Shown: positions 1 through 64,000 of the stretch, one piece after another
Layout: each line of letters begins with the position of its first letter
Position numbering within the stretch: the stretch's first letter is position 1
DNA from: Lachnospiraceae bacterium
Lineage (GTDB): Bacteria > Bacillota > Clostridia > Lachnospirales > Lachnospiraceae
Direction: 5' to 3'
NCBI GenBank assembly: GCA_015057405.1
Contig: SVEK01000011.1
Span: 1-64,000 of the forward strand
Length of the DNA: 64,000 nt
Notes under the pieces: generated by a model
The model's input: the letters and a program-made list of their open reading frames with translations, nothing else
The model's database searches: none
What the model was told of the DNA's origin: nothing
Translations under genes and position numbers: made by a program

Positions 1-262
1 GCAGTTCTCACTGCGCTGGCATAATTTCGCTTCGCTTTGATTCTCTTGGAATCATTTACGAGGTCGTTTCAATTCGAATCTTACGATTCTATTGGTTGTT
101 CCTCTGAAAATTCTTTTTGAAGTCTTACGACTTCTTATATATTATTCTCTGAATTTTCAGGGTTGTCCGATTATCCAATTTTCAAGGTTCGCTGTGCAGT
201 TCTTAACTGCTTTTTATTATCTTGCTGAGCCTCTCAAAACTCTCGTTTGGTGCGTCAGCGAG
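1..262 (-). other. Pre-16S rRNA leader (rrn operon runs out of the left edge)
   Basis: Read on the minus strand, this stretch follows a strong promoter and contains no open frame of note. It has a run of short perfect hairpins, for example GCAGTT-aag-AACTGC, GAAGTC-gtaa-GACTTC, GAATC-gtaa-GATTC and GCAGT-gaga-ACTGC. It also holds the phrase ACCTTGAAAATTGGATA, of the kind seen in Firmicute rRNA leaders and 16S-23S spacers. Mature 16S sequence is not reached within the window. I infer that the 16S gene begins just left of base 1. Alternatively it could be the leader of another stable RNA. Confidence 0.68.
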
Positions 263-266
263 ATTT

Positions 267-336
267 ATCTTATCAAACATTCCGACGGTTGTCAACACTT
301 TTTTTTATTTTTTTTGAAAAAGTTTTTTTCAGCCTG
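267..336 (-). promoter_or_regulatory. rrn-type promoter with A/T-rich UP region
   Basis: On the minus strand a perfect -35 TTGACA (290-295) is followed after exactly 17 bases by -10 TAAGAT (267-272). Upstream of it (about 300-336) are long A and T tracts, as in UP elements of rRNA promoters. The predicted start is near base 260 and the transcript heads left. The strength and the following hairpin leader point to a ribosomal RNA operon. Confidence 0.75.
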
Positions 337-451
337 AAATTAGCGTTTTTTATCCTATTTCTTTTCTATATACACCATCGGTTATTCTATCAGTTTTTAT
401 GAGATTATCACTCTGTTCCTGTTTACCCCAAGAGTGCATCTTTCAGTTATA

Positions 452-479
452 AACAGGTGTGGACAAATCCACACCTGTT
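452..479 (-). terminator. Hairpin after rpoC
   Basis: Perfect 12-bp inverted repeat AACAGGTGTGGA / TCCACACCTGTT with a 4-base loop, about 50 bases past the rpoC stop. No clear U-run follows in the rpoC direction. It may be a transcript-end stabilising hairpin or a weak terminator rather than a classical one. The rest of 337-530 shows nothing else I can support. Confidence 0.55.
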
Positions 480-530
480 ATTAGAGTTTTTTACCTAATT
501 TTGACAAGAAGTCTGATTTTTGTTTTTACA

Positions 531-3500
531 TTACTCTTCCTCAGAAGCTGCGATTTCTGTCGATGCTTCCGCTTCTTCATCTAATATTTCTTCATCCAAA
601 ACGTCTTCATCAAAAACATCTTCCGCCATATCAGCAATTCCGTCAACTAATTCATCAGCCACTTCAATTATATTATCATTATCTGTATCATTTACTTCTT
701 CTTCAACCTCTTCAGATACAGAAATCATGTCAAGATAATCTGAACTAAGTTCAACGTCACGATAACGTTTCATACCGGTTCCGGCAGGAATAAGCTTACC
801 AATTATTACATTTTCTTTCAATCCGATAAGCGGATCCACTTTACCCTTTATGGCAGCTTCTGTAAGAACCTTCGTTGTCTCCTGGAATGATGCTGCTGAA
901 AGGAAAGAGTTAGTAGCAAGCGATGCTTTTGTAATACCAAGCATAACCTGACTTCCTTCAGGCGGCTCCAAGCCAGCCTCAACAAGTCTATTAACCTCAT
1001 CTTCAAAATCAAGGGCATCAACCATCACTCCCGGTAGGAATGATGAATCTCCGTTATTCTCAATTCTAATCTTCTTAAGCATCTGACGTACAATGACCTC
1101 AATATGCTTATCATTGATATCAACACCCTGAAGACGGTATACACGCTGAACTTCTCTGAGCATATAATCCTGAACTGCACGAATTCCCTTTATCTTAAGA
1201 ATATCGTGTGGATTAACACTACCTTCTGTAAGTTCATCTCCGGCTTCTAACACCTGTCCTTCAAGAACTTTAATTCTCGAACCATATGGGATAAGATATG
1301 CCTTTGTATCTCCGGTTTCCTCATTGGTTACAACAACTTCACGTTTTTTCTTAGTATCTTTTATAGAAACTTTTCCGGCAAATTCTGATATTATAGCAAG
1401 ACCCTTTGGTTTTCTTGCCTCGAATAATTCCTCTACACGAGGAAGACCCTGCGTAATATCATCACCGGCAACACCACCTGTATGGAAAGTACGCATCGTA
1501 AGCTGTGTACCAGGCTCACCAATCGACTGTGCAGCAATAATACCAACAGCTTCTCCAACCTGAACAGCTTCTGCTGTTGCCATGTTTGCACCATAACACT
1601 TAGAACAGATTCCGACATGTGACTTACATGTTAAAATCGTACGAATCTTAACAGTAGCCTTATCTCCCTGTTCAAGTATTTTTTTAGTATTAACTATACG
1701 TGCAGCACGCTTTGGAGTAATCATATGGTTAGCCTTAACGATTATCTCTCCGTCATCATCATATATAGTTTCACAAGAATATCTTCCTGTAATTCTTTCT
1801 TCAAGTACTTCTATTACTTCCTTACCGTCCATGAATCCGGCAATTGACATTCCAGGAATCTCATCTGCATCTTTGCAACAGTCAACTTCACGAATAATAA
1901 GTTCCTGAGATACGTCAACAAGTCGTCTTGTAAGGTATCCGGAGTCCGCTGTACGAAGAGCAGTATCCGAAAGTCCCTTTCTTGCACCGTGGGCAGAAAT
2001 GAAGTACTCAAGTACGTCAAGTCCCTCACGGAAGTTTGACTTAATAGGAAGCTCGATAGTTCTACCTGATGTATCAGCCATAAGACCACGCATACCGGCA
2101 AGCTGCTTAATCTGCTTGTCAGAACCACGGGCTCCGGAGTCTGCCATCATGTAAATGTTATTATATTTATCAAGACCTGCCATAAGTGCTCCGGTTATTT
2201 CATCATCGGCACTCTTCCATGTCTCAATAACAGCCTTATAACGTTCTTCTTCAGTAAGAAGACCTCTTCTGAAGTTTCTGGATATTTTCTCTACAGTTTT
2301 TTCTGCATCTGAAAGAATTTCCTTCTTAGCTTCAGGCACTGTCATGTCAGAAATCGAAACTGTCATGGCAGCTCTGGTTGAATACTTATATCCAAGTGAC
2401 TTAACAAGGTCTAATATCTCAGCCGTCTTTGTAGCACCATGGGTATTGATACATTTCTCAAGAATCTGCTTGAGCTGTTTCTTACCTACATGGAAATCCA
2501 CCTCGAGAGCAAGAGCATTCTCTTCCTTTGTTCTGTCTACAAATCCGAGATCCTGAGTTATTATCTCATTGAAAAGGAATCTTCCGAGAGTTGATTCAAT
2601 TGTTCTCTGAATCGCATTGCCGTTTGCGTCTGTTCCGTTTCTTCTAACCTTAATACGTGAATGAAGTGTGATATATCCATTCTCATATGCAGTTATTGCT
2701 TCATTAACATTCTTGAAGAACTTTCCTTCTCCAAGCGCGCCCGGTCTTTCCTGTGTTAAATAATATATTCCAAGAACCATATCCTGAGATGGCACCGCAA
2801 CAGGGCCACCGTCAGATGGTTTCAACAAGTTATTTGGTGACAAAAGAAGGAAACGACACTCAGCCTGTGCTTCAACTGAAAGAGGAAGATGCACAGCCAT
2901 CTGGTCACCATCGAAGTCCGCATTAAACGCAGTACAAACAAGCGGATGAAGTTTAATTGCTTTTCCTTCTACAAGAGTTGGCTCAAATGCCTGAATTCCA
3001 AGTCTGTGAAGAGTAGGAGCACGGTTGAGCATTACAGGATGTTCTTTAATAACCTCCTCAAGCACATCCCATACCTCCGGTTGCAATCTTTCAACCATCT
3101 TCTTCGCTGACTTAATATTATGAGCTGTACCCTGAGCTACAAGTTCTTTCATAACAAATGGCTTGAACAATTCGATTGCCATCTCTTTCGGAAGACCACA
3201 CTGATATATTTTAAGTTCAGGTCCTACGACAATAACCGAACGTCCGGAATAGTCCACACGCTTTCCAAGGAGATTCTGACGGAATCTACCCTGCTTACCT
3301 TTAAGCATATCTGAAAGTGACTTAAGAGGACGGTTACCCGGTCCCGTAACAGGTCTTCCGCGTCTTCCGTTATCAATAAGTGCATCAACAGCCTCCTGAA
3401 GCATACGCTTTTCATTTCTGACAATTATGTCAGGCGCTCCAAGTTCAAGAAGTCTATTAAGTCGATTATTACGATTGATAATTCTTCTATATAAATCATT

Positions 3501-4283
3501 CATGTCAGATGTAGCAAATCTACCACCATCAAGCTGAACCATCGGACGCAAATCAGGTGGAATAACCGGAATCACTGTAAGAATCATCCATTCCGGTCTG
3601 TTGTCCGACTCACGAAATGCTTCAATAACTTCAAGACGCTTAATAATTCTTGCACGTTTCTGACCCGTTGACTCTTTAAGTTCCGCCTTAAGTTCTTCAC
3701 TTTCTTTATCAAGATCAATTTCCTTAAGAAGCTCCATAACAGCTTCAGCACCCATTCCAACTCTGAAATCATTACCGAACTTACTTCTTGCATCCTGATA
3801 CTCAATCTCTGTAAGAACCTGCTTGTACTCCAATCCCGATGTCCCCGGCTCAAGCACAATATATGCAGCAAAATACAGAACTTTCTCTAAAATCCTAGGT
3901 GGAATGTCAAGCACAAGACCCATACGGCTCGGTATCCCCTTAAAATACCATATATGAGAAACCGGCGCAGCAAGAGATATGTGTCCCATTCTCTCTCTAC
4001 GAACAGAAGCCTTTGTTACCTCAACTCCACATCGGTCACATACAACTCCCTTATATCTGATTTTCTTGTACTTTCCACAGTGACACTCCCAATCCTTGCT
4101 TGGTCCAAAGATTTTTTCACAAAACAGACCATCTCTTTCAGGTTTGAGGGTACGGTAATTAATTGTTTCAGGTTTAAGAACTTCTCCCTTTGACCATTCA
4201 ATAATCTTCTCAGGGGAAGCAAGACCTATTTTAATTGCATCATATGTTATATTGTTATTAATACTACCGCTAATTGTTGGCAT
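531..4283 (-). CDS. rpoC: DNA-directed RNA polymerase subunit beta'
   Basis: Largest catalytic subunit of RNA polymerase, about 1250 residues. It has the N-terminal zinc site (CHCGKY...CDRCG, near residues 70-90) and the catalytic Mg-binding loop NADFDGDQ near residue 457. The second zinc cluster lies around [11 protein letters not shown], followed by the trigger-loop region ending [17 protein letters not shown] prefer the ATG at 4283 over the GTG at 4292 because the AAAGGA site sits about ten bases before it. The gene lies 38 bases behind rpoB in the same operon. The last 60 or so residues are a strongly acidic tail rich in E and D, beyond the usual core. Confidence 0.98.
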
Positions 4284-4321
4284 TCGTTGCACGTCCTTTC
4301 TTGTCCGTTTTACGACCTGTA

Positions 4322-7300
4322 TTAGAATTTCAAAATATCAAGATTCAGTTCTTCATCATAATCTGCCTGGCCACCCTCAAGATCAGATATATCAGCTACG
4401 GCATAACCCGCATTTTCCATTCCTGCCTCATCTCCGCGACCATAGTTTTCACCTTCAATCATAGGTGTATAATCTTCAGAATCTTCCTCTATCTTTTCAG
4501 TAAGCTTAACTTCGTTACCTTCCTCATCAAGTACTGTCACATCAAGAGCAAGTGACTGAAGCTCTTTAAGCAATACCTTGAATGACTCAGGAATTCCAGG
4601 ATCTGAAATGTTATCACCCTTAATAATTGCCTCGTAGGTTTTAACACGTCCGGCAACATCGTCAGACTTAACTGTTAATATCTCCTGAAGTGTGTATGCA
4701 GCACCGTAAGCTTCAAGTGCCCAAACCTCCATCTCACCAAATCGCTGACCACCAAACTGTGCTTTACCACCAAGTGGCTGCTGTGTTACAAGTGAGTATG
4801 GTCCGGTTGAACGAGCGTGAATCTTATCATCAACAAGATGATGGAGTTTTAGATAATGCATGAAACCAACTGTTACAGGACTATCAAAGTATTCGCCGGT
4901 TCTACCATCGCGAAGTCTTACCTTACCGTCTCTGTTAATCTCTACTCCTTCCCACTCTTTTCTATATTCTTCATTTTCAAGAAGATACTGCATAACTTCC
5001 GGATCAAGTACATCTTTATATTTTTTCTCAAACTCATCTAATGGTGTATTAACATAATCATTAGCAAGTTCAAGAGTATCCATAATATCAAACTCGTTAG
5101 CACCATCAAATACAGGTGTAGAAACGTTAAATCCAAGAACTTTCGACGCCAGACTCAAATGGATTTCAAGCACCTGTCCTATATTCATTCGAGAAGGAAC
5201 ACCCAGCGGATTAAGCACGATATCAAGCGGTCTTCCGTTTGGAAGGAACGGCATATCTTCTACAGGAAGCACACGGGAAACAACACCCTTGTTACCATGA
5301 CGTCCAGCCATCTTATCTCCTACCTGAATTTTTCTCTTCTGTGCTATACAGATACATACTTTCTGGTTAACTCCAGGCGGAAGTTCATCTCCGTTTTCAC
5401 GTGTAAATACTTTGGCATCAACAACGATACCAAATTCACCGTGAGGAACTCTCTGGGAAGTGTCCCTTACTTCTCTTGCTTTTTCACCAAAAATTGCTCT
5501 GAGAAGTCGCTCCTCTGCAGTAAGTTCTGTCTCTCCCTTTGGAGTAACCTTACCAACAAGGATATCACCTGCACGCACCTCAGCTCCGATTCTGATGATT
5601 CCGCGTTCATCCAAATCTTTAAGCGCATCATCACCCACACCCGGAACATCTCTTGTTATATCTTCAGGTCCAAGTTTTGTATCACGCGCTTCTGATTCAT
5701 ACTCATTAAGATGAACAGAAGTGTACACATCCTCCTGAACCAATCTCTCGCTAAGAAGAACCGCATCCTCGTAGTTATATCCTTCCCAAGTCATAAATCC
5801 GATAAGCGGATTCTTACCAAGGGCAATCTCACCACCTGATGTGGAAGGACCGTCAGCAATCACTTGACCAGCCTCAACCCTGTCACCTTTAACAACCAAA
5901 GGTCTCTGATTCATACAAGTACCCTGATTGCTTCGCACAAACTTTTCAAGCGAATATTCTTCTACGTCGCCATCATCTGTCTTTACTACAATCAAATTAG
6001 ATGCTGCACCTATTACTGTACCTGAATTGCGACATACCACACAGTTTCCTGAGTCAACAGCAGCCTTGAATTCCATTCCGGTTCCCACAACAGGAGCTTC
6101 TGTAAGAAGCAACGGCACTGCCTGACGCTGCATGTTGGATCCCATAAGCGCACGGTTAGCATCATCATTCTCAAGGAACGGAATCATTGCCGTTGCAACT
6201 GAGAATACCATCTTAGGAGACACATCCATGAAATCAATTTTATTCTTTTCAAATGTTGAAGTTTCCTCACGGAATCGTCCCGATATATTACTGTTAACAA
6301 AATGTCCGTCTTCATCAAGCGGCTCATTTGCCTGTGCAACATAATATCTGTCTTCTTCATCAGCAGTCATATAAACCACTTCATCTGTTACAACAGGATT
6401 TGAAGGATCTGTCTTGTCTACTCTACGATAAGGAGCTTCAACAAATCCGTATTCATTAATTCTTGCATATGAAGCAAGAGAGTTAATAAGTCCGATATTA
6501 GGACCTTCAGGAGTCTCAATAGGACACATTCTTCCGTAATGTGAGTAGTGAACGTCTCGTACCTCGAATCCGGCTCTGTCTCTTGAAAGACCACCAGGTC
6601 CAAGTGCTGATAACCTTCTCTTATGAGTAAGCTCACTAAGCGGATTATTCTGATCCATAAACTGTGACAACTGCGAACTACCGAAGAACTCTTTAACAGC
6701 AGCAGTTACAGGCTTAATATTAATAAGAGACTGCGCTGACACTTCACTAAGATCCTGAGTAGTCATTCTTTCACGAACAACTCTTTCCATTCTTGAAAGA
6801 CCGATTCTGTACTGATTCTGAAGGAGTTCTCCAACAGCACGGATACGACGATTTCCCAAATGGTCAATATCGTCAGCATTACCGATTCCGTACTCAAGAT
6901 GCATATTATAATTAATAGAAGCAAATATATCTTCTTTAGTTATGTTCTTTGGAATAAGCTCTGAAGCATTTCTTCTGATAGCTTCAAATATGTCTTCTTC
7001 TGATTCGTTTTCTTCTAATATCTGTTTAAGCAACGGATAATAAACATCCTCTGTGATACCAAGCGCCTTCTTATCAGCATTTGGAACAAATGAATGCAAA
7101 TCAACCATCATATTAGAAAGAACCTTTACTTCTCTTTCCTCAGTCTGAATCCAGATTGCAGGAATGGCAGCATTCTGAATCTCAGTTGCAAGTTCCTCAG
7201 TAAGAATAGTTCCTGCTGAAGCAATAACCTCACCTGTCAACTCATTAACCGCATCTTTAGAAAGTTCGAAGCCTGCTACTCTGTTACAAAAAGCAAGTTT

Positions 7301-8143
7301 CTTATTGAACTTATATCTTCCCACTTTAGCAAGATCATATCGTCTTACATCAAAGAACATGTTGTTGACAAGGGTTTCAGCACTATCAACAGAAAGAGGC
7401 TCACCCGGTCTTAATTTTTTATACAACTCAAGAAGACCATCTTGATAATTGTTAGAAGTATCTTTGCCCATACTTGCAAGTATCTTAGGTTCTTCTCCAA
7501 ACATCTCTATAATTTCGTTGTTAGTACCAACTCCTAATGCTCTGATAAGAACAGTAATCGGCACTTTACGATTTCTATCTACACGAACATAAAAAACATC
7601 GTTGGAATCTGTCTCATACTCAAGCCATGCACCACGGTTTGGTATAACTTGACAAGAATACAAAGTCTTACCAATCTTATCATGACCTATAGCATAATAT
7701 ATACCAGGCGAACGAACAAGCTGACTAACAATTACACGTTCAGCACCGTTGATAACGAACGTTCCTGTTTTGGTCATCAATGGGAGGTCTCCCATGAATA
7801 TACCATGTTCCTTTATCTCATCAGTTTCCTTGTTGTGAAGTCTTACAGTCACCTTGAGAGGCGCTGCATAAGTAGCATCACGATCCTTACATTCTCCGAT
7901 AGAGTACTTAACGTCGTCAACACACAGCTTGAAATCAACAAATTCAAGACTCAGATTACCATTATAATCAGTAATAGGAGAAATATCCCTGAAAACTTCG
8001 TTAAGACCTTCCTCAAGAAACCATTTGTAAGAACTGGTCTGCACTTCAATAAGATTAGGCATATCCAGCACTTCTTTACGTCTGGAATAACTCATTCTTA
8101 CGTTGTTGCCCACTTTGATTGGTCGTATTCTGTTTTTTTCCAT
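4322..8143 (-). CDS. rpoB: DNA-directed RNA polymerase subunit beta
   Basis: Beta subunit of RNA polymerase, 1273 residues, co-transcribed with rpoC. Hallmark segments include the rifampicin-pocket region ([21 protein letters not shown]), the following [12 protein letters not shown] segment, and the C-terminal catalytic block [13 protein letters not shown] ... [24 protein letters not shown]. After the conserved core there is an acidic C-terminal extension of roughly 100 residues. The start is ATG with AAGGAG eleven bases upstream. Unlike many bacteria, no rplL precedes it. A dedicated promoter lies about 150 bases upstream, leaving a structured leader. Confidence 0.98.
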
Positions 8144-8237
8144 TAATGCTTACACTCCTTAATTTTAGAGTTTGCGGTGGCTCAATCCGACTGTAAAACG
8201 TCTCATCACAAAAACACTTTGCTTTTCAACCAAATTG

Positions 8238-8338
8238 TGTTATAATGTGTATGAAATGTGGTGAAGAAGGTACATTACACCACAATGAGCACATTCCACT
8301 TTACCATGATTTTCAAGCCTTGTCAAGAGGCTTTTTTT
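8238..8338 (+). ncRNA. Putative small RNA antisense to the rpoB leader
   Basis: On the plus strand an extended -10 element TGTTATAAT (8238-8246) has a weak TTGCTT -35 (8219-8224). Downstream is a perfect 7-bp inverted repeat TGTGGTG...CACCACA (8257-8284). A possible intrinsic terminator follows: stem AAGCCT/AGGCTT (8315-8333) with a T-run to 8338. Together they outline a transcript of about 85-90 bases that reads through the rpoB leader and promoter in the opposite sense. Its terminator loop contains the rpoB -35 on the other strand. This is inference only. The terminator stem is short, and the hairpin could instead act in the rpoB mRNA. Confidence 0.35.
8298..8326 (-). promoter_or_regulatory. 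rpoB promoter
   Basis: On the minus strand TTGACA (8321-8326), a 17-base spacer and TAAAGT (8298-8303). The predicted leader to the rpoB ATG is about 150 bases and carries the inverted repeat TGTGGTG/CACCACA (8257-8263 with 8278-8284). Confidence 0.6.
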
Positions 8339-8541
8339 GTGCCCTTTTATGGTTTTTATTCTTTTTGTGTATTTTCTCTCCCCATCTTTTTATATGCACT
8401 TTTATCTATGCTCTTTTTTGTATATTCACTTTTGTATATTCAATTATTCACACTTATTCATATAAACACCGATTCCGTGCCTTTTGTTCTCTTTTTTGAA
8501 GTTGCTTTTATGCTTTCTAACACATTCCGAGCAATATATGC

Positions 8542-8576
8542 AAAAAAAATAGAATGGCTCAGCCACTCTATTTTTT
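8542..8576 (-). terminator. Bidirectional intrinsic terminator
   Basis: Stem TAGAATGGC / GCCACTCTA (one wobble) with a 3-base loop, flanked by A8 on the left and T6 on the right. On either strand it is a hairpin followed by a U-run. It lies about 200 bases past the stop of the surface protein gene (minus strand). Confidence 0.75.
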
Positions 8577-8654
8577 CATATCATAAATCAATAACATTCA
8601 TGTATCCCACCGTTAGATTACTCATCCATTACATTTAGTAAAACTTCCGGAGGT

Positions 8655-8766
8655 TCCGGCAAGCAGGATCGCTTCCTGTAGTAATTCTTCATCGGAATAT
8701 TATCAGCACCACTCATTACCTTTCAGAAAAACTTCATCTTTCACAGCAAGCAGAATCGCTTCCGGC
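8655..8766. repeat. Short direct repeat after the surface protein gene
   Basis: Two near-identical blocks, GCAAGCAGGATCGCTTCC (about 8659-8676) and GCAAGCAGAATCGCTTCC (about 8755-8763 onward), lie between the stop of the surface gene and its terminator. No coding frame is supported across them. They may be duplicated remnants of an earlier 3' end of the gene. Confidence 0.5.
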
Positions 8767-8778
8767 GGCAAATTTTCA

Positions 8779-9444
8779 TCAGGATATTGTCGGAGGTATT
8801 GTCACTTCAGGGGTTGCTGTTACCTCCGGGGTTGCTGTTACCTCAGGAGTTGCTGTTACCTCCGGGGTTGCTGTTGCCTCCGGGGTTGCCATTGGTTCTG
8901 GTGTAACCGTTATCTCGGGATCGGTTGTTACTTCCGGAACCATTGTCGAATGTACACCGCCGTCTGTCCCCGGTACAGCAACTGCAGATGTCGGACATAC
9001 TGCAGTTGCAGGAATTGATGTCGACATACTTGAGTTTGGTCTGACAACCGCGTTTATTGAACTCGCCGTAGAGAGCGGCTTCATAACTGTATTTTTACGC
9101 GAAACAACACGAACCGTGATGTATTTAACCAGTTTTTTACATTTCACTTTAATCTTTACTTTGCCTGCTTTACGGGCTGTTATTACAACATAATTTCTCT
9201 TAATCTTTACAGTAGCTATTTTTTTGTTACGTGAATTTGCTTTGACTCTATCAGTTGCTTTAAATTTGATGCTCATTTTGTAACCTTGACGTACCGTAAC
9301 ATTTTTCTTGGAAAGTTTTAATCCGGTTACTTTTGAGTACGCATATTCAGTCAGACACAATGACATAGCAAGAGCAAGTATCAGTGCTAACACAAATATT
9401 TTTCTACTAACTTTTTCGTGTATTATTCTCATTTTATTGACCAT
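8779..9444 (-). CDS. Secreted Ig-like (Big-type) surface protein with TPE repeats
   Basis: Predicted exported protein of 221 residues. Residues 1-37 form a signal peptide (basic start, hydrophobic core VLALILALAMSLCL, then YAYS-K). Residues about 38-112 resemble a bacterial Ig-like domain (VTGLKLSKKNVTVRQG ... ITARKAGKVKIKVKC), common in Clostridial surface proteins. After a Ser/Thr/Pro linker, the C-terminus is a tandem ATPEVT-type repeat with at least six TPE units. No LPXTG or membrane anchor is visible, so attachment is unclear. The start has a GGAGGG site eight bases upstream. It lies downstream of a sigma/anti-sigma pair on the same strand, separated by a repeat element. Function is unknown. 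Confidence 0.75.
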   Translation of the reverse strand: MVNKMRIIHEKVSRKIFVLALILALAMSLCLTEYAYSKVTGLKLSKKNVTVRQGYKMSIKFKATDRVKANSRNKKIATVKIKRNYVVITARKAGKVKIKVKCKKLVKYITVRVVSRKNTVMKPLSTASSINAVVRPNSSMSTSIPATAVCPTSAVAVPGTDGGVHSTMVPEVTTDPEITVTPEPMATPEATATPEVTATPEVTATPEVTATPEVTIPPTIS

Positions 9445-9540
9445 TGATTACACCCTCCTGCAATGTGTCCATATACAAATCACCATCATTTGCATATCCT
9501 TTGAACTTACTTATGTTAATAATATTAGTATTATACTATT

Positions 9541-9676
9541 CCTCTCCGCCGCAGTGCGTTCCCGCGGAGCGCTTTTGCTTACTAGGACAATTTCAAAGAA
9601 ATTTCCTAGTAAGGAACAAAGAATGTCGTCTGCGGCATTCTACGCCGGCGGCAGGTTGTTTTAGCAACATCTGCTC
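9541..9676. repeat. Four-hairpin dispersed repeat, copy A (permuted)
   Basis: Shares long blocks with the copies at 54.4 and 62.7 kb: CTCCGCCGCAGTGCGTTCCC, then TTACTAGGACAATTTC-aaa-GAAATTTCCTAGTAA (long stem), then GGAACAAAGAATGTCG and a GTTG-ttttag-CAAC type hairpin. The order here is hairpin 3, 4, 1, 2, a circular permutation of the 1-2-3-4 order elsewhere. In hairpin 1, GAATGTCG pairs with CGGCATTC through a wobble. It sits between the anti-sigma stop and the surface gene start. Confidence 0.85.
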
Positions 9677-9685
9677 TTTCGCGTA

Positions 9686-10639
9686 TCACGGTTCCATTCC
9701 TTCTACAATAACCGTTCTTATATTTTCAGGGTTAACAGGAACTTCATTATTATAAGAAATAACATATTCGTTATCGAGTTCAAGACCATAGTTCAACTCA
9801 CACTTTATTTTATCTCCTTCATTGGTAATTAACATAACATTCCTGTCCATCATATCGTAATAACCGTCTTCCGAATCAGGGGAGCAGCTAACCGTCAACG
9901 GTGTTATTTTATATTTTACCATATTATGTTCTATACGTCGAACTTCACCCGTAAATTTATGTTTTAACTTTATTTTATAAATTCCTTCCTCTCCCGAAAG
10001 GTTAAGGACGATATTCTCTTTTCGTTCTTTCATCTCAAGTTTTTCGCAGTCATTTTCTGCAATACACTCCACCGCAAACAAATTATTATCGTCCGTCGTT
10101 GCAAGAGGTATTATATCTGAAGAAACTGCTGCCATTCCTTCCCACTTTACAGATACATCTGTAAATAATTCCGCCACATCTTTTGCAAGCAGATTATCAT
10201 TATCTGTCTCGTATCTTATAACTATATAGACTCCATTAGAATCTCCTATCACTTTCGTAACATTAAACGAAACATCTTCAATCGTAGTATTTTCCTCAAC
10301 AATCTCAACATCACAATATAATTGTTCAATATCATCCACCGCTTCTTTCCCCCACAAAAGCTCCATTATCTCACTAAAACTAATCTCATTGTACGCAGCA
10401 TATACACACGCCGAGCCGGATAATGCCAGTACAAGCACTATAATAGCCGCCACTTTATTAAATTTTCGCATTGTCGAAGACTTTTTACCGGCAAATGAAA
10501 TTATTTTATCACTATTATTTGTCTCTCCGTTTTCTATCATTTGCTTAACAGCACCCACCAGATTTTTTTCAGGAAATGTAATGCCATCAAATTCGTCCTT
10601 TATTCTTTTTTCAATATCGCCAAATTTATTATTCATCAT
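9686..10639 (-). CDS. Membrane anti-sigma factor (DUF4179-like)
   Basis: 317 residues with one membrane span near residues 60-82 (KVAAIIVLVLALSGSACVYAA). The cytoplasmic N-terminus of about 60 residues starts MNNKFGDIEKRIKDEFD, and the large extracytoplasmic domain is rich in beta-strand-like sequence. This layout, and an ATG overlapping the stop of the preceding sigma factor gene (ATGATGA), is typical of anti-sigma factors co-transcribed with ECF sigma factors in Clostridia. I infer that it holds the neighbouring sigma factor at the membrane until a signal releases it. The family assignment is by overall resemblance. The ligand of the outer domain is unknown. Confidence 0.7.
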   Translation of the reverse strand: MMNNKFGDIEKRIKDEFDGITFPEKNLVGAVKQMIENGETNNSDKIISFAGKKSSTMRKFNKVAAIIVLVLALSGSACVYAAYNEISFSEIMELLWGKEAVDDIEQLYCDVEIVEENTTIEDVSFNVTKVIGDSNGVYIVIRYETDNDNLLAKDVAELFTDVSVKWEGMAAVSSDIIPLATTDDNNLFAVECIAENDCEKLEMKERKENIVLNLSGEEGIYKIKLKHKFTGEVRRIEHNMVKYKITPLTVSCSPDSEDGYYDMMDRNVMLITNEGDKIKCELNYGLELDNEYVISYNNEVPVNPENIRTVIVEGMEP

Positions 10640-11160
10640 TCCATCTCCTTTCCGGTCAAATATGTTTTTAATTTTTTTCTTGCCCTTTCGTACTTCTTTC
10701 TTAATGTTGCCTCTTTCTTATCAAATACTTCCGCAAGCTCTTTGTAACTTTTTTCTTCCACAGCAATACCGTATACCAACGCTCGCTCCATAGGTGTCAA
10801 TGTTTCTAAGGCCGCTGCCAGTTCATCAGATATGTAATTATTATCTGTTGTTTCGTTAATATATGTGCCATTATCCGCCACATTTTCTTTTATGCTGCTT
10901 TCATATTTATCAATAAGCACTTTATATCTTTTCTTACTTCTGAGTTCGTCTATACAGCCTGTGTATGCCGCCTTATAAATGTAGGATTTTACTGCCATTA
11001 CATTTTCAAACCGATCCAGCACGGCATACGTTTTTACGAACGCCTGCAACGCAACATCTTCAGCGTCATAATAATTAATCATTATTCCATAACAATATTT
11101 TAATATCGAAGGCATCATCGTCGTGACAATGTCTTCGAAGTCTTTCTCCGAAAGTTTCAT
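10636..11160 (-). CDS. ECF-type RNA polymerase sigma factor
   Basis: 174 residues from the preferred ATG at 11160, which has GAGGTG just upstream. The track start 36 bases earlier lacks a ribosome site. Region 2 is recognisable (ILKYCYGIMINYYDAEDVALQAFVKTY ... IYKAAYTGCIDELRSKKR). Region 4 ends the protein with a helix-turn-helix (LTPMERALVYGIAVEEKSYKELAEVFDKKEATLRKKYERARKKL). It probably redirects RNA polymerase to a small regulon under control of the anti-sigma encoded next, whose gene overlaps its stop by four bases. The targets cannot be told from here. The surface protein gene downstream is a candidate. Confidence 0.85.
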   Translation of the reverse strand: MKLSEKDFEDIVTTMMPSILKYCYGIMINYYDAEDVALQAFVKTYAVLDRFENVMAVKSYIYKAAYTGCIDELRSKKRYKVLIDKYESSIKENVADNGTYINETTDNNYISDELAAALETLTPMERALVYGIAVEEKSYKELAEVFDKKEATLRKKYERARKKLKTYLTGKEME

Positions 11161-11263
11161 GCGCACCTCATTATCCATAAATATATCCGCCACCATTTTA
11201 CTTTGAAGTGATATACCTCTCCTAAGTAATATAACGATTTTAACACATCGTTTGTGACATTAT

Positions 11264-11317
11264 AAGAAAAAAAGAGAAGATGCTTTACGCACATTTTTAG
11301 CGTACCGGCATCTCCTC
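11264..11317 (-). terminator. Intrinsic terminator after the spoVG-thioesterase pair
   Basis: In the minus direction the stem GAGGAGATGC...GCATCTTCTC encloses a second pairing TACGC/GCGTA. It is followed by CTTTTTTTCTT. It lies about 30 bases past the thioesterase stop. Confidence 0.75.
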
Positions 11318-11345
11318 ATAAAATCAGTTACAGTTTACGAAACCA

Positions 11346-11711
11346 TCATTTTCCCATAAACTTTTCAATATTAATCACAACACGTTCGTGACTGCCCTTT
11401 GCGATACATTTATCTTCGTCGTATGCAATCACTTCAAACAACAATCGTCTTCCGTCCACAGCAGTTAACGTACTCTCAGCCCAAACTTTACGATTTTCAT
11501 GGGTAGCCGCTATATGTTTCACTTCCATACTCACTCCCACAGTAGCTTCACCATCTTCAAGATACGGCGCAACACTTTCATAGGAAGCCTGCTCCATAAG
11601 GGCCACTACTGCCGGGGTTGCATATACGGGTAAATTGCCGCTTTTCATAGAAATTGCTGTTTTATCCGGTGTTACAATTGATTCCGCCCTTCCTTTAATT
11701 CCTTCTTCCAT
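11346..11711 (-). CDS. Hotdog-fold thioesterase, FlK-like
   Basis: 121 residues from the ATG at 11711, which lies one base past the spoVG stop with AGGAAGAAG upstream. The longer track frame runs through spoVG and is rejected. The sequence matches the thioesterase family that includes fluoroacetyl-CoA thioesterase. It has the central helix GNLPVYATPAVVALMEQAS, then a strand with VGVSMEVKHIAAT and the C-terminal SHERVVIN. It probably hydrolyses or scavenges an acyl-CoA in the cytoplasm. The substrate is unknown. Translational coupling to spoVG is clear from spacing, but a functional link is not evident. Confidence 0.75.
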   Translation of the reverse strand: MEEGIKGRAESIVTPDKTAISMKSGNLPVYATPAVVALMEQASYESVAPYLEDGEATVGVSMEVKHIAATHENRKVWAESTLTAVDGRRLLFEVIAYDEDKCIAKGSHERVVINIEKFMGK

Positions 11712-11712
11712 A

Positions 11713-11982
11713 CTATACTTCTTCCTCTGCCAAAACTTCCTCATATTTGCTGATAATGAGCTTTTGAATAGCATCTCTGGTTTCGGAATTAATCGGATGA
11801 GCAATATCCTTATATTCTCCGTCTCCGGTCTTTCTGCTTGGCATCGCAATGAACAATCCCTTTTCCCCTTCAATTACCTTAATGTCATGAACAACAAATA
11901 CATCATCAATCGTAATCGAAACAACCGCTCTCATCTTGCTTTCTCTGTTTACCAGCCTTACTCGAACATCAGTTATCTGCAT
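11713..11982 (-). CDS. spoVG: Septation protein / RNA-binding regulator SpoVG
   Basis: 89 residues, the standard SpoVG length. The N-terminal signature [12 protein letters not shown] and the core [30 protein letters not shown] are characteristic. SpoVG proteins bind nucleic acid and affect septation, sporulation and surface gene expression in Firmicutes. The GGAG site is eight bases before ATG. It precedes a thioesterase in a two-gene unit, and is 34 bases after glgD on the same strand, so read-through from glgCD is possible. Confidence 0.95.
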
Positions 11983-12016
11983 AATTCAATTCTCCTTCCA
12001 TTTAATATACAAAATT

Positions 12017-13138
12017 TTAAAACATATATCTTTCATTCTGCTCAACTACTATCTTAATATCGTCAGGTTTCCCCACATAAGATGAGTTGGCACGAATAGT
12101 ATCTCGACTTTCTACAATACAATTTTCTATATAAGTGTTATCTCCAATATATACATCGTTAAGAATAATCGAATTCTTAATAACGCAATTATTGCCTACA
12201 TAAACTTCCTTAAACACTATAGAATCAGTAATTTGTCCGTTAATAATACAACCACTTGAAACTATACTGTTACTTACTTTAGAACCCGAATTATACTTTG
12301 CAGGCGGCAGATCCTCAACCTTGGAATATACATCCGGATATTCCCTAAAGAAATAATTCCTTATATCTTTTTTCAGGAAATCCATATTGGTTTTGTAGTA
12401 CGATTCCACCGTAGCAATATTGCTCCAATAATCGGTATGTTCATACGCAAATACTTTCTTCACATCTTTATAACGGATAATAACATCTTTTACAAAATCG
12501 TAACGTTCTTCTTCACTGGCACCTTCAATAAGGTCAATCAACAACCTTCTTCTTATAACATATATGCCTGTAGATACCATATGATTGTCTGTCAATATAG
12601 GCTTTTCATCAAGCGAAATAACACGGTTGTCCTCATCCACACTCACAACACCAAATCTTCTGGCATCTTCGGAAGAATCAAGATTTTTGGTAACAATGGT
12701 AATATCTGCACCTTTGTTGATGTGGTACTCAAGAACCTTATTATAGTCCATTTTATATACACCATCTCCGGAAGCAATTACTACGTAAGGCTCATGACTG
12801 TTTTTTAAGAAGTCTATGTTCTGAGCAATAGAATCCGCTGTTCCTCTGTACCAATTACCATTATCAGGTGTAATCGTCGGTGTAAATACATATAATCCGC
12901 CTTGCTTTCTTCCAAAATCCCACCACTTTGAAGAGTTGAGATGTTCATTAAGAGAGCGGGCATTGTACTGGGTAAAAACCGCCACCTTCTGAATATGAGA
13001 ATTTGTCATGTTACTCAGCACAAAATCAATACATCTGTAACCTCCTGCCACAGGCATAGCAGAAACTGCCCTGTTCATAACCAGTTCCTTCATTCTGTTA
13101 CTCTTACCACCTGCCAAAACAATTCCGATTGCTCTCAT
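12017..13138 (-). CDS. glgD: Glucose-1-phosphate adenylyltransferase subunit GlgD
   Basis: 373 residues. It is the divergent regulatory-type partner of GlgC in Firmicute glycogen synthesis. The nucleotidyltransferase domain starts IVLAGGKSNRM, where the catalytic signature GGxGxRL is altered as usual for GlgD. The C-terminal third is a left-handed beta-helix of hexapeptide repeats (VGNNCVIKNSIILNDVYIGDNTYI). It shares one base with the glgC stop (TAATG), so the two are translationally coupled. GlgCD makes ADP-glucose from glucose-1-P and ATP. Confidence 0.93.
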   Translation of the reverse strand: MRAIGIVLAGGKSNRMKELVMNRAVSAMPVAGGYRCIDFVLSNMTNSHIQKVAVFTQYNARSLNEHLNSSKWWDFGRKQGGLYVFTPTITPDNGNWYRGTADSIAQNIDFLKNSHEPYVVIASGDGVYKMDYNKVLEYHINKGADITIVTKNLDSSEDARRFGVVSVDEDNRVISLDEKPILTDNHMVSTGIYVIRRRLLIDLIEGASEEERYDFVKDVIIRYKDVKKVFAYEHTDYWSNIATVESYYKTNMDFLKKDIRNYFFREYPDVYSKVEDLPPAKYNSGSKVSNSIVSSGCIINGQITDSIVFKEVYVGNNCVIKNSIILNDVYIGDNTYIENCIVESRDTIRANSSYVGKPDDIKIVVEQNERYMF

Positions 13139-14409
13139 TAATCTTCACCTGCCTTCATTATACTCTCACCACTTGCCAGCACTTTATCAGGATAATCTTC
13201 CGGAATCGTCACACCCCATATTGCAGTGTTCTTACCTATGGTAACGCCCGGCGGTATTACACTGTTTTCTCCAATGGTAACAAGTCCGAATTTGTATATA
13301 TCAGGTTTATATTTGTTAGGGGCTTCTTCTCCGACTCCCAATCTGCAATCTGAACCTATCACACAATTTTCAGCAATTATGGATTTATCAACTGTAGTTC
13401 CGCTTTTAATTACCGTGCCGCTCATTATTATAGAATCTCTTATAACCGCTCCCTTTTCTATAATAACATCAGAACCTATTACTGAATTGCGAATCTCACC
13501 GTATATCTCACAAGCTTCTCCCAAAATTGCTTTTTCAACAACAGCATCTGCTGCTATATATTGCGGCGTAATCCTGTCGCTTTTTGTGTATATTTTCCAA
13601 AACTCTTCATACAGATTAAACACAGGTATCAAATCAATAAGTTCCATATTGGATTCCCAATAAGAACCAAGCGTACCCACGTCCTTCCAATATCCGTTAT
13701 ATTCATAAGCAAATACCCTGTCACCTTTTTCATGGCAATACGGTATAATATGCTTTCCAAAGTCACACGCCGACTGGTTCTTAAGAGTTATAAGCGCTTC
13801 TCTTAAAACCTTCCACGAAAATATATATATTCCCATAGACGCAAGATTACTTCTTGGGTTCTCAGGTTTTTCCTCAAACTCCAAAATCTGATTAGAATCA
13901 TCGGTTATAACAACACCAAAGCGATTCGCCTCTTCCATCGGTACCGAAATACAGGCAAGAGTAATGTCAGCATTGTTGGCCTTGTGGAAATCAAGCATAA
14001 GTTCATAATCCATCTTATATATATGGTCACCACCAAGAATAAGAACATATTCAGGGTTGTAATATTCCATATATTGCAGATTCTGATATATAGCATTAGC
14101 CGTTCCCGTATACCATTCACTGCTGGTGCTTTTTTCATACGGTGGAAGAATCGAAACTCCACCGATATTCTTATCAAGATCCCACGGAATTCCTATTCCA
14201 ATGTGGGTATTGAGTCTAAGCGGCTGGTACTGCGTAAGCACTCCTACAGTATCAACACCCGAATTGATACAATTGCTGAGAGGGAAATCTATAATTCTGT
14301 ATTTGCCTCCGAACGAAACTGCCGGCTTGGCAACATTGGCCGTCAGCACCCCAAGTCTTGAGCCTTGTCCACCGGCAAGCAGCATTGCTATCATCTCTTT
14401 TTTTATCAT
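13138..14409 (-). CDS. glgC: Glucose-1-phosphate adenylyltransferase GlgC
   Basis: 423 residues. This is the catalytic ADP-glucose pyrophosphorylase subunit, forming ADP-glucose, the glycogen donor. The pyrophosphorylase signature [14 protein letters not shown] is at residues 10-23, followed by [19 protein letters not shown]. The sugar-phosphate region has [13 protein letters not shown] and [16 protein letters not shown]. The C-terminal beta-helix ends near residue 410. ATG follows GGAGGTGGATTC. It has its own promoter, divergent from murC. The remaining glycogen genes (pgm, glgB) lie 6 kb away. No glycogen synthase or phosphorylase is in the window. Confidence 0.96.
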
Positions 14410-14449
14410 GAATCCACCTCCATTATTTTTTTATAAAATAATTATAATA

Positions 14450-14478
14450 ATTATATCATACATTAAAAAAAAAGTGAA
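14450..14478 (-). promoter_or_regulatory. glgC promoter
   Basis: Minus strand TTCACT (14473-14478), 17-base spacer, TATAAT (14450-14455), with a second overlapping TATAAT nine bases on. It is back to back with the murC promoter. Confidence 0.6.
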
Positions 14479-14488
14479 TATAAAGAAG

Positions 14489-14517
14489 TTGTAATTTTCA
14501 TATTACATGGTTATAAT
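14489..14517 (+). promoter_or_regulatory. murC promoter
   Basis: TTGTAA (14489-14494), 17-base spacer, TATAAT (14512-14517), about 30 bases before the murC ATG. Confidence 0.7.
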
Positions 14518-14549
14518 GTCAATATAAAAATATAGGATGGTAAAATAGT

Positions 14550-15932
14550 ATGTATCACATTGATTTTAATAAAACTGCCAACTTGCACTTTATCGGAATA
14601 GGCGGCATTAGCATGAGCGGGTTTGCTGAGCTTCTTTTAAGTAAGGGTTTTCATATTACAGGTTCGGATTCCCACGATTCAGACATTACGGAACACCTTG
14701 AGAAGCTTGGCATACAGATATTATATGGGCAGAAGGCTTCTAATATTCCGGACAACACAGATCTGGTTGTCTATACTGCCGCAATCGCAGACGATAACCC
14801 TGAACTTGTTGAGGCCAAAAGACGCGGCATTCCTACCATGGTTCGCGCAGATATGATTGGACAGATTATGAAAAATTATTCCAATGCCATAGCAGTGTCC
14901 GGAACTCACGGCAAAACAACTGTAACTTCAATGCTTTCACACATTTACATCTCTGCTGATACAGATCCTACAATCTCCGTCGGGGCTATACTCGATGTCC
15001 TGGACGGCAACATCAGAGTCGGCAATTCTCCAAACTGGATTATGGAAGCCTGCGAATACACTAACAGCTTTCTCAGCTTTAGTCCTACAACCGAAATCAT
15101 ATTAAATATCGAAGAAGACCACCTGGACTTTTTCAAAGATATTAACGACATAAGAAATTCTTTCAAGGAATTCGCCAATCTTCTTCCTAATGACGGTTTG
15201 CTTGTTATCAACGGAGATATCGATAATTATGCAGAAATATGTCCTACGCATGGATGCAATATTGTTACATATAGTATCAGCAATCCTGAGTGTAATTATT
15301 ACGCGGATAACATTTCATATAACAATTACGGTTGCGGCTCCTTCGATCTTTATGTTAACGGTAAAAAAGCTGAACGTGTTAACCTTAACGTCACGGGAAT
15401 TCATAATATAGGAAATAGTCTGGCTGCCATAGCCGTAGCCTATACGCAGGGACTCGACCACGAAAAAGTTTTAAAAGGACTTGAGCAGTTCCGTGGTGCA
15501 GATCGAAGATTTCAGAAAAAGGGAGAAGTAGCCGGCATAACAATAATAGACGATTATGCCCATCACCCATCCGAAATCAAAGCAACACTAGCTGCTGCCA
15601 AGAATTATCCGCATAAAAATATCTGGTGTGTATTTCAACCGCATACCTACACAAGAACCCGCGCTTTCCTTACAGAGTTTGCTGAGGCGCTCGCTCTTGC
15701 TGATAAAGTTATTCTTACAGACATTTATGCGGCCAGAGAAAAAGATCCGGGAGACATTTCTTCCGTAGATATTCTTTTAGAGCTGGAAAGACTTGGCAAA
15801 GAAGGGTACTATATTTCTTCATTTGATGATATTGAAAATTTTATATTAAAAAATTGTGTTAACGGTGACATGTTAATAACTATGGGGGCAGGAGACGTTG
15901 TAACTATTGGTGAGGAGCTTTTAAGCTTCTAG
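14550..15932 (+). CDS. murC: UDP-N-acetylmuramate--L-alanine ligase
   Basis: 460 residues, normal for MurC. It joins L-alanine to UDP-MurNAc in peptidoglycan precursor synthesis, using ATP, in the cytoplasm. The N-terminal Rossmann loop FIGIGGISMSGFAELL binds the UDP substrate. The ATP P-loop is SGTHGKTTVTSML near residues 117-129. The domain 3 signature is DDYAHHPSEIKATL and the C-terminus has FQPHTYTRT. It stands alone behind its own promoter, divergent from glgC. A DnaA-box-like TTATCCACG begins right at the stop codon. Confidence 0.97.
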   Translation: MYHIDFNKTANLHFIGIGGISMSGFAELLLSKGFHITGSDSHDSDITEHLEKLGIQILYGQKASNIPDNTDLVVYTAAIADDNPELVEAKRRGIPTMVRADMIGQIMKNYSNAIAVSGTHGKTTVTSMLSHIYISADTDPTISVGAILDVLDGNIRVGNSPNWIMEACEYTNSFLSFSPTTEIILNIEEDHLDFFKDINDIRNSFKEFANLLPNDGLLVINGDIDNYAEICPTHGCNIVTYSISNPECNYYADNISYNNYGCGSFDLYVNGKKAERVNLNVTGIHNIGNSLAAIAVAYTQGLDHEKVLKGLEQFRGADRRFQKKGEVAGITIIDDYAHHPSEIKATLAAAKNYPHKNIWCVFQPHTYTRTRAFLTEFAEALALADKVILTDIYAAREKDPGDISSVDILLELERLGKEGYYISSFDDIENFILKNCVNGDMLITMGAGDVVTIGEELLSF

Positions 15933-16145
15933 TTATCCACGTTATTAACACCTTTATACTTTTTTAATAGTTGCATATTTGATGGATAACTTCACCTAAA
16001 TGTGTCAAAAATATATCAATATTACTCCCATTTTGATGATTAAGAAAAGTTCTCCCCCAAGTTATTCACGTTATCCCACATCATCATTCTACTATGTGCG
16101 AACGACTTTGGGGCTATTTTCAAGGTCTGATGATTGTGCTATAAT
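15933..16145. promoter_or_regulatory. DnaA-box-like motifs and dnaD promoter
   Basis: The gap between murC and dnaD holds TTATCCACG (15933-15941), TTATTCACG (16062-16070, followed by TTATCCCACA) and on the minus strand TTATCCATC (15981-15989). The first two are one mismatch from the DnaA consensus TTATNCACA and the third is two mismatches away. A promoter TTTTCA-17-TATAAT (16117-16145) drives dnaD. This suggests DnaA control of the replication genes, or secondary DnaA binding. No dnaA or dnaN gene is here, so I do not call an origin. Confidence 0.45.
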
Positions 16146-16180
16146 TCATTTACGACTTACTTAGGGGGTAACTTATCATA

Positions 16181-17305
16181 ATGAATAATCAAGGTAAAAT
16201 CTGCCTTCACAACAATTCAGGCAGTACATATACACAGGTTTCTAATACATTTATCGACGAATATATGCCATCAGCTAACGGAACATATGTCAAGGTGTAT
16301 CTTACATTGTTAAGACTCATTAACAAATGTCATTTTAACGTTTCTTTATGCGATATCGCCGATGTCCTTGAACTTACTGAAAAAGACGTGGCAAGAGCAT
16401 TAAAATATTGGGAAAAACATCAGCTTCTTGCCATTACCAGATCTTCTTCAGGGGAAATATGCGACATCGCATTTAATACACCTGCCAAAAACAATCCTCT
16501 TGTTGCTTCAAACGAATCAGCTTCAGCAACAGATGATACATTTAAAACAATCTGTAATACCGCATCTGTTAAGGACAAGCCCGCAGAAGCCGGTGCTTTT
16601 ACAAGCAATACCGAAACAGAGTCACCCAATATGCGAAAAACATATTCCGCATCTGAAATTGCAGAGATTTCTTCTAACGAAAAATTCATTTGGACTGTTA
16701 ATATATTAGAACAATATATGCAACGAACACTTACGCCTACAGATATTGAGCTCGTAGTATTTTTGTTTGATTCACTTCATTTTTCATTTGACTTAATATT
16801 CTTCTTGTACGAGTACTGTATCGGTAAAGGAAAGAAGAATTCAAAATACATTCAGGCAGTTGCAATAAACTGGGCTGATTCCGGTGTTGATTCTGTTGAA
16901 AAAGCAGAAAATTATCTTGCATTATATGACTCACGTTATATGGAAATAATGCGTGCATTCGGAATTAACCAGGCACCTGCACCAATCCAGAAACGATACA
17001 TTGACACTTGGTTTTCTTTAGGTTTCGATGCAGCAATCATTAAAGAAGCCTGCAACAGAACCATACTAAAAGTCAATGAACCAAACTTTAAATATGCTAA
17101 CGGCATACTGGAAAATTGGCATCGTCTCGGTATAAAGACTCTTGATGATATTAAAGTAGCAGATTCTGCTCACTCCCATACGGCCGACAACAATACCACC
17201 TCACCTAAGGGCAAAACTAATAATGCCTTTAATTCGTATAGCCAAAGGGAATATTCAGATTCAGAGTATTCAGATTTGGAAAGACAGCTTCTGAACCAGC
17301 AATAA
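16181..17305 (+). CDS. DnaD-domain replication initiation protein
   Basis: 374 residues. The N-terminal winged-helix-like region starts FIDEYMPSANGTYVKVYLTLLRL. A low-complexity Ser/Thr/Ala linker spans about residues 105-160. The rest holds one or two DnaB2/DnaD-type helical domains, with YIDTWFSLGFDAAIIKEACNRT and FKYANGILENWHRLGIKTLDD near residues 270-325. DnaD proteins help load the replicative helicase in Firmicutes. It is followed 15 bases later by a DnaC/DnaI-like loader, supporting that role. The ribosome site GGGGG is somewhat distant (12 bases). Confidence 0.88.
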   Translation: MNNQGKICLHNNSGSTYTQVSNTFIDEYMPSANGTYVKVYLTLLRLINKCHFNVSLCDIADVLELTEKDVARALKYWEKHQLLAITRSSSGEICDIAFNTPAKNNPLVASNESASATDDTFKTICNTASVKDKPAEAGAFTSNTETESPNMRKTYSASEIAEISSNEKFIWTVNILEQYMQRTLTPTDIELVVFLFDSLHFSFDLIFFLYEYCIGKGKKNSKYIQAVAINWADSGVDSVEKAENYLALYDSRYMEIMRAFGINQAPAPIQKRYIDTWFSLGFDAAIIKEACNRTILKVNEPNFKYANGILENWHRLGIKTLDDIKVADSAHSHTADNNTTSPKGKTNNAFNSYSQREYSDSEYSDLERQLLNQQ

Positions 17306-17320
17306 TGTGGGGGATACACA

Positions 17321-18325
17321 ATGGACAACACTCAGCAAACCGAACAAATACAACGTATATATGACCAAAAACGTGATAATAATGTACATATAAGAAAACA
17401 GCGAATCGCCGAAATATACGAAATGATACCGGAATATACCCAACTCGACAAAGCAGCTCCGGATATAATCGCATCTAATTTTACGGCACTTTTACAGGGA
17501 GAGATTAGTCTCGTTGATAATATAAAATCCAAAATTAAAGATGTTGAAGCAAAAAAGAAAGCATTACTTGAAGGTGCAGGCTTCCCAACCGACTATCTCG
17601 ATCCGATATACAGCTGTAAAGATTGCAAAGATACCGGTTTTATCGGCAACAAGCGTTGCCAATGCTACAACGAAATTCTTCTGCAGATATTATACAAACA
17701 ATCAAATCTGTCAAAAATAGTAGAGTTGGAGAATTTTGATACTTTTGATATTAATTATTACCCGGATGACTATATTGATAAAGTAAGTGAGATTACACCC
17801 AGAGACAATATAATCAGGGTTCTCAACTTTGCCAAAAGTTTTACAGATAATTTCAACAACCAATCCGGCAACATGTTAATATACGGACATTCAGGGGTCG
17901 GAAAGACCTTTCTTTCGCATTGCATCGCAGATAAATTACTTAAAAAAGGTTATTCCGTTATTTACTTGACTTCGTATCAGCTCTTTGATATTCTTGAGAC
18001 GAAGGTTTTTCACCCTGGTGATTTAAGCGAAATCAACTCAGGTATTTTATCCATGTTATATACCTGCGACCTTCTCATCATAGATGATTTAGGGACTGAA
18101 ATGACCAACAAATTCACTGAAGTGCAACTCTTTAGGTGTATTCAGGAACGACTTCAAAACGAATGTTCAACCATCATTTCAACTAACTTATCTTTTGATG
18201 ACATAAAAAATATCTATAGCGAACGTATCTTTTCAAGACTGACCGGATGCTACAAACTGGTCAAGATACTTGGAAGCGATATAAGAATTCAAAAAGCAAT
18301 TGCCGAAAACGGAGGAAAAAAATGA
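17321..18325 (+). CDS. DnaC/DnaI-like helicase loader ATPase
   Basis: 334 residues. The N-terminal part is alpha-helical with a small Cys cluster YSCKDCKDTGFIGNKRCQC near residues 95-113, likely a zinc site as in DnaI. The C-terminal AAA+ ATPase has Walker A YGHSGVGKTFLS near residue 190, Walker B LLIIDDLGTE near residue 252 and a sensor STNLSFDDI. It probably loads the replicative helicase together with the DnaD protein encoded just upstream. IstB-type transposition helpers share the fold, but no transposase is nearby, so the replication role is preferred. The stop overlaps the prs start. Confidence 0.9.
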   Translation: MDNTQQTEQIQRIYDQKRDNNVHIRKQRIAEIYEMIPEYTQLDKAAPDIIASNFTALLQGEISLVDNIKSKIKDVEAKKKALLEGAGFPTDYLDPIYSCKDCKDTGFIGNKRCQCYNEILLQILYKQSNLSKIVELENFDTFDINYYPDDYIDKVSEITPRDNIIRVLNFAKSFTDNFNNQSGNMLIYGHSGVGKTFLSHCIADKLLKKGYSVIYLTSYQLFDILETKVFHPGDLSEINSGILSMLYTCDLLIIDDLGTEMTNKFTEVQLFRCIQERLQNECSTIISTNLSFDDIKNIYSERIFSRLTGCYKLVKILGSDIRIQKAIAENGGKK

Positions 18326-19497
18326 GTTTATTAGATGCGTCCTACACAGAAAAAATCCCTTACGGAGAGCTTGGTCTTGTTGCGCTCGAAAGCAGCAAAT
18401 CCATTGGCAACAAAGTTAACAACTATATTGTAAACTGGAGAACCGACAGAGAGCACGAGCATCTTACCGCTTCTACAATTAAAGGATATAAAAAAGACTC
18501 TTACCTTGTGGAATGTGTGTGCCCTAGATTTGGTTCAGGCGAAGCCAAAGGAATAATCAAAGAATCAGTCAGGGGTATGGACCTTTACATACTTGTTGAT
18601 GTATGTAATTACAGTCTTACATATTCAGTGTGTGGCTACGAAAATCATATGTCACCGGATGACCATTACCAGGATTTAAAGAGAATAATTGCGGCTGTTG
18701 GCGGAAAGGCAAGAAGAATTACAGTTATCATGCCATTCCTTTACGAAAGCAGACAGCATAAAAGAAGCGCACGAGAATCTCTTGATTGCGCCCTTGCACT
18801 TCAGGAACTTACTGATATGGGTGTTGAAAGTATTCTTACATTTGATGCCCATGACCCACGTGTACAGAATGCAATTCCGCTCAAAAGTTTCGAAACAGTA
18901 CAACCGATATACCAGTTCATTAAAGCATTACTTCGTAATGTAGATAACATATCATTTGACTCTGAACATATGATGATTATCAGTCCTGACGAAGGGGCTA
19001 TGAGCCGTGCAGTATACTTTGCGAACGTTCTTGGAATAGACGTTGGTATGTTCTATAAAAGACGTGATTATTCAACTATAGTTAATGGACGTAATCCAAT
19101 TGTTGCACACGAGTTCCTCGGAACTGATTTGGAAGGCAAAGACGTTATTATTATAGATGACATGATATCTTCCGGAGAAAGCGTTCTTGATGTTGCAAAA
19201 GAGCTTAAAAGAAGAAAAGCCAACCGAATATTTGTAGCAGCAACTTTCGGACTTTTCACTAACGGAATGAAATTATTTGATGAAGCTTATGAAAGCGGTC
19301 TGATATACAGAGTTCTTACAACCAATCTCATTTACCAGACAGACGAACTGTTAAAGAGAGAGTATTATATTAACGTTGACATGAGCAAATATATTGCATT
19401 ACTTATTGACACGCTTAATCACGACGCATCAATTAACGAATTGCTTAATCCTACGGAGAGAATACAAAACATTCTCAAAAAATATAATCAGCGTTAA
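18322..19497 (+). CDS. prs: Ribose-phosphate pyrophosphokinase
   Basis: 391 residues from the ATG at 18322, which overlaps the loader gene stop (ATGA) and has GGAGG eight bases upstream. The track start lies inside the preceding gene. It makes PRPP from ribose-5-P and ATP for nucleotide and amino acid synthesis. The PRPP-binding loop is DVIIIDDMISSGESV and the catalytic region has YESRQHKRSARESL and TFDAHDPRVQN. It is longer than the usual form of about 315 residues, with N-terminal and C-terminal extensions, as in a Clostridial variant I recall. The operon end is marked by a strong terminator. Confidence 0.9.
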   Translation: MSLLDASYTEKIPYGELGLVALESSKSIGNKVNNYIVNWRTDREHEHLTASTIKGYKKDSYLVECVCPRFGSGEAKGIIKESVRGMDLYILVDVCNYSLTYSVCGYENHMSPDDHYQDLKRIIAAVGGKARRITVIMPFLYESRQHKRSARESLDCALALQELTDMGVESILTFDAHDPRVQNAIPLKSFETVQPIYQFIKALLRNVDNISFDSEHMMIISPDEGAMSRAVYFANVLGIDVGMFYKRRDYSTIVNGRNPIVAHEFLGTDLEGKDVIIIDDMISSGESVLDVAKELKRRKANRIFVAATFGLFTNGMKLFDEAYESGLIYRVLTTNLIYQTDELLKREYYINVDMSKYIALLIDTLNHDASINELLNPTERIQNILKKYNQR

Positions 19498-19529
19498 TAC
19501 ATATACCTTATTATCACAGATAAATTATC

Positions 19530-19566
19530 AGAGCACTATCCACATCCGGACAGTGCTCTTTTTTTT
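19530..19566 (+). terminator. Terminator after prs
   Basis: Stem AGAGCACTATCC / GGACAGTGCTCT with a short loop and one mismatch, then T8. It ends the dnaD-dnaC-prs unit and faces the minus-strand HD gene. Confidence 0.88.
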
Positions 19567-19624
19567 CATAATAAATACAATATGTCTTTTATGAATAACC
19601 AACGGATCACAAAGAAAAATCTTA

Positions 19625-20707
19625 CTACTTATCGCCACTATACTGCTTAAGTAAATCATAATCCATCTTTATTCTGTTATCCATAGTTTTCATAACATCG
19701 TATATTTGTACCTCGCTGTAAACTATATCACTTGACAGGTCAAGAACTTCATTGTTATCAAAGCAAAGCACTATAGGCCTCATTATGGACTCTTTATTTT
19801 CAGTAATAACAAGTCCCTTTTTCTTATTAGCAAGTTCAACACATACTCCCGGAGTCATTATGTTAATACTCCTGATAAGTGCATTAACAGCCTTCGGACT
19901 ATATCTTCTCTCACGATCCATAAGTTCTCTTATTGCCATTATCTCTGATGTAGGTTCAGTATAAGATGTCATCGCAGTCAGCTTGTCATATGTATGAGCC
20001 ACATACAATATGTTAATTGCATCATCATCAGACAAAGTTGAATTACCTTTTTCTTCTTCAATCAAACACTCATGAAGCTTCAAAACATTTTGTTTAAGAG
20101 TTACATCAAAATCAAGTTTCTGAATAACATCATTTACATTTTTTCTAACTAACATTTTCTGATTCAAATCAAGTTCCGCAAGGTGATTGAACTCACCGTT
20201 AATCATAAGCTGTCCAACATCATGGAGAACAGCAGCTTTAACTGCATTAATCTGGACACTCAGAGGCACTTTCATAGCATTACACATCATAGCAGTAAGA
20301 ATAGCAACATTTAACGAATGCTTATATACATAATCATCAGCACTTCGCAAGTTCTGAACAAAGTTAATCTTTCTGTCAAGTCTTCCGTAATTTTTGATTA
20401 TTACATTAACAAGCCAGTCAAGCGTCTTAGGTTCTTTTCCAGCTGCAATAAGTTTAAGGTCATCCCTTATACTAAATACGGATACAGTCTGAAATCTCTC
20501 AAACTGTATATCATCCTCTGTCATTGGTGGCAATGGCTCTGCAGGCTCTAGTATATATAGTCCGAACAACCCAAAGTTCTTAACACCGTATATACTTTGA
20601 GCAGTCAGTTTACTATTCCTGTCATGAAGGAGAACACCACTTTTATTGTAAATAGGCTTACCAAGTCGCATTCCCGGTTTAAGATCATCAACCCTAACAA
20701 ATAACAT
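19625..20707 (-). CDS. HD-domain protein, HD-GYP-like with lost GYP motif
   Basis: 360 residues. The N-terminal part (about 1-95, VDDLKPGMRLGKPIYN) resembles the DUF3391-like region found before HD-GYP domains. The middle carries an HD phosphohydrolase core: YKHSLNVAILTAMM, then AAVLHDVGQLMI near residue 188, and AHTYDKLTAMTSYTEP near residue 260. The expected HHExxDGxGYP stretch is replaced by LHECLIEEEKGN, so cyclic-di-GMP hydrolysis is doubtful. ATG overlaps the glgB stop (TAATG), and its ribosome site lies inside glgB. This puts it in the pgm-glgB operon and hints at a regulatory link with glycogen synthesis. Confidence 0.75.
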   Translation of the reverse strand: MLFVRVDDLKPGMRLGKPIYNKSGVLLHDRNSKLTAQSIYGVKNFGLFGLYILEPAEPLPPMTEDDIQFERFQTVSVFSIRDDLKLIAAGKEPKTLDWLVNVIIKNYGRLDRKINFVQNLRSADDYVYKHSLNVAILTAMMCNAMKVPLSVQINAVKAAVLHDVGQLMINGEFNHLAELDLNQKMLVRKNVNDVIQKLDFDVTLKQNVLKLHECLIEEEKGNSTLSDDDAINILYVAHTYDKLTAMTSYTEPTSEIMAIRELMDRERRYSPKAVNALIRSINIMTPGVCVELANKKKGLVITENKESIMRPIVLCFDNNEVLDLSSDIVYSEVQIYDVMKTMDNRIKMDYDLLKQYSGDK

Positions 20708-22935
20708 TATAATTCCTCCTTGTAATTGAATCTGAAAATCATTGTTGACAGTGGCGGAACATCTAACTCAATTGAGTAATCCTTTCCATCACACGGAACC
20801 TTCTTTGCCTTTACCGACTTTTGAACTTCTATCCCTTTGCCACCATACTGTTCATCGTCCGAATTAAGCATAAGTGAGTAAGTTCCTCTGCACGGAACTC
20901 CAATCCGATATTTTTCATGAAGTACCGGAACAAAATTACATACGAACAGTAACTGACGCCCCGGTGTTGACCCTCGTCTTATATAGGCAACAGTGCTGTT
21001 TTCATTGTCATCACAGGTCATCCATTCAAACCCCATAGGATCACAATCATTATAATATAACGCGTCATATTCGCAATATAATTTATTCAAATCTTTTACA
21101 TATTTATGAAGTGATTTATGCTCAGGATATTCCAAAAGGTTCCAGTCCAACTCTCTTGCTTCACTCCATTCTCTGGTCTGTCCAAACTCCTGTCCCATAA
21201 ACAAAAGTTTCTTACCCGGATGACCATACATAAATCCGTATGCAGTTCTCAAATTAGCCATTTTATCCGGTAAATCTCCCGGCATTTTATATATCATTGA
21301 CGCTTTTCCATGAACAACTTCATCATGAGAAAGAACCAGCACAAAATTTTCACTATATGCATACATCATGCTAAAACATAGTTTACCATGGTTACCGGAG
21401 CGAAACAAGGGATCCATTTTCATATATTCAAGGAAATCATTCATCCATCCCATGTTCCATTTAAACATAAATCCGAGTCCCGAAAAATCAACAGGGGCAG
21501 TTACACCGGCCCATGCCGTAGATTCTTCAGCAATAATATATACCCCCGGAACTTCCTTCGGAACTACAGTATTAAGTTTACCAAACAATCGGATAGCATC
21601 GCGGTTTTCATTACTGCCGTCAGGATTAGGAAGCCATTCTCCATCCCGCTTACCATAATCCAGATACAACATCGAAGCTACCGCATCAACTCTCAGTCCA
21701 TCTATATGATATTCTTTTGTCCAAAACAACGCATTTGCAATCAGAAAATTGCTGACTTCATTGCGGGAATAGTTAAAAATATATGTCCCCCAGTCAGGAT
21801 GTTCTCCTCTTCTCGTATCGGGATGCTCATACAACGGTGTTCCGTCAAACTTTCCAAGCCCATGTTCATCTCTTGGGAAATGAGCCGGAACCCAGTCAAG
21901 AATTACTTCTATTCCAAGACTGTGCATATGGTCTACAAAAAACTTAAAATCATCCGGAGTTCCGTACCTGCTTGTAGGCGCATAATAACCTGTAACCTGA
22001 TAACCCCAGGAGCCATCAAACGGATATTCCGCAACTCCCATAAGTTCAACATGGGTATACTTCATTTTCTTAAGATATGCCCCAAGTTCCTTTGCCAGTT
22101 CTCTATAAGTATAAAATCCGTCCTCACTACCGTCATCATGTTTTTTCCACGACCCCAAATGACACTCATATATTGTCATAGGCATGCGACGACGGGTTTC
22201 CCTGTCAATCTTGCTTCTTTTATCAATCCATTCGGAATCATTCCATTTGAATTTATTAATATCATAAACAACCGAAGCATTGTCCGGACGAATCTGAGCA
22301 TAATTTGCATACGGATCCGCCTTAAACAATGTACTTCCATCTGCTGACGTTATTTTATATTTGTATATTGCGCCTTCTAAAACTCCCGGTATAAACAATT
22401 CGAATATGCCGGACTTTTCAAGACGTCGCATCTGATGGAGACTTCCATCCCACATATTAAAGTCACCAACTACACTTACACCTTGTGCATTAGGTGCCCA
22501 CACCGCAAACAAAACTCCCATCGAGCCATTACATTCCATAATGTGAGCTCCCAGTTTGTTATATATTTCCCGGTGATTCCCTTCAGCAAAAAGATATCTG
22601 TCAAACTCTCCAATAAATGATGGAAATGAGTACGGGTCTACGTAAGATACAATATCATCCTCACTATACATTACATTAACTGTATATTCGCTAATTTTAC
22701 CCTTTTTAATGTAAAGGGCAAACAAACCTTTGTCATCAACCCTTTCCATCTCATACTCATCACCATTTGTCTTATCGATAATACTCACATGAACAGCCAT
22801 AGGCCTATACACTGTTATTATCTGTCCTCGACCACACCTGCGAATACCCAAAAAATCATGCGGATTATCGCATTTTTGCTCCAACAAATCATTATATAGC
22901 TGCCAATCCAAACACTGCCTAAGCTTGTCTGTCAT
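20707..22935 (-). CDS. glgB: 1,4-alpha-glucan branching enzyme
   Basis: 742 residues, typical GlgB length. It introduces alpha-1,6 branches into glycogen. Order: N-terminal beta-sandwich, a CBM48 domain (VWAPNAQGVSVVGDFNMWDG, near residues 140-160), the GH13 barrel, and a C-terminal beta domain. Catalytic residues are visible in DGLRVDAVASMLYLDY (nucleophile Asp), IIAEESTAW (acid/base Glu) and LVLSHDEVVHGK (third Asp). ATG has GGGAG eight bases upstream. It follows pgm by 35 bases and couples to the HD gene. Confidence 0.97.
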   Translation of the reverse strand: MTDKLRQCLDWQLYNDLLEQKCDNPHDFLGIRRCGRGQIITVYRPMAVHVSIIDKTNGDEYEMERVDDKGLFALYIKKGKISEYTVNVMYSEDDIVSYVDPYSFPSFIGEFDRYLFAEGNHREIYNKLGAHIMECNGSMGVLFAVWAPNAQGVSVVGDFNMWDGSLHQMRRLEKSGIFELFIPGVLEGAIYKYKITSADGSTLFKADPYANYAQIRPDNASVVYDINKFKWNDSEWIDKRSKIDRETRRRMPMTIYECHLGSWKKHDDGSEDGFYTYRELAKELGAYLKKMKYTHVELMGVAEYPFDGSWGYQVTGYYAPTSRYGTPDDFKFFVDHMHSLGIEVILDWVPAHFPRDEHGLGKFDGTPLYEHPDTRRGEHPDWGTYIFNYSRNEVSNFLIANALFWTKEYHIDGLRVDAVASMLYLDYGKRDGEWLPNPDGSNENRDAIRLFGKLNTVVPKEVPGVYIIAEESTAWAGVTAPVDFSGLGFMFKWNMGWMNDFLEYMKMDPLFRSGNHGKLCFSMMYAYSENFVLVLSHDEVVHGKASMIYKMPGDLPDKMANLRTAYGFMYGHPGKKLLFMGQEFGQTREWSEARELDWNLLEYPEHKSLHKYVKDLNKLYCEYDALYYNDCDPMGFEWMTCDDNENSTVAYIRRGSTPGRQLLFVCNFVPVLHEKYRIGVPCRGTYSLMLNSDDEQYGGKGIEVQKSVKAKKVPCDGKDYSIELDVPPLSTMIFRFNYKEEL

Positions 22936-22970
22936 GCCAACAACTCCCTTCCTTCGGGCAACTTACAAAA

Positions 22971-24707
22971 TCAGTTAACCGCCTTTTCTATAAGCTCCAT
23001 AACTGCCTTCTTAAAATCATCTGATTTAAGACGCGCATCTTCCATATCTTCTCCAACAACACCAAAATAAAACTTAACCTTTGGCTCAGTTCCCGATGGT
23101 CTTACACACATCCAAACTCCATCACCCATATCATAATACAGAACATCAGACACAGGAAGACCGGTCGGCACCACTTCATTGGTTTCCATATCGGTTATTG
23201 TGTTATTCTTATAATCCCGAACACTAACTACCTTATAATTGCCAACCTGCTTAGGCGGCATCTCTCTAAAACTCTTCATAATATTTTGAATCTTCATAAG
23301 ACCTTCACGGCCTTCAAATGATATTGCCTTAACTTCATCTCTGTAATATCCGTATCTGTCATACATTGCAATCATTGCATCCCACAACGTCATATTTTTT
23401 GTCTTATAATATGCTGCAGCCTCACACAATTTCATCGTAGCAACAATAGCATCCTTATCCCTTGCATGGGTTCCTACAAGACATCCGTAACTCTCTTCAA
23501 AACCGAAAAGATACTTACCCTCTCCTGTAGTTTCAAACTTAAGCATCTGCTGTCCTATATACTTAAATCCCGTAAGAACTTCAATAAGGTCTACATCATA
23601 GTATGCAGCAATTGCATCTGCCATATTAGTTGATACAATAGTTTTAATTAGCTTTCCATCTTTTGGCAGTCCTTCAGTTTCCTTTCGCTGACCGATTTCA
23701 TAGTCTCCAATAAGACATCCTGACATATTGCCTGTCAAAGTAATATATTCGCCTGTACTTGAATCTTTAACATAAACACCAAGTCTGTCTGCATCAGGGT
23801 CAGTCGCCAGAACAAGGTCAGCATCTTTTTCCTTTGCCAACTTAAGTGCCAATTCAAATGCCTCCTCAGCCTCCGGATTAGGATAGCTGACTGTAGGGAA
23901 ATCTCCGTCAGGTAATTCCTGCTCAGATACAATATACACATTTTCAAAACCTAATTCTTTAAGAATTCTTCTGACAGGAATATTACCGGTTCCGTGTAGC
24001 GGTGTATATACAATCTTAATATCCTTGCCGACTTTCTCAATACAATCCTTACGGATAATAAGCTTCTTAAGTTCTTCCATATACGCATCGTCAATATCCT
24101 GACCTATAACCTCATAAAGACCCGCCTCCTTTGCAGCGTCCTTATCCATTGATTTAATCAAAGAATAATCTGTTATGGCTTTAACTTTGTCCATAATTCC
24201 AGTATCATGCGGCGGAGTAATCTGCGCACCGTCTTCCCAATATACCTTGTAACCATTATATTCCGGCGGATTGTGACTTGCAGTTATATTAATACCTGCT
24301 ATACAACCACACTTTCTTACAGCATAAGAAAGCTCAGGAGTCGGTCTCAAACTCTCAAATACATATGCCTTAATTCCGTTTGCCGCAAGACAAAGCGCAG
24401 CGGCATCTGCAAATTCAGGAGACATTCTTCTGGAATCGTATGCTATGGCAACTCCCTTTTTTTCGCCTCCCATTGAAATGATATAATCTGCAAGACCCTG
24501 TGAAGCCTTGCCCACCGTATATATATTCATTCTGTTGGTTCCTGCTCCGATAATACCGCGAAGTCCTGCGGTTCCGAATTCAAGTTCCTTATAAAATCTT
24601 TCCTGAATTTCCTTGTCATCTCCGGCAATAGCTCTAAGCTCATCCTTGGTCTGCTCATCAAAACAATCGCTCGAAAGCCATTCGTCGTACATCTCCTTGT
24701 ATCCCAT
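22971..24707 (-). CDS. Phosphoglucomutase (alpha-PGM / phosphomannomutase family)
   Basis: 578 residues from the ATG at 24707, preferred because AGGAGG sits nine bases upstream of it and nothing suitable precedes the track start. It interconverts glucose-6-P and glucose-1-P, feeding GlgC. The active-site serine loop is NITASHNPPEYNGYK near residue 140, the metal loop ATDPDADRLG near residue 300, the sugar-binding loop GFEESYGCL near residue 400, and the phosphate-binding RPSGTEPKVK near the C-terminus. Length and motifs match the PgcA type in Bacillus. It is the first gene of the pgm-glgB-HD operon. Confidence 0.94.
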   Translation of the reverse strand: MGYKEMYDEWLSSDCFDEQTKDELRAIAGDDKEIQERFYKELEFGTAGLRGIIGAGTNRMNIYTVGKASQGLADYIISMGGEKKGVAIAYDSRRMSPEFADAAALCLAANGIKAYVFESLRPTPELSYAVRKCGCIAGINITASHNPPEYNGYKVYWEDGAQITPPHDTGIMDKVKAITDYSLIKSMDKDAAKEAGLYEVIGQDIDDAYMEELKKLIIRKDCIEKVGKDIKIVYTPLHGTGNIPVRRILKELGFENVYIVSEQELPDGDFPTVSYPNPEAEEAFELALKLAKEKDADLVLATDPDADRLGVYVKDSSTGEYITLTGNMSGCLIGDYEIGQRKETEGLPKDGKLIKTIVSTNMADAIAAYYDVDLIEVLTGFKYIGQQMLKFETTGEGKYLFGFEESYGCLVGTHARDKDAIVATMKLCEAAAYYKTKNMTLWDAMIAMYDRYGYYRDEVKAISFEGREGLMKIQNIMKSFREMPPKQVGNYKVVSVRDYKNNTITDMETNEVVPTGLPVSDVLYYDMGDGVWMCVRPSGTEPKVKFYFGVVGEDMEDARLKSDDFKKAVMELIEKAVN

Positions 24708-24827
24708 AATCCGTATCCTCCTATTATATGATGTGTATTTCACTATATTTATATCGTTTAAGATATTGCAATATATAATATTCGCAATAAAATACCAAAA
24801 TTAATAATCACTTATATTGCCATGCAA

Positions 24828-26249
24828 TTAATTTCCCTTATCAAGATTCGGGAACTTCCAGGTAATATCCTGTCCGTCATCAGGTATTACTATCGTAAAA
24901 CTTTTAGTAATATACCCATTTTTGCTTAAGGTTACAACCTGCGTACCAATCTGCTTAGGGAAAGCACTCGGCACAATACCTTTATATTCACCGTTAAGAT
25001 AAATCTCTGCTCCGGCAGGTTCGCTTACAGTTATTGTATGAGCCTTATCATATACAATTTCTGACTTGCTTACACCTGTATTGTCGGTGGCTGTTACCGT
25101 TGATTCGGAAGGCTTGTTAGTAACTGACGGTTGTTCATCCAAATCGCCAAAATCGGAATCATCAAAGTCCGAATCATCAAAATCCGAATCGTCACTATCG
25201 TAATCATCATTGTCGAAATCGTCATCATCGAGCAATTCATCATCCCATGCATCTACCTGTTCCTCAGCCAAGTCTATCACAACCGTAGGATTAGGCGACT
25301 TAACATCAAGAATTCCCGAATAAGAATTATATCCCGTAAGAATAACTTCAATGCTGTGTTCTCCGTAATTGAGAAGCACCGGTTTAGAAAAATCCGTAAG
25401 TTTTCCGTTAACGTACAAATCTGCACCAACCGGAGTCACCTTAAAAATAACTTCTCCCTTATTCTCCGGAAGCTGCTTGTATTCCGACATATCAAATACT
25501 GTTTCCTGATTACGTTTAACTTCGATGCTGTGACTGCCTACAAGTTCACCATTACGCATGGTCACATCATATGTGCCTTCCGGAACAACAACCAGCATGT
25601 CTTCCGTTATAGGCTGATTAAGAGTATATCCCACAAAAATAGTTCCGCCAATAAAATCATCATATGAAGAAGGTCTAATATAACCATGCCCTTTTTCTAC
25701 GACAATAGAATAAATCTTTTTGCCTATTCCGTATGCTTTCAGCTTGTCCACCGGATTAAGATTCATCAGATTAGAAATCGCGCCCTCATCCATTATCAAA
25801 AGCTTGCTGTCATACTGATAATTATTATCAGCTATTTTAAAAATAAACTTCTGTTCATCATAAGACCAATTGACAATATTGTTATAACACCAACTGTCAG
25901 CACCGGGTTCTATAGTAATACCCTTCATCGTTTCAGCATCATAAACTACATCTAACAACATTCCCACGCTTAATGATGCAAGTGTGGTCAGCGTCTTGTC
26001 TCCTTTATATATACCGGTATCTCCTTTAATACTAACCGTTACTTCAGTATTATAGTTAAGATTAAGCAATGTTATGGATGAATCTGCTTCATTCACAGAC
26101 ACGAGAACCCCCGTGAATGAAGCATCATTTGCCACAATATCCACAGGCTCACTGCTATTTACCGGCGTCTCCTCAGAATTATTGCCACAAGCTGCAACCA
26201 AAAGCATCAAAACACATATAATTCCGGTCAAATAAATACGTCTAAACAT
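24828..26249 (-). CDS. PEGA-domain lipoprotein
   Basis: 473 residues. It has a lipoprotein signal peptide with lipobox LLVAAC (Cys near residue 21). The N-terminal half is beta-rich and unassigned. Two PEGA domains follow: one near residues 265-325 (KVTPVGADLYVNGKLT ... YGEHSIEVILTGY) and one at the C-terminus (SEPAGAEIYLNGEYKG ... LSKNGYITKSF). Between them is an Asp/Ser linker of about 50 residues made of DDSDFDDSDF units, likely flexible or calcium-binding. PEGA domains are surface modules often near the cell wall. No enzymatic motif is visible. It appears to be a single gene. Confidence 0.82.
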   Translation of the reverse strand: MFRRIYLTGIICVLMLLVAACGNNSEETPVNSSEPVDIVANDASFTGVLVSVNEADSSITLLNLNYNTEVTVSIKGDTGIYKGDKTLTTLASLSVGMLLDVVYDAETMKGITIEPGADSWCYNNIVNWSYDEQKFIFKIADNNYQYDSKLLIMDEGAISNLMNLNPVDKLKAYGIGKKIYSIVVEKGHGYIRPSSYDDFIGGTIFVGYTLNQPITEDMLVVVPEGTYDVTMRNGELVGSHSIEVKRNQETVFDMSEYKQLPENKGEVIFKVTPVGADLYVNGKLTDFSKPVLLNYGEHSIEVILTGYNSYSGILDVKSPNPTVVIDLAEEQVDAWDDELLDDDDFDNDDYDSDDSDFDDSDFDDSDFGDLDEQPSVTNKPSESTVTATDNTGVSKSEIVYDKAHTITVSEPAGAEIYLNGEYKGIVPSAFPKQIGTQVVTLSKNGYITKSFTIVIPDDGQDITWKFPNLDKGN

Positions 26250-26288
26250 CCTCGCCGGTCACTCTCCTTTTGGTATGCCCATTAATGA

Positions 26289-27302
26289 TTACATTATATC
26301 AAAATTCAAACTCTCTTTCAACAGTTCACTCTTTACAAATTTTTCCCTATTTTCTTTTTGAATGCATAACATATTAAGCTTCTCCATATTCTTTGCAGAT
26401 ATCCATGTTTTCTTGCTATTCATGTAGCAACTGGCAAGCTTCCAGAACTTTTCAGGATACAAAAGAAGCATGGCAAGAACCCTTCGTTCTTCTTCCGATA
26501 ATTCTATTACACTACGATACCCTATGAGCACCGCATTCCCATATTCACCGTCCCATTCATTTTTTTCCATTACTTTTCTCAGGAAATAATATAAATCCAT
26601 TAACTGAAGTCCGTAAGAGCATTTCTCAAATACAGTTGTTGCAACGTAATTGTCACACATTATTATATTATGATATGTATACGAACCGTGCATCACATCT
26701 TTTCCGGCCACTGCTCCCGCCCACATACCCTGAAGGTTGCTCCCTTCAAGCCATGCAAGTACTTTTTCTGCATTGTCACAATATTCAGGAAATGCCTTGA
26801 GTAGTTCAAGTTCATACCGGTTCTTTTCTTTTCTTCCTTTAAGATACTTTCTTATATGTCTCAATTCTGCATTGTGTTTTCTGAAACTTGCTATAACATC
26901 CTGTCCACCGGCATATGTCGTCCCTTCATTAGTCTCAACACATTTCAGGCAATCATGCATTGCCGCCATATTCTCTGCAGCAAGACGAATCTCATTTTTG
27001 TCTCTTATGTTACATTCATTCCCTGTATACCAATCCCGTATAACATACCTGATTCCGTTAGATGCAATAGAACTGATATTGCCGTCTTTGTTCAGGCAAA
27101 ACGAATCCACATGTTTAAATCCTTCTTTTACAAGTCTTGATTTTATCATATGCTCCCACATCAATCTTCCGGCAGACGTTCCGGTTTCCTTTATAATTTT
27201 ACAACCATCATCGGTATCTAACAGACTCCCGCCGCGAACTCTCGATTTCCCATACACTTCAAATGAATACTGTTCAAAAATTTCTTCGTACCTATCCTCC
27301 AA
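26289..27302 (-). CDS. CotS-family spore coat-like protein (kinase-fold)
   Basis: 337 residues from a TTG start at 27302 with AGGAGG seven bases upstream. The fold pattern is that of CotS/YutH spore coat proteins, related to aminoglycoside phosphotransferases. It has a lobe with SLLDTDDGCKIIKET, then a loop HGSYTYHNIIM near residue 207, where kinases have HGDxxxxN. The catalytic Asp is therefore replaced by Ser. The partner metal site is also not evident (VFEKCSYGLQLMDLYYFLRK instead of IDFD). I infer a structural, non-catalytic role in spores. Assignment is by pattern only. Confidence 0.72.
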   Translation of the reverse strand: MEDRYEEIFEQYSFEVYGKSRVRGGSLLDTDDGCKIIKETGTSAGRLMWEHMIKSRLVKEGFKHVDSFCLNKDGNISSIASNGIRYVIRDWYTGNECNIRDKNEIRLAAENMAAMHDCLKCVETNEGTTYAGGQDVIASFRKHNAELRHIRKYLKGRKEKNRYELELLKAFPEYCDNAEKVLAWLEGSNLQGMWAGAVAGKDVMHGSYTYHNIIMCDNYVATTVFEKCSYGLQLMDLYYFLRKVMEKNEWDGEYGNAVLIGYRSVIELSEEERRVLAMLLLYPEKFWKLASCYMNSKKTWISAKNMEKLNMLCIQKENREKFVKSELLKESLNFDIM

Positions 27303-27452
27303 CTTACGTCCTCCTCATTTTTACATTGATTACTTCATGTGTCTTGTTCAATACTATGAAATAAAAACAATATTCATTCCGAATTATTGTTCTTAAATTA
27401 ATCTTTCTCTAATATCAATAGCTATAGATAAAATATATTGTCGGAGAAATCT

Positions 27453-29282
27453 ATGTTAAATTTTGTTAAGCAGCATTTGAATAAAATACATCCGGTTAGA
27501 CAACATTTGCCTAAATTACATTTTTTTAACACAATAAAAACAAGAAAATATAAAGGCATAGCTAAACTTCGTCCGGCAATGCTGTGTCTGACAATGGTGT
27601 TATTGACAACATCCTGCAGTTGTCAGCAATACGACCACAATGCCGACAAAGCTTTTACCGCATTGTGTGACGAAATATTTGTCGACATGGTTCAATCAGA
27701 TGCAATAACTCTTAACTATACGCTCTCCAATCCCAAAGCATTCGGAATAACAAACAGCACCCACACCCTTGGAAGATATAGTGAAGATGCCATTTTATCC
27801 GGTTGTTCATACTACGAAAACAAACTTCAACTCCTTCAAAACATAAGTTATCCTTCCCTTAACGAGGACAACAAACTTACATATGACACTCTATTTGGAG
27901 TTCTTGATGCTTATCTTGATATGGCACCGTATACTTTGTACACAGAACCGCTTTCTCCGGTAACAGGAATCCATGCGAATCTTCCGGTTCTTCTTTCTGA
28001 GTACCATTTTTATAATGTAGTATCAATCAGCGAATACTTTTGTATATTGAAAAATGTACCGGATTATTTTAACCAGATAATTGAATTTGAGAAAAAAAAG
28101 AAAGCAAACGGACTGTTCATGGGAACAACTACAGCCAAAAAAATCATAGCCCAGTGCCACGAATTCATAAAAGAACCTGAAAACAACTTATTAATTCAGG
28201 TATTTGCCGATAATATAACCCCCCTTAATCTGAGCACCTCCGACAAAGAATCTTATATCAAAGAAAATGAATTTCTTATAAAAGAAAACATTATCCCGGC
28301 ATACCAAAATATAATTGACAGCCTGTCATCTCTTATCGGTTCCGAAAACAAACCGTGCACACCGTTATGTAATTTCCCAAAAGGTAAAGAATATTACACC
28401 ACTTTAGTCCGCATGGAAACCGGTTCTTCTCTGAGTATTCCGAAAATGAAGCTACTGCTGGAAAAATCTTTAACTGACTGTCATGAATCTGTTGCCGCTA
28501 TTTTAAAAGATAACCCAAACATTATTAATGAACTCTCTAACACAACCCTTTACTCCAAAAAGCCCGCAGAAATTATTGAATATCTCAAAAACAACATACT
28601 TAATAAATATCCGCCATTACCGAAAAGTACCGGTAACCTTAACATCAAATACGTGCACCCCTCTCTGGAAAACACGTTAAGCCCTGCAATGTACATAACA
28701 CCGCCCATTGACTGCACCACATCTGATAATATATATATTAACAGAGCCTGCCTCAATGATTCTTCAATGTTTACCACACTTGCACATGAAGGATATCCCG
28801 GTCATCTTTATCAAACCAATTATTTTATGCTTACCAATCCGCATCCTATAAGATTATTGCTGAGTTTCCCGGGATATTCAGAAGGTTTTGCCACCTACGC
28901 AGAACTCTATTCATATTCCATTGCAGGAATTGATACCACCCGGGCAACCGTTCTTCGAAACAATAAACTTACCGCGCTATGTATATACAGTCTTATAGAT
29001 ATTGGCATACACCACTACGGCTGGTCTTACGGTGACTGCGCAAATTTTCTCAAGAAAAACGGAATTACAGATAAAGCAATTACACATGAAATATATTTTA
29101 CAATCATCGAAGAACCTTCTTTATATTTAAAATATACTATCGGCTGTCTGGAATTCATAACACTTGAAAATAACTATAAGGATACCCTTGGTACATCCTA
29201 CGACCCTGTTGAATTTCATAAGTTGATACTCGAAACAGGTCCAACCGGCTTTGAAATATTATCAGACAAAATTAATCCATAA
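27453..29282 (+). CDS. DUF885-family putative lipoprotein peptidase-like
   Basis: 609 residues from the ATG at 27453, which has CGGAG six bases upstream. The track frame begins at an upstream TTG. After a long basic N-terminus (about 45 residues) comes a hydrophobic stretch MLCLTMVLLTTSC with a lipobox-like LTTSC, suggesting membrane anchoring outside the cell. The C-terminal half carries TTLAHEGYPGHLYQT near residue 450. This matches the HExxxGH motif of DUF885 proteins, which look like metallopeptidases, and later SEGFATYAELY supplies a possible third ligand. The substrate is unknown. It stands alone between the CotS-like gene (divergent) and pckA. Confidence 0.83.
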   Translation: MLNFVKQHLNKIHPVRQHLPKLHFFNTIKTRKYKGIAKLRPAMLCLTMVLLTTSCSCQQYDHNADKAFTALCDEIFVDMVQSDAITLNYTLSNPKAFGITNSTHTLGRYSEDAILSGCSYYENKLQLLQNISYPSLNEDNKLTYDTLFGVLDAYLDMAPYTLYTEPLSPVTGIHANLPVLLSEYHFYNVVSISEYFCILKNVPDYFNQIIEFEKKKKANGLFMGTTTAKKIIAQCHEFIKEPENNLLIQVFADNITPLNLSTSDKESYIKENEFLIKENIIPAYQNIIDSLSSLIGSENKPCTPLCNFPKGKEYYTTLVRMETGSSLSIPKMKLLLEKSLTDCHESVAAILKDNPNIINELSNTTLYSKKPAEIIEYLKNNILNKYPPLPKSTGNLNIKYVHPSLENTLSPAMYITPPIDCTTSDNIYINRACLNDSSMFTTLAHEGYPGHLYQTNYFMLTNPHPIRLLLSFPGYSEGFATYAELYSYSIAGIDTTRATVLRNNKLTALCIYSLIDIGIHHYGWSYGDCANFLKKNGITDKAITHEIYFTIIEEPSLYLKYTIGCLEFITLENNYKDTLGTSYDPVEFHKLILETGPTGFEILSDKINP

Positions 29283-29384
29283 GCACCAACATGCCAAAAC
29301 GAATGGTTTTACTTTACAAAATAACGAAGCTATAATGTTTATAAATATAATAAATATAAAAATGTTATATAAAACTATTTTTAG

Positions 29385-29413
29385 TTGACTTTTACTTCTT
29401 TAATCCATATAAT
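29385..29413 (+). promoter_or_regulatory. pckA promoter
   Basis: TTGACT (29385-29390), 17-base spacer, TATAAT (29408-29413), preceded by about 50 bases of nearly pure A/T. The leader to ATG is about 105 bases and ends in AGGAGG. I see no riboswitch fold in it. Confidence 0.8.
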
Positions 29414-29526
29414 AAGGACAAGATTGGGCATTTGTTAGTTTGTTAAATAATTAACTATCCTAATTATTTGTAACTATACTTATGCTCTGATTTTTAACAG
29501 ATTATATTTATAGGAGGTTTTTCATA

Positions 29527-31233
29527 ATGGCAACAAAAGCAAATTATCCAATTAATGAAATTGGAGCAGGAAAAGTTGGTTTCTCAAAAACACGTTCTAT
29601 TATCGAAGCTGCTTTTTATGGTAACAATGTAGTTAGAGTTGAGACTCTTAAAGAGGCTTACAATCTCGCAAAGAATTCACCTGGAACAATCGTTACAGAT
29701 ATGCCTGTATACAGAGGTGAGGAGTTCGGTCTTGATAAAGACGCTAAAGTTCTTCTCTTCAATGATGGAGCTGTTACAGGACGTTACGCTACTGCACGTC
29801 GTATCAAAGGCGAGCCTGGCGTAGATGATGCAAAGCTTGACAAGGTAGTTATGGATGCTATCTACAAGACACGTTTTAAGAAATTATATCATGCAACATG
29901 TTATGTTGGACTTGATCCTGAATTCATGGTTAAAGCTCACCTTCTTATTCCTGAAGGAGAAGAGAACCTCATGTACAACTGGATGATCAACTTCCAGTAC
30001 ATGTCAGATGAGTATGTTAAAATGTACCGTGACTCACAGCCTGTTGGTGATGGTAAAGAAGCTGATATCTACATCTTCTCAGATCCACAGTGGGTACCAA
30101 CTCCAAGTCCTGATGTTGATTACAGCTGCTTAAGCGATGATCTTACATGCTGCTACTTCGACACTAACGAAAACTGTGCTGCAATCCTTGGTATGAAGTA
30201 CTTCGGAGAGCACAAAAAGGGAACACTTACTATGGCATGGGCTATTGCTAACAGAAACGGTTATGCATCATGTCACGGTGGACAGAAAGAGTATACACTT
30301 GATGACGGTTCTAAGTATGTTGCTGCTGTATTTGGTCTTTCAGGATCAGGTAAGTCAACACTTACACATGCTAAGCATTCAGACAAGTACCCTTCAATCA
30401 AGGTTCTTCATGATGATGCGTTCATCATCAACTCAGATACATGTGCTTCTATCGCACTTGAGCCTACTTACTTCGATAAGACAGCTGACTATCCTACAGG
30501 ATGTCCTGATAACCAGTATCTCCTTTCAGCTCAGAACTGTTCAGCTACAATCGATGAGGATGGTAAGATTCAGCTCGTAACAGAAGATATCCGTAACGGT
30601 AACGGACGTGCTATCAAGTCTAAGCTTTGGTCACCAAACCGCGTAGATAAGATTGACGCTCCTGTTAATGCAATCTTCTGGATTATGAAAGACCCTACAA
30701 TTCCACCAGTAGTTAAACTTAAGGGTGCTGCACTTGCATCAGTTATGGGTGCTACTCTTGCTACTAAGACATCAACTGCAGAGCGTGTTGCTGCCGGTAC
30801 AGATATGAACGCTATTCGTATCGTTCCATATGCAAACCCATTCAGAACTTACCCACTTGTTAACGACTATGACAAGTTCAAGAAGCTCGTTGAAGAGAAG
30901 AATGTTGCTTGCTACATTGTTAACACAGGTGACTTCATGGGCAAGAAGTGCCAGAAGGAAGATACACTTGGAATTCTTGAGACAATCGTTGAAGGAAAAG
31001 CTAAGTTTGAGCAGTGGGGACCATTCGAAGATATCGAAATCATGACAGAGTGGTCAGGTCAGACAGGTGACTTCACACCAGATCTTAACGATGCAGATTA
31101 CAAAGCTCAGCTTAAGGCTGCTATGCAGACACGTGTTAACGCTGTTGAAGGATTTGCAACAAACAAAGAAGGTTATGACAAACTTCCTGATGAGGCTCTT
31201 GAAGCTCTTAAGAAGCTTGTTGCAGCTCTTTAA
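29527..31233 (+). CDS. pckA: Phosphoenolpyruvate carboxykinase (ATP)
   Basis: 568 residues. It interconverts oxaloacetate and PEP with ATP/ADP. In fermentative Clostridia it often runs toward oxaloacetate. The kinase P-loop is FGLSGSGKSTLTHAKH near residue 275 and the metal site HDDAFIINSDT follows. GRYATARRIKGEP at the N-terminus is also typical. Codon use is visibly biased to a small set (CTT, GTT, ACA, AAG), unlike neighbours, which fits high expression with the strong promoter. A terminator follows at 31321. No partner genes adjoin it. Confidence 0.95.
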   Translation: MATKANYPINEIGAGKVGFSKTRSIIEAAFYGNNVVRVETLKEAYNLAKNSPGTIVTDMPVYRGEEFGLDKDAKVLLFNDGAVTGRYATARRIKGEPGVDDAKLDKVVMDAIYKTRFKKLYHATCYVGLDPEFMVKAHLLIPEGEENLMYNWMINFQYMSDEYVKMYRDSQPVGDGKEADIYIFSDPQWVPTPSPDVDYSCLSDDLTCCYFDTNENCAAILGMKYFGEHKKGTLTMAWAIANRNGYASCHGGQKEYTLDDGSKYVAAVFGLSGSGKSTLTHAKHSDKYPSIKVLHDDAFIINSDTCASIALEPTYFDKTADYPTGCPDNQYLLSAQNCSATIDEDGKIQLVTEDIRNGNGRAIKSKLWSPNRVDKIDAPVNAIFWIMKDPTIPPVVKLKGAALASVMGATLATKTSTAERVAAGTDMNAIRIVPYANPFRTYPLVNDYDKFKKLVEEKNVACYIVNTGDFMGKKCQKEDTLGILETIVEGKAKFEQWGPFEDIEIMTEWSGQTGDFTPDLNDADYKAQLKAAMQTRVNAVEGFATNKEGYDKLPDEALEALKKLVAAL

Positions 31234-31320
31234 TTCTTATAGACAATCGAAATTTTCAATTATCTGATTGATAACCCGGTAAATCATTTCTATGGATTTT
31301 ACCAATTAATGAAACAACAA

Positions 31321-31357
31321 ACGACCATACACGAGAGATTCTCTGTATGGTCGTTTT
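31321..31357 (+). terminator. Terminator after pckA
   Basis: Stem ACGACCATAC / GTATGGTCGT with inner AGAGA/TCTCT pairing, followed by T5. It lies about 90 bases past the pckA stop. The rest of 31360-31500 shows nothing I can support. Confidence 0.85.
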
Positions 31358-31500
31358 TAACTTTATTGCAATTAATTCTTCTTGTTTTATTATCAATTCC
31401 GAACTTAAACAGTTTAACTTATACGCTTATATCATTGGGGGTTGTTATTCTATCGTATACCCTTATTTCGTCAAGCTAATTTTCATTATATTATGCATTC

Positions 31501-31674
31501 TTATATAATTGTATACTCAAACATCTCGTAAGCAAGCTTACACCCCTCTTTTATATTTTCCGGCAAAAGGGCCCTTGCCACACACTGTTCTTCATCCATT
31601 TCCTTCGATAGATTCTTAAGGAAAGCATAATCTCCGTCAATACGAATAACCTCGTATTCTATTTTTTCAAACAT
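31501..31674 (-). CDS. Small hypothetical protein, DUF3006-like
   Basis: 57-residue ORF absent from the supplied track. It starts at ATG 31674 with GAGGAG about nine bases upstream and ends in TAA at 31501. The sequence begins MFEKIEYEVIRIDGDYAFLK and has ARALLPENIKEG in the middle. This resembles the small DUF3006 pattern (a short beta protein with a RIDGDYA-like opening and a LPxxxKEG turn). It is acidic, with no signal peptide or membrane span. Codon use and the good ribosome site support a real gene. Function is unknown. Confidence 0.7.
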   Translation of the reverse strand: MFEKIEYEVIRIDGDYAFLKNLSKEMDEEQCVARALLPENIKEGCKLAYEMFEYTII

Positions 31675-31705
31675 ACTAACTCACTCCTCATCTTTATTTT
31701 CCGGG

Positions 31706-31808
31706 TTGCCGGTTCGTCCCTCGTTTTTCAGGTTTCAGCCTGCTGATTCGTTCCTTGTTTTTCAGCTTTCAGCTTGCCGGTTCGTTCCTTGTTTTTCAGG
31801 TTCCAGCC
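31706..31808. repeat. Tandem repeat, three units of 33-35 bp
   Basis: Three consecutive units of the form TTGCCGGTTCGTTCCTTGTT + TTTCAGGTTCCAGCC: 31706-31740, 31741-31773 and 31774-31808, with a few substitutions each. They lie between the small ORF start and the flavin reductase stop, both on the minus strand. No coding frame is supported. Confidence 0.75.
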
Positions 31809-31815
31809 TGCAAAT

Positions 31816-32385
31816 CTATTTTTTCTTCTTTTGTACTGAATAACCAAATTTGCCAAGTTTCTTTCCGAGAGAAAAATACTCTCCATGAGAATATGTTACA
31901 AGTCCGGTATCATTAAGCAGAAATTTTCCCTTTTCGTCCATATATTCCTCGTCTGCCCATACTGCAGTTACCCTTGCAATAAACATGTCATGACTTCCGA
32001 GCTCTTTTATTTCTTCAACCTTGCACTCTATGTTAACGGGGCTCTCTGCAATTAGCGGAACCGAAACAGTGCTGCCGGCTTCAGGAGTAAGATTCATTCG
32101 GGCAAACTTGTCAAAATCTCTTCCTGACTTTACACCGCACCAATCTGCTGCCTTGACCAGTTTATCTGTCACAAGATTGATCACAAATTCTCCACTGTCT
32201 TTTATTATGTCATATGAATACCGCTCTTTTCGTATCGATATAGAAACCATTGCCGGATTGGTACATATAGTTCCTGCCCACGCAACAGTTATAATGTTTG
32301 GAATTTCATCAGCTCTTTTGCAGCTTACCATAACTGCCGGCAACGGATATAACATATTTCCCGGTTTCCACAATTGTTTAGACAT
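31816..32385 (-). CDS. Flavin reductase-like FMN-binding protein
   Basis: 189 residues of the flavin reductase/DIM6-NTAB family, with a split-barrel FMN fold. The N-terminal block NMLYPLPAVMVSCKR...NIITVAWAGTICTNPAMVSISI and the later SGEFVINLVTDKLVKAADWCGVKSGRDFDKF are characteristic. The C-terminus is a lysine run. The family reduces flavin with NAD(P)H or serves as a flavoprotein in redox steps. The partner here is unknown. ATG has AGGAGG seven bases upstream. It is a single gene behind the BMP lipoprotein gene. Confidence 0.85.
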   Translation of the reverse strand: MSKQLWKPGNMLYPLPAVMVSCKRADEIPNIITVAWAGTICTNPAMVSISIRKERYSYDIIKDSGEFVINLVTDKLVKAADWCGVKSGRDFDKFARMNLTPEAGSTVSVPLIAESPVNIECKVEEIKELGSHDMFIARVTAVWADEEYMDEKGKFLLNDTGLVTYSHGEYFSLGKKLGKFGYSVQKKKK

Positions 32386-32423
32386 AACAAATCCTCCTAT
32401 ATAATTCTATTTAACACAAAAAT

Positions 32424-32492
32424 GGTTCGGCATCTATGGTTCGCAAGCGGCATCTGACCACCGGGTTATGCGAACCAAAGAACCACCGAACC
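32424..32492. repeat. Nested inverted repeat between two genes
   Basis: Outer arms GGTTCGG (32424-32430) / CCGAACC (32486-32492) enclose inner arms GGTTCGC (32438-32444) / GCGAACC (32470-32476). The right side also repeats GAACCACC. It lies just after the BMP lipoprotein stop, so it may serve as a transcript end, though no U-run follows. Confidence 0.6.
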
Positions 32493-32554
32493 ACCTAATT
32501 CCTTAATTCAAATTCGTCGTTCAATACATTTTTTCGAATCTTACGAATTCTTAA

Positions 32555-33865
32555 TTAGTTAGCATTAAGCTCCTTAATTCCATCAATTCTGATACTGAAT
32601 CCCGGAGCAGCTCTAAGTTCTGACTCGTGGAAATATCCATCTTTTACAGCCTGTGCATCTTCATTACCTTCGTCACAACTGAAGTCGCCGTTAAGGTCGA
32701 TGTAGTAACTGTCAATATTAGCACCCTCTACTGTAAACTTAGATGTATCAAATACATGAAGAGAACCATCCTTAAGCGCAGCTTCAACTTCTGCCACCTT
32801 AGCATCTGTGCCCTCAGCACATGCTTCACCAAGAGTTGTAATTGCAACAGCACCTTGTGAGTATCCCTCTGCCCAGTCAGTTGCAATATCTTCACCCTTT
32901 AAGAATGTTTCAAATGCATATTTATAATAAACTGACCATGTATTAGTTGCAGATGTAAGTGCAGCATCAGGTGCAACACTTAACATATCAACATTGTATC
33001 CGACACTATATACTTCTGAACCTGATTCACGTGCTTCCTGAACTGCACTTGGAGCACCTGTTGAATCTGCATGCTGACCAATGATAACACAACCATTTGC
33101 CATAAGTGCTTTAGCAGCTTCACCCTCTGCTGTTATATCAAACCATGAGTTTGTATACTGAACTTCCATAACAAGATTCTCAACAATTGACTTTGCTCCA
33201 AGATAGAATGCTGTATATCCTGATACAACCTCTGCATATGGGTATGCACCTACATAACCGATTTTGATATTTCCGTCTGCGTCCTTGCTGCTATCTGCAA
33301 TCTTACCGTCAGCCTCGAGCTCAGCAAGTTTCATACCTGCAACAACACCGGATACATAACGTGACTCAAATACCTTTGTAAATGCATTCTTGAAGTTAGC
33401 CATTTTATCCTGATTAGCAGTGTCACCTGTCATTGAAATAAATGTAACATCAGTAAACTCAGCTGCTGCCTGTTTCATATATGACTGATGTCCGTAACTG
33501 TTAGAAATAACAAGATTACATCCTGAATCAACTAAATCCGCTGCAGCATCATAGCAAGCTGCACTTTCATCAACTGTATACTTCCATAAAATCTGGTCTT
33601 CAGCCATTCCAAGCTCTGAAGCAGCTGTCTTAATTCCGTCTATGTGTGCAAATGAATATCCTTCATTTTCATCACCTATAAGGATTACTCCGACTTTAAT
33701 GCCACTAACATCTGCCGCATCGCCATTATCACTTGCTTCATCTCCTGCCTCTTCTGACTGAGCTTCTTCTTTTTCGTTGCTTTTACCGCCACATGCCGCA
33801 AGACTAAGAACCATAGCAGCAGTCATTGTCAACACCATTGCTTTTTTCAAAAACTTTTTAATCAT
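32555..33865 (-). CDS. BMP-family substrate-binding lipoprotein
   Basis: 436 residues. The signal peptide ends in lipobox LSLAAC (Cys near residue 25), followed by a low-complexity acidic linker. The rest is a periplasmic-binding fold of the basic membrane protein/PnrA type (VGVILIGDENEGYSFAHIDGIKTAA ... KIGYVGAYPYAEVVSGYTAFYLGA ... VYSVGYNVDM). Members bind nucleosides or related compounds for an ABC importer. No ABC ATPase or permease is adjacent, so its transporter must be elsewhere or it acts as a sensor. It has its own strong promoter. Confidence 0.9.
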   Translation of the reverse strand: MIKKFLKKAMVLTMTAAMVLSLAACGGKSNEKEEAQSEEAGDEASDNGDAADVSGIKVGVILIGDENEGYSFAHIDGIKTAASELGMAEDQILWKYTVDESAACYDAAADLVDSGCNLVISNSYGHQSYMKQAAAEFTDVTFISMTGDTANQDKMANFKNAFTKVFESRYVSGVVAGMKLAELEADGKIADSSKDADGNIKIGYVGAYPYAEVVSGYTAFYLGAKSIVENLVMEVQYTNSWFDITAEGEAAKALMANGCVIIGQHADSTGAPSAVQEARESGSEVYSVGYNVDMLSVAPDAALTSATNTWSVYYKYAFETFLKGEDIATDWAEGYSQGAVAITTLGEACAEGTDAKVAEVEAALKDGSLHVFDTSKFTVEGANIDSYYIDLNGDFSCDEGNEDAQAVKDGYFHESELRAAPGFSIRIDGIKELNAN

Positions 33866-33896
33866 TATAAATGCCTCCTATGTAATTTTCAAAAAA

Positions 33897-33925
33897 ATTA
33901 TATTACATTATCATTTGAAGGTCAA
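33897..33925 (-). promoter_or_regulatory. Promoter of the BMP lipoprotein gene
   Basis: Minus strand TTGACC (33920-33925), 17-base spacer, TATAAT (33897-33902). AGGAGG and ATG follow within 35 bases. Confidence 0.75.
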
Positions 33926-34064
33926 CACCAATACACCACATTGATTCAATATTTTCCAGCCGCTTTATCATCTTTTTAGAATCAAAACTCTCATAGGTAT
34001 ATTTTATCAGTTCTGCTCATATATATATAATAATTGCACCCTACTACTAATCGGAGGCTTTGTT

Positions 34065-34541
34065 ATGGCTAATACCAAAATTGTTGTTATTCGAATGAAA
34101 GAAATCATATATACGGCATTGTTTGCCACCACCTGCATTGTGCTTATTATACTGCTTGTTCTTCTGTTCAAGCCTTCATCGGATTCAGAAACTGCCAATA
34201 GTTCAGAAAATGAAACTGCAGCTCTTTACAATGCCGGAGTATACAATACCCAATTATCTCTTAATAATACCACGCTCAACCTGGAACTGGTTGTCGATAG
34301 CGACCGAATCAAATCCGTAAGGCTTGTTAATCTTGACGTGGCAGTAACTACAATGTTTCCCCTTCTTGAACCTGCACTAAAAGAAATCGAAGCAGCACTG
34401 ATTACCGAACAAAATATCGATAATATTGAAATCTCCGAAAGCAGCCGCTACACACAAATGCTGTTGATTGATGCCATATCACGAACACTTGACAAAGCCA
34501 AAACCGGCGAAACTACCGAGCAAACGAATCAAAACCCGTAA
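34065..34541 (+). CDS. Hypothetical single-span membrane protein
   Basis: 158 residues that I do not recognise. There is one N-terminal hydrophobic span (residues about 14-37, YTALFATTCIVLIILLVLLF), then a Ser/Glu linker and a compact outer domain. The domain has LNLELVVDSDRIKSVRLVNLD and a helical part SRYTQMLLIDAISRTLDKA, faintly like FMN-binding or small extracellular domains. The ribosome site GGAGG is good. Its 3' end overlaps that of the methylase gene on the other strand by 13 bases. Confidence 0.65.
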   Translation: MANTKIVVIRMKEIIYTALFATTCIVLIILLVLLFKPSSDSETANSSENETAALYNAGVYNTQLSLNNTTLNLELVVDSDRIKSVRLVNLDVAVTTMFPLLEPALKEIEAALITEQNIDNIEISESSRYTQMLLIDAISRTLDKAKTGETTEQTNQNP

Positions 34542-35290
34542 TCTCTTACTATCTCTTCCGTATAGCACCCCGACTCATTATATATTATCAGCGGTTTTTC
34601 TATGGTAATTCGGGATTTTGCACCTTTTATGGCTTCAATCAGTACCATAGACGGCTCTTTATCAGCATACGGATATACAAGGCGCATTCTCTTAGGCTCC
34701 AGCTTAAATCCGGTAAAACATGACAATATCTCCACAAGTCTGAATGGGCGGTGAACCATATAAAATCTTCCGTTTGGTTTTAGAAGTCTTGAACCATTAC
34801 CTATGACATCCTCTAAAGTACAACTAACCTCATGTCTTGCAATTGCTTTAGGGGAATCCGGATTAACAATACCATGCTCCGCAATCATATACGGCGGATT
34901 AGATACTATCACATCGAAACAAGCAGCATCAAATAATCGGGCTGATTCTTTAATATCGCCTGTAACAATATCTATTTTATCTTGCAGATTATTAATTAAT
35001 ACACTCCTTCTTGCCATGTCAGCACTTTCAGGTTGTATCTCAAGACCGGTAAAATGTTTTCCTTCCGTTTTTGCTTCCAAAAGAATAGGAAGAATACCCG
35101 TACCCGTTCCAATATCAAGTACAGTTTCTCCCTTTTTTACATTCGCAAAACCCGAAAGCAATACCGCATCCATTCCGAAGCAGAATTTTTTCGGGTTCTG
35201 TATAATATGATAATTGTTCCGTTGCAAATCATCCAAACGCTCACCGCAAAGCAGCATACTTTCCGGCGAACCGGCTGACAAATTACTCAT
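34529..35290 (-). CDS. tRNA1(Val) adenine-37 N6-methyltransferase-like protein
   Basis: 253 residues from the ATG at 35290, overlapping the ricT stop by eight bases. The longer track start would run deep into ricT. It is an SAM-dependent methylase: motif I VLDIGTGTGILPILL near residue 52, motif IV VSNPPYM near residue 127 (N6-adenine type). The N-terminal ERLDDLQRNNYHIIQNPKKFCFG opening is typical of TrmN6/YfiC (YabB in Bacillus). Position after ricT matches the Bacillus yaaT-yabA-yabB order, without yabA. Confidence 0.88.
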   Translation of the reverse strand: MSNLSAGSPESMLLCGERLDDLQRNNYHIIQNPKKFCFGMDAVLLSGFANVKKGETVLDIGTGTGILPILLEAKTEGKHFTGLEIQPESADMARRSVLINNLQDKIDIVTGDIKESARLFDAACFDVIVSNPPYMIAEHGIVNPDSPKAIARHEVSCTLEDVIGNGSRLLKPNGRFYMVHRPFRLVEILSCFTGFKLEPKRMRLVYPYADKEPSMVLIEAIKGAKSRITIEKPLIIYNESGCYTEEIVRDYGF

Positions 35291-36188
35291 CAAGCTTTGA
35301 TTTTCCTTCCTTTTTCTCCAGCATCTCCAGCTGCTTAAGTTCCGCATCAACAGCTGCGGTATCACGACGTTTTTTAGGCTTAAAACGAAGCTCTGAAACA
35401 TGATATTCTCTTACTTCTTTTTCATCATTATCAAGAGTAACAATAACCTTTACTTTCTGTTTAAGCACACTTACACTCTGAACTTCACCTTTTAAGTTAT
35501 CAATTGTTTTTACATAATCTCCAACATTTGGAAGGTTCTTATTAAGCTCTTCATAAGCCTCTTCTTCATTTTTAAGGCAACACATAAGTCTTCCGCATAT
35601 ACCCGATATCTTAGTAGGATTAAGGGAAAGATTCTGCTCCTTTGCCATCTTAATTGATACAGGGGCAAATTCTGAAAGAAAGCTGTTACAACAAAGTACC
35701 CTTCCGCAGACTCCTATCCCACCAAGAATTTTGGTTTCATCCCTAACACCAATCTGACGAAGCTCAATTCTGGTACGGAATACTGCTGCCAGAGACTTAA
35801 CAAGTTCTCTGAAATCAACTCTCCCGTCTGCCGTAAAATAGAATAAAATTTTATTATTGTCAAATGTGTATTCCACGTCCACAAGTTTCATTTCAAGTTC
35901 AAACTTCTTAATCTTTTCCAGGCATATGGCATATGCTTCTTTTTCTTTATCCCTATTGGCCATTTCCTTCTCATCGTCTTCTTTAGTGGCTATTCTTATA
36001 ACCGGCTTAAGCGGCTGAACTACTTTTTCCTCTTCAACTTCTCTGTTTCCAAGCACCACCTCGCCATATTCAACACCTCTGGCTGTTTCAACAATAACAT
36101 GCTGTCCTCTTTTTATCTCCTGATCCGTCGGGTCAAAATAGTACACCTTACCGGCTCTTCTGAATCTTACTCCTATTACTTTAACCAT
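35283..36188 (-). CDS. ricT: PSP1-domain RicT (YaaT) protein
   Basis: 301 residues. It is a member of the Ric complex family that in Bacillus promotes mRNA maturation with RNase Y and affects sporulation. It starts MVKVIGVRFRRAGKVYYFDP. The Cys-rich core is GGIGVCGRVLCCNSFLSEF ... ISGICGRLMCCLKNEEE, residues about 155-210, which holds the Fe-S ligands in the family. The C-terminus is lysine/glutamate rich. ATG lies one base after the holB stop, so the genes are coupled. RicA and RicF are not seen here. Confidence 0.92.
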   Translation of the reverse strand: MVKVIGVRFRRAGKVYYFDPTDQEIKRGQHVIVETARGVEYGEVVLGNREVEEEKVVQPLKPVIRIATKEDDEKEMANRDKEKEAYAICLEKIKKFELEMKLVDVEYTFDNNKILFYFTADGRVDFRELVKSLAAVFRTRIELRQIGVRDETKILGGIGVCGRVLCCNSFLSEFAPVSIKMAKEQNLSLNPTKISGICGRLMCCLKNEEEAYEELNKNLPNVGDYVKTIDNLKGEVQSVSVLKQKVKVIVTLDNDEKEVREYHVSELRFKPKKRRDTAAVDAELKQLEMLEKKEGKSKLDE

Positions 36189-36189
36189 T

Positions 36190-37203
36190 CTATGAAATCT
36201 CCTTTAAAGTTATAAACAAAAGCTCCATTGTTACTTCAAAATTAACATTGGCAACAAGCCTTTGCTTAGCTTTGTCTATTGCATTAATACATTTTTCAAT
36301 GTTTTCATAACTTCTTATACGTGCCTGTCCGTCAATACTACCCGCTTCATCTTTAAACAAAAGCATGGACGGGTCTTTTACTGCCTTGTACAACAATATA
36401 TCCCTGAACCACAGCAATACAATATCAAGATAATCATCAACATTATATCCTTCGCTCTTAATTTTTTTAACAACATCCATCAACTCGAATATTCTTTTAT
36501 TCTCAAGATTCTTAAGAGCTTTTATCACTTCATCCTTTACCGCCAGGAAATCCTCGTCAGTAGCATATCTTATTGCCTTACCTATATTGCCTTGTGCAAA
36601 GGCAGCGCTTGTTTCTGCCATATAATCAGGCATTTTAAGCTGTGCCATGAGATAATCAACTATCACCTTTTCTGATAATGGTCTTAAATTCAACTGAACT
36701 ATTCTTGATAATATTGTTGGAAGAAGTCCATTAATATTTTCCACAATAAGCATGATAATTGCATACTCCGGCGGCTCTTCTATGGTCTTTAGCAACGCAT
36801 TCTGCGCCTGCTCTGTCATCTTATCTGCATCCGGAATAATATATATCTTATACGGACCCGCATAAGGTTTGATATCAACAGTGTTGTTAACCTGATTACG
36901 TATATCATCAACACCTATCTGTTTCTTCTCATGGGTTACAGTAATGACATCCGGCTGATTCTTGTTACGCATCTGAAGACACGAACGGCACTCCCCACAA
37001 GGATTATCAAATGTCGCTTCATCCCACATGTCATATTCTTTAGTACACTGCAATGTCGTTGCAAACAATTTTGCAAGTTCGTATCTGCCACTTCCGCTTT
37101 CTCCGCAAAAGGCATACGCATGTGATATTTTTTTTCTGCAGGCAGATTTTTTAATAAAATCTTTAATCTGTTCCTGTCCTGCTATATTATCATATTCTGC
37201 CAT
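36190..37203 (-). CDS. holB: DNA polymerase III delta' subunit
   Basis: 337 residues. It is a clamp-loader subunit for chromosomal replication. The AAA+ domain has a modified Walker A GESGSGRYELAKLF near residues 33-46 (Lys lost, usual for delta'), a zinc site CGECRSCLQM near residue 75, and the SRC-like motif LLPTILSRIVQLNLRPLS. ATG is preceded by AAGGAG. It sits between yaaR and ricT, the standard Firmicute order. Confidence 0.93.
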   Translation of the reverse strand: MAEYDNIAGQEQIKDFIKKSACRKKISHAYAFCGESGSGRYELAKLFATTLQCTKEYDMWDEATFDNPCGECRSCLQMRNKNQPDVITVTHEKKQIGVDDIRNQVNNTVDIKPYAGPYKIYIIPDADKMTEQAQNALLKTIEEPPEYAIIMLIVENINGLLPTILSRIVQLNLRPLSEKVIVDYLMAQLKMPDYMAETSAAFAQGNIGKAIRYATDEDFLAVKDEVIKALKNLENKRIFELMDVVKKIKSEGYNVDDYLDIVLLWFRDILLYKAVKDPSMLLFKDEAGSIDGQARIRSYENIEKCINAIDKAKQRLVANVNFEVTMELLFITLKEIS

Positions 37204-37217
37204 ATAAACTCCTTTTC

Positions 37218-37658
37218 CTACGTAAGAACATCAAGTAATATTCCACGTATCTCATCTATTCTTGAAAGTATGGCAAGATTATCCTTTTCGTCTTTAATAA
37301 GTTCCTGTGCCAGTTCATCCAGTTTTTCATTAACAAGTCTTACCATACCGTAAACTCTGTGTCTTCCTCTTCTGTCCAGAAAATTCTCTCTGGTAAATTC
37401 ATGTGAACGACTTACTATCTCGTTCATAAAATCCTTAATCAATGCTCTGTATCTCTTCATGTCCCGAACATCCATATGCTTACCAAGACGCTTTCCCTGC
37501 GCAGTAATATCCTCCATCATAAGCATAAGCCGTTCCTTAAGTCCCTGCTCTTCCAAATTACTTACGAGGGTGAACTTAAATGCGCCGTCCGTAGCCGAAG
37601 TTGTTGACTTAACTTCAGGCTGCACCGCCTGCTGTATCTGATTAACTCTGATATCCAT
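37218..37658 (-). CDS. yaaR: YaaR family protein (DUF327)
   Basis: 146 residues, the normal size. It is mostly alpha-helical, with [45 protein letters not shown] and a conserved basic stretch [24 protein letters not shown] near residues 90-113. Function is not established. The gene travels with holB and ricT across Firmicutes. GGAGGGGG precedes ATG. It heads the yaaR-holB-ricT-trmN6 unit. Confidence 0.9.
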
Positions 37659-37802
37659 GTTCCCCCTCCTTTAGAATAATATGAATGCTCAGAATCTTAT
37701 ATAAACGTAGATTTCCGGTCATATTTTCATTCCGTTGCCTTAATTTTCTCGTCGTACACACCATGTATGCACTGGGATAATTGCGTTGCGGAATGTAGAG
37801 TC

Positions 37803-37836
37803 CTCTCGAAAATCTATATTCAAAAGATTCCGAAAG
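37803..37836. repeat. Palindromic repeat, copy 1
   Basis: CTCTCGAAAATCTATATTCAAAAGATTCCGAAAG. Its reverse complement matches 46293-46327 with about two differences. The core TCTCGAAAATCT...AGATTTCGAGA forms a hairpin. It is upstream of yaaR, about 145 bases before its ATG. The rest of 37659-37907 shows nothing else clear. Confidence 0.65.
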
Positions 37837-37907
37837 TTTATTAATAAGGTTGTCTATATATTATATCATACTTTCAGATATATACCTATTACTTTTTTCC
37901 GGTACGT

Positions 37908-38516
37908 TTACTGAGAAATATTGTCATCACGGTTACCAAGAAGATCCTTAACAATATTATTAATACATAACTTAAGGTCACTATTATTATATCGGTACCG
38001 GGCATCAATTCCCGCGGCATTAAGATTCTCACTGCTAAAATCCTGCTCATCCGCGATATATCTGCGACATACTTCTTCGTAATTCGGTTTGTCCTGCTTA
38101 CGTTCCCTATTTATGGAACGAATGAGCCTTTCATAATCATTTACATATATATATATCGGTATTACCATGTCATTTCCAAAATATTTTCTAAGACTTAAAA
38201 ATGCTTCAACAGTTCCAATCATCATAAAACTCAATTCATTATTGCAAACATCCGGATTATCATCCACAGTAAAATAATGCCACACACCTTTTACTGTATT
38301 ATACTCTCTGTGTTCTGCTATCAAACCTGCCTTGTCAAGTCTTTTCATCTCTTCTTCGTCAACAAAATGATAATCTTCTCCTTCTGTCTCTCCGAATCTT
38401 TGAGGTCTTGTCGTATAAGGAACAATCTTATTAAGCCCTAATTCTTCTTTTTTCATCAACTGCCTGAATACTGTATCTTTACCTGTGGCACTCTTGCCCA
38501 TTATTACATATATCAT
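37908..38516 (-). CDS. Guanylate kinase-like protein
   Basis: 202 residues. The P-loop is MGKSATGKDTVFRQL near residues 6-20. The GMP-binding block YTTRPQRFGETEGEDYHFVDEEEM near residues 38-62 is typical of guanylate kinases, as is the lid region with RLIRSINRERKQDKPNYEEVCRRY. It would convert GMP to GDP. It overlaps the decarboxylase stop by 38 bases and occupies the position where Bacillus has tmk. It could be a second, paralogous Gmk, since the true gmk usually lies near rpoZ. Confidence 0.78.
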   Translation of the reverse strand: MIYVIMGKSATGKDTVFRQLMKKEELGLNKIVPYTTRPQRFGETEGEDYHFVDEEEMKRLDKAGLIAEHREYNTVKGVWHYFTVDDNPDVCNNELSFMMIGTVEAFLSLRKYFGNDMVIPIYIYVNDYERLIRSINRERKQDKPNYEEVCRRYIADEQDFSSENLNAAGIDARYRYNNSDLKLCINNIVKDLLGNRDDNISQ

Positions 38517-40116
38517 ACGCTAGTATTCTCCTTCCCTCACTGTCCGACAATCCTTTTATATCATAACCTCTGTTACGGTATTCTTCAAGAATTTCTATGC
38601 ATCTGCGGCTTATCAGTTCCCCTGCCGCTATATATGGAATTCCGGGCGGATACACATACACCGTTTCCGTAGACATCATACCTGCAGAATACCTAAGTTC
38701 CGTTGAAACACCGGGAAGCAACATAGCTTCCTTTAAACTCATAACAGTTTTATTACGCGGATATTCAAACCGTTTTTTATCGGTAACAAACGGGGAACCG
38801 GTTCCCAATTCATCCTCATTACACACAGCTGCATCCTCCGCCGATGTCGCTGCCACGGTTTTACCACGCGCGCCCAATTCATCAGCATCTGTCGCCGATG
38901 TCACCGCCACTTCTTTACCACGCGCGCCATACTCTTTATCTATGTCGTACAATGCACTAACAAGTCTGTCATAACCTTCACACGTATCAAAAACACTTGT
39001 CATTAATACCACGTGCTCAATCTGCGCCATCTCAGGCTGAAGACCGTACCGGGTACGAAGAAGATTGTAGCATTGACGTCCGTCTATAGATAACCATTCA
39101 GTGCCAATAACTATTTTTGAAGCATCCCGCACCTTGCCAAACGAAGGAATCCGTATATGCTTAAGTCCCTCAAGACGTTCATACAGATTCCCTAACAAAG
39201 AGGCATGGGCATTATACACTTTTGCTCCGTTTGTGATAAGATAATTCATACAATTATCTATGGAGCCCATTAAAACATACGACGGACTACTTGTCTGATA
39301 TACCGCCAAAAACTTTTTTACTCTATCAGAAAAAACTCTGTCTGTACATATATGCAAAAGTGCAGTCTGGGTAAGAGTTGGTAAGGTCTTGTGAATTCCG
39401 TGTATTACAATGTCGGCACCAAGATAAATACTACTTTCCGGATATATATCATGAAATGGAAAATGAGCTCCATGCGCTTCATCAACTATAAGAGGAATGC
39501 CATATCTATGAACAATTTTTCCTATATTTTCAATATCAGAAACATATCCTTCATAGGTAGGAGAAGTAATAACAACTGCGCATATATCATCATTTTCACT
39601 AAGGGACTTTTCAACATCCTCCGGAGAAACAACAGCATCCTCCCTCTGTATCATCTCATCGGTAACGTCAGTCGTTCCCGGCCATAGATAATGCGGCATT
39701 AACCCATTGAGCATAACAGCATTGTATACCGCTTTGTGGCAATTTCTTCCAATCAATATTCCTTTCTTTCCGGTTGCACACGCAGATATAGCCGCAAGAA
39801 TACCGGCAGTACACCCATTTACCAGAAAATGAGTTTCCTTGACACCATAAAGGGTTGCAGCCCTTTTTTCTGCTTCCAAAATACACCCTTCAGGATGATT
39901 AAGGTCATCAAATCCGTCAATCTCTGTTATATCTATATCGTAAGGATTAAAACTATTAAATCTGCCTGACTGACGTTTATGTCCGGGCATATGAAAAGGA
40001 TACATATCACTCTTACTAAGCGATACGAGTCTGTCAAACAAAGTTGTATATCCGTTGTTACCATCACCGGCTATATCACGATATAAAGGCCGGTTATGCG
40101 AGCGAATCTGTTTCAA
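38479..40116 (-). CDS. Orn/Lys/Arg decarboxylase family protein (YaaO-like)
   Basis: About 545 residues from a TTG at 40116, chosen because GGAGGAG lies nine bases before it. The track start would put that site inside the gene. It is a PLP enzyme probably making agmatine, cadaverine or putrescine; the substrate cannot be told. The N-terminal MPGHKRQSG, the PLP domain with TNGCTAGI-like NGCTAGILAAIS, and the PLP lysine in HGIHKTLPTLTQTALLHI near residue 235 are clear. Between PLP and C-terminal domains is an inserted linker with a duplicated GARGKxVAxTSAxDA block. The C-terminus has YPPGIPYIAAGE. Confidence 0.88.
   Translation of the reverse strand: MKQIRSHNRPLYRDIAGDGNNGYTTLFDRLVSLSKSDMYPFHMPGHKRQSGRFNSFNPYDIDITEIDGFDDLNHPEGCILEAEKRAATLYGVKETHFLVNGCTAGILAAISACATGKKGILIGRNCHKAVYNAVMLNGLMPHYLWPGTTDVTDEMIQREDAVVSPEDVEKSLSENDDICAVVITSPTYEGYVSDIENIGKIVHRYGIPLIVDEAHGAHFPFHDIYPESSIYLGADIVIHGIHKTLPTLTQTALLHICTDRVFSDRVKKFLAVYQTSSPSYVLMGSIDNCMNYLITNGAKVYNAHASLLGNLYERLEGLKHIRIPSFGKVRDASKIVIGTEWLSIDGRQCYNLLRTRYGLQPEMAQIEHVVLMTSVFDTCEGYDRLVSALYDIDKEYGARGKEVAVTSATDADELGARGKTVAATSAEDAAVCNEDELGTGSPFVTDKKRFEYPRNKTVMSLKEAMLLPGVSTELRYSAGMMSTETVYVYPPGIPYIAAGELISRRCIEILEEYRNRGYDIKGLSDSEGRRILAYDICNNGQECHR
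38836..38943. repeat. Tandem duplication inside the decarboxylase gene
   Basis: Two adjacent blocks of about 54 bp share GCATC-TCNGCCGATGTCNCNGCCAC and TTTTACCACGCGCGCC. They are GC-richer than surrounding DNA and encode the repeated GARGKxVAxTSAxDA segment of the linker. Confidence 0.7.
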
Positions 40117-40533
40117 GTTTGTAGTCTCCTCCAAATTTCATATACCATCAGGCATCATTGCCAAACATCACATTTTTGTAAACAAATTATACCCTTGCCC
40201 TACTAAAATGTCAAACCGGCCCGCCATTACATTTATGTGAGCATTGCTTTTGCTTACAACGCCTGATTTTATATAAAATACCTCCATATATTTAGATTTT
40301 TGGCTATTTTTTACAATATTTCATACATTATAAATAATGAATGAGGGTTAATAATTGCTCGTTTTTGCCCGAATTATACCATTTATGCCCCTTTTTTGAC
40401 CATTTATTCCAATTGACTAAAAAATGTTCCAAATTAGTGTATATTATACGTGTTACTTTATGAAATATAGATTATACGTCTTATTTCGTATTTAGTAGAA
40501 CAATATTTACAAATCACTAAAGGAGATAAGACA
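40117..40533. promoter_or_regulatory. Regulatory gap before the two-component genes
   Basis: About 400 bases without a supported gene. Near the response regulator start are paired direct repeats: TTCCAA-type blocks at 40407 and 40427 (20 bases apart) and ATTATACGTGTTA/ATTATACGTCTTA at 40443 and 40471. A TTGACT (40413-40418) lies ahead of an AT-rich TATATTATA region. These could be the promoter and LytTR-type binding sites for autoregulation. No signal-peptide gene is visible here. Confidence 0.35.
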
Positions 40534-41292
40534 ATGATACTGAAGGTAGCCATATGTGATGATGATATTAATTCCATTAATCAGATATATGATATACTAC
40601 TTAGTTACGAAATGTCTCATGATATCGATTTTGAAATCAAAAAATACACAAACAGCCTTGATTTATTACAAGAATACTCTCACAAAAACAGGTTTCATAT
40701 TATGTTTATTGATGTGGAAATGCCAAAACTTAACGGATTAGAACTTGCAGAAAAAATACGCCGTATTCCTGATAACGACGTTAAAATAGTATTTGTAAGC
40801 GACTATCCGGAATACATGCAGGACAGTTTCAACGTTAACGCATTTAATTACATACCGAAACCATTTGACAATGACAAATGCACTCAAATTATAAAACAGG
40901 TGACGGACTATTATAAACGAAACAACACAACAAAGCTATTTGTCACAACTGATTTGGCAGAAGAATTCATTAATCTGAAAGATATTATCAGAATAGAAAC
41001 TGCTAATGCCAAGAAAAGAATTCTGCGTATTACAACGTCGCACAAATCAGTAGAATGCAGTGGCACTATTTCTGAAATGGACTGTCTGTTGAATCCGTAC
41101 AGCTTCATCGTTCCCAGTCGCGGAAATCTTGTTAACTTAGAACGTATACACTTCCTTAAACACAATTCCGTTATTATGGACAACGGTGACGAAGTAGATT
41201 TAAGCCGTCGAAAATACGAATCGCTTAAAGAACGCATTAACAGAAATCTTGTATTCTCAAACAATATTACAAAAAGTGGAGTCCTACTATGA
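40534..41292 (+). CDS. LytTR-family response regulator (AgrA-like)
   Basis: 252 residues. The receiver domain (1-120) has the acidic pair CDDD at residues 8-11, the phosphoacceptor Asp in MFIDVEMPKLNG near residue 58, and the conserved Lys in YIPKPFD. The LytTR DNA-binding domain follows (about 140-240), with the typical ending FIVPSRGNLVNLERI ... GDEVDLSRRKYESLKERI. It controls genes through direct-repeat sites. AAGGAG precedes ATG. Its stop overlaps the kinase start by four bases. The target genes are unknown. Confidence 0.92.
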   Translation: MILKVAICDDDINSINQIYDILLSYEMSHDIDFEIKKYTNSLDLLQEYSHKNRFHIMFIDVEMPKLNGLELAEKIRRIPDNDVKIVFVSDYPEYMQDSFNVNAFNYIPKPFDNDKCTQIIKQVTDYYKRNNTTKLFVTTDLAEEFINLKDIIRIETANAKKRILRITTSHKSVECSGTISEMDCLLNPYSFIVPSRGNLVNLERIHFLKHNSVIMDNGDEVDLSRRKYESLKERINRNLVFSNNITKSGVLL

Positions 41293-42611
41293 TTTTCGAG
41301 TTGTTTTCATATGTATTAGATTATTTTACAAACATAATTTACCTCAACGAATATCTGGGAAATAAAAGAGAAGATATTTCAAAGAAAATGTATTATCTTA
41401 TTTTCATTTTTGCAGAAATCCTGATTATTCTTACTTACCATTTATGCTACGATGGTTTTTATACAACAAAGATTGCTGTAACTTTTATTTTGTCTTTTCT
41501 GCTTTTGACCGGTCTTGCCTTTTTGCATCAAAGTCCAATAAAACGCAAGCTTTTTACTGCTTTGTCACTTCAGGTAATTACCGGATTATCTGCAACGATT
41601 TGTTTGTTAATAATATCATTGTTACCCTCCGTGGCAAGTCACCATCTGACAATTAGACCGTACCACATATTATTTTGCACAAAATTGATAACGTTTGCAC
41701 TGATATGGACATCTTTTCTCTTAATAAAACCTAAAACAAAAGGTTATTCTATAACATATTACCTGCTTTTACTGTTTATACCGCTTATATCATTTTTTAT
41801 GATAGCCGCAACTTCTCACACCAGCAAAATGACTCCAAAACAGTTGACATTTACTCTTTTGGGTTTGGTGGCATTACTTTTCACCAATATTGCTAACTAT
41901 TATCTGTTAAGACATTTTATTCACATGACGGAACTGGAAGACAAAGTTACCAATCTAAAAAAGCAGTTAATATATCAGTCTAAAAACTACCAACAAATAT
42001 CAACTGCTTACAGAAGCACACGAAAAATTATTCACGACACTAAAAAACACTTCCGATATATAAACGAATGCATCAAAAAAGAGCACTATTCTTCAATCAA
42101 TGCTTATCTTGCCCAACTCATTAATGAACTCGAAGACTCACATACCAGTATCAACACAGGAAACCTTGTGATTGATGCCTTTATCGGTAGTTCACGTGCA
42201 CAGGCAGAAAATGAACATATTACATTTACTACAAAAATACAGATAAACACAGACTATATAACAGTATCTGATTATGATCTGTGTATTATTTTGGGCAATC
42301 TTTTAGACAATGCATTAGAAGCCTGTCAAAAAGTCATTCCTCCCAAACCGAAACAGATTAACGTTAATATATTTACTACGCCAAAAAAGTTTGTCATTCA
42401 TATATGCAATACTTACGCTGACATTCCAACCTCTCAGGAGTCCGTAAACTTACAAGTTCTTCACGGTTATGGAATTCCAAATGTAAAATCAATCACGTCC
42501 AAGTACTACGGAACATATACATTTTTCACAGAGAACGACATTTATCATTCTATTGTAAACATTCCTTACATTGACGATACTCTCAGATTAAAGCTGGATT
42601 TAGAACAATAA
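41289..42611 (+). CDS. GHKL-domain sensor histidine kinase (AgrC-like)
   Basis: 440 residues. There are about six membrane spans in residues 1-215. A short dimerisation helix follows with the phospho-site region STRKIIHDTKKHFRYI near residue 245, and a GHKL ATPase domain with ILGNLLDNALEACQK (N box) and GYGIPNVKSITSKYYG (G box). It forms a pair with the upstream LytTR regulator, like peptide quorum-sensing systems. No agrB or agrD is next to it, so the signal could be a peptide from elsewhere or a different cue. It ends 15 bases from convergent metF. Confidence 0.9.
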   Translation: MIFELFSYVLDYFTNIIYLNEYLGNKREDISKKMYYLIFIFAEILIILTYHLCYDGFYTTKIAVTFILSFLLLTGLAFLHQSPIKRKLFTALSLQVITGLSATICLLIISLLPSVASHHLTIRPYHILFCTKLITFALIWTSFLLIKPKTKGYSITYYLLLLFIPLISFFMIAATSHTSKMTPKQLTFTLLGLVALLFTNIANYYLLRHFIHMTELEDKVTNLKKQLIYQSKNYQQISTAYRSTRKIIHDTKKHFRYINECIKKEHYSSINAYLAQLINELEDSHTSINTGNLVIDAFIGSSRAQAENEHITFTTKIQINTDYITVSDYDLCIILGNLLDNALEACQKVIPPKPKQINVNIFTTPKKFVIHICNTYADIPTSQESVNLQVLHGYGIPNVKSITSKYYGTYTFFTENDIYHSIVNIPYIDDTLRLKLDLEQ

Positions 42612-42626
42612 AACCATAGTTTTTAC

Positions 42627-43463
42627 TTAAATCGCCTTAACAATCTCTGAGGCAATCGCCGGCTTATTCATTGTATATATATGAACTCCGTAAACACCGT
42701 TATCTTCAAGGTCACGAATCTGTCTTATTGCATAATCAATTCCGGCCTTAAACATATCCTCTGGCTTATCTGCATACTTTGCAATAATGTCTGACAACAT
42801 TTTTGGAACGGATGAACCGGAAAGGGAAATGGATGTTCCTATCTGTTTTGCTGAAGTTATCGGCATAATCCCCGCATGAATAGGTGCCGTAATGCCTTTC
42901 TTATCTGCTCTTTCCCTAAAATCGTAGAAAAAGTCATTATCAAAGAAAAGCTGTGTAATAAAATGCTCAGCTCCAAGGTCCTGCTTTTCTTTCATATGCT
43001 TAAGGTCAGCTTCCTTACTAAACGCCTCGAAATGTTTTTCAGGATAACATGCTGCCATGATATGAAAATCACCCATTTTCTTGAGTTCGGCAATCAAATC
43101 CGTTGAATATGTAAATTCACGAAGATTATACTGTTCATCTGTCATATCCTTTGGTCTGTCGCCACGAAGGGCAAGTATGTTACTTACGCCTTCTGCCTTC
43201 AACTCTTCACAAAGTTTTGCTATTCCGGACTTCGTACTTCCCACACATGTCATATGAGCCACTGCCGGAACATTAAGTTCGTTTTGTATATACGAGGCAA
43301 TCTGTGTTGTCTTTTTAGACTGGCTTCCCCCTGCACCATAAGTAACACTTATATATTCCGGTGAGAGCTTTGCTAATTCCGTTACAACCTCATAAACGGA
43401 AGAAAAATCACTGTCTTTTTTTGGTGGAAATACTTCAAATGATAAATGTGTCGTTTCTTTCAT
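42627..43463 (-). CDS. metF: 5,10-methylenetetrahydrofolate reductase
   Basis: 278 residues, the short bacterial form. It reduces methylene-THF to methyl-THF for methionine synthesis or the one-carbon branch. Markers are LSFEVFPPKKD at the N-terminus, EYISVTYGAGGS, ILALRGDRPKD and HFITQLFFDNDFFYDF. There is no visible NADH domain or MetV partner in the window. Its start is 29 bases after the mnmA stop, so the two probably share a transcript. Confidence 0.93.
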   Translation of the reverse strand: MKETTHLSFEVFPPKKDSDFSSVYEVVTELAKLSPEYISVTYGAGGSQSKKTTQIASYIQNELNVPAVAHMTCVGSTKSGIAKLCEELKAEGVSNILALRGDRPKDMTDEQYNLREFTYSTDLIAELKKMGDFHIMAACYPEKHFEAFSKEADLKHMKEKQDLGAEHFITQLFFDNDFFYDFRERADKKGITAPIHAGIMPITSAKQIGTSISLSGSSVPKMLSDIIAKYADKPEDMFKAGIDYAIRQIRDLEDNGVYGVHIYTMNKPAIASEIVKAI

Positions 43464-43491
43464 TGTTCTTTGTTCTCCTATTCTATAATTA

Positions 43492-44553
43492 TTAATTCAT
43501 TACATCCTTGGCTCTTCTGATAATTCCTCCTCCAAGAACAACATTGTCTTTATAAAATACAAGAGCCTGTCCCGGAGTAGCCGCCCTTACAGGGCTGTGA
43601 AATCTACATTTGACAATATCTTTTGCAATGTACTCCACACTACAGGCAGTATCTTTGCCGGAGTAGCGAACCTTCGCCGTTATCCCTTCACATTTCAAAA
43701 AATTATCCACTGCCATATGATTAACTTCGTTACAAAAAACCTCATCTGTAAATACATCTTCATTGTCGCCCAGTACAACCTCATCTGTATCAGGCCTTAT
43801 CTCGCAAACATAAACCGGCCTGCCAAGGGCAATATTAAGTCCCTTTCGCTGCCCGACGGTATATTTATGAATACCTTCATGTCTGCCAAGGACATTGCTT
43901 TCTGTATCAACAAAATTTCCCGGTCCCGGAACTTTGGTATTGGCAGCAATAAATCCGGCATAATCATTATCAGGAATAAAACATATATCCTGACTGTCCG
44001 GCTTATCCGCAACCGAAAGTCCAATCTTTTTTGCCATCTCGCGAATCTCATCCTTAGAATACTCTCCAAGTGGCATAATTGTATGCGCCAGCTGCTCCTG
44101 TGTGAGATTATAAAGTACATATGCCTGATCTTTATTATCGTGATCTGCTTTACACACGGCGTAACGACCATTATCCAGTTTCAAAATCTTAGCATAATGA
44201 CCTGTCACAATATATTCTGCACCAAACTGTCCTGCCAGTTCAAGCAAGGCTTCCCACTTCACATGTCTGTTACATCTTACACATGGATTAGGCGTATTAC
44301 CTCCAATATATTCCGCGATGAAGTTGTCTATCACACATCCTCGAAAAGCATCTCTAAAATCTATAACATGGTGCTCAATTCCAAGTCTGTCCGCAACAGC
44401 CTTTGCGTCACTTATCGCATCAGTTTCTCCCCGGGAAAGAAAAGTTTGCATAGTAACACCGATAACGTCATATCCCTGCTCCTTAAGCAAATATGCTGCC
44501 ACTGATGAATCAACTCCACCTGACATCCCTACAACCATTTTTTTATTATTCAT
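43492..44553 (-). CDS. mnmA: tRNA-uridine 2-sulfurtransferase
   Basis: 353 residues from the ATG at 44553, with AGGAG just upstream. The track start has no ribosome site. It thiolates uridine 34 in tRNA Lys, Glu and Gln. The PP-loop ATP site is VVGMSGGVDSSVAAYLL near residues 7-22. The catalytic cysteine lies in TPNPCVRCNRHVKW near residue 100. PDSQDICFIPD and the C-terminal beta-barrel follow. A cysteine desulfurase would supply the sulfur, but none is adjacent. Confidence 0.95.
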   Translation of the reverse strand: MNNKKMVVGMSGGVDSSVAAYLLKEQGYDVIGVTMQTFLSRGETDAISDAKAVADRLGIEHHVIDFRDAFRGCVIDNFIAEYIGGNTPNPCVRCNRHVKWEALLELAGQFGAEYIVTGHYAKILKLDNGRYAVCKADHDNKDQAYVLYNLTQEQLAHTIMPLGEYSKDEIREMAKKIGLSVADKPDSQDICFIPDNDYAGFIAANTKVPGPGNFVDTESNVLGRHEGIHKYTVGQRKGLNIALGRPVYVCEIRPDTDEVVLGDNEDVFTDEVFCNEVNHMAVDNFLKCEGITAKVRYSGKDTACSVEYIAKDIVKCRFHSPVRAATPGQALVFYKDNVVLGGGIIRRAKDVMN

Positions 44554-44625
44554 ACTAACTCCTGCTAATCTAACCAAATTGCGCAGCTTTGTCTTAAATC
44601 AATATCATTCTGCTAATATTTTTAC

Positions 44626-44654
44626 ATTATAATATACTTCTTTTATTTTGTACA
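44626..44654 (-). promoter_or_regulatory. mnmA-metF promoter
   Basis: Minus strand TGTACA (44649-44654), 17-base spacer, TATAAT (44626-44631). The -35 is weak (4 of 6). Confidence 0.5.
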
Positions 44655-44822
44655 CTTTTAATATAACACTTTTGTGGCAACAATACCGATTTATCCTCTT
44701 CTTCGGTCTATACTTTTTTATCAGTTTAGTACCACTTTTTTGCAAGATTTTCATAGTGTTTTGTCTTAAAATCACAAAAAGTATCCATAGAAAAAACTTG
44801 CGTACAAGAACCACATATATAT

Positions 44823-46268
44823 TTAAAATTTAATCTCCAGCGCATTTGCATATTCAGTAGGCAGCTTATCAGGCAAATCTACAACAAGCATTCCGGAATG
44901 TTGTGCAAATGAAAGTTCGCCGACACCAAGGAGACGTACACCGCTTACATGTTCATCCTCTTTGAGACTCTTTATAACAATTGTTTTGTCAGGGTTAGGT
45001 GACATGATAAATACATATAATCTGCCGTCTTTTTGCACAAATCTGAAGTCATCATTCTTCCACGGAACCTGTTCCTCAGTGAAGCCGTTGATTATTACAA
45101 ATGATGAGCCCTCGCCTGAAACACGCCAAGGGCATGTGCCGTATACAGCTTCACCATTGACAGCAAACCATTTTGTAAGTTCGTCAAGAATCCACTCAGT
45201 CTGCTCGTCAAGTGTGCCGTCAGGGCGTTGGAGTATGTTAAGAAGCATAGTTCCGTTTTTCGCAATTGTATCAATAAGTATGTCGATAATGTGTTGCGGC
45301 TTTTTATAAGGCATGTCAGCTTTGTAAAACCATTCTCCGATACATGTTTCGGACTGCCATGGTTCCGGTGAAATATCAGGGAGCTGACTTCTTTCAATAT
45401 CAAGTGTGCCAACTTCGTAGATTTCTTTTTTGCGACTTTTCTGAGTGTAGACAGCCTGATTTTCGCCAAATATACTTTCTGACTTGTTGTATAGATAAGC
45501 AACAATTTCAAGACCATATTGAAAATCTTTATTTTCCACGGATTCAAAATTCTCGCCAAATGGCAGCCAGCTATCGGAGTAAAGTAAATCCGGCTCGTAG
45601 TTGTCGATGATTTCTTTCATTACATTCGACCAGTAATCTCTGAACTGCTTGTTCGGAGTGAGCCATGTCCACACATCTTCTTCACCCGGCTTTGCAACGT
45701 GCTCGTAATTGTCATGGTAAAAATCGCGGTAAGCAGGGTCGTTTCCGTCGTAAGGTACACCTTTATACGGTCCGTACGAGTCACAGCCTTTATTGGAACG
45801 CCACCATCCGAAAGAGGCCCCAAGATGCTCAGTAAGTCCAAACGGCATGTTATATTTCTTGGCAGCAGCCTTCCACAGCGCACATATGTCTTTGTGCGGT
45901 CCGATGTTTACTGAATTGAATCTGTTATATTTTGAGTCAAAATTGAAAAAATGGTCATGGTGTGATGCCTGCGCAACAAAATATCGGGCGCCGGCCTTGT
46001 AATAGCGCTCCATAAGAGCATCCGGATCAAAGTTCTCGGCTTTCCACAACTCACAGATGTCTTTGTACCCGAATTTGGATGGGTGACCGTAATGCCTGCA
46101 GTGATACAGATACTGCGGGGTGTCCTGAATATACATGTTGCGTGCGTACCAGTCGCCGAACATAGGAACGCACTGAGGTCCCCAATGGCTCCAAATACCG
46201 AATTTGGCATCACGGAACCAGTCAGGGCAGGTGTGTTGTTTTAATGATTCAAATGTTGCTTCAAACAT
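44823..46268 (-). CDS. Alpha-L-fucosidase, GH29 family
   Basis: 481 residues with no signal peptide, so probably cytoplasmic. The family pattern is clear: WFRDAKFGIWSHWGPQCVP near the N-terminus, AGARYFVAQASHHDHFFNFDSKYN, and the nucleophile region LLYSDSWLPFGE (Asp near residue 233). A C-terminal beta domain follows. It would remove terminal fucose from imported oligosaccharides. AAGGAGG precedes ATG. A divergent AraC regulator lies 200 bases away, which suggests substrate-induced control. No transporter is visible beside it. Confidence 0.9.
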   Translation of the reverse strand: MFEATFESLKQHTCPDWFRDAKFGIWSHWGPQCVPMFGDWYARNMYIQDTPQYLYHCRHYGHPSKFGYKDICELWKAENFDPDALMERYYKAGARYFVAQASHHDHFFNFDSKYNRFNSVNIGPHKDICALWKAAAKKYNMPFGLTEHLGASFGWWRSNKGCDSYGPYKGVPYDGNDPAYRDFYHDNYEHVAKPGEEDVWTWLTPNKQFRDYWSNVMKEIIDNYEPDLLYSDSWLPFGENFESVENKDFQYGLEIVAYLYNKSESIFGENQAVYTQKSRKKEIYEVGTLDIERSQLPDISPEPWQSETCIGEWFYKADMPYKKPQHIIDILIDTIAKNGTMLLNILQRPDGTLDEQTEWILDELTKWFAVNGEAVYGTCPWRVSGEGSSFVIINGFTEEQVPWKNDDFRFVQKDGRLYVFIMSPNPDKTIVIKSLKEDEHVSGVRLLGVGELSFAQHSGMLVVDLPDKLPTEYANALEIKF

Positions 46269-46292
46269 GGGAAAGCCTCCTTTTTTTATGTA

Positions 46293-46327
46293 CTCTCGAA
46301 ATCTTTTGAATATAGATTTTCGAGATA
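46293..46327. repeat. Palindromic repeat, copy 2
   Basis: ACTCTCGAAATCTTTTGAATATAGATTTTCGAGAT is an inverted copy of the 37.8 kb palindrome. It lies about 30 bases upstream of the fucosidase ATG, between divergent genes, where it could serve as a regulator site or as a mobile hairpin. Confidence 0.65.
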
Positions 46328-46476
46328 GATTTTAAACTAAGTGTAGCGTTTGCACATATATTTGTATATACTTATAATTGATTAGTTGTTTATGAAAATC
46401 GACTTTTAAGTCGCCTTTTTAAGTTATAAAAGCAATAAAGAGAGCTGAAGATTGATGAAAAGAGGTGCCTGATAAT

Positions 46477-47214
46477 ATGGAAAGCGAATATTCTATTATT
46501 GCATGCGGACGGAGCTACAATCCACCTGACTGGTATTACAATCCCAAAAATCTTGTAAACAGAATATATTATATATGTGGCGGAACAGCGTATTATCGCG
46601 GTGATATCAAACTTAAACCGGGGCATTTGTATATATTTCGCGGATCGCCGTATTTTCAGGTGGAGCAGGATGAAAATGATCCGGTTGACCACGTATTTTT
46701 TGACTTCGTTACATACAAAAAATTGATAAACGAGGACTTTATCGAAATAGACCTTACAGGTGATAATACTGAATGCAAAAAATTGAAAGCTTATATTGAT
46801 TATATTGCAGCGGATTTTGAAGGAACATTTTACCCGTTGCCTGTTGCAAAAGCATTTCTTGATATCATAATCTATCATCTCGGGGAGTATTTGAATTCGG
46901 ACGTTGTGTATTCACAGATGACTTCAACAGTTCTTAAGTACATACACGAAACTCCGTTTGAGGAACTGTCGGTTTCGAAAATTGCAGATGCCATTAATGT
47001 TAACGTGAATCATCTGATAAGAAGTTTTAAGAAGGAACTTAATATCACACCCCACAAATATATTTCAATGATGAAGGCTGATTACGCGATTTCATATATG
47101 AGACAGGGAACCGGCTGTGCTGAGATAGCAGAAAGACTGGGATTTAGTTCGATATCGGCATTTTCTTCATTTTTTAAGAAGGAGACAGGCAGAAATATTT
47201 CGGAGTATAGATAG
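46477..47214 (+). CDS. AraC-family transcriptional regulator
   Basis: 245 residues from the ATG at 46477. The upstream GTG at 46465 leaves no room for the AGAGG site. The N-terminal sugar-sensing cupin-like part spans about residues 1-150 (IYYICGGTAYYRGDIKLKPGHLYIFRG). The C-terminal two helix-turn-helix motifs are FEELSVSKIADAINVNVNHLIRSFKKELN and GCAEIAERLGFSSISAFSSFFKKETG. It is divergent from the fucosidase gene and probably activates it in response to a fucosylated sugar; this is inference from position. Confidence 0.88.
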   Translation: MESEYSIIACGRSYNPPDWYYNPKNLVNRIYYICGGTAYYRGDIKLKPGHLYIFRGSPYFQVEQDENDPVDHVFFDFVTYKKLINEDFIEIDLTGDNTECKKLKAYIDYIAADFEGTFYPLPVAKAFLDIIIYHLGEYLNSDVVYSQMTSTVLKYIHETPFEELSVSKIADAINVNVNHLIRSFKKELNITPHKYISMMKADYAISYMRQGTGCAEIAERLGFSSISAFSSFFKKETGRNISEYR

Positions 47215-47331
47215 AATTTTAGTTGAAGCTGTAATTTAAAACGAAAATAGCATAGTATTAAAAACTAATTGATTTATAGTATAATGATGATATATCATTA
47301 TTACATAGAAATACAGTCTAAGGAGATGCCC

Positions 47332-49191
47332 ATGCAATATAACGTTATAACCGGTACGGACTTTGATGAAAAATATCTTGAAAAAATTATGGCTCTTGAT
47401 GCCATAGTATATGAATCAGAATATGTCGGCGTACTGGAAAACATGGTTAACAGATACCGCGTCAACAAAAAAACATTTGTATGTATAGAGAATGCAGACA
47501 CAGGGGAACTTGTCGGATATATCAACTTTTTCCCAACCACAGACGAATTGTACGACAGTATAACTAATACAAGTCCTGTAATTCGTGATGATGATATTGC
47601 ACCTCACGAAATTGCCGAATATAATAACGAGGCTAATCATCTATTTATTCTTTCCATAGCCATCAATCCCGCCTACCAAAGTGACAAAGAAGCTGTCATC
47701 ACCCTTGGAAACGGATGGATTGACTACCTATGCAGGCTTCAAAATGAATATAATTATCCAATCACGGACATAACTGCCACGGCGGTTTCTCACAGCGGAA
47801 TGAAGTTTCTTCGAAACTACATGTTTATTCAGACACGCAAACTTACAGACGGAAATATTGTATATATATGTAAAGAAAAGTTTTTAGAAAAGTTGCTTAA
47901 AAAAGATTTATATTTTAAATCATACAAGGATGATATTTACCTGCTTTATCCATTTGCAGATAATCCGAATAACCAAAAAGCAGATGCATTGTTTAACGAA
48001 AAGAAACATCTTATGGAGACAGGACAAATTCCCGACATCCCAATGGCACTATTAGAAGGGATTAATGACTGCCTTAACTATGAATGTAAAAGTGCTGTTG
48101 CCTCTGACCTTGAGACCGTATACCTGGATGAATTCCGGCTGTTACACACAACCGATGATTATGCTCCTGCCGGAGAAGAGATTGTGGTTGGCGAAGAATC
48201 GGCTTATGCCATAATAACGACCCACAAACCCACAAGAATGTATGTGCTTACTTTATTGATTCCCAATTGTGAATTCTCCACAACACAGGTGGAGGACCAG
48301 ATGTCATATGACTACATGAAAATTGCTGACCCTAAAAACCCGGGCTGTTATATCGAAATACACGAATACATGAAACGTACATACGGACTTTTGGAGTGCG
48401 GCGACGGCAAGTGCCTTCTCTGTATGTCAAACAAACCAAAAAACCATAATGAATTTCAAAATATCATGGCCGCAGAAGTTTATAACAGCATGCACATCGA
48501 CTATCGCATACACAGCAAGATGGTGGAAGAATGGTGTACAACCAATTACGCCCAGTATGACTATTACGAAGTATATCTCTCTGACACGGTAATTGCTTTT
48601 ATATTGAACGATTTCCTTGAGGACATATTTGACAGAATTGCGATTACAGCCACCTATGCATTTATTGCGGAACTTATCATGTTCCAAAACACCGCACTGG
48701 CCAAAACCAATATTAAGATATCAAATGTACTGGCTAATGACAACGACATATCCCACGAAGAGATTCTAAATCTATACCACGATTTTGGAAAAACCGTTCA
48801 CTTCTGGGAAATTAAAAATTATAAATATACCGGAACTCAGGCAGAAGCCGCCTGTATAACTAAGGCATTCGGTAACGAAGAACTAAAACAAATATACTAT
48901 GAACACCAGGAATTTCTGGACCATATCGTCGAACTAAAAGCAGCCCAGATTGAAAGCCGTAACGGCAATGTCATCAATGTCGTAGCTACATTTTTAGCTA
49001 TTATTCAAATTCAGTCTTTCATTGTGGAACCACTGGCAGCTTTTTATAAAAACATGGGCATTGAGGTAATATATGCGGACCAGACATTTAACACACTACT
49101 TGTATGCGGAAGCCTTACCTTCCTTCTTGTCTGGTACATATTACGCAGAAAAAAGAAACGCATTCACAAAAGAAATATAAGCAAACGCTAA
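47332..49191 (+). CDS. GNAT-like domain fused to a membrane-anchored C-terminus
   Basis: 619 residues from the ATG at 47332 with AAGGAG six bases upstream, a better start than the track one. Residues 1-170 look like a GNAT acetyltransferase (DTGELVGYINFFP, then HLFILSIAINPAYQSDKEAVITL, then FLRNYMFIQTRKLTDG). The acetyl-CoA loop RxxGxG is replaced by QSDKEA, so activity is doubtful. Residues about 190-450 are unassigned. The C-terminus has a long helix ending AAQIESRNGNVINVVATFLAIIQI and a second span LLVCGSLTFLLVWYIL, like the end of CorA channels but without GMN. It probably sits in the inner membrane. A ThiT-like gene follows after 41 bases. Function unknown. Confidence 0.7.
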   Translation: MQYNVITGTDFDEKYLEKIMALDAIVYESEYVGVLENMVNRYRVNKKTFVCIENADTGELVGYINFFPTTDELYDSITNTSPVIRDDDIAPHEIAEYNNEANHLFILSIAINPAYQSDKEAVITLGNGWIDYLCRLQNEYNYPITDITATAVSHSGMKFLRNYMFIQTRKLTDGNIVYICKEKFLEKLLKKDLYFKSYKDDIYLLYPFADNPNNQKADALFNEKKHLMETGQIPDIPMALLEGINDCLNYECKSAVASDLETVYLDEFRLLHTTDDYAPAGEEIVVGEESAYAIITTHKPTRMYVLTLLIPNCEFSTTQVEDQMSYDYMKIADPKNPGCYIEIHEYMKRTYGLLECGDGKCLLCMSNKPKNHNEFQNIMAAEVYNSMHIDYRIHSKMVEEWCTTNYAQYDYYEVYLSDTVIAFILNDFLEDIFDRIAITATYAFIAELIMFQNTALAKTNIKISNVLANDNDISHEEILNLYHDFGKTVHFWEIKNYKYTGTQAEAACITKAFGNEELKQIYYEHQEFLDHIVELKAAQIESRNGNVINVVATFLAIIQIQSFIVEPLAAFYKNMGIEVIYADQTFNTLLVCGSLTFLLVWYILRRKKKRIHKRNISKR

Positions 49192-49232
49192 TAACACTAA
49201 ACAACGCTACTATGAACCAAAGGGGAGAAACT

Positions 49233-49883
49233 ATGGATAATAACAATAACACCAATATACTTTGGAATAACAAATGGATCTGGACAGCCATACTATTTGT
49301 CGGCGCTATGATACTCTCTGCATGTAAGTTTGTAGAACTGCCGGACGGAGGTGCAATAACATATTGCAGTCTGCTGCTCCTATGGCTTATTACCTACTTT
49401 TTCGGTTTTAAGCACGGACTCGTCTTCTCGATATTATTTGGTTTTGCCAAATTCTTTATTACATATGCCACCAATGAATACATCAATTACGAAGTATGGG
49501 CATTAATACTTGAATATCCCCTGGCAAGCGGTGTGTTCTGCCTTGGCGGACTTATAAGAACCAAAAAAACAACTCAAGCGACCGACAAAATCACAATATA
49601 CAACATTCCGAAGGAATCCGTTAAACTAACAGGGGGTTATCTTATCGGAGTATTCGGCCAATTTATATTTTACGTAATTTCTGCCGTTTTATTTTATCCG
49701 CCGAACAAACAAGGTTTCCTGCCTAATCTGTGGTATTGTATAGTTTATGATGGAAGCTATCTGCTGATAGAAGCTGTATTTACTGTAATTCTTATCAACA
49801 TTCCGCCGGTTACGGAGGCAATTAATTATGTAAAATATGTGGCGACACATGATAACCTAACCTCTAACACAGATTATTTCTGA
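49233..49883 (+). CDS. ThiT-like energy-coupling factor substrate-binding subunit
   Basis: 216 residues from the ATG at 49233 with GGGGAG five bases upstream. The track start lies inside the previous gene. About six membrane spans. The segment ELPDGGAITYCSLLLLWLITYFFGFKHG, then LILEYPLAS and late YDGSYLLIEA, closely follow the pattern of thiamine transporter ThiT. It would use a shared EcfAAT module, which is not in the window. No TPP riboswitch is seen upstream. Coupling to the GNAT-like gene is suggested by the 41-base gap. Substrate identity is inferred. Confidence 0.72.
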   Translation: MDNNNNTNILWNNKWIWTAILFVGAMILSACKFVELPDGGAITYCSLLLLWLITYFFGFKHGLVFSILFGFAKFFITYATNEYINYEVWALILEYPLASGVFCLGGLIRTKKTTQATDKITIYNIPKESVKLTGGYLIGVFGQFIFYVISAVLFYPPNKQGFLPNLWYCIVYDGSYLLIEAVFTVILINIPPVTEAINYVKYVATHDNLTSNTDYF

Positions 49884-49966
49884 CACAGCCCGCTTCCGGT
49901 ACAACCTGCTTCTGACATAAACCGCTTTCGGCACAGCCTGCTTCTGACATAAACCGGCTTCTTGTA
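49884..49966. repeat. Tandem repeat between convergent genes
   Basis: Two 32-bp units, CGCTTCCGGTACAACC + TGCTTCTGACATAAAC and CGCTTTCGGCACAGCC + TGCTTCTGACATAAAC, followed by a partial third. They lie directly after the ThiT-like stop and before the ABC exporter stop on the other strand. Confidence 0.78.
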
Positions 49967-51736
49967 TTACATATACTGTGAAGAATACATTTCATAATAC
50001 ACACCCTTGGTATCCAACAGACTTTCATGAGTTCCCTGTTCTACAATATTGCCGTCCTTTACAACGAGTATAAGGTCTGCATTCTGAATTGTTGACAGAC
50101 GGTGGGCTATTACAAAGCTTGTCTTGCCCTTCATAAGCTCTAACATAGCCTTCTGTATGGCTTTTTCAGTTCGTGTATCTACATTGGATGTAGCTTCATC
50201 AAGGATAAGCAGTGCCGAATCATCAAGCATCGCTCTTGCTATAGTTATCAGCTGTTTCTGACCTTTTGATATATTGTTACCATCACCGTTGATGACTGTG
50301 TCATATCCCTTTGGTAATGTCATAATGTATGAATGAAGTCGTGCCGCCTTAGCAGCCGCAATCACTTCTTCATCGGTAGCATTCTCTTTTGCATAGGCAA
50401 TATTATCCCGTATTGTTCCGTTGAATATCCACGTATCCTGCAATACCATCGTGTATGCCTTTCGGAGGCTCTTTCTTGCCATGTCCTGTATATTGACTCC
50501 GTCAAGATATATTGAACCTTTATTAATCTCATAAAATCTCATAAGAAGACTTATAGTAGTTGTTTTTCCGGCTCCTGTAGGTCCCACAATAGCAATAACC
50601 TGACCGGGTTTTGCCTTGAGATTAACATTCTTTAATATCATCTTATTAGCATCATAACCAAATGAAACATTATCAAACTCAACTTCACCCTTAACATTAT
50701 CAATATCCGTCACATCGTCTGAGTCTGCTGCTTCTTCCGGCTCATCAAGTATTGCAAAAACTCTCTCTGCCGCTGCTAAAGCAGACAAAATTTCATTTAA
50801 CATATTGGCAATCTCATTAACCGGACCCGAAAACTTTCTTGAATACAATACAAATGAAGATATGCTTCCAACTGAAATATTGCCAAATAAATATAGCAAT
50901 GCGCCAACTATAGCAACCAACGCAAGGGAAAGATTGTTAATAAAATTCACACTCGGTCCTATCAATGTTGCCATATAATCCGCATTGTAGTAGGCATCTG
51001 CCGCATCCATATTAACAATGGCAAAATCGTCTATTACACCTTCTTCATTGGCATATGCCTGTATGCTCTTATGACCGGAAAACATCTCCTCAGTAAATCC
51101 GTTCATTCTTCCGTAGCTTTTAGAACGTTTTGAAAATAACGGTCTCGTCCTTTTGCTCATATATTTTGTATATATAATTGACACCGGCAGGGTTACAAGT
51201 ACAACCACCATAAGGCTTTTACTGATTACGAACATCATTACCAATGAAAATACAATGGTTACAAGGCTCGATACGATTTGGACTACGTCAGTGGATATGG
51301 ATGAGTTAATTACATCAATATCGTATGATACCCTGCTTATTATATCTCCTGCCTGATTTTTATCAAAATATCCTACAGGAAGTTTCATTAATTTTTCAAA
51401 TACGTCCTGACGCATTTTCCCTGCAATACTTCTTGCCACTTTTATCATAATAACGGAAAGTGCATACGACATAACAACAGATATCACATAAAATACAATC
51501 ATCAGACCAACATAATAATATATTTTATTAAAATCAACCTGACCCTTGCCGGCAGCAATTACATCAATTGCTTTACCGGACAGATTTGGTCCTATAAGCG
51601 CGAGTACGTTACCGGCAACTGCCAGAATAACCGCAATAATAAACAACACTTTACAGGACGAAATATATGTCATTATTCTTCCCAGTGCTTTTTTGGTATT
51701 GCGGGGTTTATCAGTTTTTGTACTAATCGGCGGCAT
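49967..51736 (-). CDS. ABC exporter half-transporter, catalytic Walker subunit
   Basis: 589 residues. It has six spans in about residues 1-320, then a nucleotide-binding domain. Walker A is GPTGAGKTTT, Walker B LLILDEATSNVD (catalytic Glu present) and the H-loop VIAHRLSTIQ. The signature motif is ISKGQKQ, altered from LSGGQ. ATG overlaps the partner stop (TAATG). With the upstream gene it forms a heterodimeric exporter of the TM287/288 or LmrCD type, where one ATP site is degenerate. The substrate could be a drug, lipid or peptide. Confidence 0.92.
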   Translation of the reverse strand: MPPISTKTDKPRNTKKALGRIMTYISSCKVLFIIAVILAVAGNVLALIGPNLSGKAIDVIAAGKGQVDFNKIYYYVGLMIVFYVISVVMSYALSVIMIKVARSIAGKMRQDVFEKLMKLPVGYFDKNQAGDIISRVSYDIDVINSSISTDVVQIVSSLVTIVFSLVMMFVISKSLMVVVLVTLPVSIIYTKYMSKRTRPLFSKRSKSYGRMNGFTEEMFSGHKSIQAYANEEGVIDDFAIVNMDAADAYYNADYMATLIGPSVNFINNLSLALVAIVGALLYLFGNISVGSISSFVLYSRKFSGPVNEIANMLNEILSALAAAERVFAILDEPEEAADSDDVTDIDNVKGEVEFDNVSFGYDANKMILKNVNLKAKPGQVIAIVGPTGAGKTTTISLLMRFYEINKGSIYLDGVNIQDMARKSLRKAYTMVLQDTWIFNGTIRDNIAYAKENATDEEVIAAAKAARLHSYIMTLPKGYDTVINGDGNNISKGQKQLITIARAMLDDSALLILDEATSNVDTRTEKAIQKAMLELMKGKTSFVIAHRLSTIQNADLILVVKDGNIVEQGTHESLLDTKGVYYEMYSSQYM

Positions 51737-53502
51737 TACACTGTGCCCCCTTTCCCAATACCCATCTGAGAATATGCAATCTCTTTGTATACGTCACAGG
51801 TTTTCATAAGCTCATCATGAGTACCATATCCTATCATGTTACCCTCTTCCATTACAATTATCTTCGTCATATTTTTCACCGAGCTGACACGGCCTGCAAC
51901 AACAATGCGGCAGCAGTCCGGATAATTGGCACTAAGGTTCTTTCTTAGTTTTGCATCCGTAGCATAATCAAGAGCACTTGACGCATCATCAAGTATAAGA
52001 TACTTTGGATTGGATGCCAGAGCTCTTGCAATAAGAATCCTCTGTCTCTGACCACCACTAAGATTCATTCCCTTAATATCAGCCATATATTCGTATCCCT
52101 CCGGAAGACTTTCAATATACGAATCTATCATAGCAGTTTTTGCGGCACGTTTAATTTCTTCCATACTAATATCACGTCCGAAGCGAATATTATCAGCAAT
52201 AGTATCATTAAATATTGTGTCATTTTGTAATACAATACCGACATTTTTGCGAACCTCATCAAGACTCATATCCCTGATGTTAGTGCCATCCATGAGAATA
52301 CTTCCTTTTTCCGCCTCATAAAATGCCATAATAAGACTTAGGATAGTAGTTTTTCCACTTCCTGTTGAACCAATTATTCCTAATGATTCTCCTCTGTCAA
52401 TCTCAAATGATATGTCGTTAACACTAAACCCCGAATCATTCACACCGTAATTAAAACTAACATTATCAAACACAAGCGCCGGCATATCATCTTTCTGAGT
52501 ATTATCTTCACAGGTTTCGTTGTTTCCTTCACGGAATTCAAGTTTATATCTGTTACTCTCATCTGACAATGCAAGCACAGATGCAATTCTGTCAGCAGAT
52601 GCTCCGGCTTTTGAATATATCATGAACACTCTTCTTATACCCATAACTGCGAATGTTATCATGTTAAAATAGGTTAAAAAGGCAAGTATTACACCAACTT
52701 CCATGTTACCCTGATTAACTCTGTAAGCACCAATCAAAACAACTATCGCCAATCCCACATTTAAAAATAAGGTTATAAGAGAACTTGGAATTGCCATAAT
52801 CATTCCCGCATGAATATCAGCTTTAGTAAGTTCTTCGCTGGCACATTCAAATCTTTTGATTTCATATTCTTCTCTTGAAAGCCCCTTTACCACACGGATA
52901 CCGGAAATATTTTCACGCATAATACGAACAATCTGATCTAGTTTTTTCTGAACCTGTCTAAAAAGAGGAATACCTTTTTTAGTAATATAAATAACCGTCA
53001 ACGTCAGAATCGGAACCATACATATAAGTACCAGTGCCAGAACTACATCCAGTGACAGTGCCACTGTTGTTGCACCTATAAGCATAATCGGAGACCTGAC
53101 TCCAAGTCTTTGAATCATCCCCAAAAACGACTGCACATTATACGAATCTGATGTCATCTCAGAAATAAGTGAAGGCAGACTTACTGAGTCAAAAGATTCA
53201 CTTTTAAGATATATTGTTTTACGAAACAAGTCCTGTCTGATATTTCTTGTAGCATCCCGGGCGGTTGCCGTGGCAACTCTGTTTCCCCATATATTAAACT
53301 GCCTTGCAAGAAATGCCAATACGATCATCGCCGCTCCCATTAAAAGAACAATCTGAATATTCTTAGCAGGTGCTGCCACATCAATCATATATTCTAATAT
53401 GTACGGAATAAGCAATTCGAATACAACTGCAAAAAATTTAAGTAACAACGTTCCTGTTATTCTTTTTTTATAGGGAGACATATATTTTATCATCAGTCCC
53501 AT
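51736..53502 (-). CDS. ABC exporter half-transporter, degenerate-Walker subunit
   Basis: About 588 residues from the ATG at 53502, which has AGGA nine bases upstream; a TTG six bases earlier is also possible. It has six membrane spans and an ATPase domain. Walker A GSTGSGKTT and signature LSGGQRQ are intact, but Walker B reads LILDDASSALD (Glu to Asp) and the H-loop reads VVAGRVSSVK (His to Gly). This complements the partner, whose signature is altered. Coupled to the next gene by TAATG. Confidence 0.92.
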   Translation of the reverse strand: MGLMIKYMSPYKKRITGTLLLKFFAVVFELLIPYILEYMIDVAAPAKNIQIVLLMGAAMIVLAFLARQFNIWGNRVATATARDATRNIRQDLFRKTIYLKSESFDSVSLPSLISEMTSDSYNVQSFLGMIQRLGVRSPIMLIGATTVALSLDVVLALVLICMVPILTLTVIYITKKGIPLFRQVQKKLDQIVRIMRENISGIRVVKGLSREEYEIKRFECASEELTKADIHAGMIMAIPSSLITLFLNVGLAIVVLIGAYRVNQGNMEVGVILAFLTYFNMITFAVMGIRRVFMIYSKAGASADRIASVLALSDESNRYKLEFREGNNETCEDNTQKDDMPALVFDNVSFNYGVNDSGFSVNDISFEIDRGESLGIIGSTGSGKTTILSLIMAFYEAEKGSILMDGTNIRDMSLDEVRKNVGIVLQNDTIFNDTIADNIRFGRDISMEEIKRAAKTAMIDSYIESLPEGYEYMADIKGMNLSGGQRQRILIARALASNPKYLILDDASSALDYATDAKLRKNLSANYPDCCRIVVAGRVSSVKNMTKIIVMEEGNMIGYGTHDELMKTCDVYKEIAYSQMGIGKGGTV

Positions 53503-53523
53503 AATCAAGTTTCCTTTCTATCC

Positions 53524-53751
53524 TTACAATAAAGGCATTCCGTCTGCGTCTGTTTTTACTCTTCCGCATAATACGGTTATTCCGTCTATGATTCCCCATA
53601 AACCTCCTACCCCTAATGTTCCTATGGTAACAATAAGCTGAGCTTTTCCCACAGACTTATTTCCAAGATAAAAATTATGTGCACCGAATGCTCCCAAAAA
53701 CAAGCCTAAAAGGCCTGCAACAATACGATATTTGTCCTTATGCATATTCAT
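53524..53751 (-). CDS. TM2-domain membrane protein
   Basis: 75 residues from the ATG at 53751, with GGGAG eight bases upstream. The track start has no site. It is a TM2 domain: two hydrophobic helices, VAGLLGLFLGAFGAHNFYLGN and AQLIVTIGTLGVGGLWGIIDGITVL, joined by a short polar turn. The family is widespread and of unclear role. It sits 22 bases ahead of the ABC exporter pair on the same strand, so co-transcription is likely. Confidence 0.88.
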   Translation of the reverse strand: MNMHKDKYRIVAGLLGLFLGAFGAHNFYLGNKSVGKAQLIVTIGTLGVGGLWGIIDGITVLCGRVKTDADGMPLL

Positions 53752-53884
53752 AATCATTGCTCCCATTTATATTATGTACATGACTATAATAATCCAGATT
53801 AAACAAAATATCAATCATATGCATTGAAATGCCTTGTTTTTATTGTTAAAATGTTACTTAATAAACAGATAGGACGTGCTTAAT

Positions 53885-54324
53885 ATGATATACCTTGTAG
53901 AAGACGATAACAATATTAGAGAACTTGTTGTATATACACTTACCCAGCATGGATTAAATATAATTGGCTTTGAAAAACCAAGTTTTTTTTGGAATGCGAT
54001 GGAAACAGAACATCCCAAACAAGCGAAGAACGCTTCTTCAAAATAGGTTCCTTGTATGTAAGTCCTTCCAGACATGAGGTTAAAGTTGACAACAACTACA
54101 TAATTCTGACCCTTAAAGAATTTGACCTTTTGTGTCTTCTTCTCAGTAATCAAGGATTAGTTCTTACCAGAGACCGTATTTTTACCAAAGTCTGGGGCTA
54201 TGCCTTCGACGGCGAAAACAGAACTGTTGATGTTCACATACGCACTCTTCGTCAAAAACTTGGCGAAGCAGGTAAATATATAAAAACTATCAGAGGCGTT
54301 GGATATAAAATTGATATTACCTAA
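53885..54324 (+). pseudogene. Broken OmpR/PhoB-family response regulator
   Basis: The first frame from ATG 53885 gives a receiver start MIYLVEDDNNIRELVVYT with the acidic pair. It reaches FEKPSFFWNAMETE and stops at a TAG near 54047. The winged-helix part FKIGSLYVSPSRHEV ... VDVHIRTLRQKLGEAGKYIKTIRGVGYKI lies in another frame, entered after the T8 run at 53983-53990. About 70 residues, including the phosphoacceptor Asp segment, are missing. This is an internal deletion plus frame change, not just a sequencing slip. The DNA-binding part could still be made from the TTG at 53989. No kinase gene follows; a repeat element does. Confidence 0.8.
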
Positions 54325-54367
54325 AACACATTGGTGTGGCTTAAATCACAGTAATAAAAATTTGCCG

Positions 54368-54510
54368 GGAACATAGAATCTCGCTTGCGAGATTCTCCGC
54401 CTGCGGCGGGTTGCTTTAGCAACATCTACATCTCCGCCGCAGTGCGATCCTTAGCGGAGCGTTTTTATTATATAGGAGAGTTCTTTTCGAGAACTTTCCT
54501 ATATAATAAA
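54368..54510. repeat. Four-hairpin dispersed repeat, copy B
   Basis: GGAACATAGAATCTCGC-tt-GCGAGATTCT (hairpin 1), GTTGC-tttA-GCAAC (2), CTCCGC...GCGGAG (3) and TTATTATATAGGAGAGTTCT / AGAACTTTCCTATATAATAA (4). Hairpins 1 and 4 differ in sequence from the 62.7 kb copies on both arms while staying paired. It lies between the broken regulator and the Na/Pi gene. Confidence 0.85.
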
Positions 54511-54536
54511 GGGGTTGTCGAAAAAAACAACCCCTT
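54509..54536 (-). terminator. Hairpin after the Na/Pi cotransporter gene
   Basis: Stem AAGGGGTTGT / ACAACCCCTT with an 8-base A/T loop, 30 bases past the stop and abutting repeat copy B. The U-run in the needed direction is weak. Confidence 0.45.
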
Positions 54537-54566
54537 CTGCAATATTCAAAATCCAAATATTTTATT

Positions 54567-56366
54567 CTAAAATTTTATAGTTTCAAGCGGCGCAAGATAC
54601 TGTTCTTTTCTGTTTTCATGCTCAGCATTATACATTTCATCACCATATGCATGAAGTTCCTGAAGATAAAGATGATGATTTTTCATAATTTCTTCATTGT
54701 TCTTACTAAGCATAAGCATTGCGATGCTTGAACACTGATCCGCAGCACGTTCAAAATATGTAAGCATGTCCATGAAAATCAAACCTGATTTTACCGAGCA
54801 TATTCCCTGACAAAGACGTGCCGTATGTCTATTTTTAAGAAGTAGTACCATATCATCAATAACTTCCTCTAAAGGCTCAATACGACGTGCAATATAATCA
54901 TTTTCATTTTCAAGTGCTTCAACTGTAAGTCTGAGTATTTCCTGAACAGCATCACCAAGAATATCCATCTCTTTTTGTGCACTCTCTGAGAACACAAGAT
55001 CAGCATCACTCATTTTCTTTGCCATCTCATCAAAGTTAGTAGCATAATCACCAATTCTTTCAAGGTCTCTTATACACTGCATAAGTATATTATGCTGACG
55101 TTTATCACCTTCCAGTTCAATATTGTCTGATAAAGCAATCAGATAATTATCTGCACAATCTGTAAAGTAATCAAGTTTTTCTTCACCTTCATTTATTTTT
55201 TCAGCTCTTGCCTCATCATACTTCTTAAATTGCTCAAGACTAAGTTCAATATTATCTTTTGCAATTCCTGCCATTGAAACAGCAAATTTTGTCACTTCTC
55301 CGAGAGCAACCGCCGGTGCAATCATTAATTTTTTGTCGAGTGCCAAAAGTTCAGGATACGTAACCTCTTCTTCTATATCATCCTTAACGAATTTACATGC
55401 AATCTTAACAAGTATATTAACAAACGGAATCAACGCAACCGCAGTAATCAAATTAAATATAGTCTGAAAATCCGCTATTGCACCACTATTAGCCGTGCTG
55501 TCCCATAACCCCGGGAAATAACCAAGCTTCTGTATAATAGTCATTGCAATCATAAATGCAATTGTTCCGACCGAATTAAACACTATATGTACAATACCTG
55601 TTCGTTTTGCGTCTTTTGATGAACCGATTGAACAAACGAGTGCTGTTGTTACACAAGTTCCGAGATTAATACCCATGATAATCGGATATACCAAGCTAAA
55701 CGTCATATCACCGGTTGATGACAAAGCCTGAAGTATACCAACCATCGCAGATGAACTTTGCACAATAACCGTAAGTACCAGTCCGACAACAATACCAAGC
55801 AACGGAGCACTACTAAAATATGACAGTACATTTTTAAATGTTTCTGAACCTGATAATGGTTCAACTGCATCCGTCATTGTTATAAGTCCCATAAAGAGAA
55901 TACCAAAACCAAGTGCTATTATTCCTACATTCTTACTTGCTTCCTTCTTCACAAACATTACAAGTATAATACCTATAACCAGCGCAATAGGTGCAAGCGT
56001 ATCAGGTTTGAAAAATGTAAGAATAGACGCTCCTGACGAATCTATATCCATAAGACGGATAAGCTGAGCTGTCACCGTTGTACCGATATTAGCACCCATA
56101 ACAATACTTACAGCCTGTCTAAAGCTAAGAATTCCTGCTCCAATAAGTCCGACCGTTAATACTATGGTTGCCGTAGAACTTTGAATGACTGCCGTTACAA
56201 GAGTACCTGTAAGAACACCCATAATAGTGTTGTGCGTAAGTCTACCAAGAACCTTTTTAAGTGCGTTTCCAGACCCCTGCTTAAGACCATCCCCCATAAT
56301 TTCCATTCCGTAGAGGAACATTGCCAGTCCGCCAAGGAGTTTAATCGTTGTTAAAATAACGTCCAT
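54567..56366 (-). CDS. Na/Pi cotransporter family protein with PhoU domain
   Basis: 599 residues. The N-terminal part (about 1-340) has two repeated membrane modules with the QSSTAT and QSSSAM signatures (TAVIQSSTATIVLTVG; TVIVQSSSAMVGILQAL), typical of Na-dependent phosphate transporters (NptA/YjbB). The C-terminal part (about 370-570) is a helical PhoU-like domain with RIGDYATNFDEMA. It probably moves phosphate across the membrane. GGAG precedes ATG. The broken PhoB-type regulator next door is a possible former controller. Confidence 0.9.
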   Translation of the reverse strand: MDVILTTIKLLGGLAMFLYGMEIMGDGLKQGSGNALKKVLGRLTHNTIMGVLTGTLVTAVIQSSTATIVLTVGLIGAGILSFRQAVSIVMGANIGTTVTAQLIRLMDIDSSGASILTFFKPDTLAPIALVIGIILVMFVKKEASKNVGIIALGFGILFMGLITMTDAVEPLSGSETFKNVLSYFSSAPLLGIVVGLVLTVIVQSSSAMVGILQALSSTGDMTFSLVYPIIMGINLGTCVTTALVCSIGSSKDAKRTGIVHIVFNSVGTIAFMIAMTIIQKLGYFPGLWDSTANSGAIADFQTIFNLITAVALIPFVNILVKIACKFVKDDIEEEVTYPELLALDKKLMIAPAVALGEVTKFAVSMAGIAKDNIELSLEQFKKYDEARAEKINEGEEKLDYFTDCADNYLIALSDNIELEGDKRQHNILMQCIRDLERIGDYATNFDEMAKKMSDADLVFSESAQKEMDILGDAVQEILRLTVEALENENDYIARRIEPLEEVIDDMVLLLKNRHTARLCQGICSVKSGLIFMDMLTYFERAADQCSSIAMLMLSKNNEEIMKNHHLYLQELHAYGDEMYNAEHENRKEQYLAPLETIKF

Positions 56367-56476
56367 TGCATACTCTCCATCTCAGTATTTTTCTTAAATT
56401 AAAAAGCCTCACATTTGACATTCTACAATATAAGATGATTTATGACAAGAAAAATATTTTGGACTTGCAATGTAGT

Positions 56477-57778
56477 TTATTTCAATAATTTCTTTAAAAA
56501 GCTTCCCTTCACATTGTTATAGAATAACTGATTCTTATACAGTTTTCCTGAATACAATGCAACCGCTACCGTAAATACTATTAACAGTGCAAGATATCCG
56601 ATTCCGACTAACAGGCTTACATTTCCGAGAAGCATACTGCCCGGTATCATAAATGCACCTGTAAACGGAACTGCATGAAGTATAATGCTAATCACTTCGC
56701 TGTCAATTCCCTGCAACGGAAGCATATAAGACAACAGGAATGAAACAATGACAAACATCTGGAAAACTGCATTAGCAGATGCCAGTTCTTCTGCCTTAGA
56801 AGCAACAGATGAAATCATTCCTGCCACTATACAGTAGAACGCGAACCCAACGATTAGTGCTAATACCGAAAGTATGATAACCGGTGCCGAAAATGCTAAG
56901 TCTTTGCCAGCTTCACGAATCAAATCAACAGCATTGAATACCACATTGGAATACCCAGGATTCATATTCCTTGCAACAACATCACCTATAAAAATACCGC
57001 TTACAATACCGATAACCCACATGGATATCTGGAGTACGGCAATTGATACGATAGCAATAATCTTTCCCGCAATTAGTTCTACCGGCTTAACTGTCACAAG
57101 AAGAGTTTCCATAAGCTTAGAAACTTTTTCAGATATTACAATATTGCCAATTGTCTGACCATACAAAATAATCATGATATACAAAACAAATACAATAATC
57201 AAAGGACCAAACATCTGAATAAGTTCTGCTCCAAGACCTGCGTCCTTATCTCCTTCGGTAATGTGAGAAACTTCTACCGGCATAAGTGCTGTCATAACCT
57301 GTTCCTCTGTTGCCTCACCCTCATTTGACTTCATAACTGCGTCTATAGTTCTGAGCTGCTCAACATATACAGCAAGCATATCTCCCATAGCCGACAACTC
57401 ATCTGTGTCTATTTTGGACTTCTTTGCAACACTAACATTGACTGAATATTCCTCGTCATTTTCCTTCAAAACAGCAAGAACAGCTTTTGGCGATTTTTTA
57501 GGAAGTTCTGTTCCAACCTTAAACTCCACATCAGAATAATACTCCCCTGCCATCTGAGCAAATCCTGTAAAATCCAAATAAGTAAGTTCCGTTTGGTTAT
57601 CAACATAAACAGTCTTTACAACACTCTTGTCAACTGAAGAATCGTCATCCTCAGATGCCATCATTATGCTCGCAAATATACACAAACCACATATAATAAC
57701 AGGCAGGATAAATGTAACAAAAGCAAATCCCTTGCCTTTAGTATGCTGTTTAAAAGTAAAGTTAAATACAGTTAACAT
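56477..57778 (-). CDS. ABC-2 type permease, NatB-like
   Basis: 433 residues. It has an N-terminal span, a large outer loop (about residues 40-175), then about five membrane spans. The motif VISEKVSKLMETLLVTVKPVELIAGKI near residue 210 is characteristic of ABC-2 permeases of the NatB/YhaP group. It pairs with the preceding homologous permease and the NatA-like ATPase. GGAGGG lies eight bases upstream of ATG. The two permease genes are directly abutting, so they are likely to form a heterodimer. Confidence 0.85.
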   Translation of the reverse strand: MLTVFNFTFKQHTKGKGFAFVTFILPVIICGLCIFASIMMASEDDDSSVDKSVVKTVYVDNQTELTYLDFTGFAQMAGEYYSDVEFKVGTELPKKSPKAVLAVLKENDEEYSVNVSVAKKSKIDTDELSAMGDMLAVYVEQLRTIDAVMKSNEGEATEEQVMTALMPVEVSHITEGDKDAGLGAELIQMFGPLIIVFVLYIMIILYGQTIGNIVISEKVSKLMETLLVTVKPVELIAGKIIAIVSIAVLQISMWVIGIVSGIFIGDVVARNMNPGYSNVVFNAVDLIREAGKDLAFSAPVIILSVLALIVGFAFYCIVAGMISSVASKAEELASANAVFQMFVIVSFLLSYMLPLQGIDSEVISIILHAVPFTGAFMIPGSMLLGNVSLLVGIGYLALLIVFTVAVALYSGKLYKNQLFYNNVKGSFLKKLLK

Positions 57779-59155
57779 TTATTTGCCCTCCTTTACTCTT
57801 CCGTGCCTTATAATATATATAATATCCTTTATTTTGAGGGTAACACCATTGTAAAACAACATGTACTCATATATTCTCGATGTGACAATAAGAACAAGAA
57901 CAATACTTATTATGTTAATAACAATCGATGCAATTCCGATATACAACGGAACCGAACCCATAATAAGATTAGCCGGCACGGTAAACATTGAGGATAACGG
58001 AACTAAACAACATACCATTGCAAATGTACCGGTTAAATGACCTGTTTCATCAAACAGGTTACTCATAGACAACGCCAGTGACATATATGCACCAACAACC
58101 ACCAACATTGAAAACATCATTATTCCCTCATTAAGTTCCTCAATCTTACTTACTGTCGCTCCCGCAATACTTGCCACAAGCGCAAAGAACAATAATCCTG
58201 TAAGAATAATAAGAATCGCAACCACAACATTTCCAATGTTTAATCCCGCAGAAAGATCAACCAAACCTTCTCCGGATATAAATCCGCTCATTCCCGCAGA
58301 TATGTTAGTATCCAATACTTCAGAACACACCATAGTTGATGCGACACCGGAAACAATGACTGCACCAAACTGAATTAAAACGGCACAAAGACCTGCAAGC
58401 ACTTTTCCGAATACTATTGCCATAGGCTTAATAGTCATCATAAGATATTCAACCATTCTGCTGGACTTTTCCACAACAATAGAATTGGCGATGCTGGTAC
58501 CCGCACTTGTAGTAATGAATGTCAGGAAGGTAATCGCAACTATCCAGATAGAATATTTTTGCATAAATCCTTCATCATGTCCCGTTTCTTCTCCTGATGC
58601 ATAAACGTTAACTTCCTTAAGTGCATCCGGCATTGCATCCTCTGAAATAACCTTTGACATCTGAAGATCCTTTAAATCATCTGCTATACCGTATGAAATG
58701 CTTTGCTGTTCTTCTGATGCATCAAAAGTATCCCATCCGGTTATACATTCCACTTCGTATACTCCGTTATTGTTATTAATAACAACAATACATATATCAT
58801 TGTTATTATTAAGTGTCTTACGAATTTCTTCTATCTTAGAATCTTCAATATACTTTATTTCACAACTATATTCTTTTACCCAGTCTTCAAACTTAGACTC
58901 AATATCTTCATCAGCCTTATCATAATTCACATATACGGTATTCAGTTCTTCAAATTCTTCAACAACTACCGATCCATCAAAGTTTTCTTCAACTGCAACA
59001 TCATCCGGAGCATTAAAGTAGCCCATAACCGGAAGCCCGATGGCTACAATTGCGCATAATACCAGTAACGTTGAAATATACGACTTAGCTTTTACTGTCT
59101 GTATGAATGTGAAGGAAAATACCTGTTTCCAACCGGTTATATCAATCTTCTTCAT
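57779..59155 (-). CDS. ABC-2 type permease, NatB-like (second copy)
   Basis: 458 residues, same architecture as the next gene: one N-terminal span, outer domain (about 45-195), then about five spans. It has the shared motif SIVVEKSSRMVEYLMMTIKPMAIVFGKVL near residue 225. The outer domain is acidic. ATG overlaps the ATPase gene by 14 bases with AGGAGG upstream. It may export sodium or an antimicrobial compound; the substrate is not shown by sequence. Confidence 0.85.
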   Translation of the reverse strand: MKKIDITGWKQVFSFTFIQTVKAKSYISTLLVLCAIVAIGLPVMGYFNAPDDVAVEENFDGSVVVEEFEELNTVYVNYDKADEDIESKFEDWVKEYSCEIKYIEDSKIEEIRKTLNNNNDICIVVINNNNGVYEVECITGWDTFDASEEQQSISYGIADDLKDLQMSKVISEDAMPDALKEVNVYASGEETGHDEGFMQKYSIWIVAITFLTFITTSAGTSIANSIVVEKSSRMVEYLMMTIKPMAIVFGKVLAGLCAVLIQFGAVIVSGVASTMVCSEVLDTNISAGMSGFISGEGLVDLSAGLNIGNVVVAILIILTGLLFFALVASIAGATVSKIEELNEGIMMFSMLVVVGAYMSLALSMSNLFDETGHLTGTFAMVCCLVPLSSMFTVPANLIMGSVPLYIGIASIVINIISIVLVLIVTSRIYEYMLFYNGVTLKIKDIIYIIRHGRVKEGK

Positions 59156-60092
59156 GTATACCTCCTACCTTCTCAACAAATATTTCGTGAAGTGACGGCT
59201 CTCTTAATTCAAATCTTACAATACTGTGTCCTCCTGCAATCAATGCGCTAAGGAACTCTCTTGCCTGAGCCTCATTCTTAACTTTTATCATTGTACCATC
59301 CGGAGTTTCATTGATTACATTCAGATCAAACTTTTCAATCACATCTGAAAAATCATCATCACATTTTATCTCAAGATTAACACGACCATATCCCTTTTTA
59401 ATCTCGTTAAGGTTACCCTGAACTACTATGTCACCGGATTTGAGTATTGTAATGTCTGTACAAAATTCTTCAACAGTTGCCATCTGGTGGCTTGACATTA
59501 TTATGTATTTGCCTTTGTTAATCTCCTGACGGATGATATCCTTAAACAAATCTGTATTAACCGGGTCCAGTCCGCTGATAGGCTCATCAAATATCAGAAG
59601 TTCAGGGTCGGCAATAAGTGCTGACATAAGCTGTATCTTCTGCTGATTACCCTTTGACAACTGTTCAGCTTTCATAGGTTTAGCCTTTTTCTTACTTTTA
59701 GCAGGCATAAATTTCTCCGGATAAAGATATTCATCCAGTTCAAGAAGCCTTGACCAATGAGCAATTCTTTTCTTTGCTTCGTTCTTAGGAACATTTTTAA
59801 GTTTAGCAAAATAAAGCAGCTGATCCATAAGAGTGTACTTAGGATATAAACCTCTCTCCTCTGCAAGATAACCAACTTCTACCTTAAGAGGGTCAAGCGG
59901 TTCTCCCTTCCACAATACTTCGCCGCCGTCTTTGGCAATCATATTGAGTATCATTCTTATTGAAGTAGTTTTGCCGGCTCCATTAGTGCCAAGAAGCGCA
60001 TACACACCCGGTTCCTTCATCTCAAAACTAAGATTGTTTACAACGACCTTCTCACCGTACTTTTTGTACAAATCTTTTACTACTAATGACAT
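59142..60092 (-). CDS. ABC transporter ATP-binding protein, NatA-like
   Basis: 316 residues. Walker A is GTNGAGKTTSIRM near residues 35-47, Walker B LLIFDEPISGLDP near residue 165, the signature LSKGNQQKIQ, and the H-loop MSSHQMATVEEFC. A C-terminal regulatory part of about 90 residues follows. It drives the two following permeases. GGGAG precedes ATG. The operon has a strong promoter with a palindrome at the start site. Confidence 0.93.
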   Translation of the reverse strand: MSLVVKDLYKKYGEKVVVNNLSFEMKEPGVYALLGTNGAGKTTSIRMILNMIAKDGGEVLWKGEPLDPLKVEVGYLAEERGLYPKYTLMDQLLYFAKLKNVPKNEAKKRIAHWSRLLELDEYLYPEKFMPAKSKKKAKPMKAEQLSKGNQQKIQLMSALIADPELLIFDEPISGLDPVNTDLFKDIIRQEINKGKYIIMSSHQMATVEEFCTDITILKSGDIVVQGNLNEIKKGYGRVNLEIKCDDDFSDVIEKFDLNVINETPDGTMIKVKNEAQAREFLSALIAGGHSIVRFELREPSLHEIFVEKVGGIHEED

Positions 60093-60137
60093 ATTGTTTC
60101 TCCCTTCTCGTACTAATTGTCAAAGTTTGCTTTTTAA

Positions 60138-60181
60138 CGTTCGTTAGAACGAATTATATGTAACCGTAATAATTCTGTCAA
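60138..60181 (-). promoter_or_regulatory. Promoter and operator-like palindrome of the NatA-type operon
   Basis: Minus strand perfect TTGACA (60176-60181), 17 bases, perfect TATAAT (60153-60158). Starting two bases past the -10, CGTTC-taac-GAACG (60138-60151) forms an inverted repeat over the predicted start site. A consensus promoter with a palindrome there suggests control by a repressor. No regulator gene is adjacent. Confidence 0.7.
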
Positions 60182-60186
60182 GTCAT

Positions 60187-62592
60187 TTATAAACAAATGA
60201 CACAAAAATCATCTACAGGAACACAATTACCATCTGTTATTTCATATAAAACCTGCTCACTATCATTCCAAAACATTTTTCTGCAGGTATATTCTCCCTG
60301 CTCATATTCATATCCGTCTCCGGAGTCTTCATATAATGTATATTCACAATCACAACCAGGATATACAATCCATTTTATATCATCATTACTGTTAACATGC
60401 TCCGCTTCATCACTCATTGGGATTATGCTGCCAGCCGGAACAAATGCAGGAATTGTATCTATATCAGCTTTTGTCTCAATCCATGTGCCACCTTCGTACT
60501 TTTGGTTAGTCCACAAATCTATCCACTGCCTTCCCTTTGGAAGATAGACCATCCTTGACTTGGCAGTTTCAGCTGAAATATCCTTTCCATTTTCATCGTA
60601 GTACATTGGTTCTGTAACAGGACAAACCATAATGGATTCCCCAAACATATACTGATCCTTAATATCATAGGTTGCCGAATCATATCCGTAATCAAAAGCC
60701 AGCATCTTAATCATCGATGCATCCTCTAACCATACGCGCCCAGCCTGAGAATAAATATATGGCATAAGCTTATATCTGAATCGGTTCATCTTTAACATAG
60801 CATTATAAAACGGACTGTTACCGTCCCCAAACTGCCACATTTCTCTTCGGCAATCGGTTCCATGGGCTCTGAATATCGGCAAAAATGCTCCCCATTGATA
60901 CCATCTTGTATACAGTTCAACATATCCCGGATTAGATAACGTATCCTCATAGTCACCTTTCCAATACCAGAAGTTACCATTTTTCACAAAGAATGCTCCT
61001 ATATCCACAGTCCAATACGGAATACCAGTTGCCACAAAATTAAGTCCGCATGCAATCTGTTTACGCAATGTATCCCAGCTTGCATCAGTATCTCCCGACC
61101 AAAAAATAGTTCCTAAGCGCTGAATTCCGGTATATGCACTTCTTGTAAGATTACAAACTCGCTTTTCTCTCTTTTTATCAGCTTTATTATTTTCATTTTT
61201 ATCATCATTAATATTAGAATAAGTACTTCTCTGACCCTCGTACATAGTAAGAGCATGATAGTATGCATAACTGTTGGTCATTTCCGTCGGAAGAATATTT
61301 TGAAGTTCCCTGCAGTATTCTGCATACATAGTTGCCGGCTCCATCCGTTCTTTGTGCATCCACTCCACGGTAAGCGGCTCGCTGGAATCACACCACCATG
61401 CATCTACTCCGTGGCAGAAAAGCCCTTCATTTGTCTGCTTCCAATAAAGGTCCCTTGCATCTTTTTCAAGGGCATTATATATTTCACTTCCCGGAAGCAA
61501 TGCTCCGGCCTTTTCCATTTCTTTGTAATTTTCGGTACATTTATTCATCACAGGCCATAACGATATCATAAAATGAACATCCATTTCATGAAGTCGGTCA
61601 ATCATATCCGAAGGACTTTCAAACCGTTCTTTGTCAAACGACTTCTGTCCCCACATTCCATCTTCCCATGAGCACCAGTCAAGCACAATACAATCAAGAC
61701 CAATTCCCCTGTCACGGTGCTCCTTCGCTACGCTGATTATCTCCTCTGCTGTCTCGTACCTTTCCTGAGACTGCATATAACCAAATGCCCATTTTGGAAG
61801 CATAGAAGCCTTACCGGTCAGCAGTCTGTAGCCTTTTACCACCTCATTAAGGTTTCCTCCACCGATAAAATAATAATCAAGCTCCTCATCCGCCTCGGTA
61901 TATATATAGGAACCGTACACAGTATCACTGAAAATAAGCGGACTGTAAGTATCCGTCAAAAGACCGTATCCCTTTGTGGACAACAGTAACGGAATTGCAA
62001 TCTTTCTATTTGCCTGATGGACATAAACAACATTATTTCTAAGGTTGAGAAGACCTTCTTCCTGCTGTCCCAATCCATATATCGCCTCATCATCCTGCCA
62101 CTCATAATATGTACGTGTATGATACAGCTTCTTGTACGGAATCTTTGCCGCGTCTCTCACAACTTCTTTAACCCCGTCAGGAGTATTGATTTTTTCAACA
62201 CTCATAGGAGAATTTACATCCACCATATATGCCTGAAACTCTTCAAGGGATTTACTCTCCCATTCTCTTTCCTTTAACAAAATATTACGATTCTCATCAT
62301 AAAATGTATACGATGCTAAATCCTTACGAACCACAAGACTGGTTTTAGAAGACGAAAAACATATTTCGTTTTCACTTTCAGACATACTCCAACCATCGTA
62401 ATACGAATTATTAATTACTCCGGGCTTTATATTTTCAGAAAATGATTCTTTGGTTGTATAGGTAATTCTCACAATATATTCATTAACAGGACATATTCTG
62501 TGTATTCCAATCTCGGAATACATTACAAAACCTTCGGCACTCTTTTTAACTTCGGTTATCTTTCTGCTCTTTTCGCTATTTGCAACTAACAT
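60187..62592 (-). CDS. Glycoside hydrolase family 31 enzyme
   Basis: 801 residues, no signal peptide. The GH31 barrel is clear: IGLDCIVLDWCSWEDGMWG, the nucleophile Asp in VDAWWCDSSEP near residue 395, and the acid/base Asp in FWSGDTDASWDTL near residue 500. An N-terminal beta-sandwich and two C-terminal beta domains flank it. Family members are alpha-glucosidases, alpha-xylosidases and related enzymes; the substrate is open. GGAG lies eleven bases before ATG. No transporter or regulator is adjacent. Confidence 0.9.
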   Translation of the reverse strand: MLVANSEKSRKITEVKKSAEGFVMYSEIGIHRICPVNEYIVRITYTTKESFSENIKPGVINNSYYDGWSMSESENEICFSSSKTSLVVRKDLASYTFYDENRNILLKEREWESKSLEEFQAYMVDVNSPMSVEKINTPDGVKEVVRDAAKIPYKKLYHTRTYYEWQDDEAIYGLGQQEEGLLNLRNNVVYVHQANRKIAIPLLLSTKGYGLLTDTYSPLIFSDTVYGSYIYTEADEELDYYFIGGGNLNEVVKGYRLLTGKASMLPKWAFGYMQSQERYETAEEIISVAKEHRDRGIGLDCIVLDWCSWEDGMWGQKSFDKERFESPSDMIDRLHEMDVHFMISLWPVMNKCTENYKEMEKAGALLPGSEIYNALEKDARDLYWKQTNEGLFCHGVDAWWCDSSEPLTVEWMHKERMEPATMYAEYCRELQNILPTEMTNSYAYYHALTMYEGQRSTYSNINDDKNENNKADKKREKRVCNLTRSAYTGIQRLGTIFWSGDTDASWDTLRKQIACGLNFVATGIPYWTVDIGAFFVKNGNFWYWKGDYEDTLSNPGYVELYTRWYQWGAFLPIFRAHGTDCRREMWQFGDGNSPFYNAMLKMNRFRYKLMPYIYSQAGRVWLEDASMIKMLAFDYGYDSATYDIKDQYMFGESIMVCPVTEPMYYDENGKDISAETAKSRMVYLPKGRQWIDLWTNQKYEGGTWIETKADIDTIPAFVPAGSIIPMSDEAEHVNSNDDIKWIVYPGCDCEYTLYEDSGDGYEYEQGEYTCRKMFWNDSEQVLYEITDGNCVPVDDFCVICL

Positions 62593-62718
62593 ATTATTGC
62601 TCCTTCACATTATTGAATACAGTAAATTATTTTATGTAAAATATTTTAAGTAAATAATCCTCATTCATTATACTATATTATAGTTACCGCGACAACCAAT
62701 TTCTATATAGCTTTATCC

Positions 62719-62851
62719 GGAACAAAGAATGTCGCTTGCGACATTCTCCGCCTGGGTTGGGTTGCGTTAGCAACACTTTCCTCTCCGCCGCAGTGCGTTC
62801 CCGCGGAGCGCTTTCGCTTACTGGGACAATTTCAAAGAAATTTCCTAGTAT
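62719..62851. repeat. Four-hairpin dispersed repeat, copy C1
   Basis: 133-bp unit starting GGAACAAAGAATGTCGC-tt-GCGACATTCT, then GTTGC-gtta-GCAAC, CTCCGC...GCGGAG and a long arm pair TTACTGGGACAATTTC-aaa-GAAATTTCCTAGTA. It is followed head to tail by C2 with only a few substitutions. Confidence 0.9.
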
Positions 62852-62990
62852 GGAACAAAGAATGTCGCTTGCGACATTCTCCGCCTGGGTTGGGTTGCGT
62901 TAGCAACATTTTCCTCTCCGCCGCAGTACGTTCCCGCGGAGCGCTTTCGCTTACTAGGACAATTTCAAAGAAATTTCCTAGTAAGCGAAA
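62852..62990. repeat. Four-hairpin dispersed repeat, copy C2
   Basis: Second 133-bp unit, nearly identical to C1. The last hairpin extends to TTCGCTTACTAGGA ... TCCTAGTAAGCGAA. It ends against the terminator of the thioesterase gene. Together C1, C2 and the terminator account for the gap 62593-63038; the first 125 bases hold only A/T-rich DNA before the GH31 start. Confidence 0.9.
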
Positions 62991-63020
62991 AAAGGAGCCC
63001 GCAAGCGGACTCCTCTTTTC
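62988..63020 (-). terminator. Terminator after the acyl-ACP thioesterase
   Basis: Minus strand AGGAGTCCGC-tt-GCGGGCTCCT (one wobble), followed by TTTTTTCGC. About 20 bases past the stop. Confidence 0.85.
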
Positions 63021-63038
63021 TCAAACACATATATCATT

Positions 63039-63764
63039 TTATCGAATAACAAACTCAACAATAGTTGCAATCTTGTCATCTTCATCCTCAAAAACAACCA
63101 AAACAATCTCTCCATCGACGCAAACTCTTGGTTTGAGTATATTTCCAAGAAAAATCTGTTTCTTATATTCTGCCCTAATTCTGCTAATAGTTTTCTTATC
63201 ACCGCAAACATCTGCAATGTATTCTCTTGCAATATATACATATTGGGCATTATTAACGTGATTGTTCGTATCAAGATAATGAGGTGTAATAACAATGTCA
63301 TCCATCTTATGATAATCCACATCGTCAGGCACTCTTATCTTCTTCCCTATATTGTCTATCTCAATATCGTCATCCAAAAATGCATCCACCATTGACTGAG
63401 GCACTTTTTCAGGTCTCATAGTCTCAGTATTAATAAGCGACCACACCGAATTAGCATTTGCGTACTCCTTCGAGCCATCCTTAGAAAGAATACAAAATGA
63501 CCTACACCCAACAAATCCCTTAAATCTGTACGGATAAGTATCTATTCTAATCTCTTCGCCTATCAGGGGCAATTCTTTTATGTTAATCTGCCATGCTCCA
63601 AGTACCCAGACAATATTATTATCACTCATATACTGAATACTGTATCCCAAATCTTCAGCGTGAAATATTGCTGTATCCTGCAGATAATCTAATAACGCAG
63701 TCTCTGTCAATCTGCCACCCATATCGGTTTCGCTATATCTTACTCTTGTAAAATAACTGTACAT
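63039..63764 (-). CDS. Acyl-ACP thioesterase
   Basis: 241 residues forming two hotdog domains, the bacterial form of plant FatA/FatB. The first domain has RYSETDMGGRLTETALLDYLQD and WVLGAWQINIKELP. The second has the catalytic-type stretch PHYLDTNNHVNNAQYV near residue 170. It releases fatty acids from acyl-ACP and ends chain extension. The ribosome site AAAGGAAG is somewhat far from ATG. Confidence 0.92.
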   Translation of the reverse strand: MYSYFTRVRYSETDMGGRLTETALLDYLQDTAIFHAEDLGYSIQYMSDNNIVWVLGAWQINIKELPLIGEEIRIDTYPYRFKGFVGCRSFCILSKDGSKEYANANSVWSLINTETMRPEKVPQSMVDAFLDDDIEIDNIGKKIRVPDDVDYHKMDDIVITPHYLDTNNHVNNAQYVYIAREYIADVCGDKKTISRIRAEYKKQIFLGNILKPRVCVDGEIVLVVFEDEDDKIATIVEFVIR

Positions 63765-63807
63765 CCGCTATTACAACTTCCTTTCCGCATCCATAGTACT
63801 TTCTTAT

Positions 63808-64000
63808 TTATTCTGCACAAACCACTTTGTCGTTCTTTTTTGACCATCTCCCCGAAAGAAAATAAATTGCACCCGGCAATGCCGTACCATAGGTTGCCAG
63901 ACCATATCCCAGGAAAAATCCAAACAATCCAAAATCAAAAACGATTCCTAATATGTAACTAAATGCAATCCTGAACACAAACCCGTCAAGCACCGCAAAC
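63808..64000 (-). CDS. C-terminal end of a MATE-like transporter (partial)
   Basis: Only about the last 64 codons are inside the window; the gene continues past base 64000. The piece has two hydrophobic helices (FRIAFSYILGIVFDFGLFGFFLGYG and ALPGAIYFLSGRW) ending in a basic tail, as at the end of MATE multidrug transporters. The M at 63993 is probably internal. Assignment is tentative on so little sequence. Confidence 0.55.
   Translation of the reverse strand, partial: FAVLDGFVFRIAFSYILGIVFDFGLFGFFLGYGLATYGTALPGAIYFLSGRWSKKNDKVVCAE

Follow-up and report, generated by a model that had tools for sequence, protein, structure and literature searches.

Short structured elements that probably insert behind intrinsic terminators in Lachnospiraceae

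Introduction

The 64,000-nucleotide stretch of Lachnospiraceae DNA analysed here (the window) carries, near its end, a tandem pair of multi-hairpin sequences that recurs at two other places, which raises the question of what this element is and how it came to lie where it does. Small interspersed repeats are common in general, and an earlier note on this DNA had described the element as dispersed and intergenic, had taken its compensatory changes to imply selection for structure and had considered movement by a trans-acting enzyme possible. We put at about 0.78 the probability that the copies are short, non-coding, non-autonomous mobile elements that insert one-way, right after the T-run of intrinsic terminators. 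This reading rests on their dispersal, their fixed position and orientation at terminators, their empty sites, the tandem arrays that abut P1 and a conserved five-helix fold, and on these grounds we strongly infer that the element is mobile. It represents a new family of structured, terminator-targeted, non-autonomous elements of Clostridia that no known mobile-element class or enzyme fits.

Results and discussion

Copies of the element in the window

The element is non-coding, measures ∼133–145 bp, consists of several hairpins and lies on the plus strand at three places, all of them intergenic, as had been claimed. At 62 kb two full copies of subfamily A stand in tandem (62719–62851, from Tandem Repeats Finder and nhmmer, and 62852–62990, from nhmmer and with a covariance model score of 129 bits), with a Tandem Repeats Finder period of 133 and a match of 97%, and the P5 end of the first adjoins the P1 hairpin of the second. 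The copy at 54368–54510 (nhmmer; covariance model 136 bits) is full as well and belongs to subfamily B. At 9.5 kb the 3′ half of one copy (9538–9612; part of P2, P4 and P5, from nhmmer and the sequence) is joined directly to the 5′ half of another (9613–9681; P1 to P3, from nhmmer and a covariance model score of 41 bits), so that the count of four copies at three places is correct by both methods if this fusion is taken as one.

In the second copy of the tandem pair P1 is the hairpin at 62859–62880 (pair counts and sequence), P2 spans 62882–62930 around P3 (62894–62907) in the model alignment and is in part mispaired through a GGGTTGG variant, P4 is a small hairpin at 62929–62943 followed by a T-rich stretch, and P5 is the long stem at 62945–62990 (TTTCGCTTACTAGG...CCTAGTAAGCGAAA; sequence and model alignment). 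What had been counted as four hairpins are hairpins indeed, although they comprise five helices because P2 encloses P3. Two parts of this copy resemble terminators: P1 with its T-rich tail on the minus strand and, in the terminator scan, P4 with its T-rich stretch on the plus strand. As single-stranded DNA the 62-kb copy folds with z = –7.6 relative to shuffles.

The earlier note had also placed two copies against terminators or hairpins resembling them, and the copies at 62 and 54 kb do adjoin minus-strand terminator hairpins. The one at 62994–63013 (sequence, ORF list and the general target rule) serves the minus-strand gene 63039–63764, its T-run stops at P5, and it is probably the target of the insertion, lying outside the element itself. 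The other, AGGGGTTGT...ACAACCCCTT at 54510–54536 (sequence and ORF list), belongs to the minus-strand gene 54567–56366 and adjoins P5 of the 54-kb copy. At 9.5 kb P5 is followed by the P1 hairpin of the second fragment instead of a host terminator. Unrelated to the element are the short tandem repeats of the window at 31707–31811 and 49878–49962, whose units measure 34 bp and 32 bp.

Distribution across genomes

The assembly that contains the window (2.83 Mb, 73 contigs) yielded 66 matching pieces in a DNA search, which resolve into ∼45 copies or fragments in unrelated surroundings. Many of these are 97–99% identical, contigs of the assembly end at them, and they fall into two main subfamilies, A (62-kb type) and B (54-kb type), together with mosaics. 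A further observation concerns loci L200, L247, L233, L105 and L284, which hold a second subfamily with P1 AGTGTGCGTC or AGAGTCCGGC and a P2 of the GCGCCGGAGCGCGG type, standing in tandem with the main type and with the junction at the P1 hairpins.

Relatives were found by DNA search in 10 other Lachnospiraceae genomes, and covariance model R1 matches at least 160 of 299 sampled genomes of the family, a lower bound as the best ∼10 candidates of each genome were scored. Nearly all of this sample is one genome per genus, and the element is present in more than half of the sampled Lachnospiraceae genera. The search for further copies that had been proposed as a check, made with nhmmer and the covariance model, thus found them both within this genome and across the family. 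The assignment of the element family to Lachnospiraceae follows from the named matches, which include Blautia wexlerae, Lacrimispora, Eisenbergiella, Anaerobutyricum, [Clostridium] citroniae and a Roseburia plasmid. Among viral contigs the exact element core was not found; phage carriage was considered and rejected, the apparent ‘phage’ matches lying on unverified scaffolds of faecal origin, possibly from bacteria.

Beyond Lachnospiraceae, the weaker matches of a class-wide sample retain the T-run, a P5 with ATAGGAAA/TTTCCTAT and the A-run around a diverged body, and some of them adjoin a terminator-like hairpin. Loci L418–L422 and L424, from other families of the class, likewise combine the same P5, T-run and A-run with a largely different body, and these loci possibly represent a superfamily of different bodies with a common P5 end. 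That such a superfamily extends across Clostridia and is moved by an undescribed enzyme that reads terminators, either as hairpin and T-run or as paused RNA polymerase, is a proposal we make tentatively and would rate somewhat below even odds. If it is true, transcription stop signals would serve as safe landing sites.

Rfam 15 gave no match above the gathering threshold to the element, either in the window or at about 69 loci, in keeping with the earlier note, which had recognised no named family. The literature searched does not describe the element; a structured-RNA survey of human microbiomes (PMC8040213) may include it unnamed in its supplements.

Fold and covariation

Across genera the alignment retains one order of parts, namely an A-rich left end, P1, P2 around P3, P4, a T-run and P5. 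P1 is 9–10 bp long, P2 pairs CGC.CTGCGGCGG with CCGCCGCAG.GCG, and P5 is a long stem whose core ATAGGA/TCCTAT is conserved in most genera. P2 is in part broken in the 62-kb copies, where GGGTTGG stands in place of GCGGCGG, and the same variant with a partly broken P2 occurs in many abundant copies of this genome.

The paired differences between the copies in the window hold up: hairpin 1 reads AGAATGTCGC/GCGACATTCT at 62 kb and AGAATCTCGC/GCGAGATTCT at 54 kb, a G–C to C–G swap, and the fourth hairpin of the original description (P5) has another outer stem at 54 kb and is still paired over at least 20 bp. As the two places represent subfamilies A and B, these differences amount to few events; the statistical support rests on the cross-genus alignments. 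Among 78 diverse copies, changes on both sides occur in 42 of 43 pairs, and 96.2% of cells are paired compared to 83% in shuffles and ≤60% in slid controls; this alignment was fitted to the covariance model, which biases the counts toward structure, and its sequences are related, so that the cells are not independent. A MAFFT alignment of 22 copies that was made without the structure model has both sides changed in 28 of 43 pairs. Supported covariation, the other check that had been proposed, is therefore present.

The earlier note had argued that covariation implies selection. However, template switching can make compensatory changes without selection, and PMC8604942 and PMC8794818 present spacer inversion and arm homogenisation as hallmarks of polymerase template switching between inverted-repeat arms, and state that it also maintains hairpins. 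In two copies of this genome (L028 near 1604–1641 and L035 near 110–150) the P5 loop is inverted, which suggests template switching between the arms, and no helix varies more than P5, which is also the longest palindrome. The covariation thus stands while the step from it to selection was too strong, and part of it may be mutational in origin. The more far-reaching alternative, that most paired changes stem from template switching in palindromes, with the fold as a by-product, bears on the structure alone and is compatible with a mobile element; we consider it possible, if rather doubtful, because the arms of P2 lie ∼25–30 nt apart around P3 and yet in 12 of 12 P2 pairs both sides have changed between genera, while 93% of the cells still pair. 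Changes in P2 are consequently the better evidence for constraint, and, judged from the aligned sequences, its separated arms argue that selection probably acts too. The element family is in this respect a natural test bed for telling selected covariation from template-switch artefacts.

Contact with intrinsic terminators

One copy after another has an unrelated hairpin directly behind the A-run of its P5 end; on the opposite strand this hairpin is an intrinsic terminator whose T-run stops at P5, with the orientation fixed. A strict script requiring A-run plus hairpin accepted 211 of 252 distinct full copies. Consistently, the 50 nt on the P5 side fold with a mean of –16.3 kcal/mol (n = 252), compared to –7.2 on the opposite flank; control positions 250–900 bp away from copies gave –7.3. 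Many of the 41 copies that fail the script do so because the hairpin is a tandem neighbour's P1 or is weak, because the A-run is interrupted or because another insertion is nested there, and some have no hairpin. Some failures have no explanation, such as L082, L106 and L260. The terminators used are those of protein genes, T-box leaders, cobalamin and c-di-GMP-I riboswitches and tRNA genes. In 120 of 149 cases the nearest gene on the P5 side faces the element; on the far side gene orientation follows no matching rule. The contact with terminators was therefore rightly seen in the window, but it is a rule with a fixed orientation rather than an occasional trait, and it is apparently a matter of target specificity.

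Empty sites and tandem arrays

B. wexlerae and its sister genome G369 have the element between the same two genes next to ilvC, and two other genomes, G354 and G332, are empty there, with the first 210 bp of the ilvC end 99.5% and 97% identical, respectively. The empty sites read GTACATATTC-AAAAAATCCCC (G354) and CTTC-AAAAAAAATCCCC (G332), each followed by the terminator hairpin, and the filled site in G369 reads GTACAT-[ACAAGAAAG...CCTATAACAT]-AAAAAATCCCC. This is the one empty site that can be read cleanly on both sides; the single event shows no target-site duplication, although at its left junction empty and filled sites disagree in four bases (ATTC), which may have been lost or have arisen later. 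A second locus filled in B. wexlerae is also empty in G354 and G332, and the T-box terminator of metG carries a copy in this genome and none in G005. The ilvC site and the second locus, as orthologous empty sites in sister species of B. wexlerae, show insertion behind a terminator.

Units within arrays adjoin the P1 hairpin of the next copy, with a period of 133–137 bp. Because P1 and its T-rich tail resemble a minus-strand terminator, every insertion would create a further target, and self-targeting by the terminator rule would account for these arrays, the 62-kb pair included.

The same data bear on the possibility that the element is a cis-acting regulatory or 3′-end-stabilising RNA, kept where termination or mRNA stability benefits, so that adjacency to terminators would reflect function. 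Its deeply conserved, covarying fold, its position beside terminators and the terminator-like P4 and T-run on the plus strand agree with such a role. However, the element lies past the terminator and hence outside the terminated transcript, the neighbouring genes are unrelated and those on the far side have no consistent orientation, and near-identical bodies in unrelated flanks, mosaics, tandem arrays and empty sites indicate insertion. We therefore regard a regulatory RNA as unlikely and retain the mobile element as the preferred reading.

Known systems and candidate enzymes

Group IIC introns, whose target is a terminator stem-loop with a short IBS1 downstream of it (PMC7923331), may be regarded by analogy as a precedent for terminator targeting, as they too enter T-rich sites after the stem-loop of intrinsic terminators. 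Unlike the element, they are self-splicing RNAs that usually carry a reverse-transcriptase gene. That their machinery moves the element in trans would explain the shared type of target, and group-II-like reverse transcriptases are common in Lachnospiraceae. Yet the element is 133–145 nt long, has no match among the Rfam intron models and shows nothing of the intron ribozyme architecture, domain V included, and no reverse transcriptase was detectable in 20 of 69 element-rich genomes, this one among them, or in 61 of 160 element-bearing genomes, absence from fragmented assemblies being weak evidence. With no significant association between enzyme and element (odds ratio 1.47, p = 0.13), reverse transcriptase was rejected as the partner and the group IIC route is very unlikely. 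IS110, whose transposase was not found in 11 of 28 element-rich genomes, was rejected as not universal in carriers.

REPs are described in PMC3733652 as single palindromes of 20–40 bp, most with GTAG or CGTC tags. Together with REPINs and their Y1 enzyme RAYT they resemble the element in being short, palindromic, intergenic, many-copy, non-autonomous and presumably moved in trans, but the element is a five-helix unit with a terminator target and many of its carriers have no Y1 gene. If a Y1 (HUH) transposase moved the element in the manner of REP/RAYT or IS200/IS605, P1 and P5 would be its subterminal hairpins, in agreement with the hairpins near both ends, the lack of terminal inverted repeats and of an observed target duplication, and the one Y1 gene of this genome. 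This is nonetheless very unlikely, since Y1 is not universal and the ends do not match, with no Y1 domain in 7 of 18 element-rich genomes (G215, G280 and G100, which are 97–99% complete, lack it, though loss after spread is possible), none of 26 scanned Y1 loci having element ends around the transposase gene, and a degenerate copy near a Y1 gene in G028 as the sole contact.

DDE-derived MITEs are likewise short non-autonomous repeats dispersed between genes, whereas the element has no terminal inverted repeats, as comparison of its left end (A)GAACAAAG with its right end CCTAGTAA shows, and the clean empty site gives no sign of target duplication. BOX and RUP of pneumococcus and bcr of Bacillus cereus are small interspersed, non-coding repeats of Firmicutes, some with a conserved RNA-like fold; their sequences and folds differ from those of the element and, to our knowledge, they have not been described as terminator-targeted.

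Other candidates were tried and rejected. Two same-strand partial matches 1.5 kb apart in G369, which might have been an autonomous version with an ORF between P5 and P1 halves, are independent copies flanking a transporter-like gene. Likenesses of P5 to a dif/Xer-like site and of the left end to an IS91-like GAAC/CAAG end are superficial, and the left end varies in B. wexlerae. Guide pairing between the T-run of the element and that of the target, suggestive in the copies of this genome, was demoted because the P5 arms covary inside the element elsewhere and because the inner arm, judged from the empty site, belongs to the element.

Proposed mechanism

Together, the cross-genus fold, the near-universal insertion at terminators and the lack of a shared transposase, reverse transcriptase or IS110 enzyme among the hosts point to a mobilisation route outside those known. 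In the mechanism we envisage, a trans-acting protein would recognise the fold, formed by either single-stranded DNA or RNA, and attach the element's P5 end where a hairpin precedes a T-run. What marks this site may be the DNA of the hairpin or else the single-stranded bubble of an RNA polymerase that pauses on the U-tract. P1 of the inserted copy with its T-rich tail would then form the fresh target from which tandem arrays grow. The earlier suggestion of a non-autonomous element moved in trans is in this sense probable; that interpretation was right about a dispersed, intergenic and covarying element, missed terminator contact as the rule and claimed too much for selection. Because terminators are a generic target that spares genes, the machinery could, if identified, serve for harmless insertion. 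The element also affects annotation and assembly of gut Clostridia, as contigs of this genome end there and annotators can take it for a regulatory RNA.

Other elements and a reading frame at P5

A repeat with the end GGTTAGGGTGTCAAAAGG, which follows three copies at contig ends and was considered as a partner, is a separate insertion nested in P5: this different mobile element lies in the 3′ arm of P5 in L300, L302 and L304 (contigs C55, C13 and C9). In Clostridium sp. chh4-2 (L238:1380–1621) an element with a similar end (ATTCGGGTGTCAAAAGG) lies within P5, with an apparent 8-bp duplication CCTATGAT, and P5 thus seems to be a target for other elements. Finally, in G369 (L405:1060–1160) an EAL-domain-like ORF takes its C-terminus and stop codon from the P5 end of a degenerate copy, so that the element can shape protein ends.
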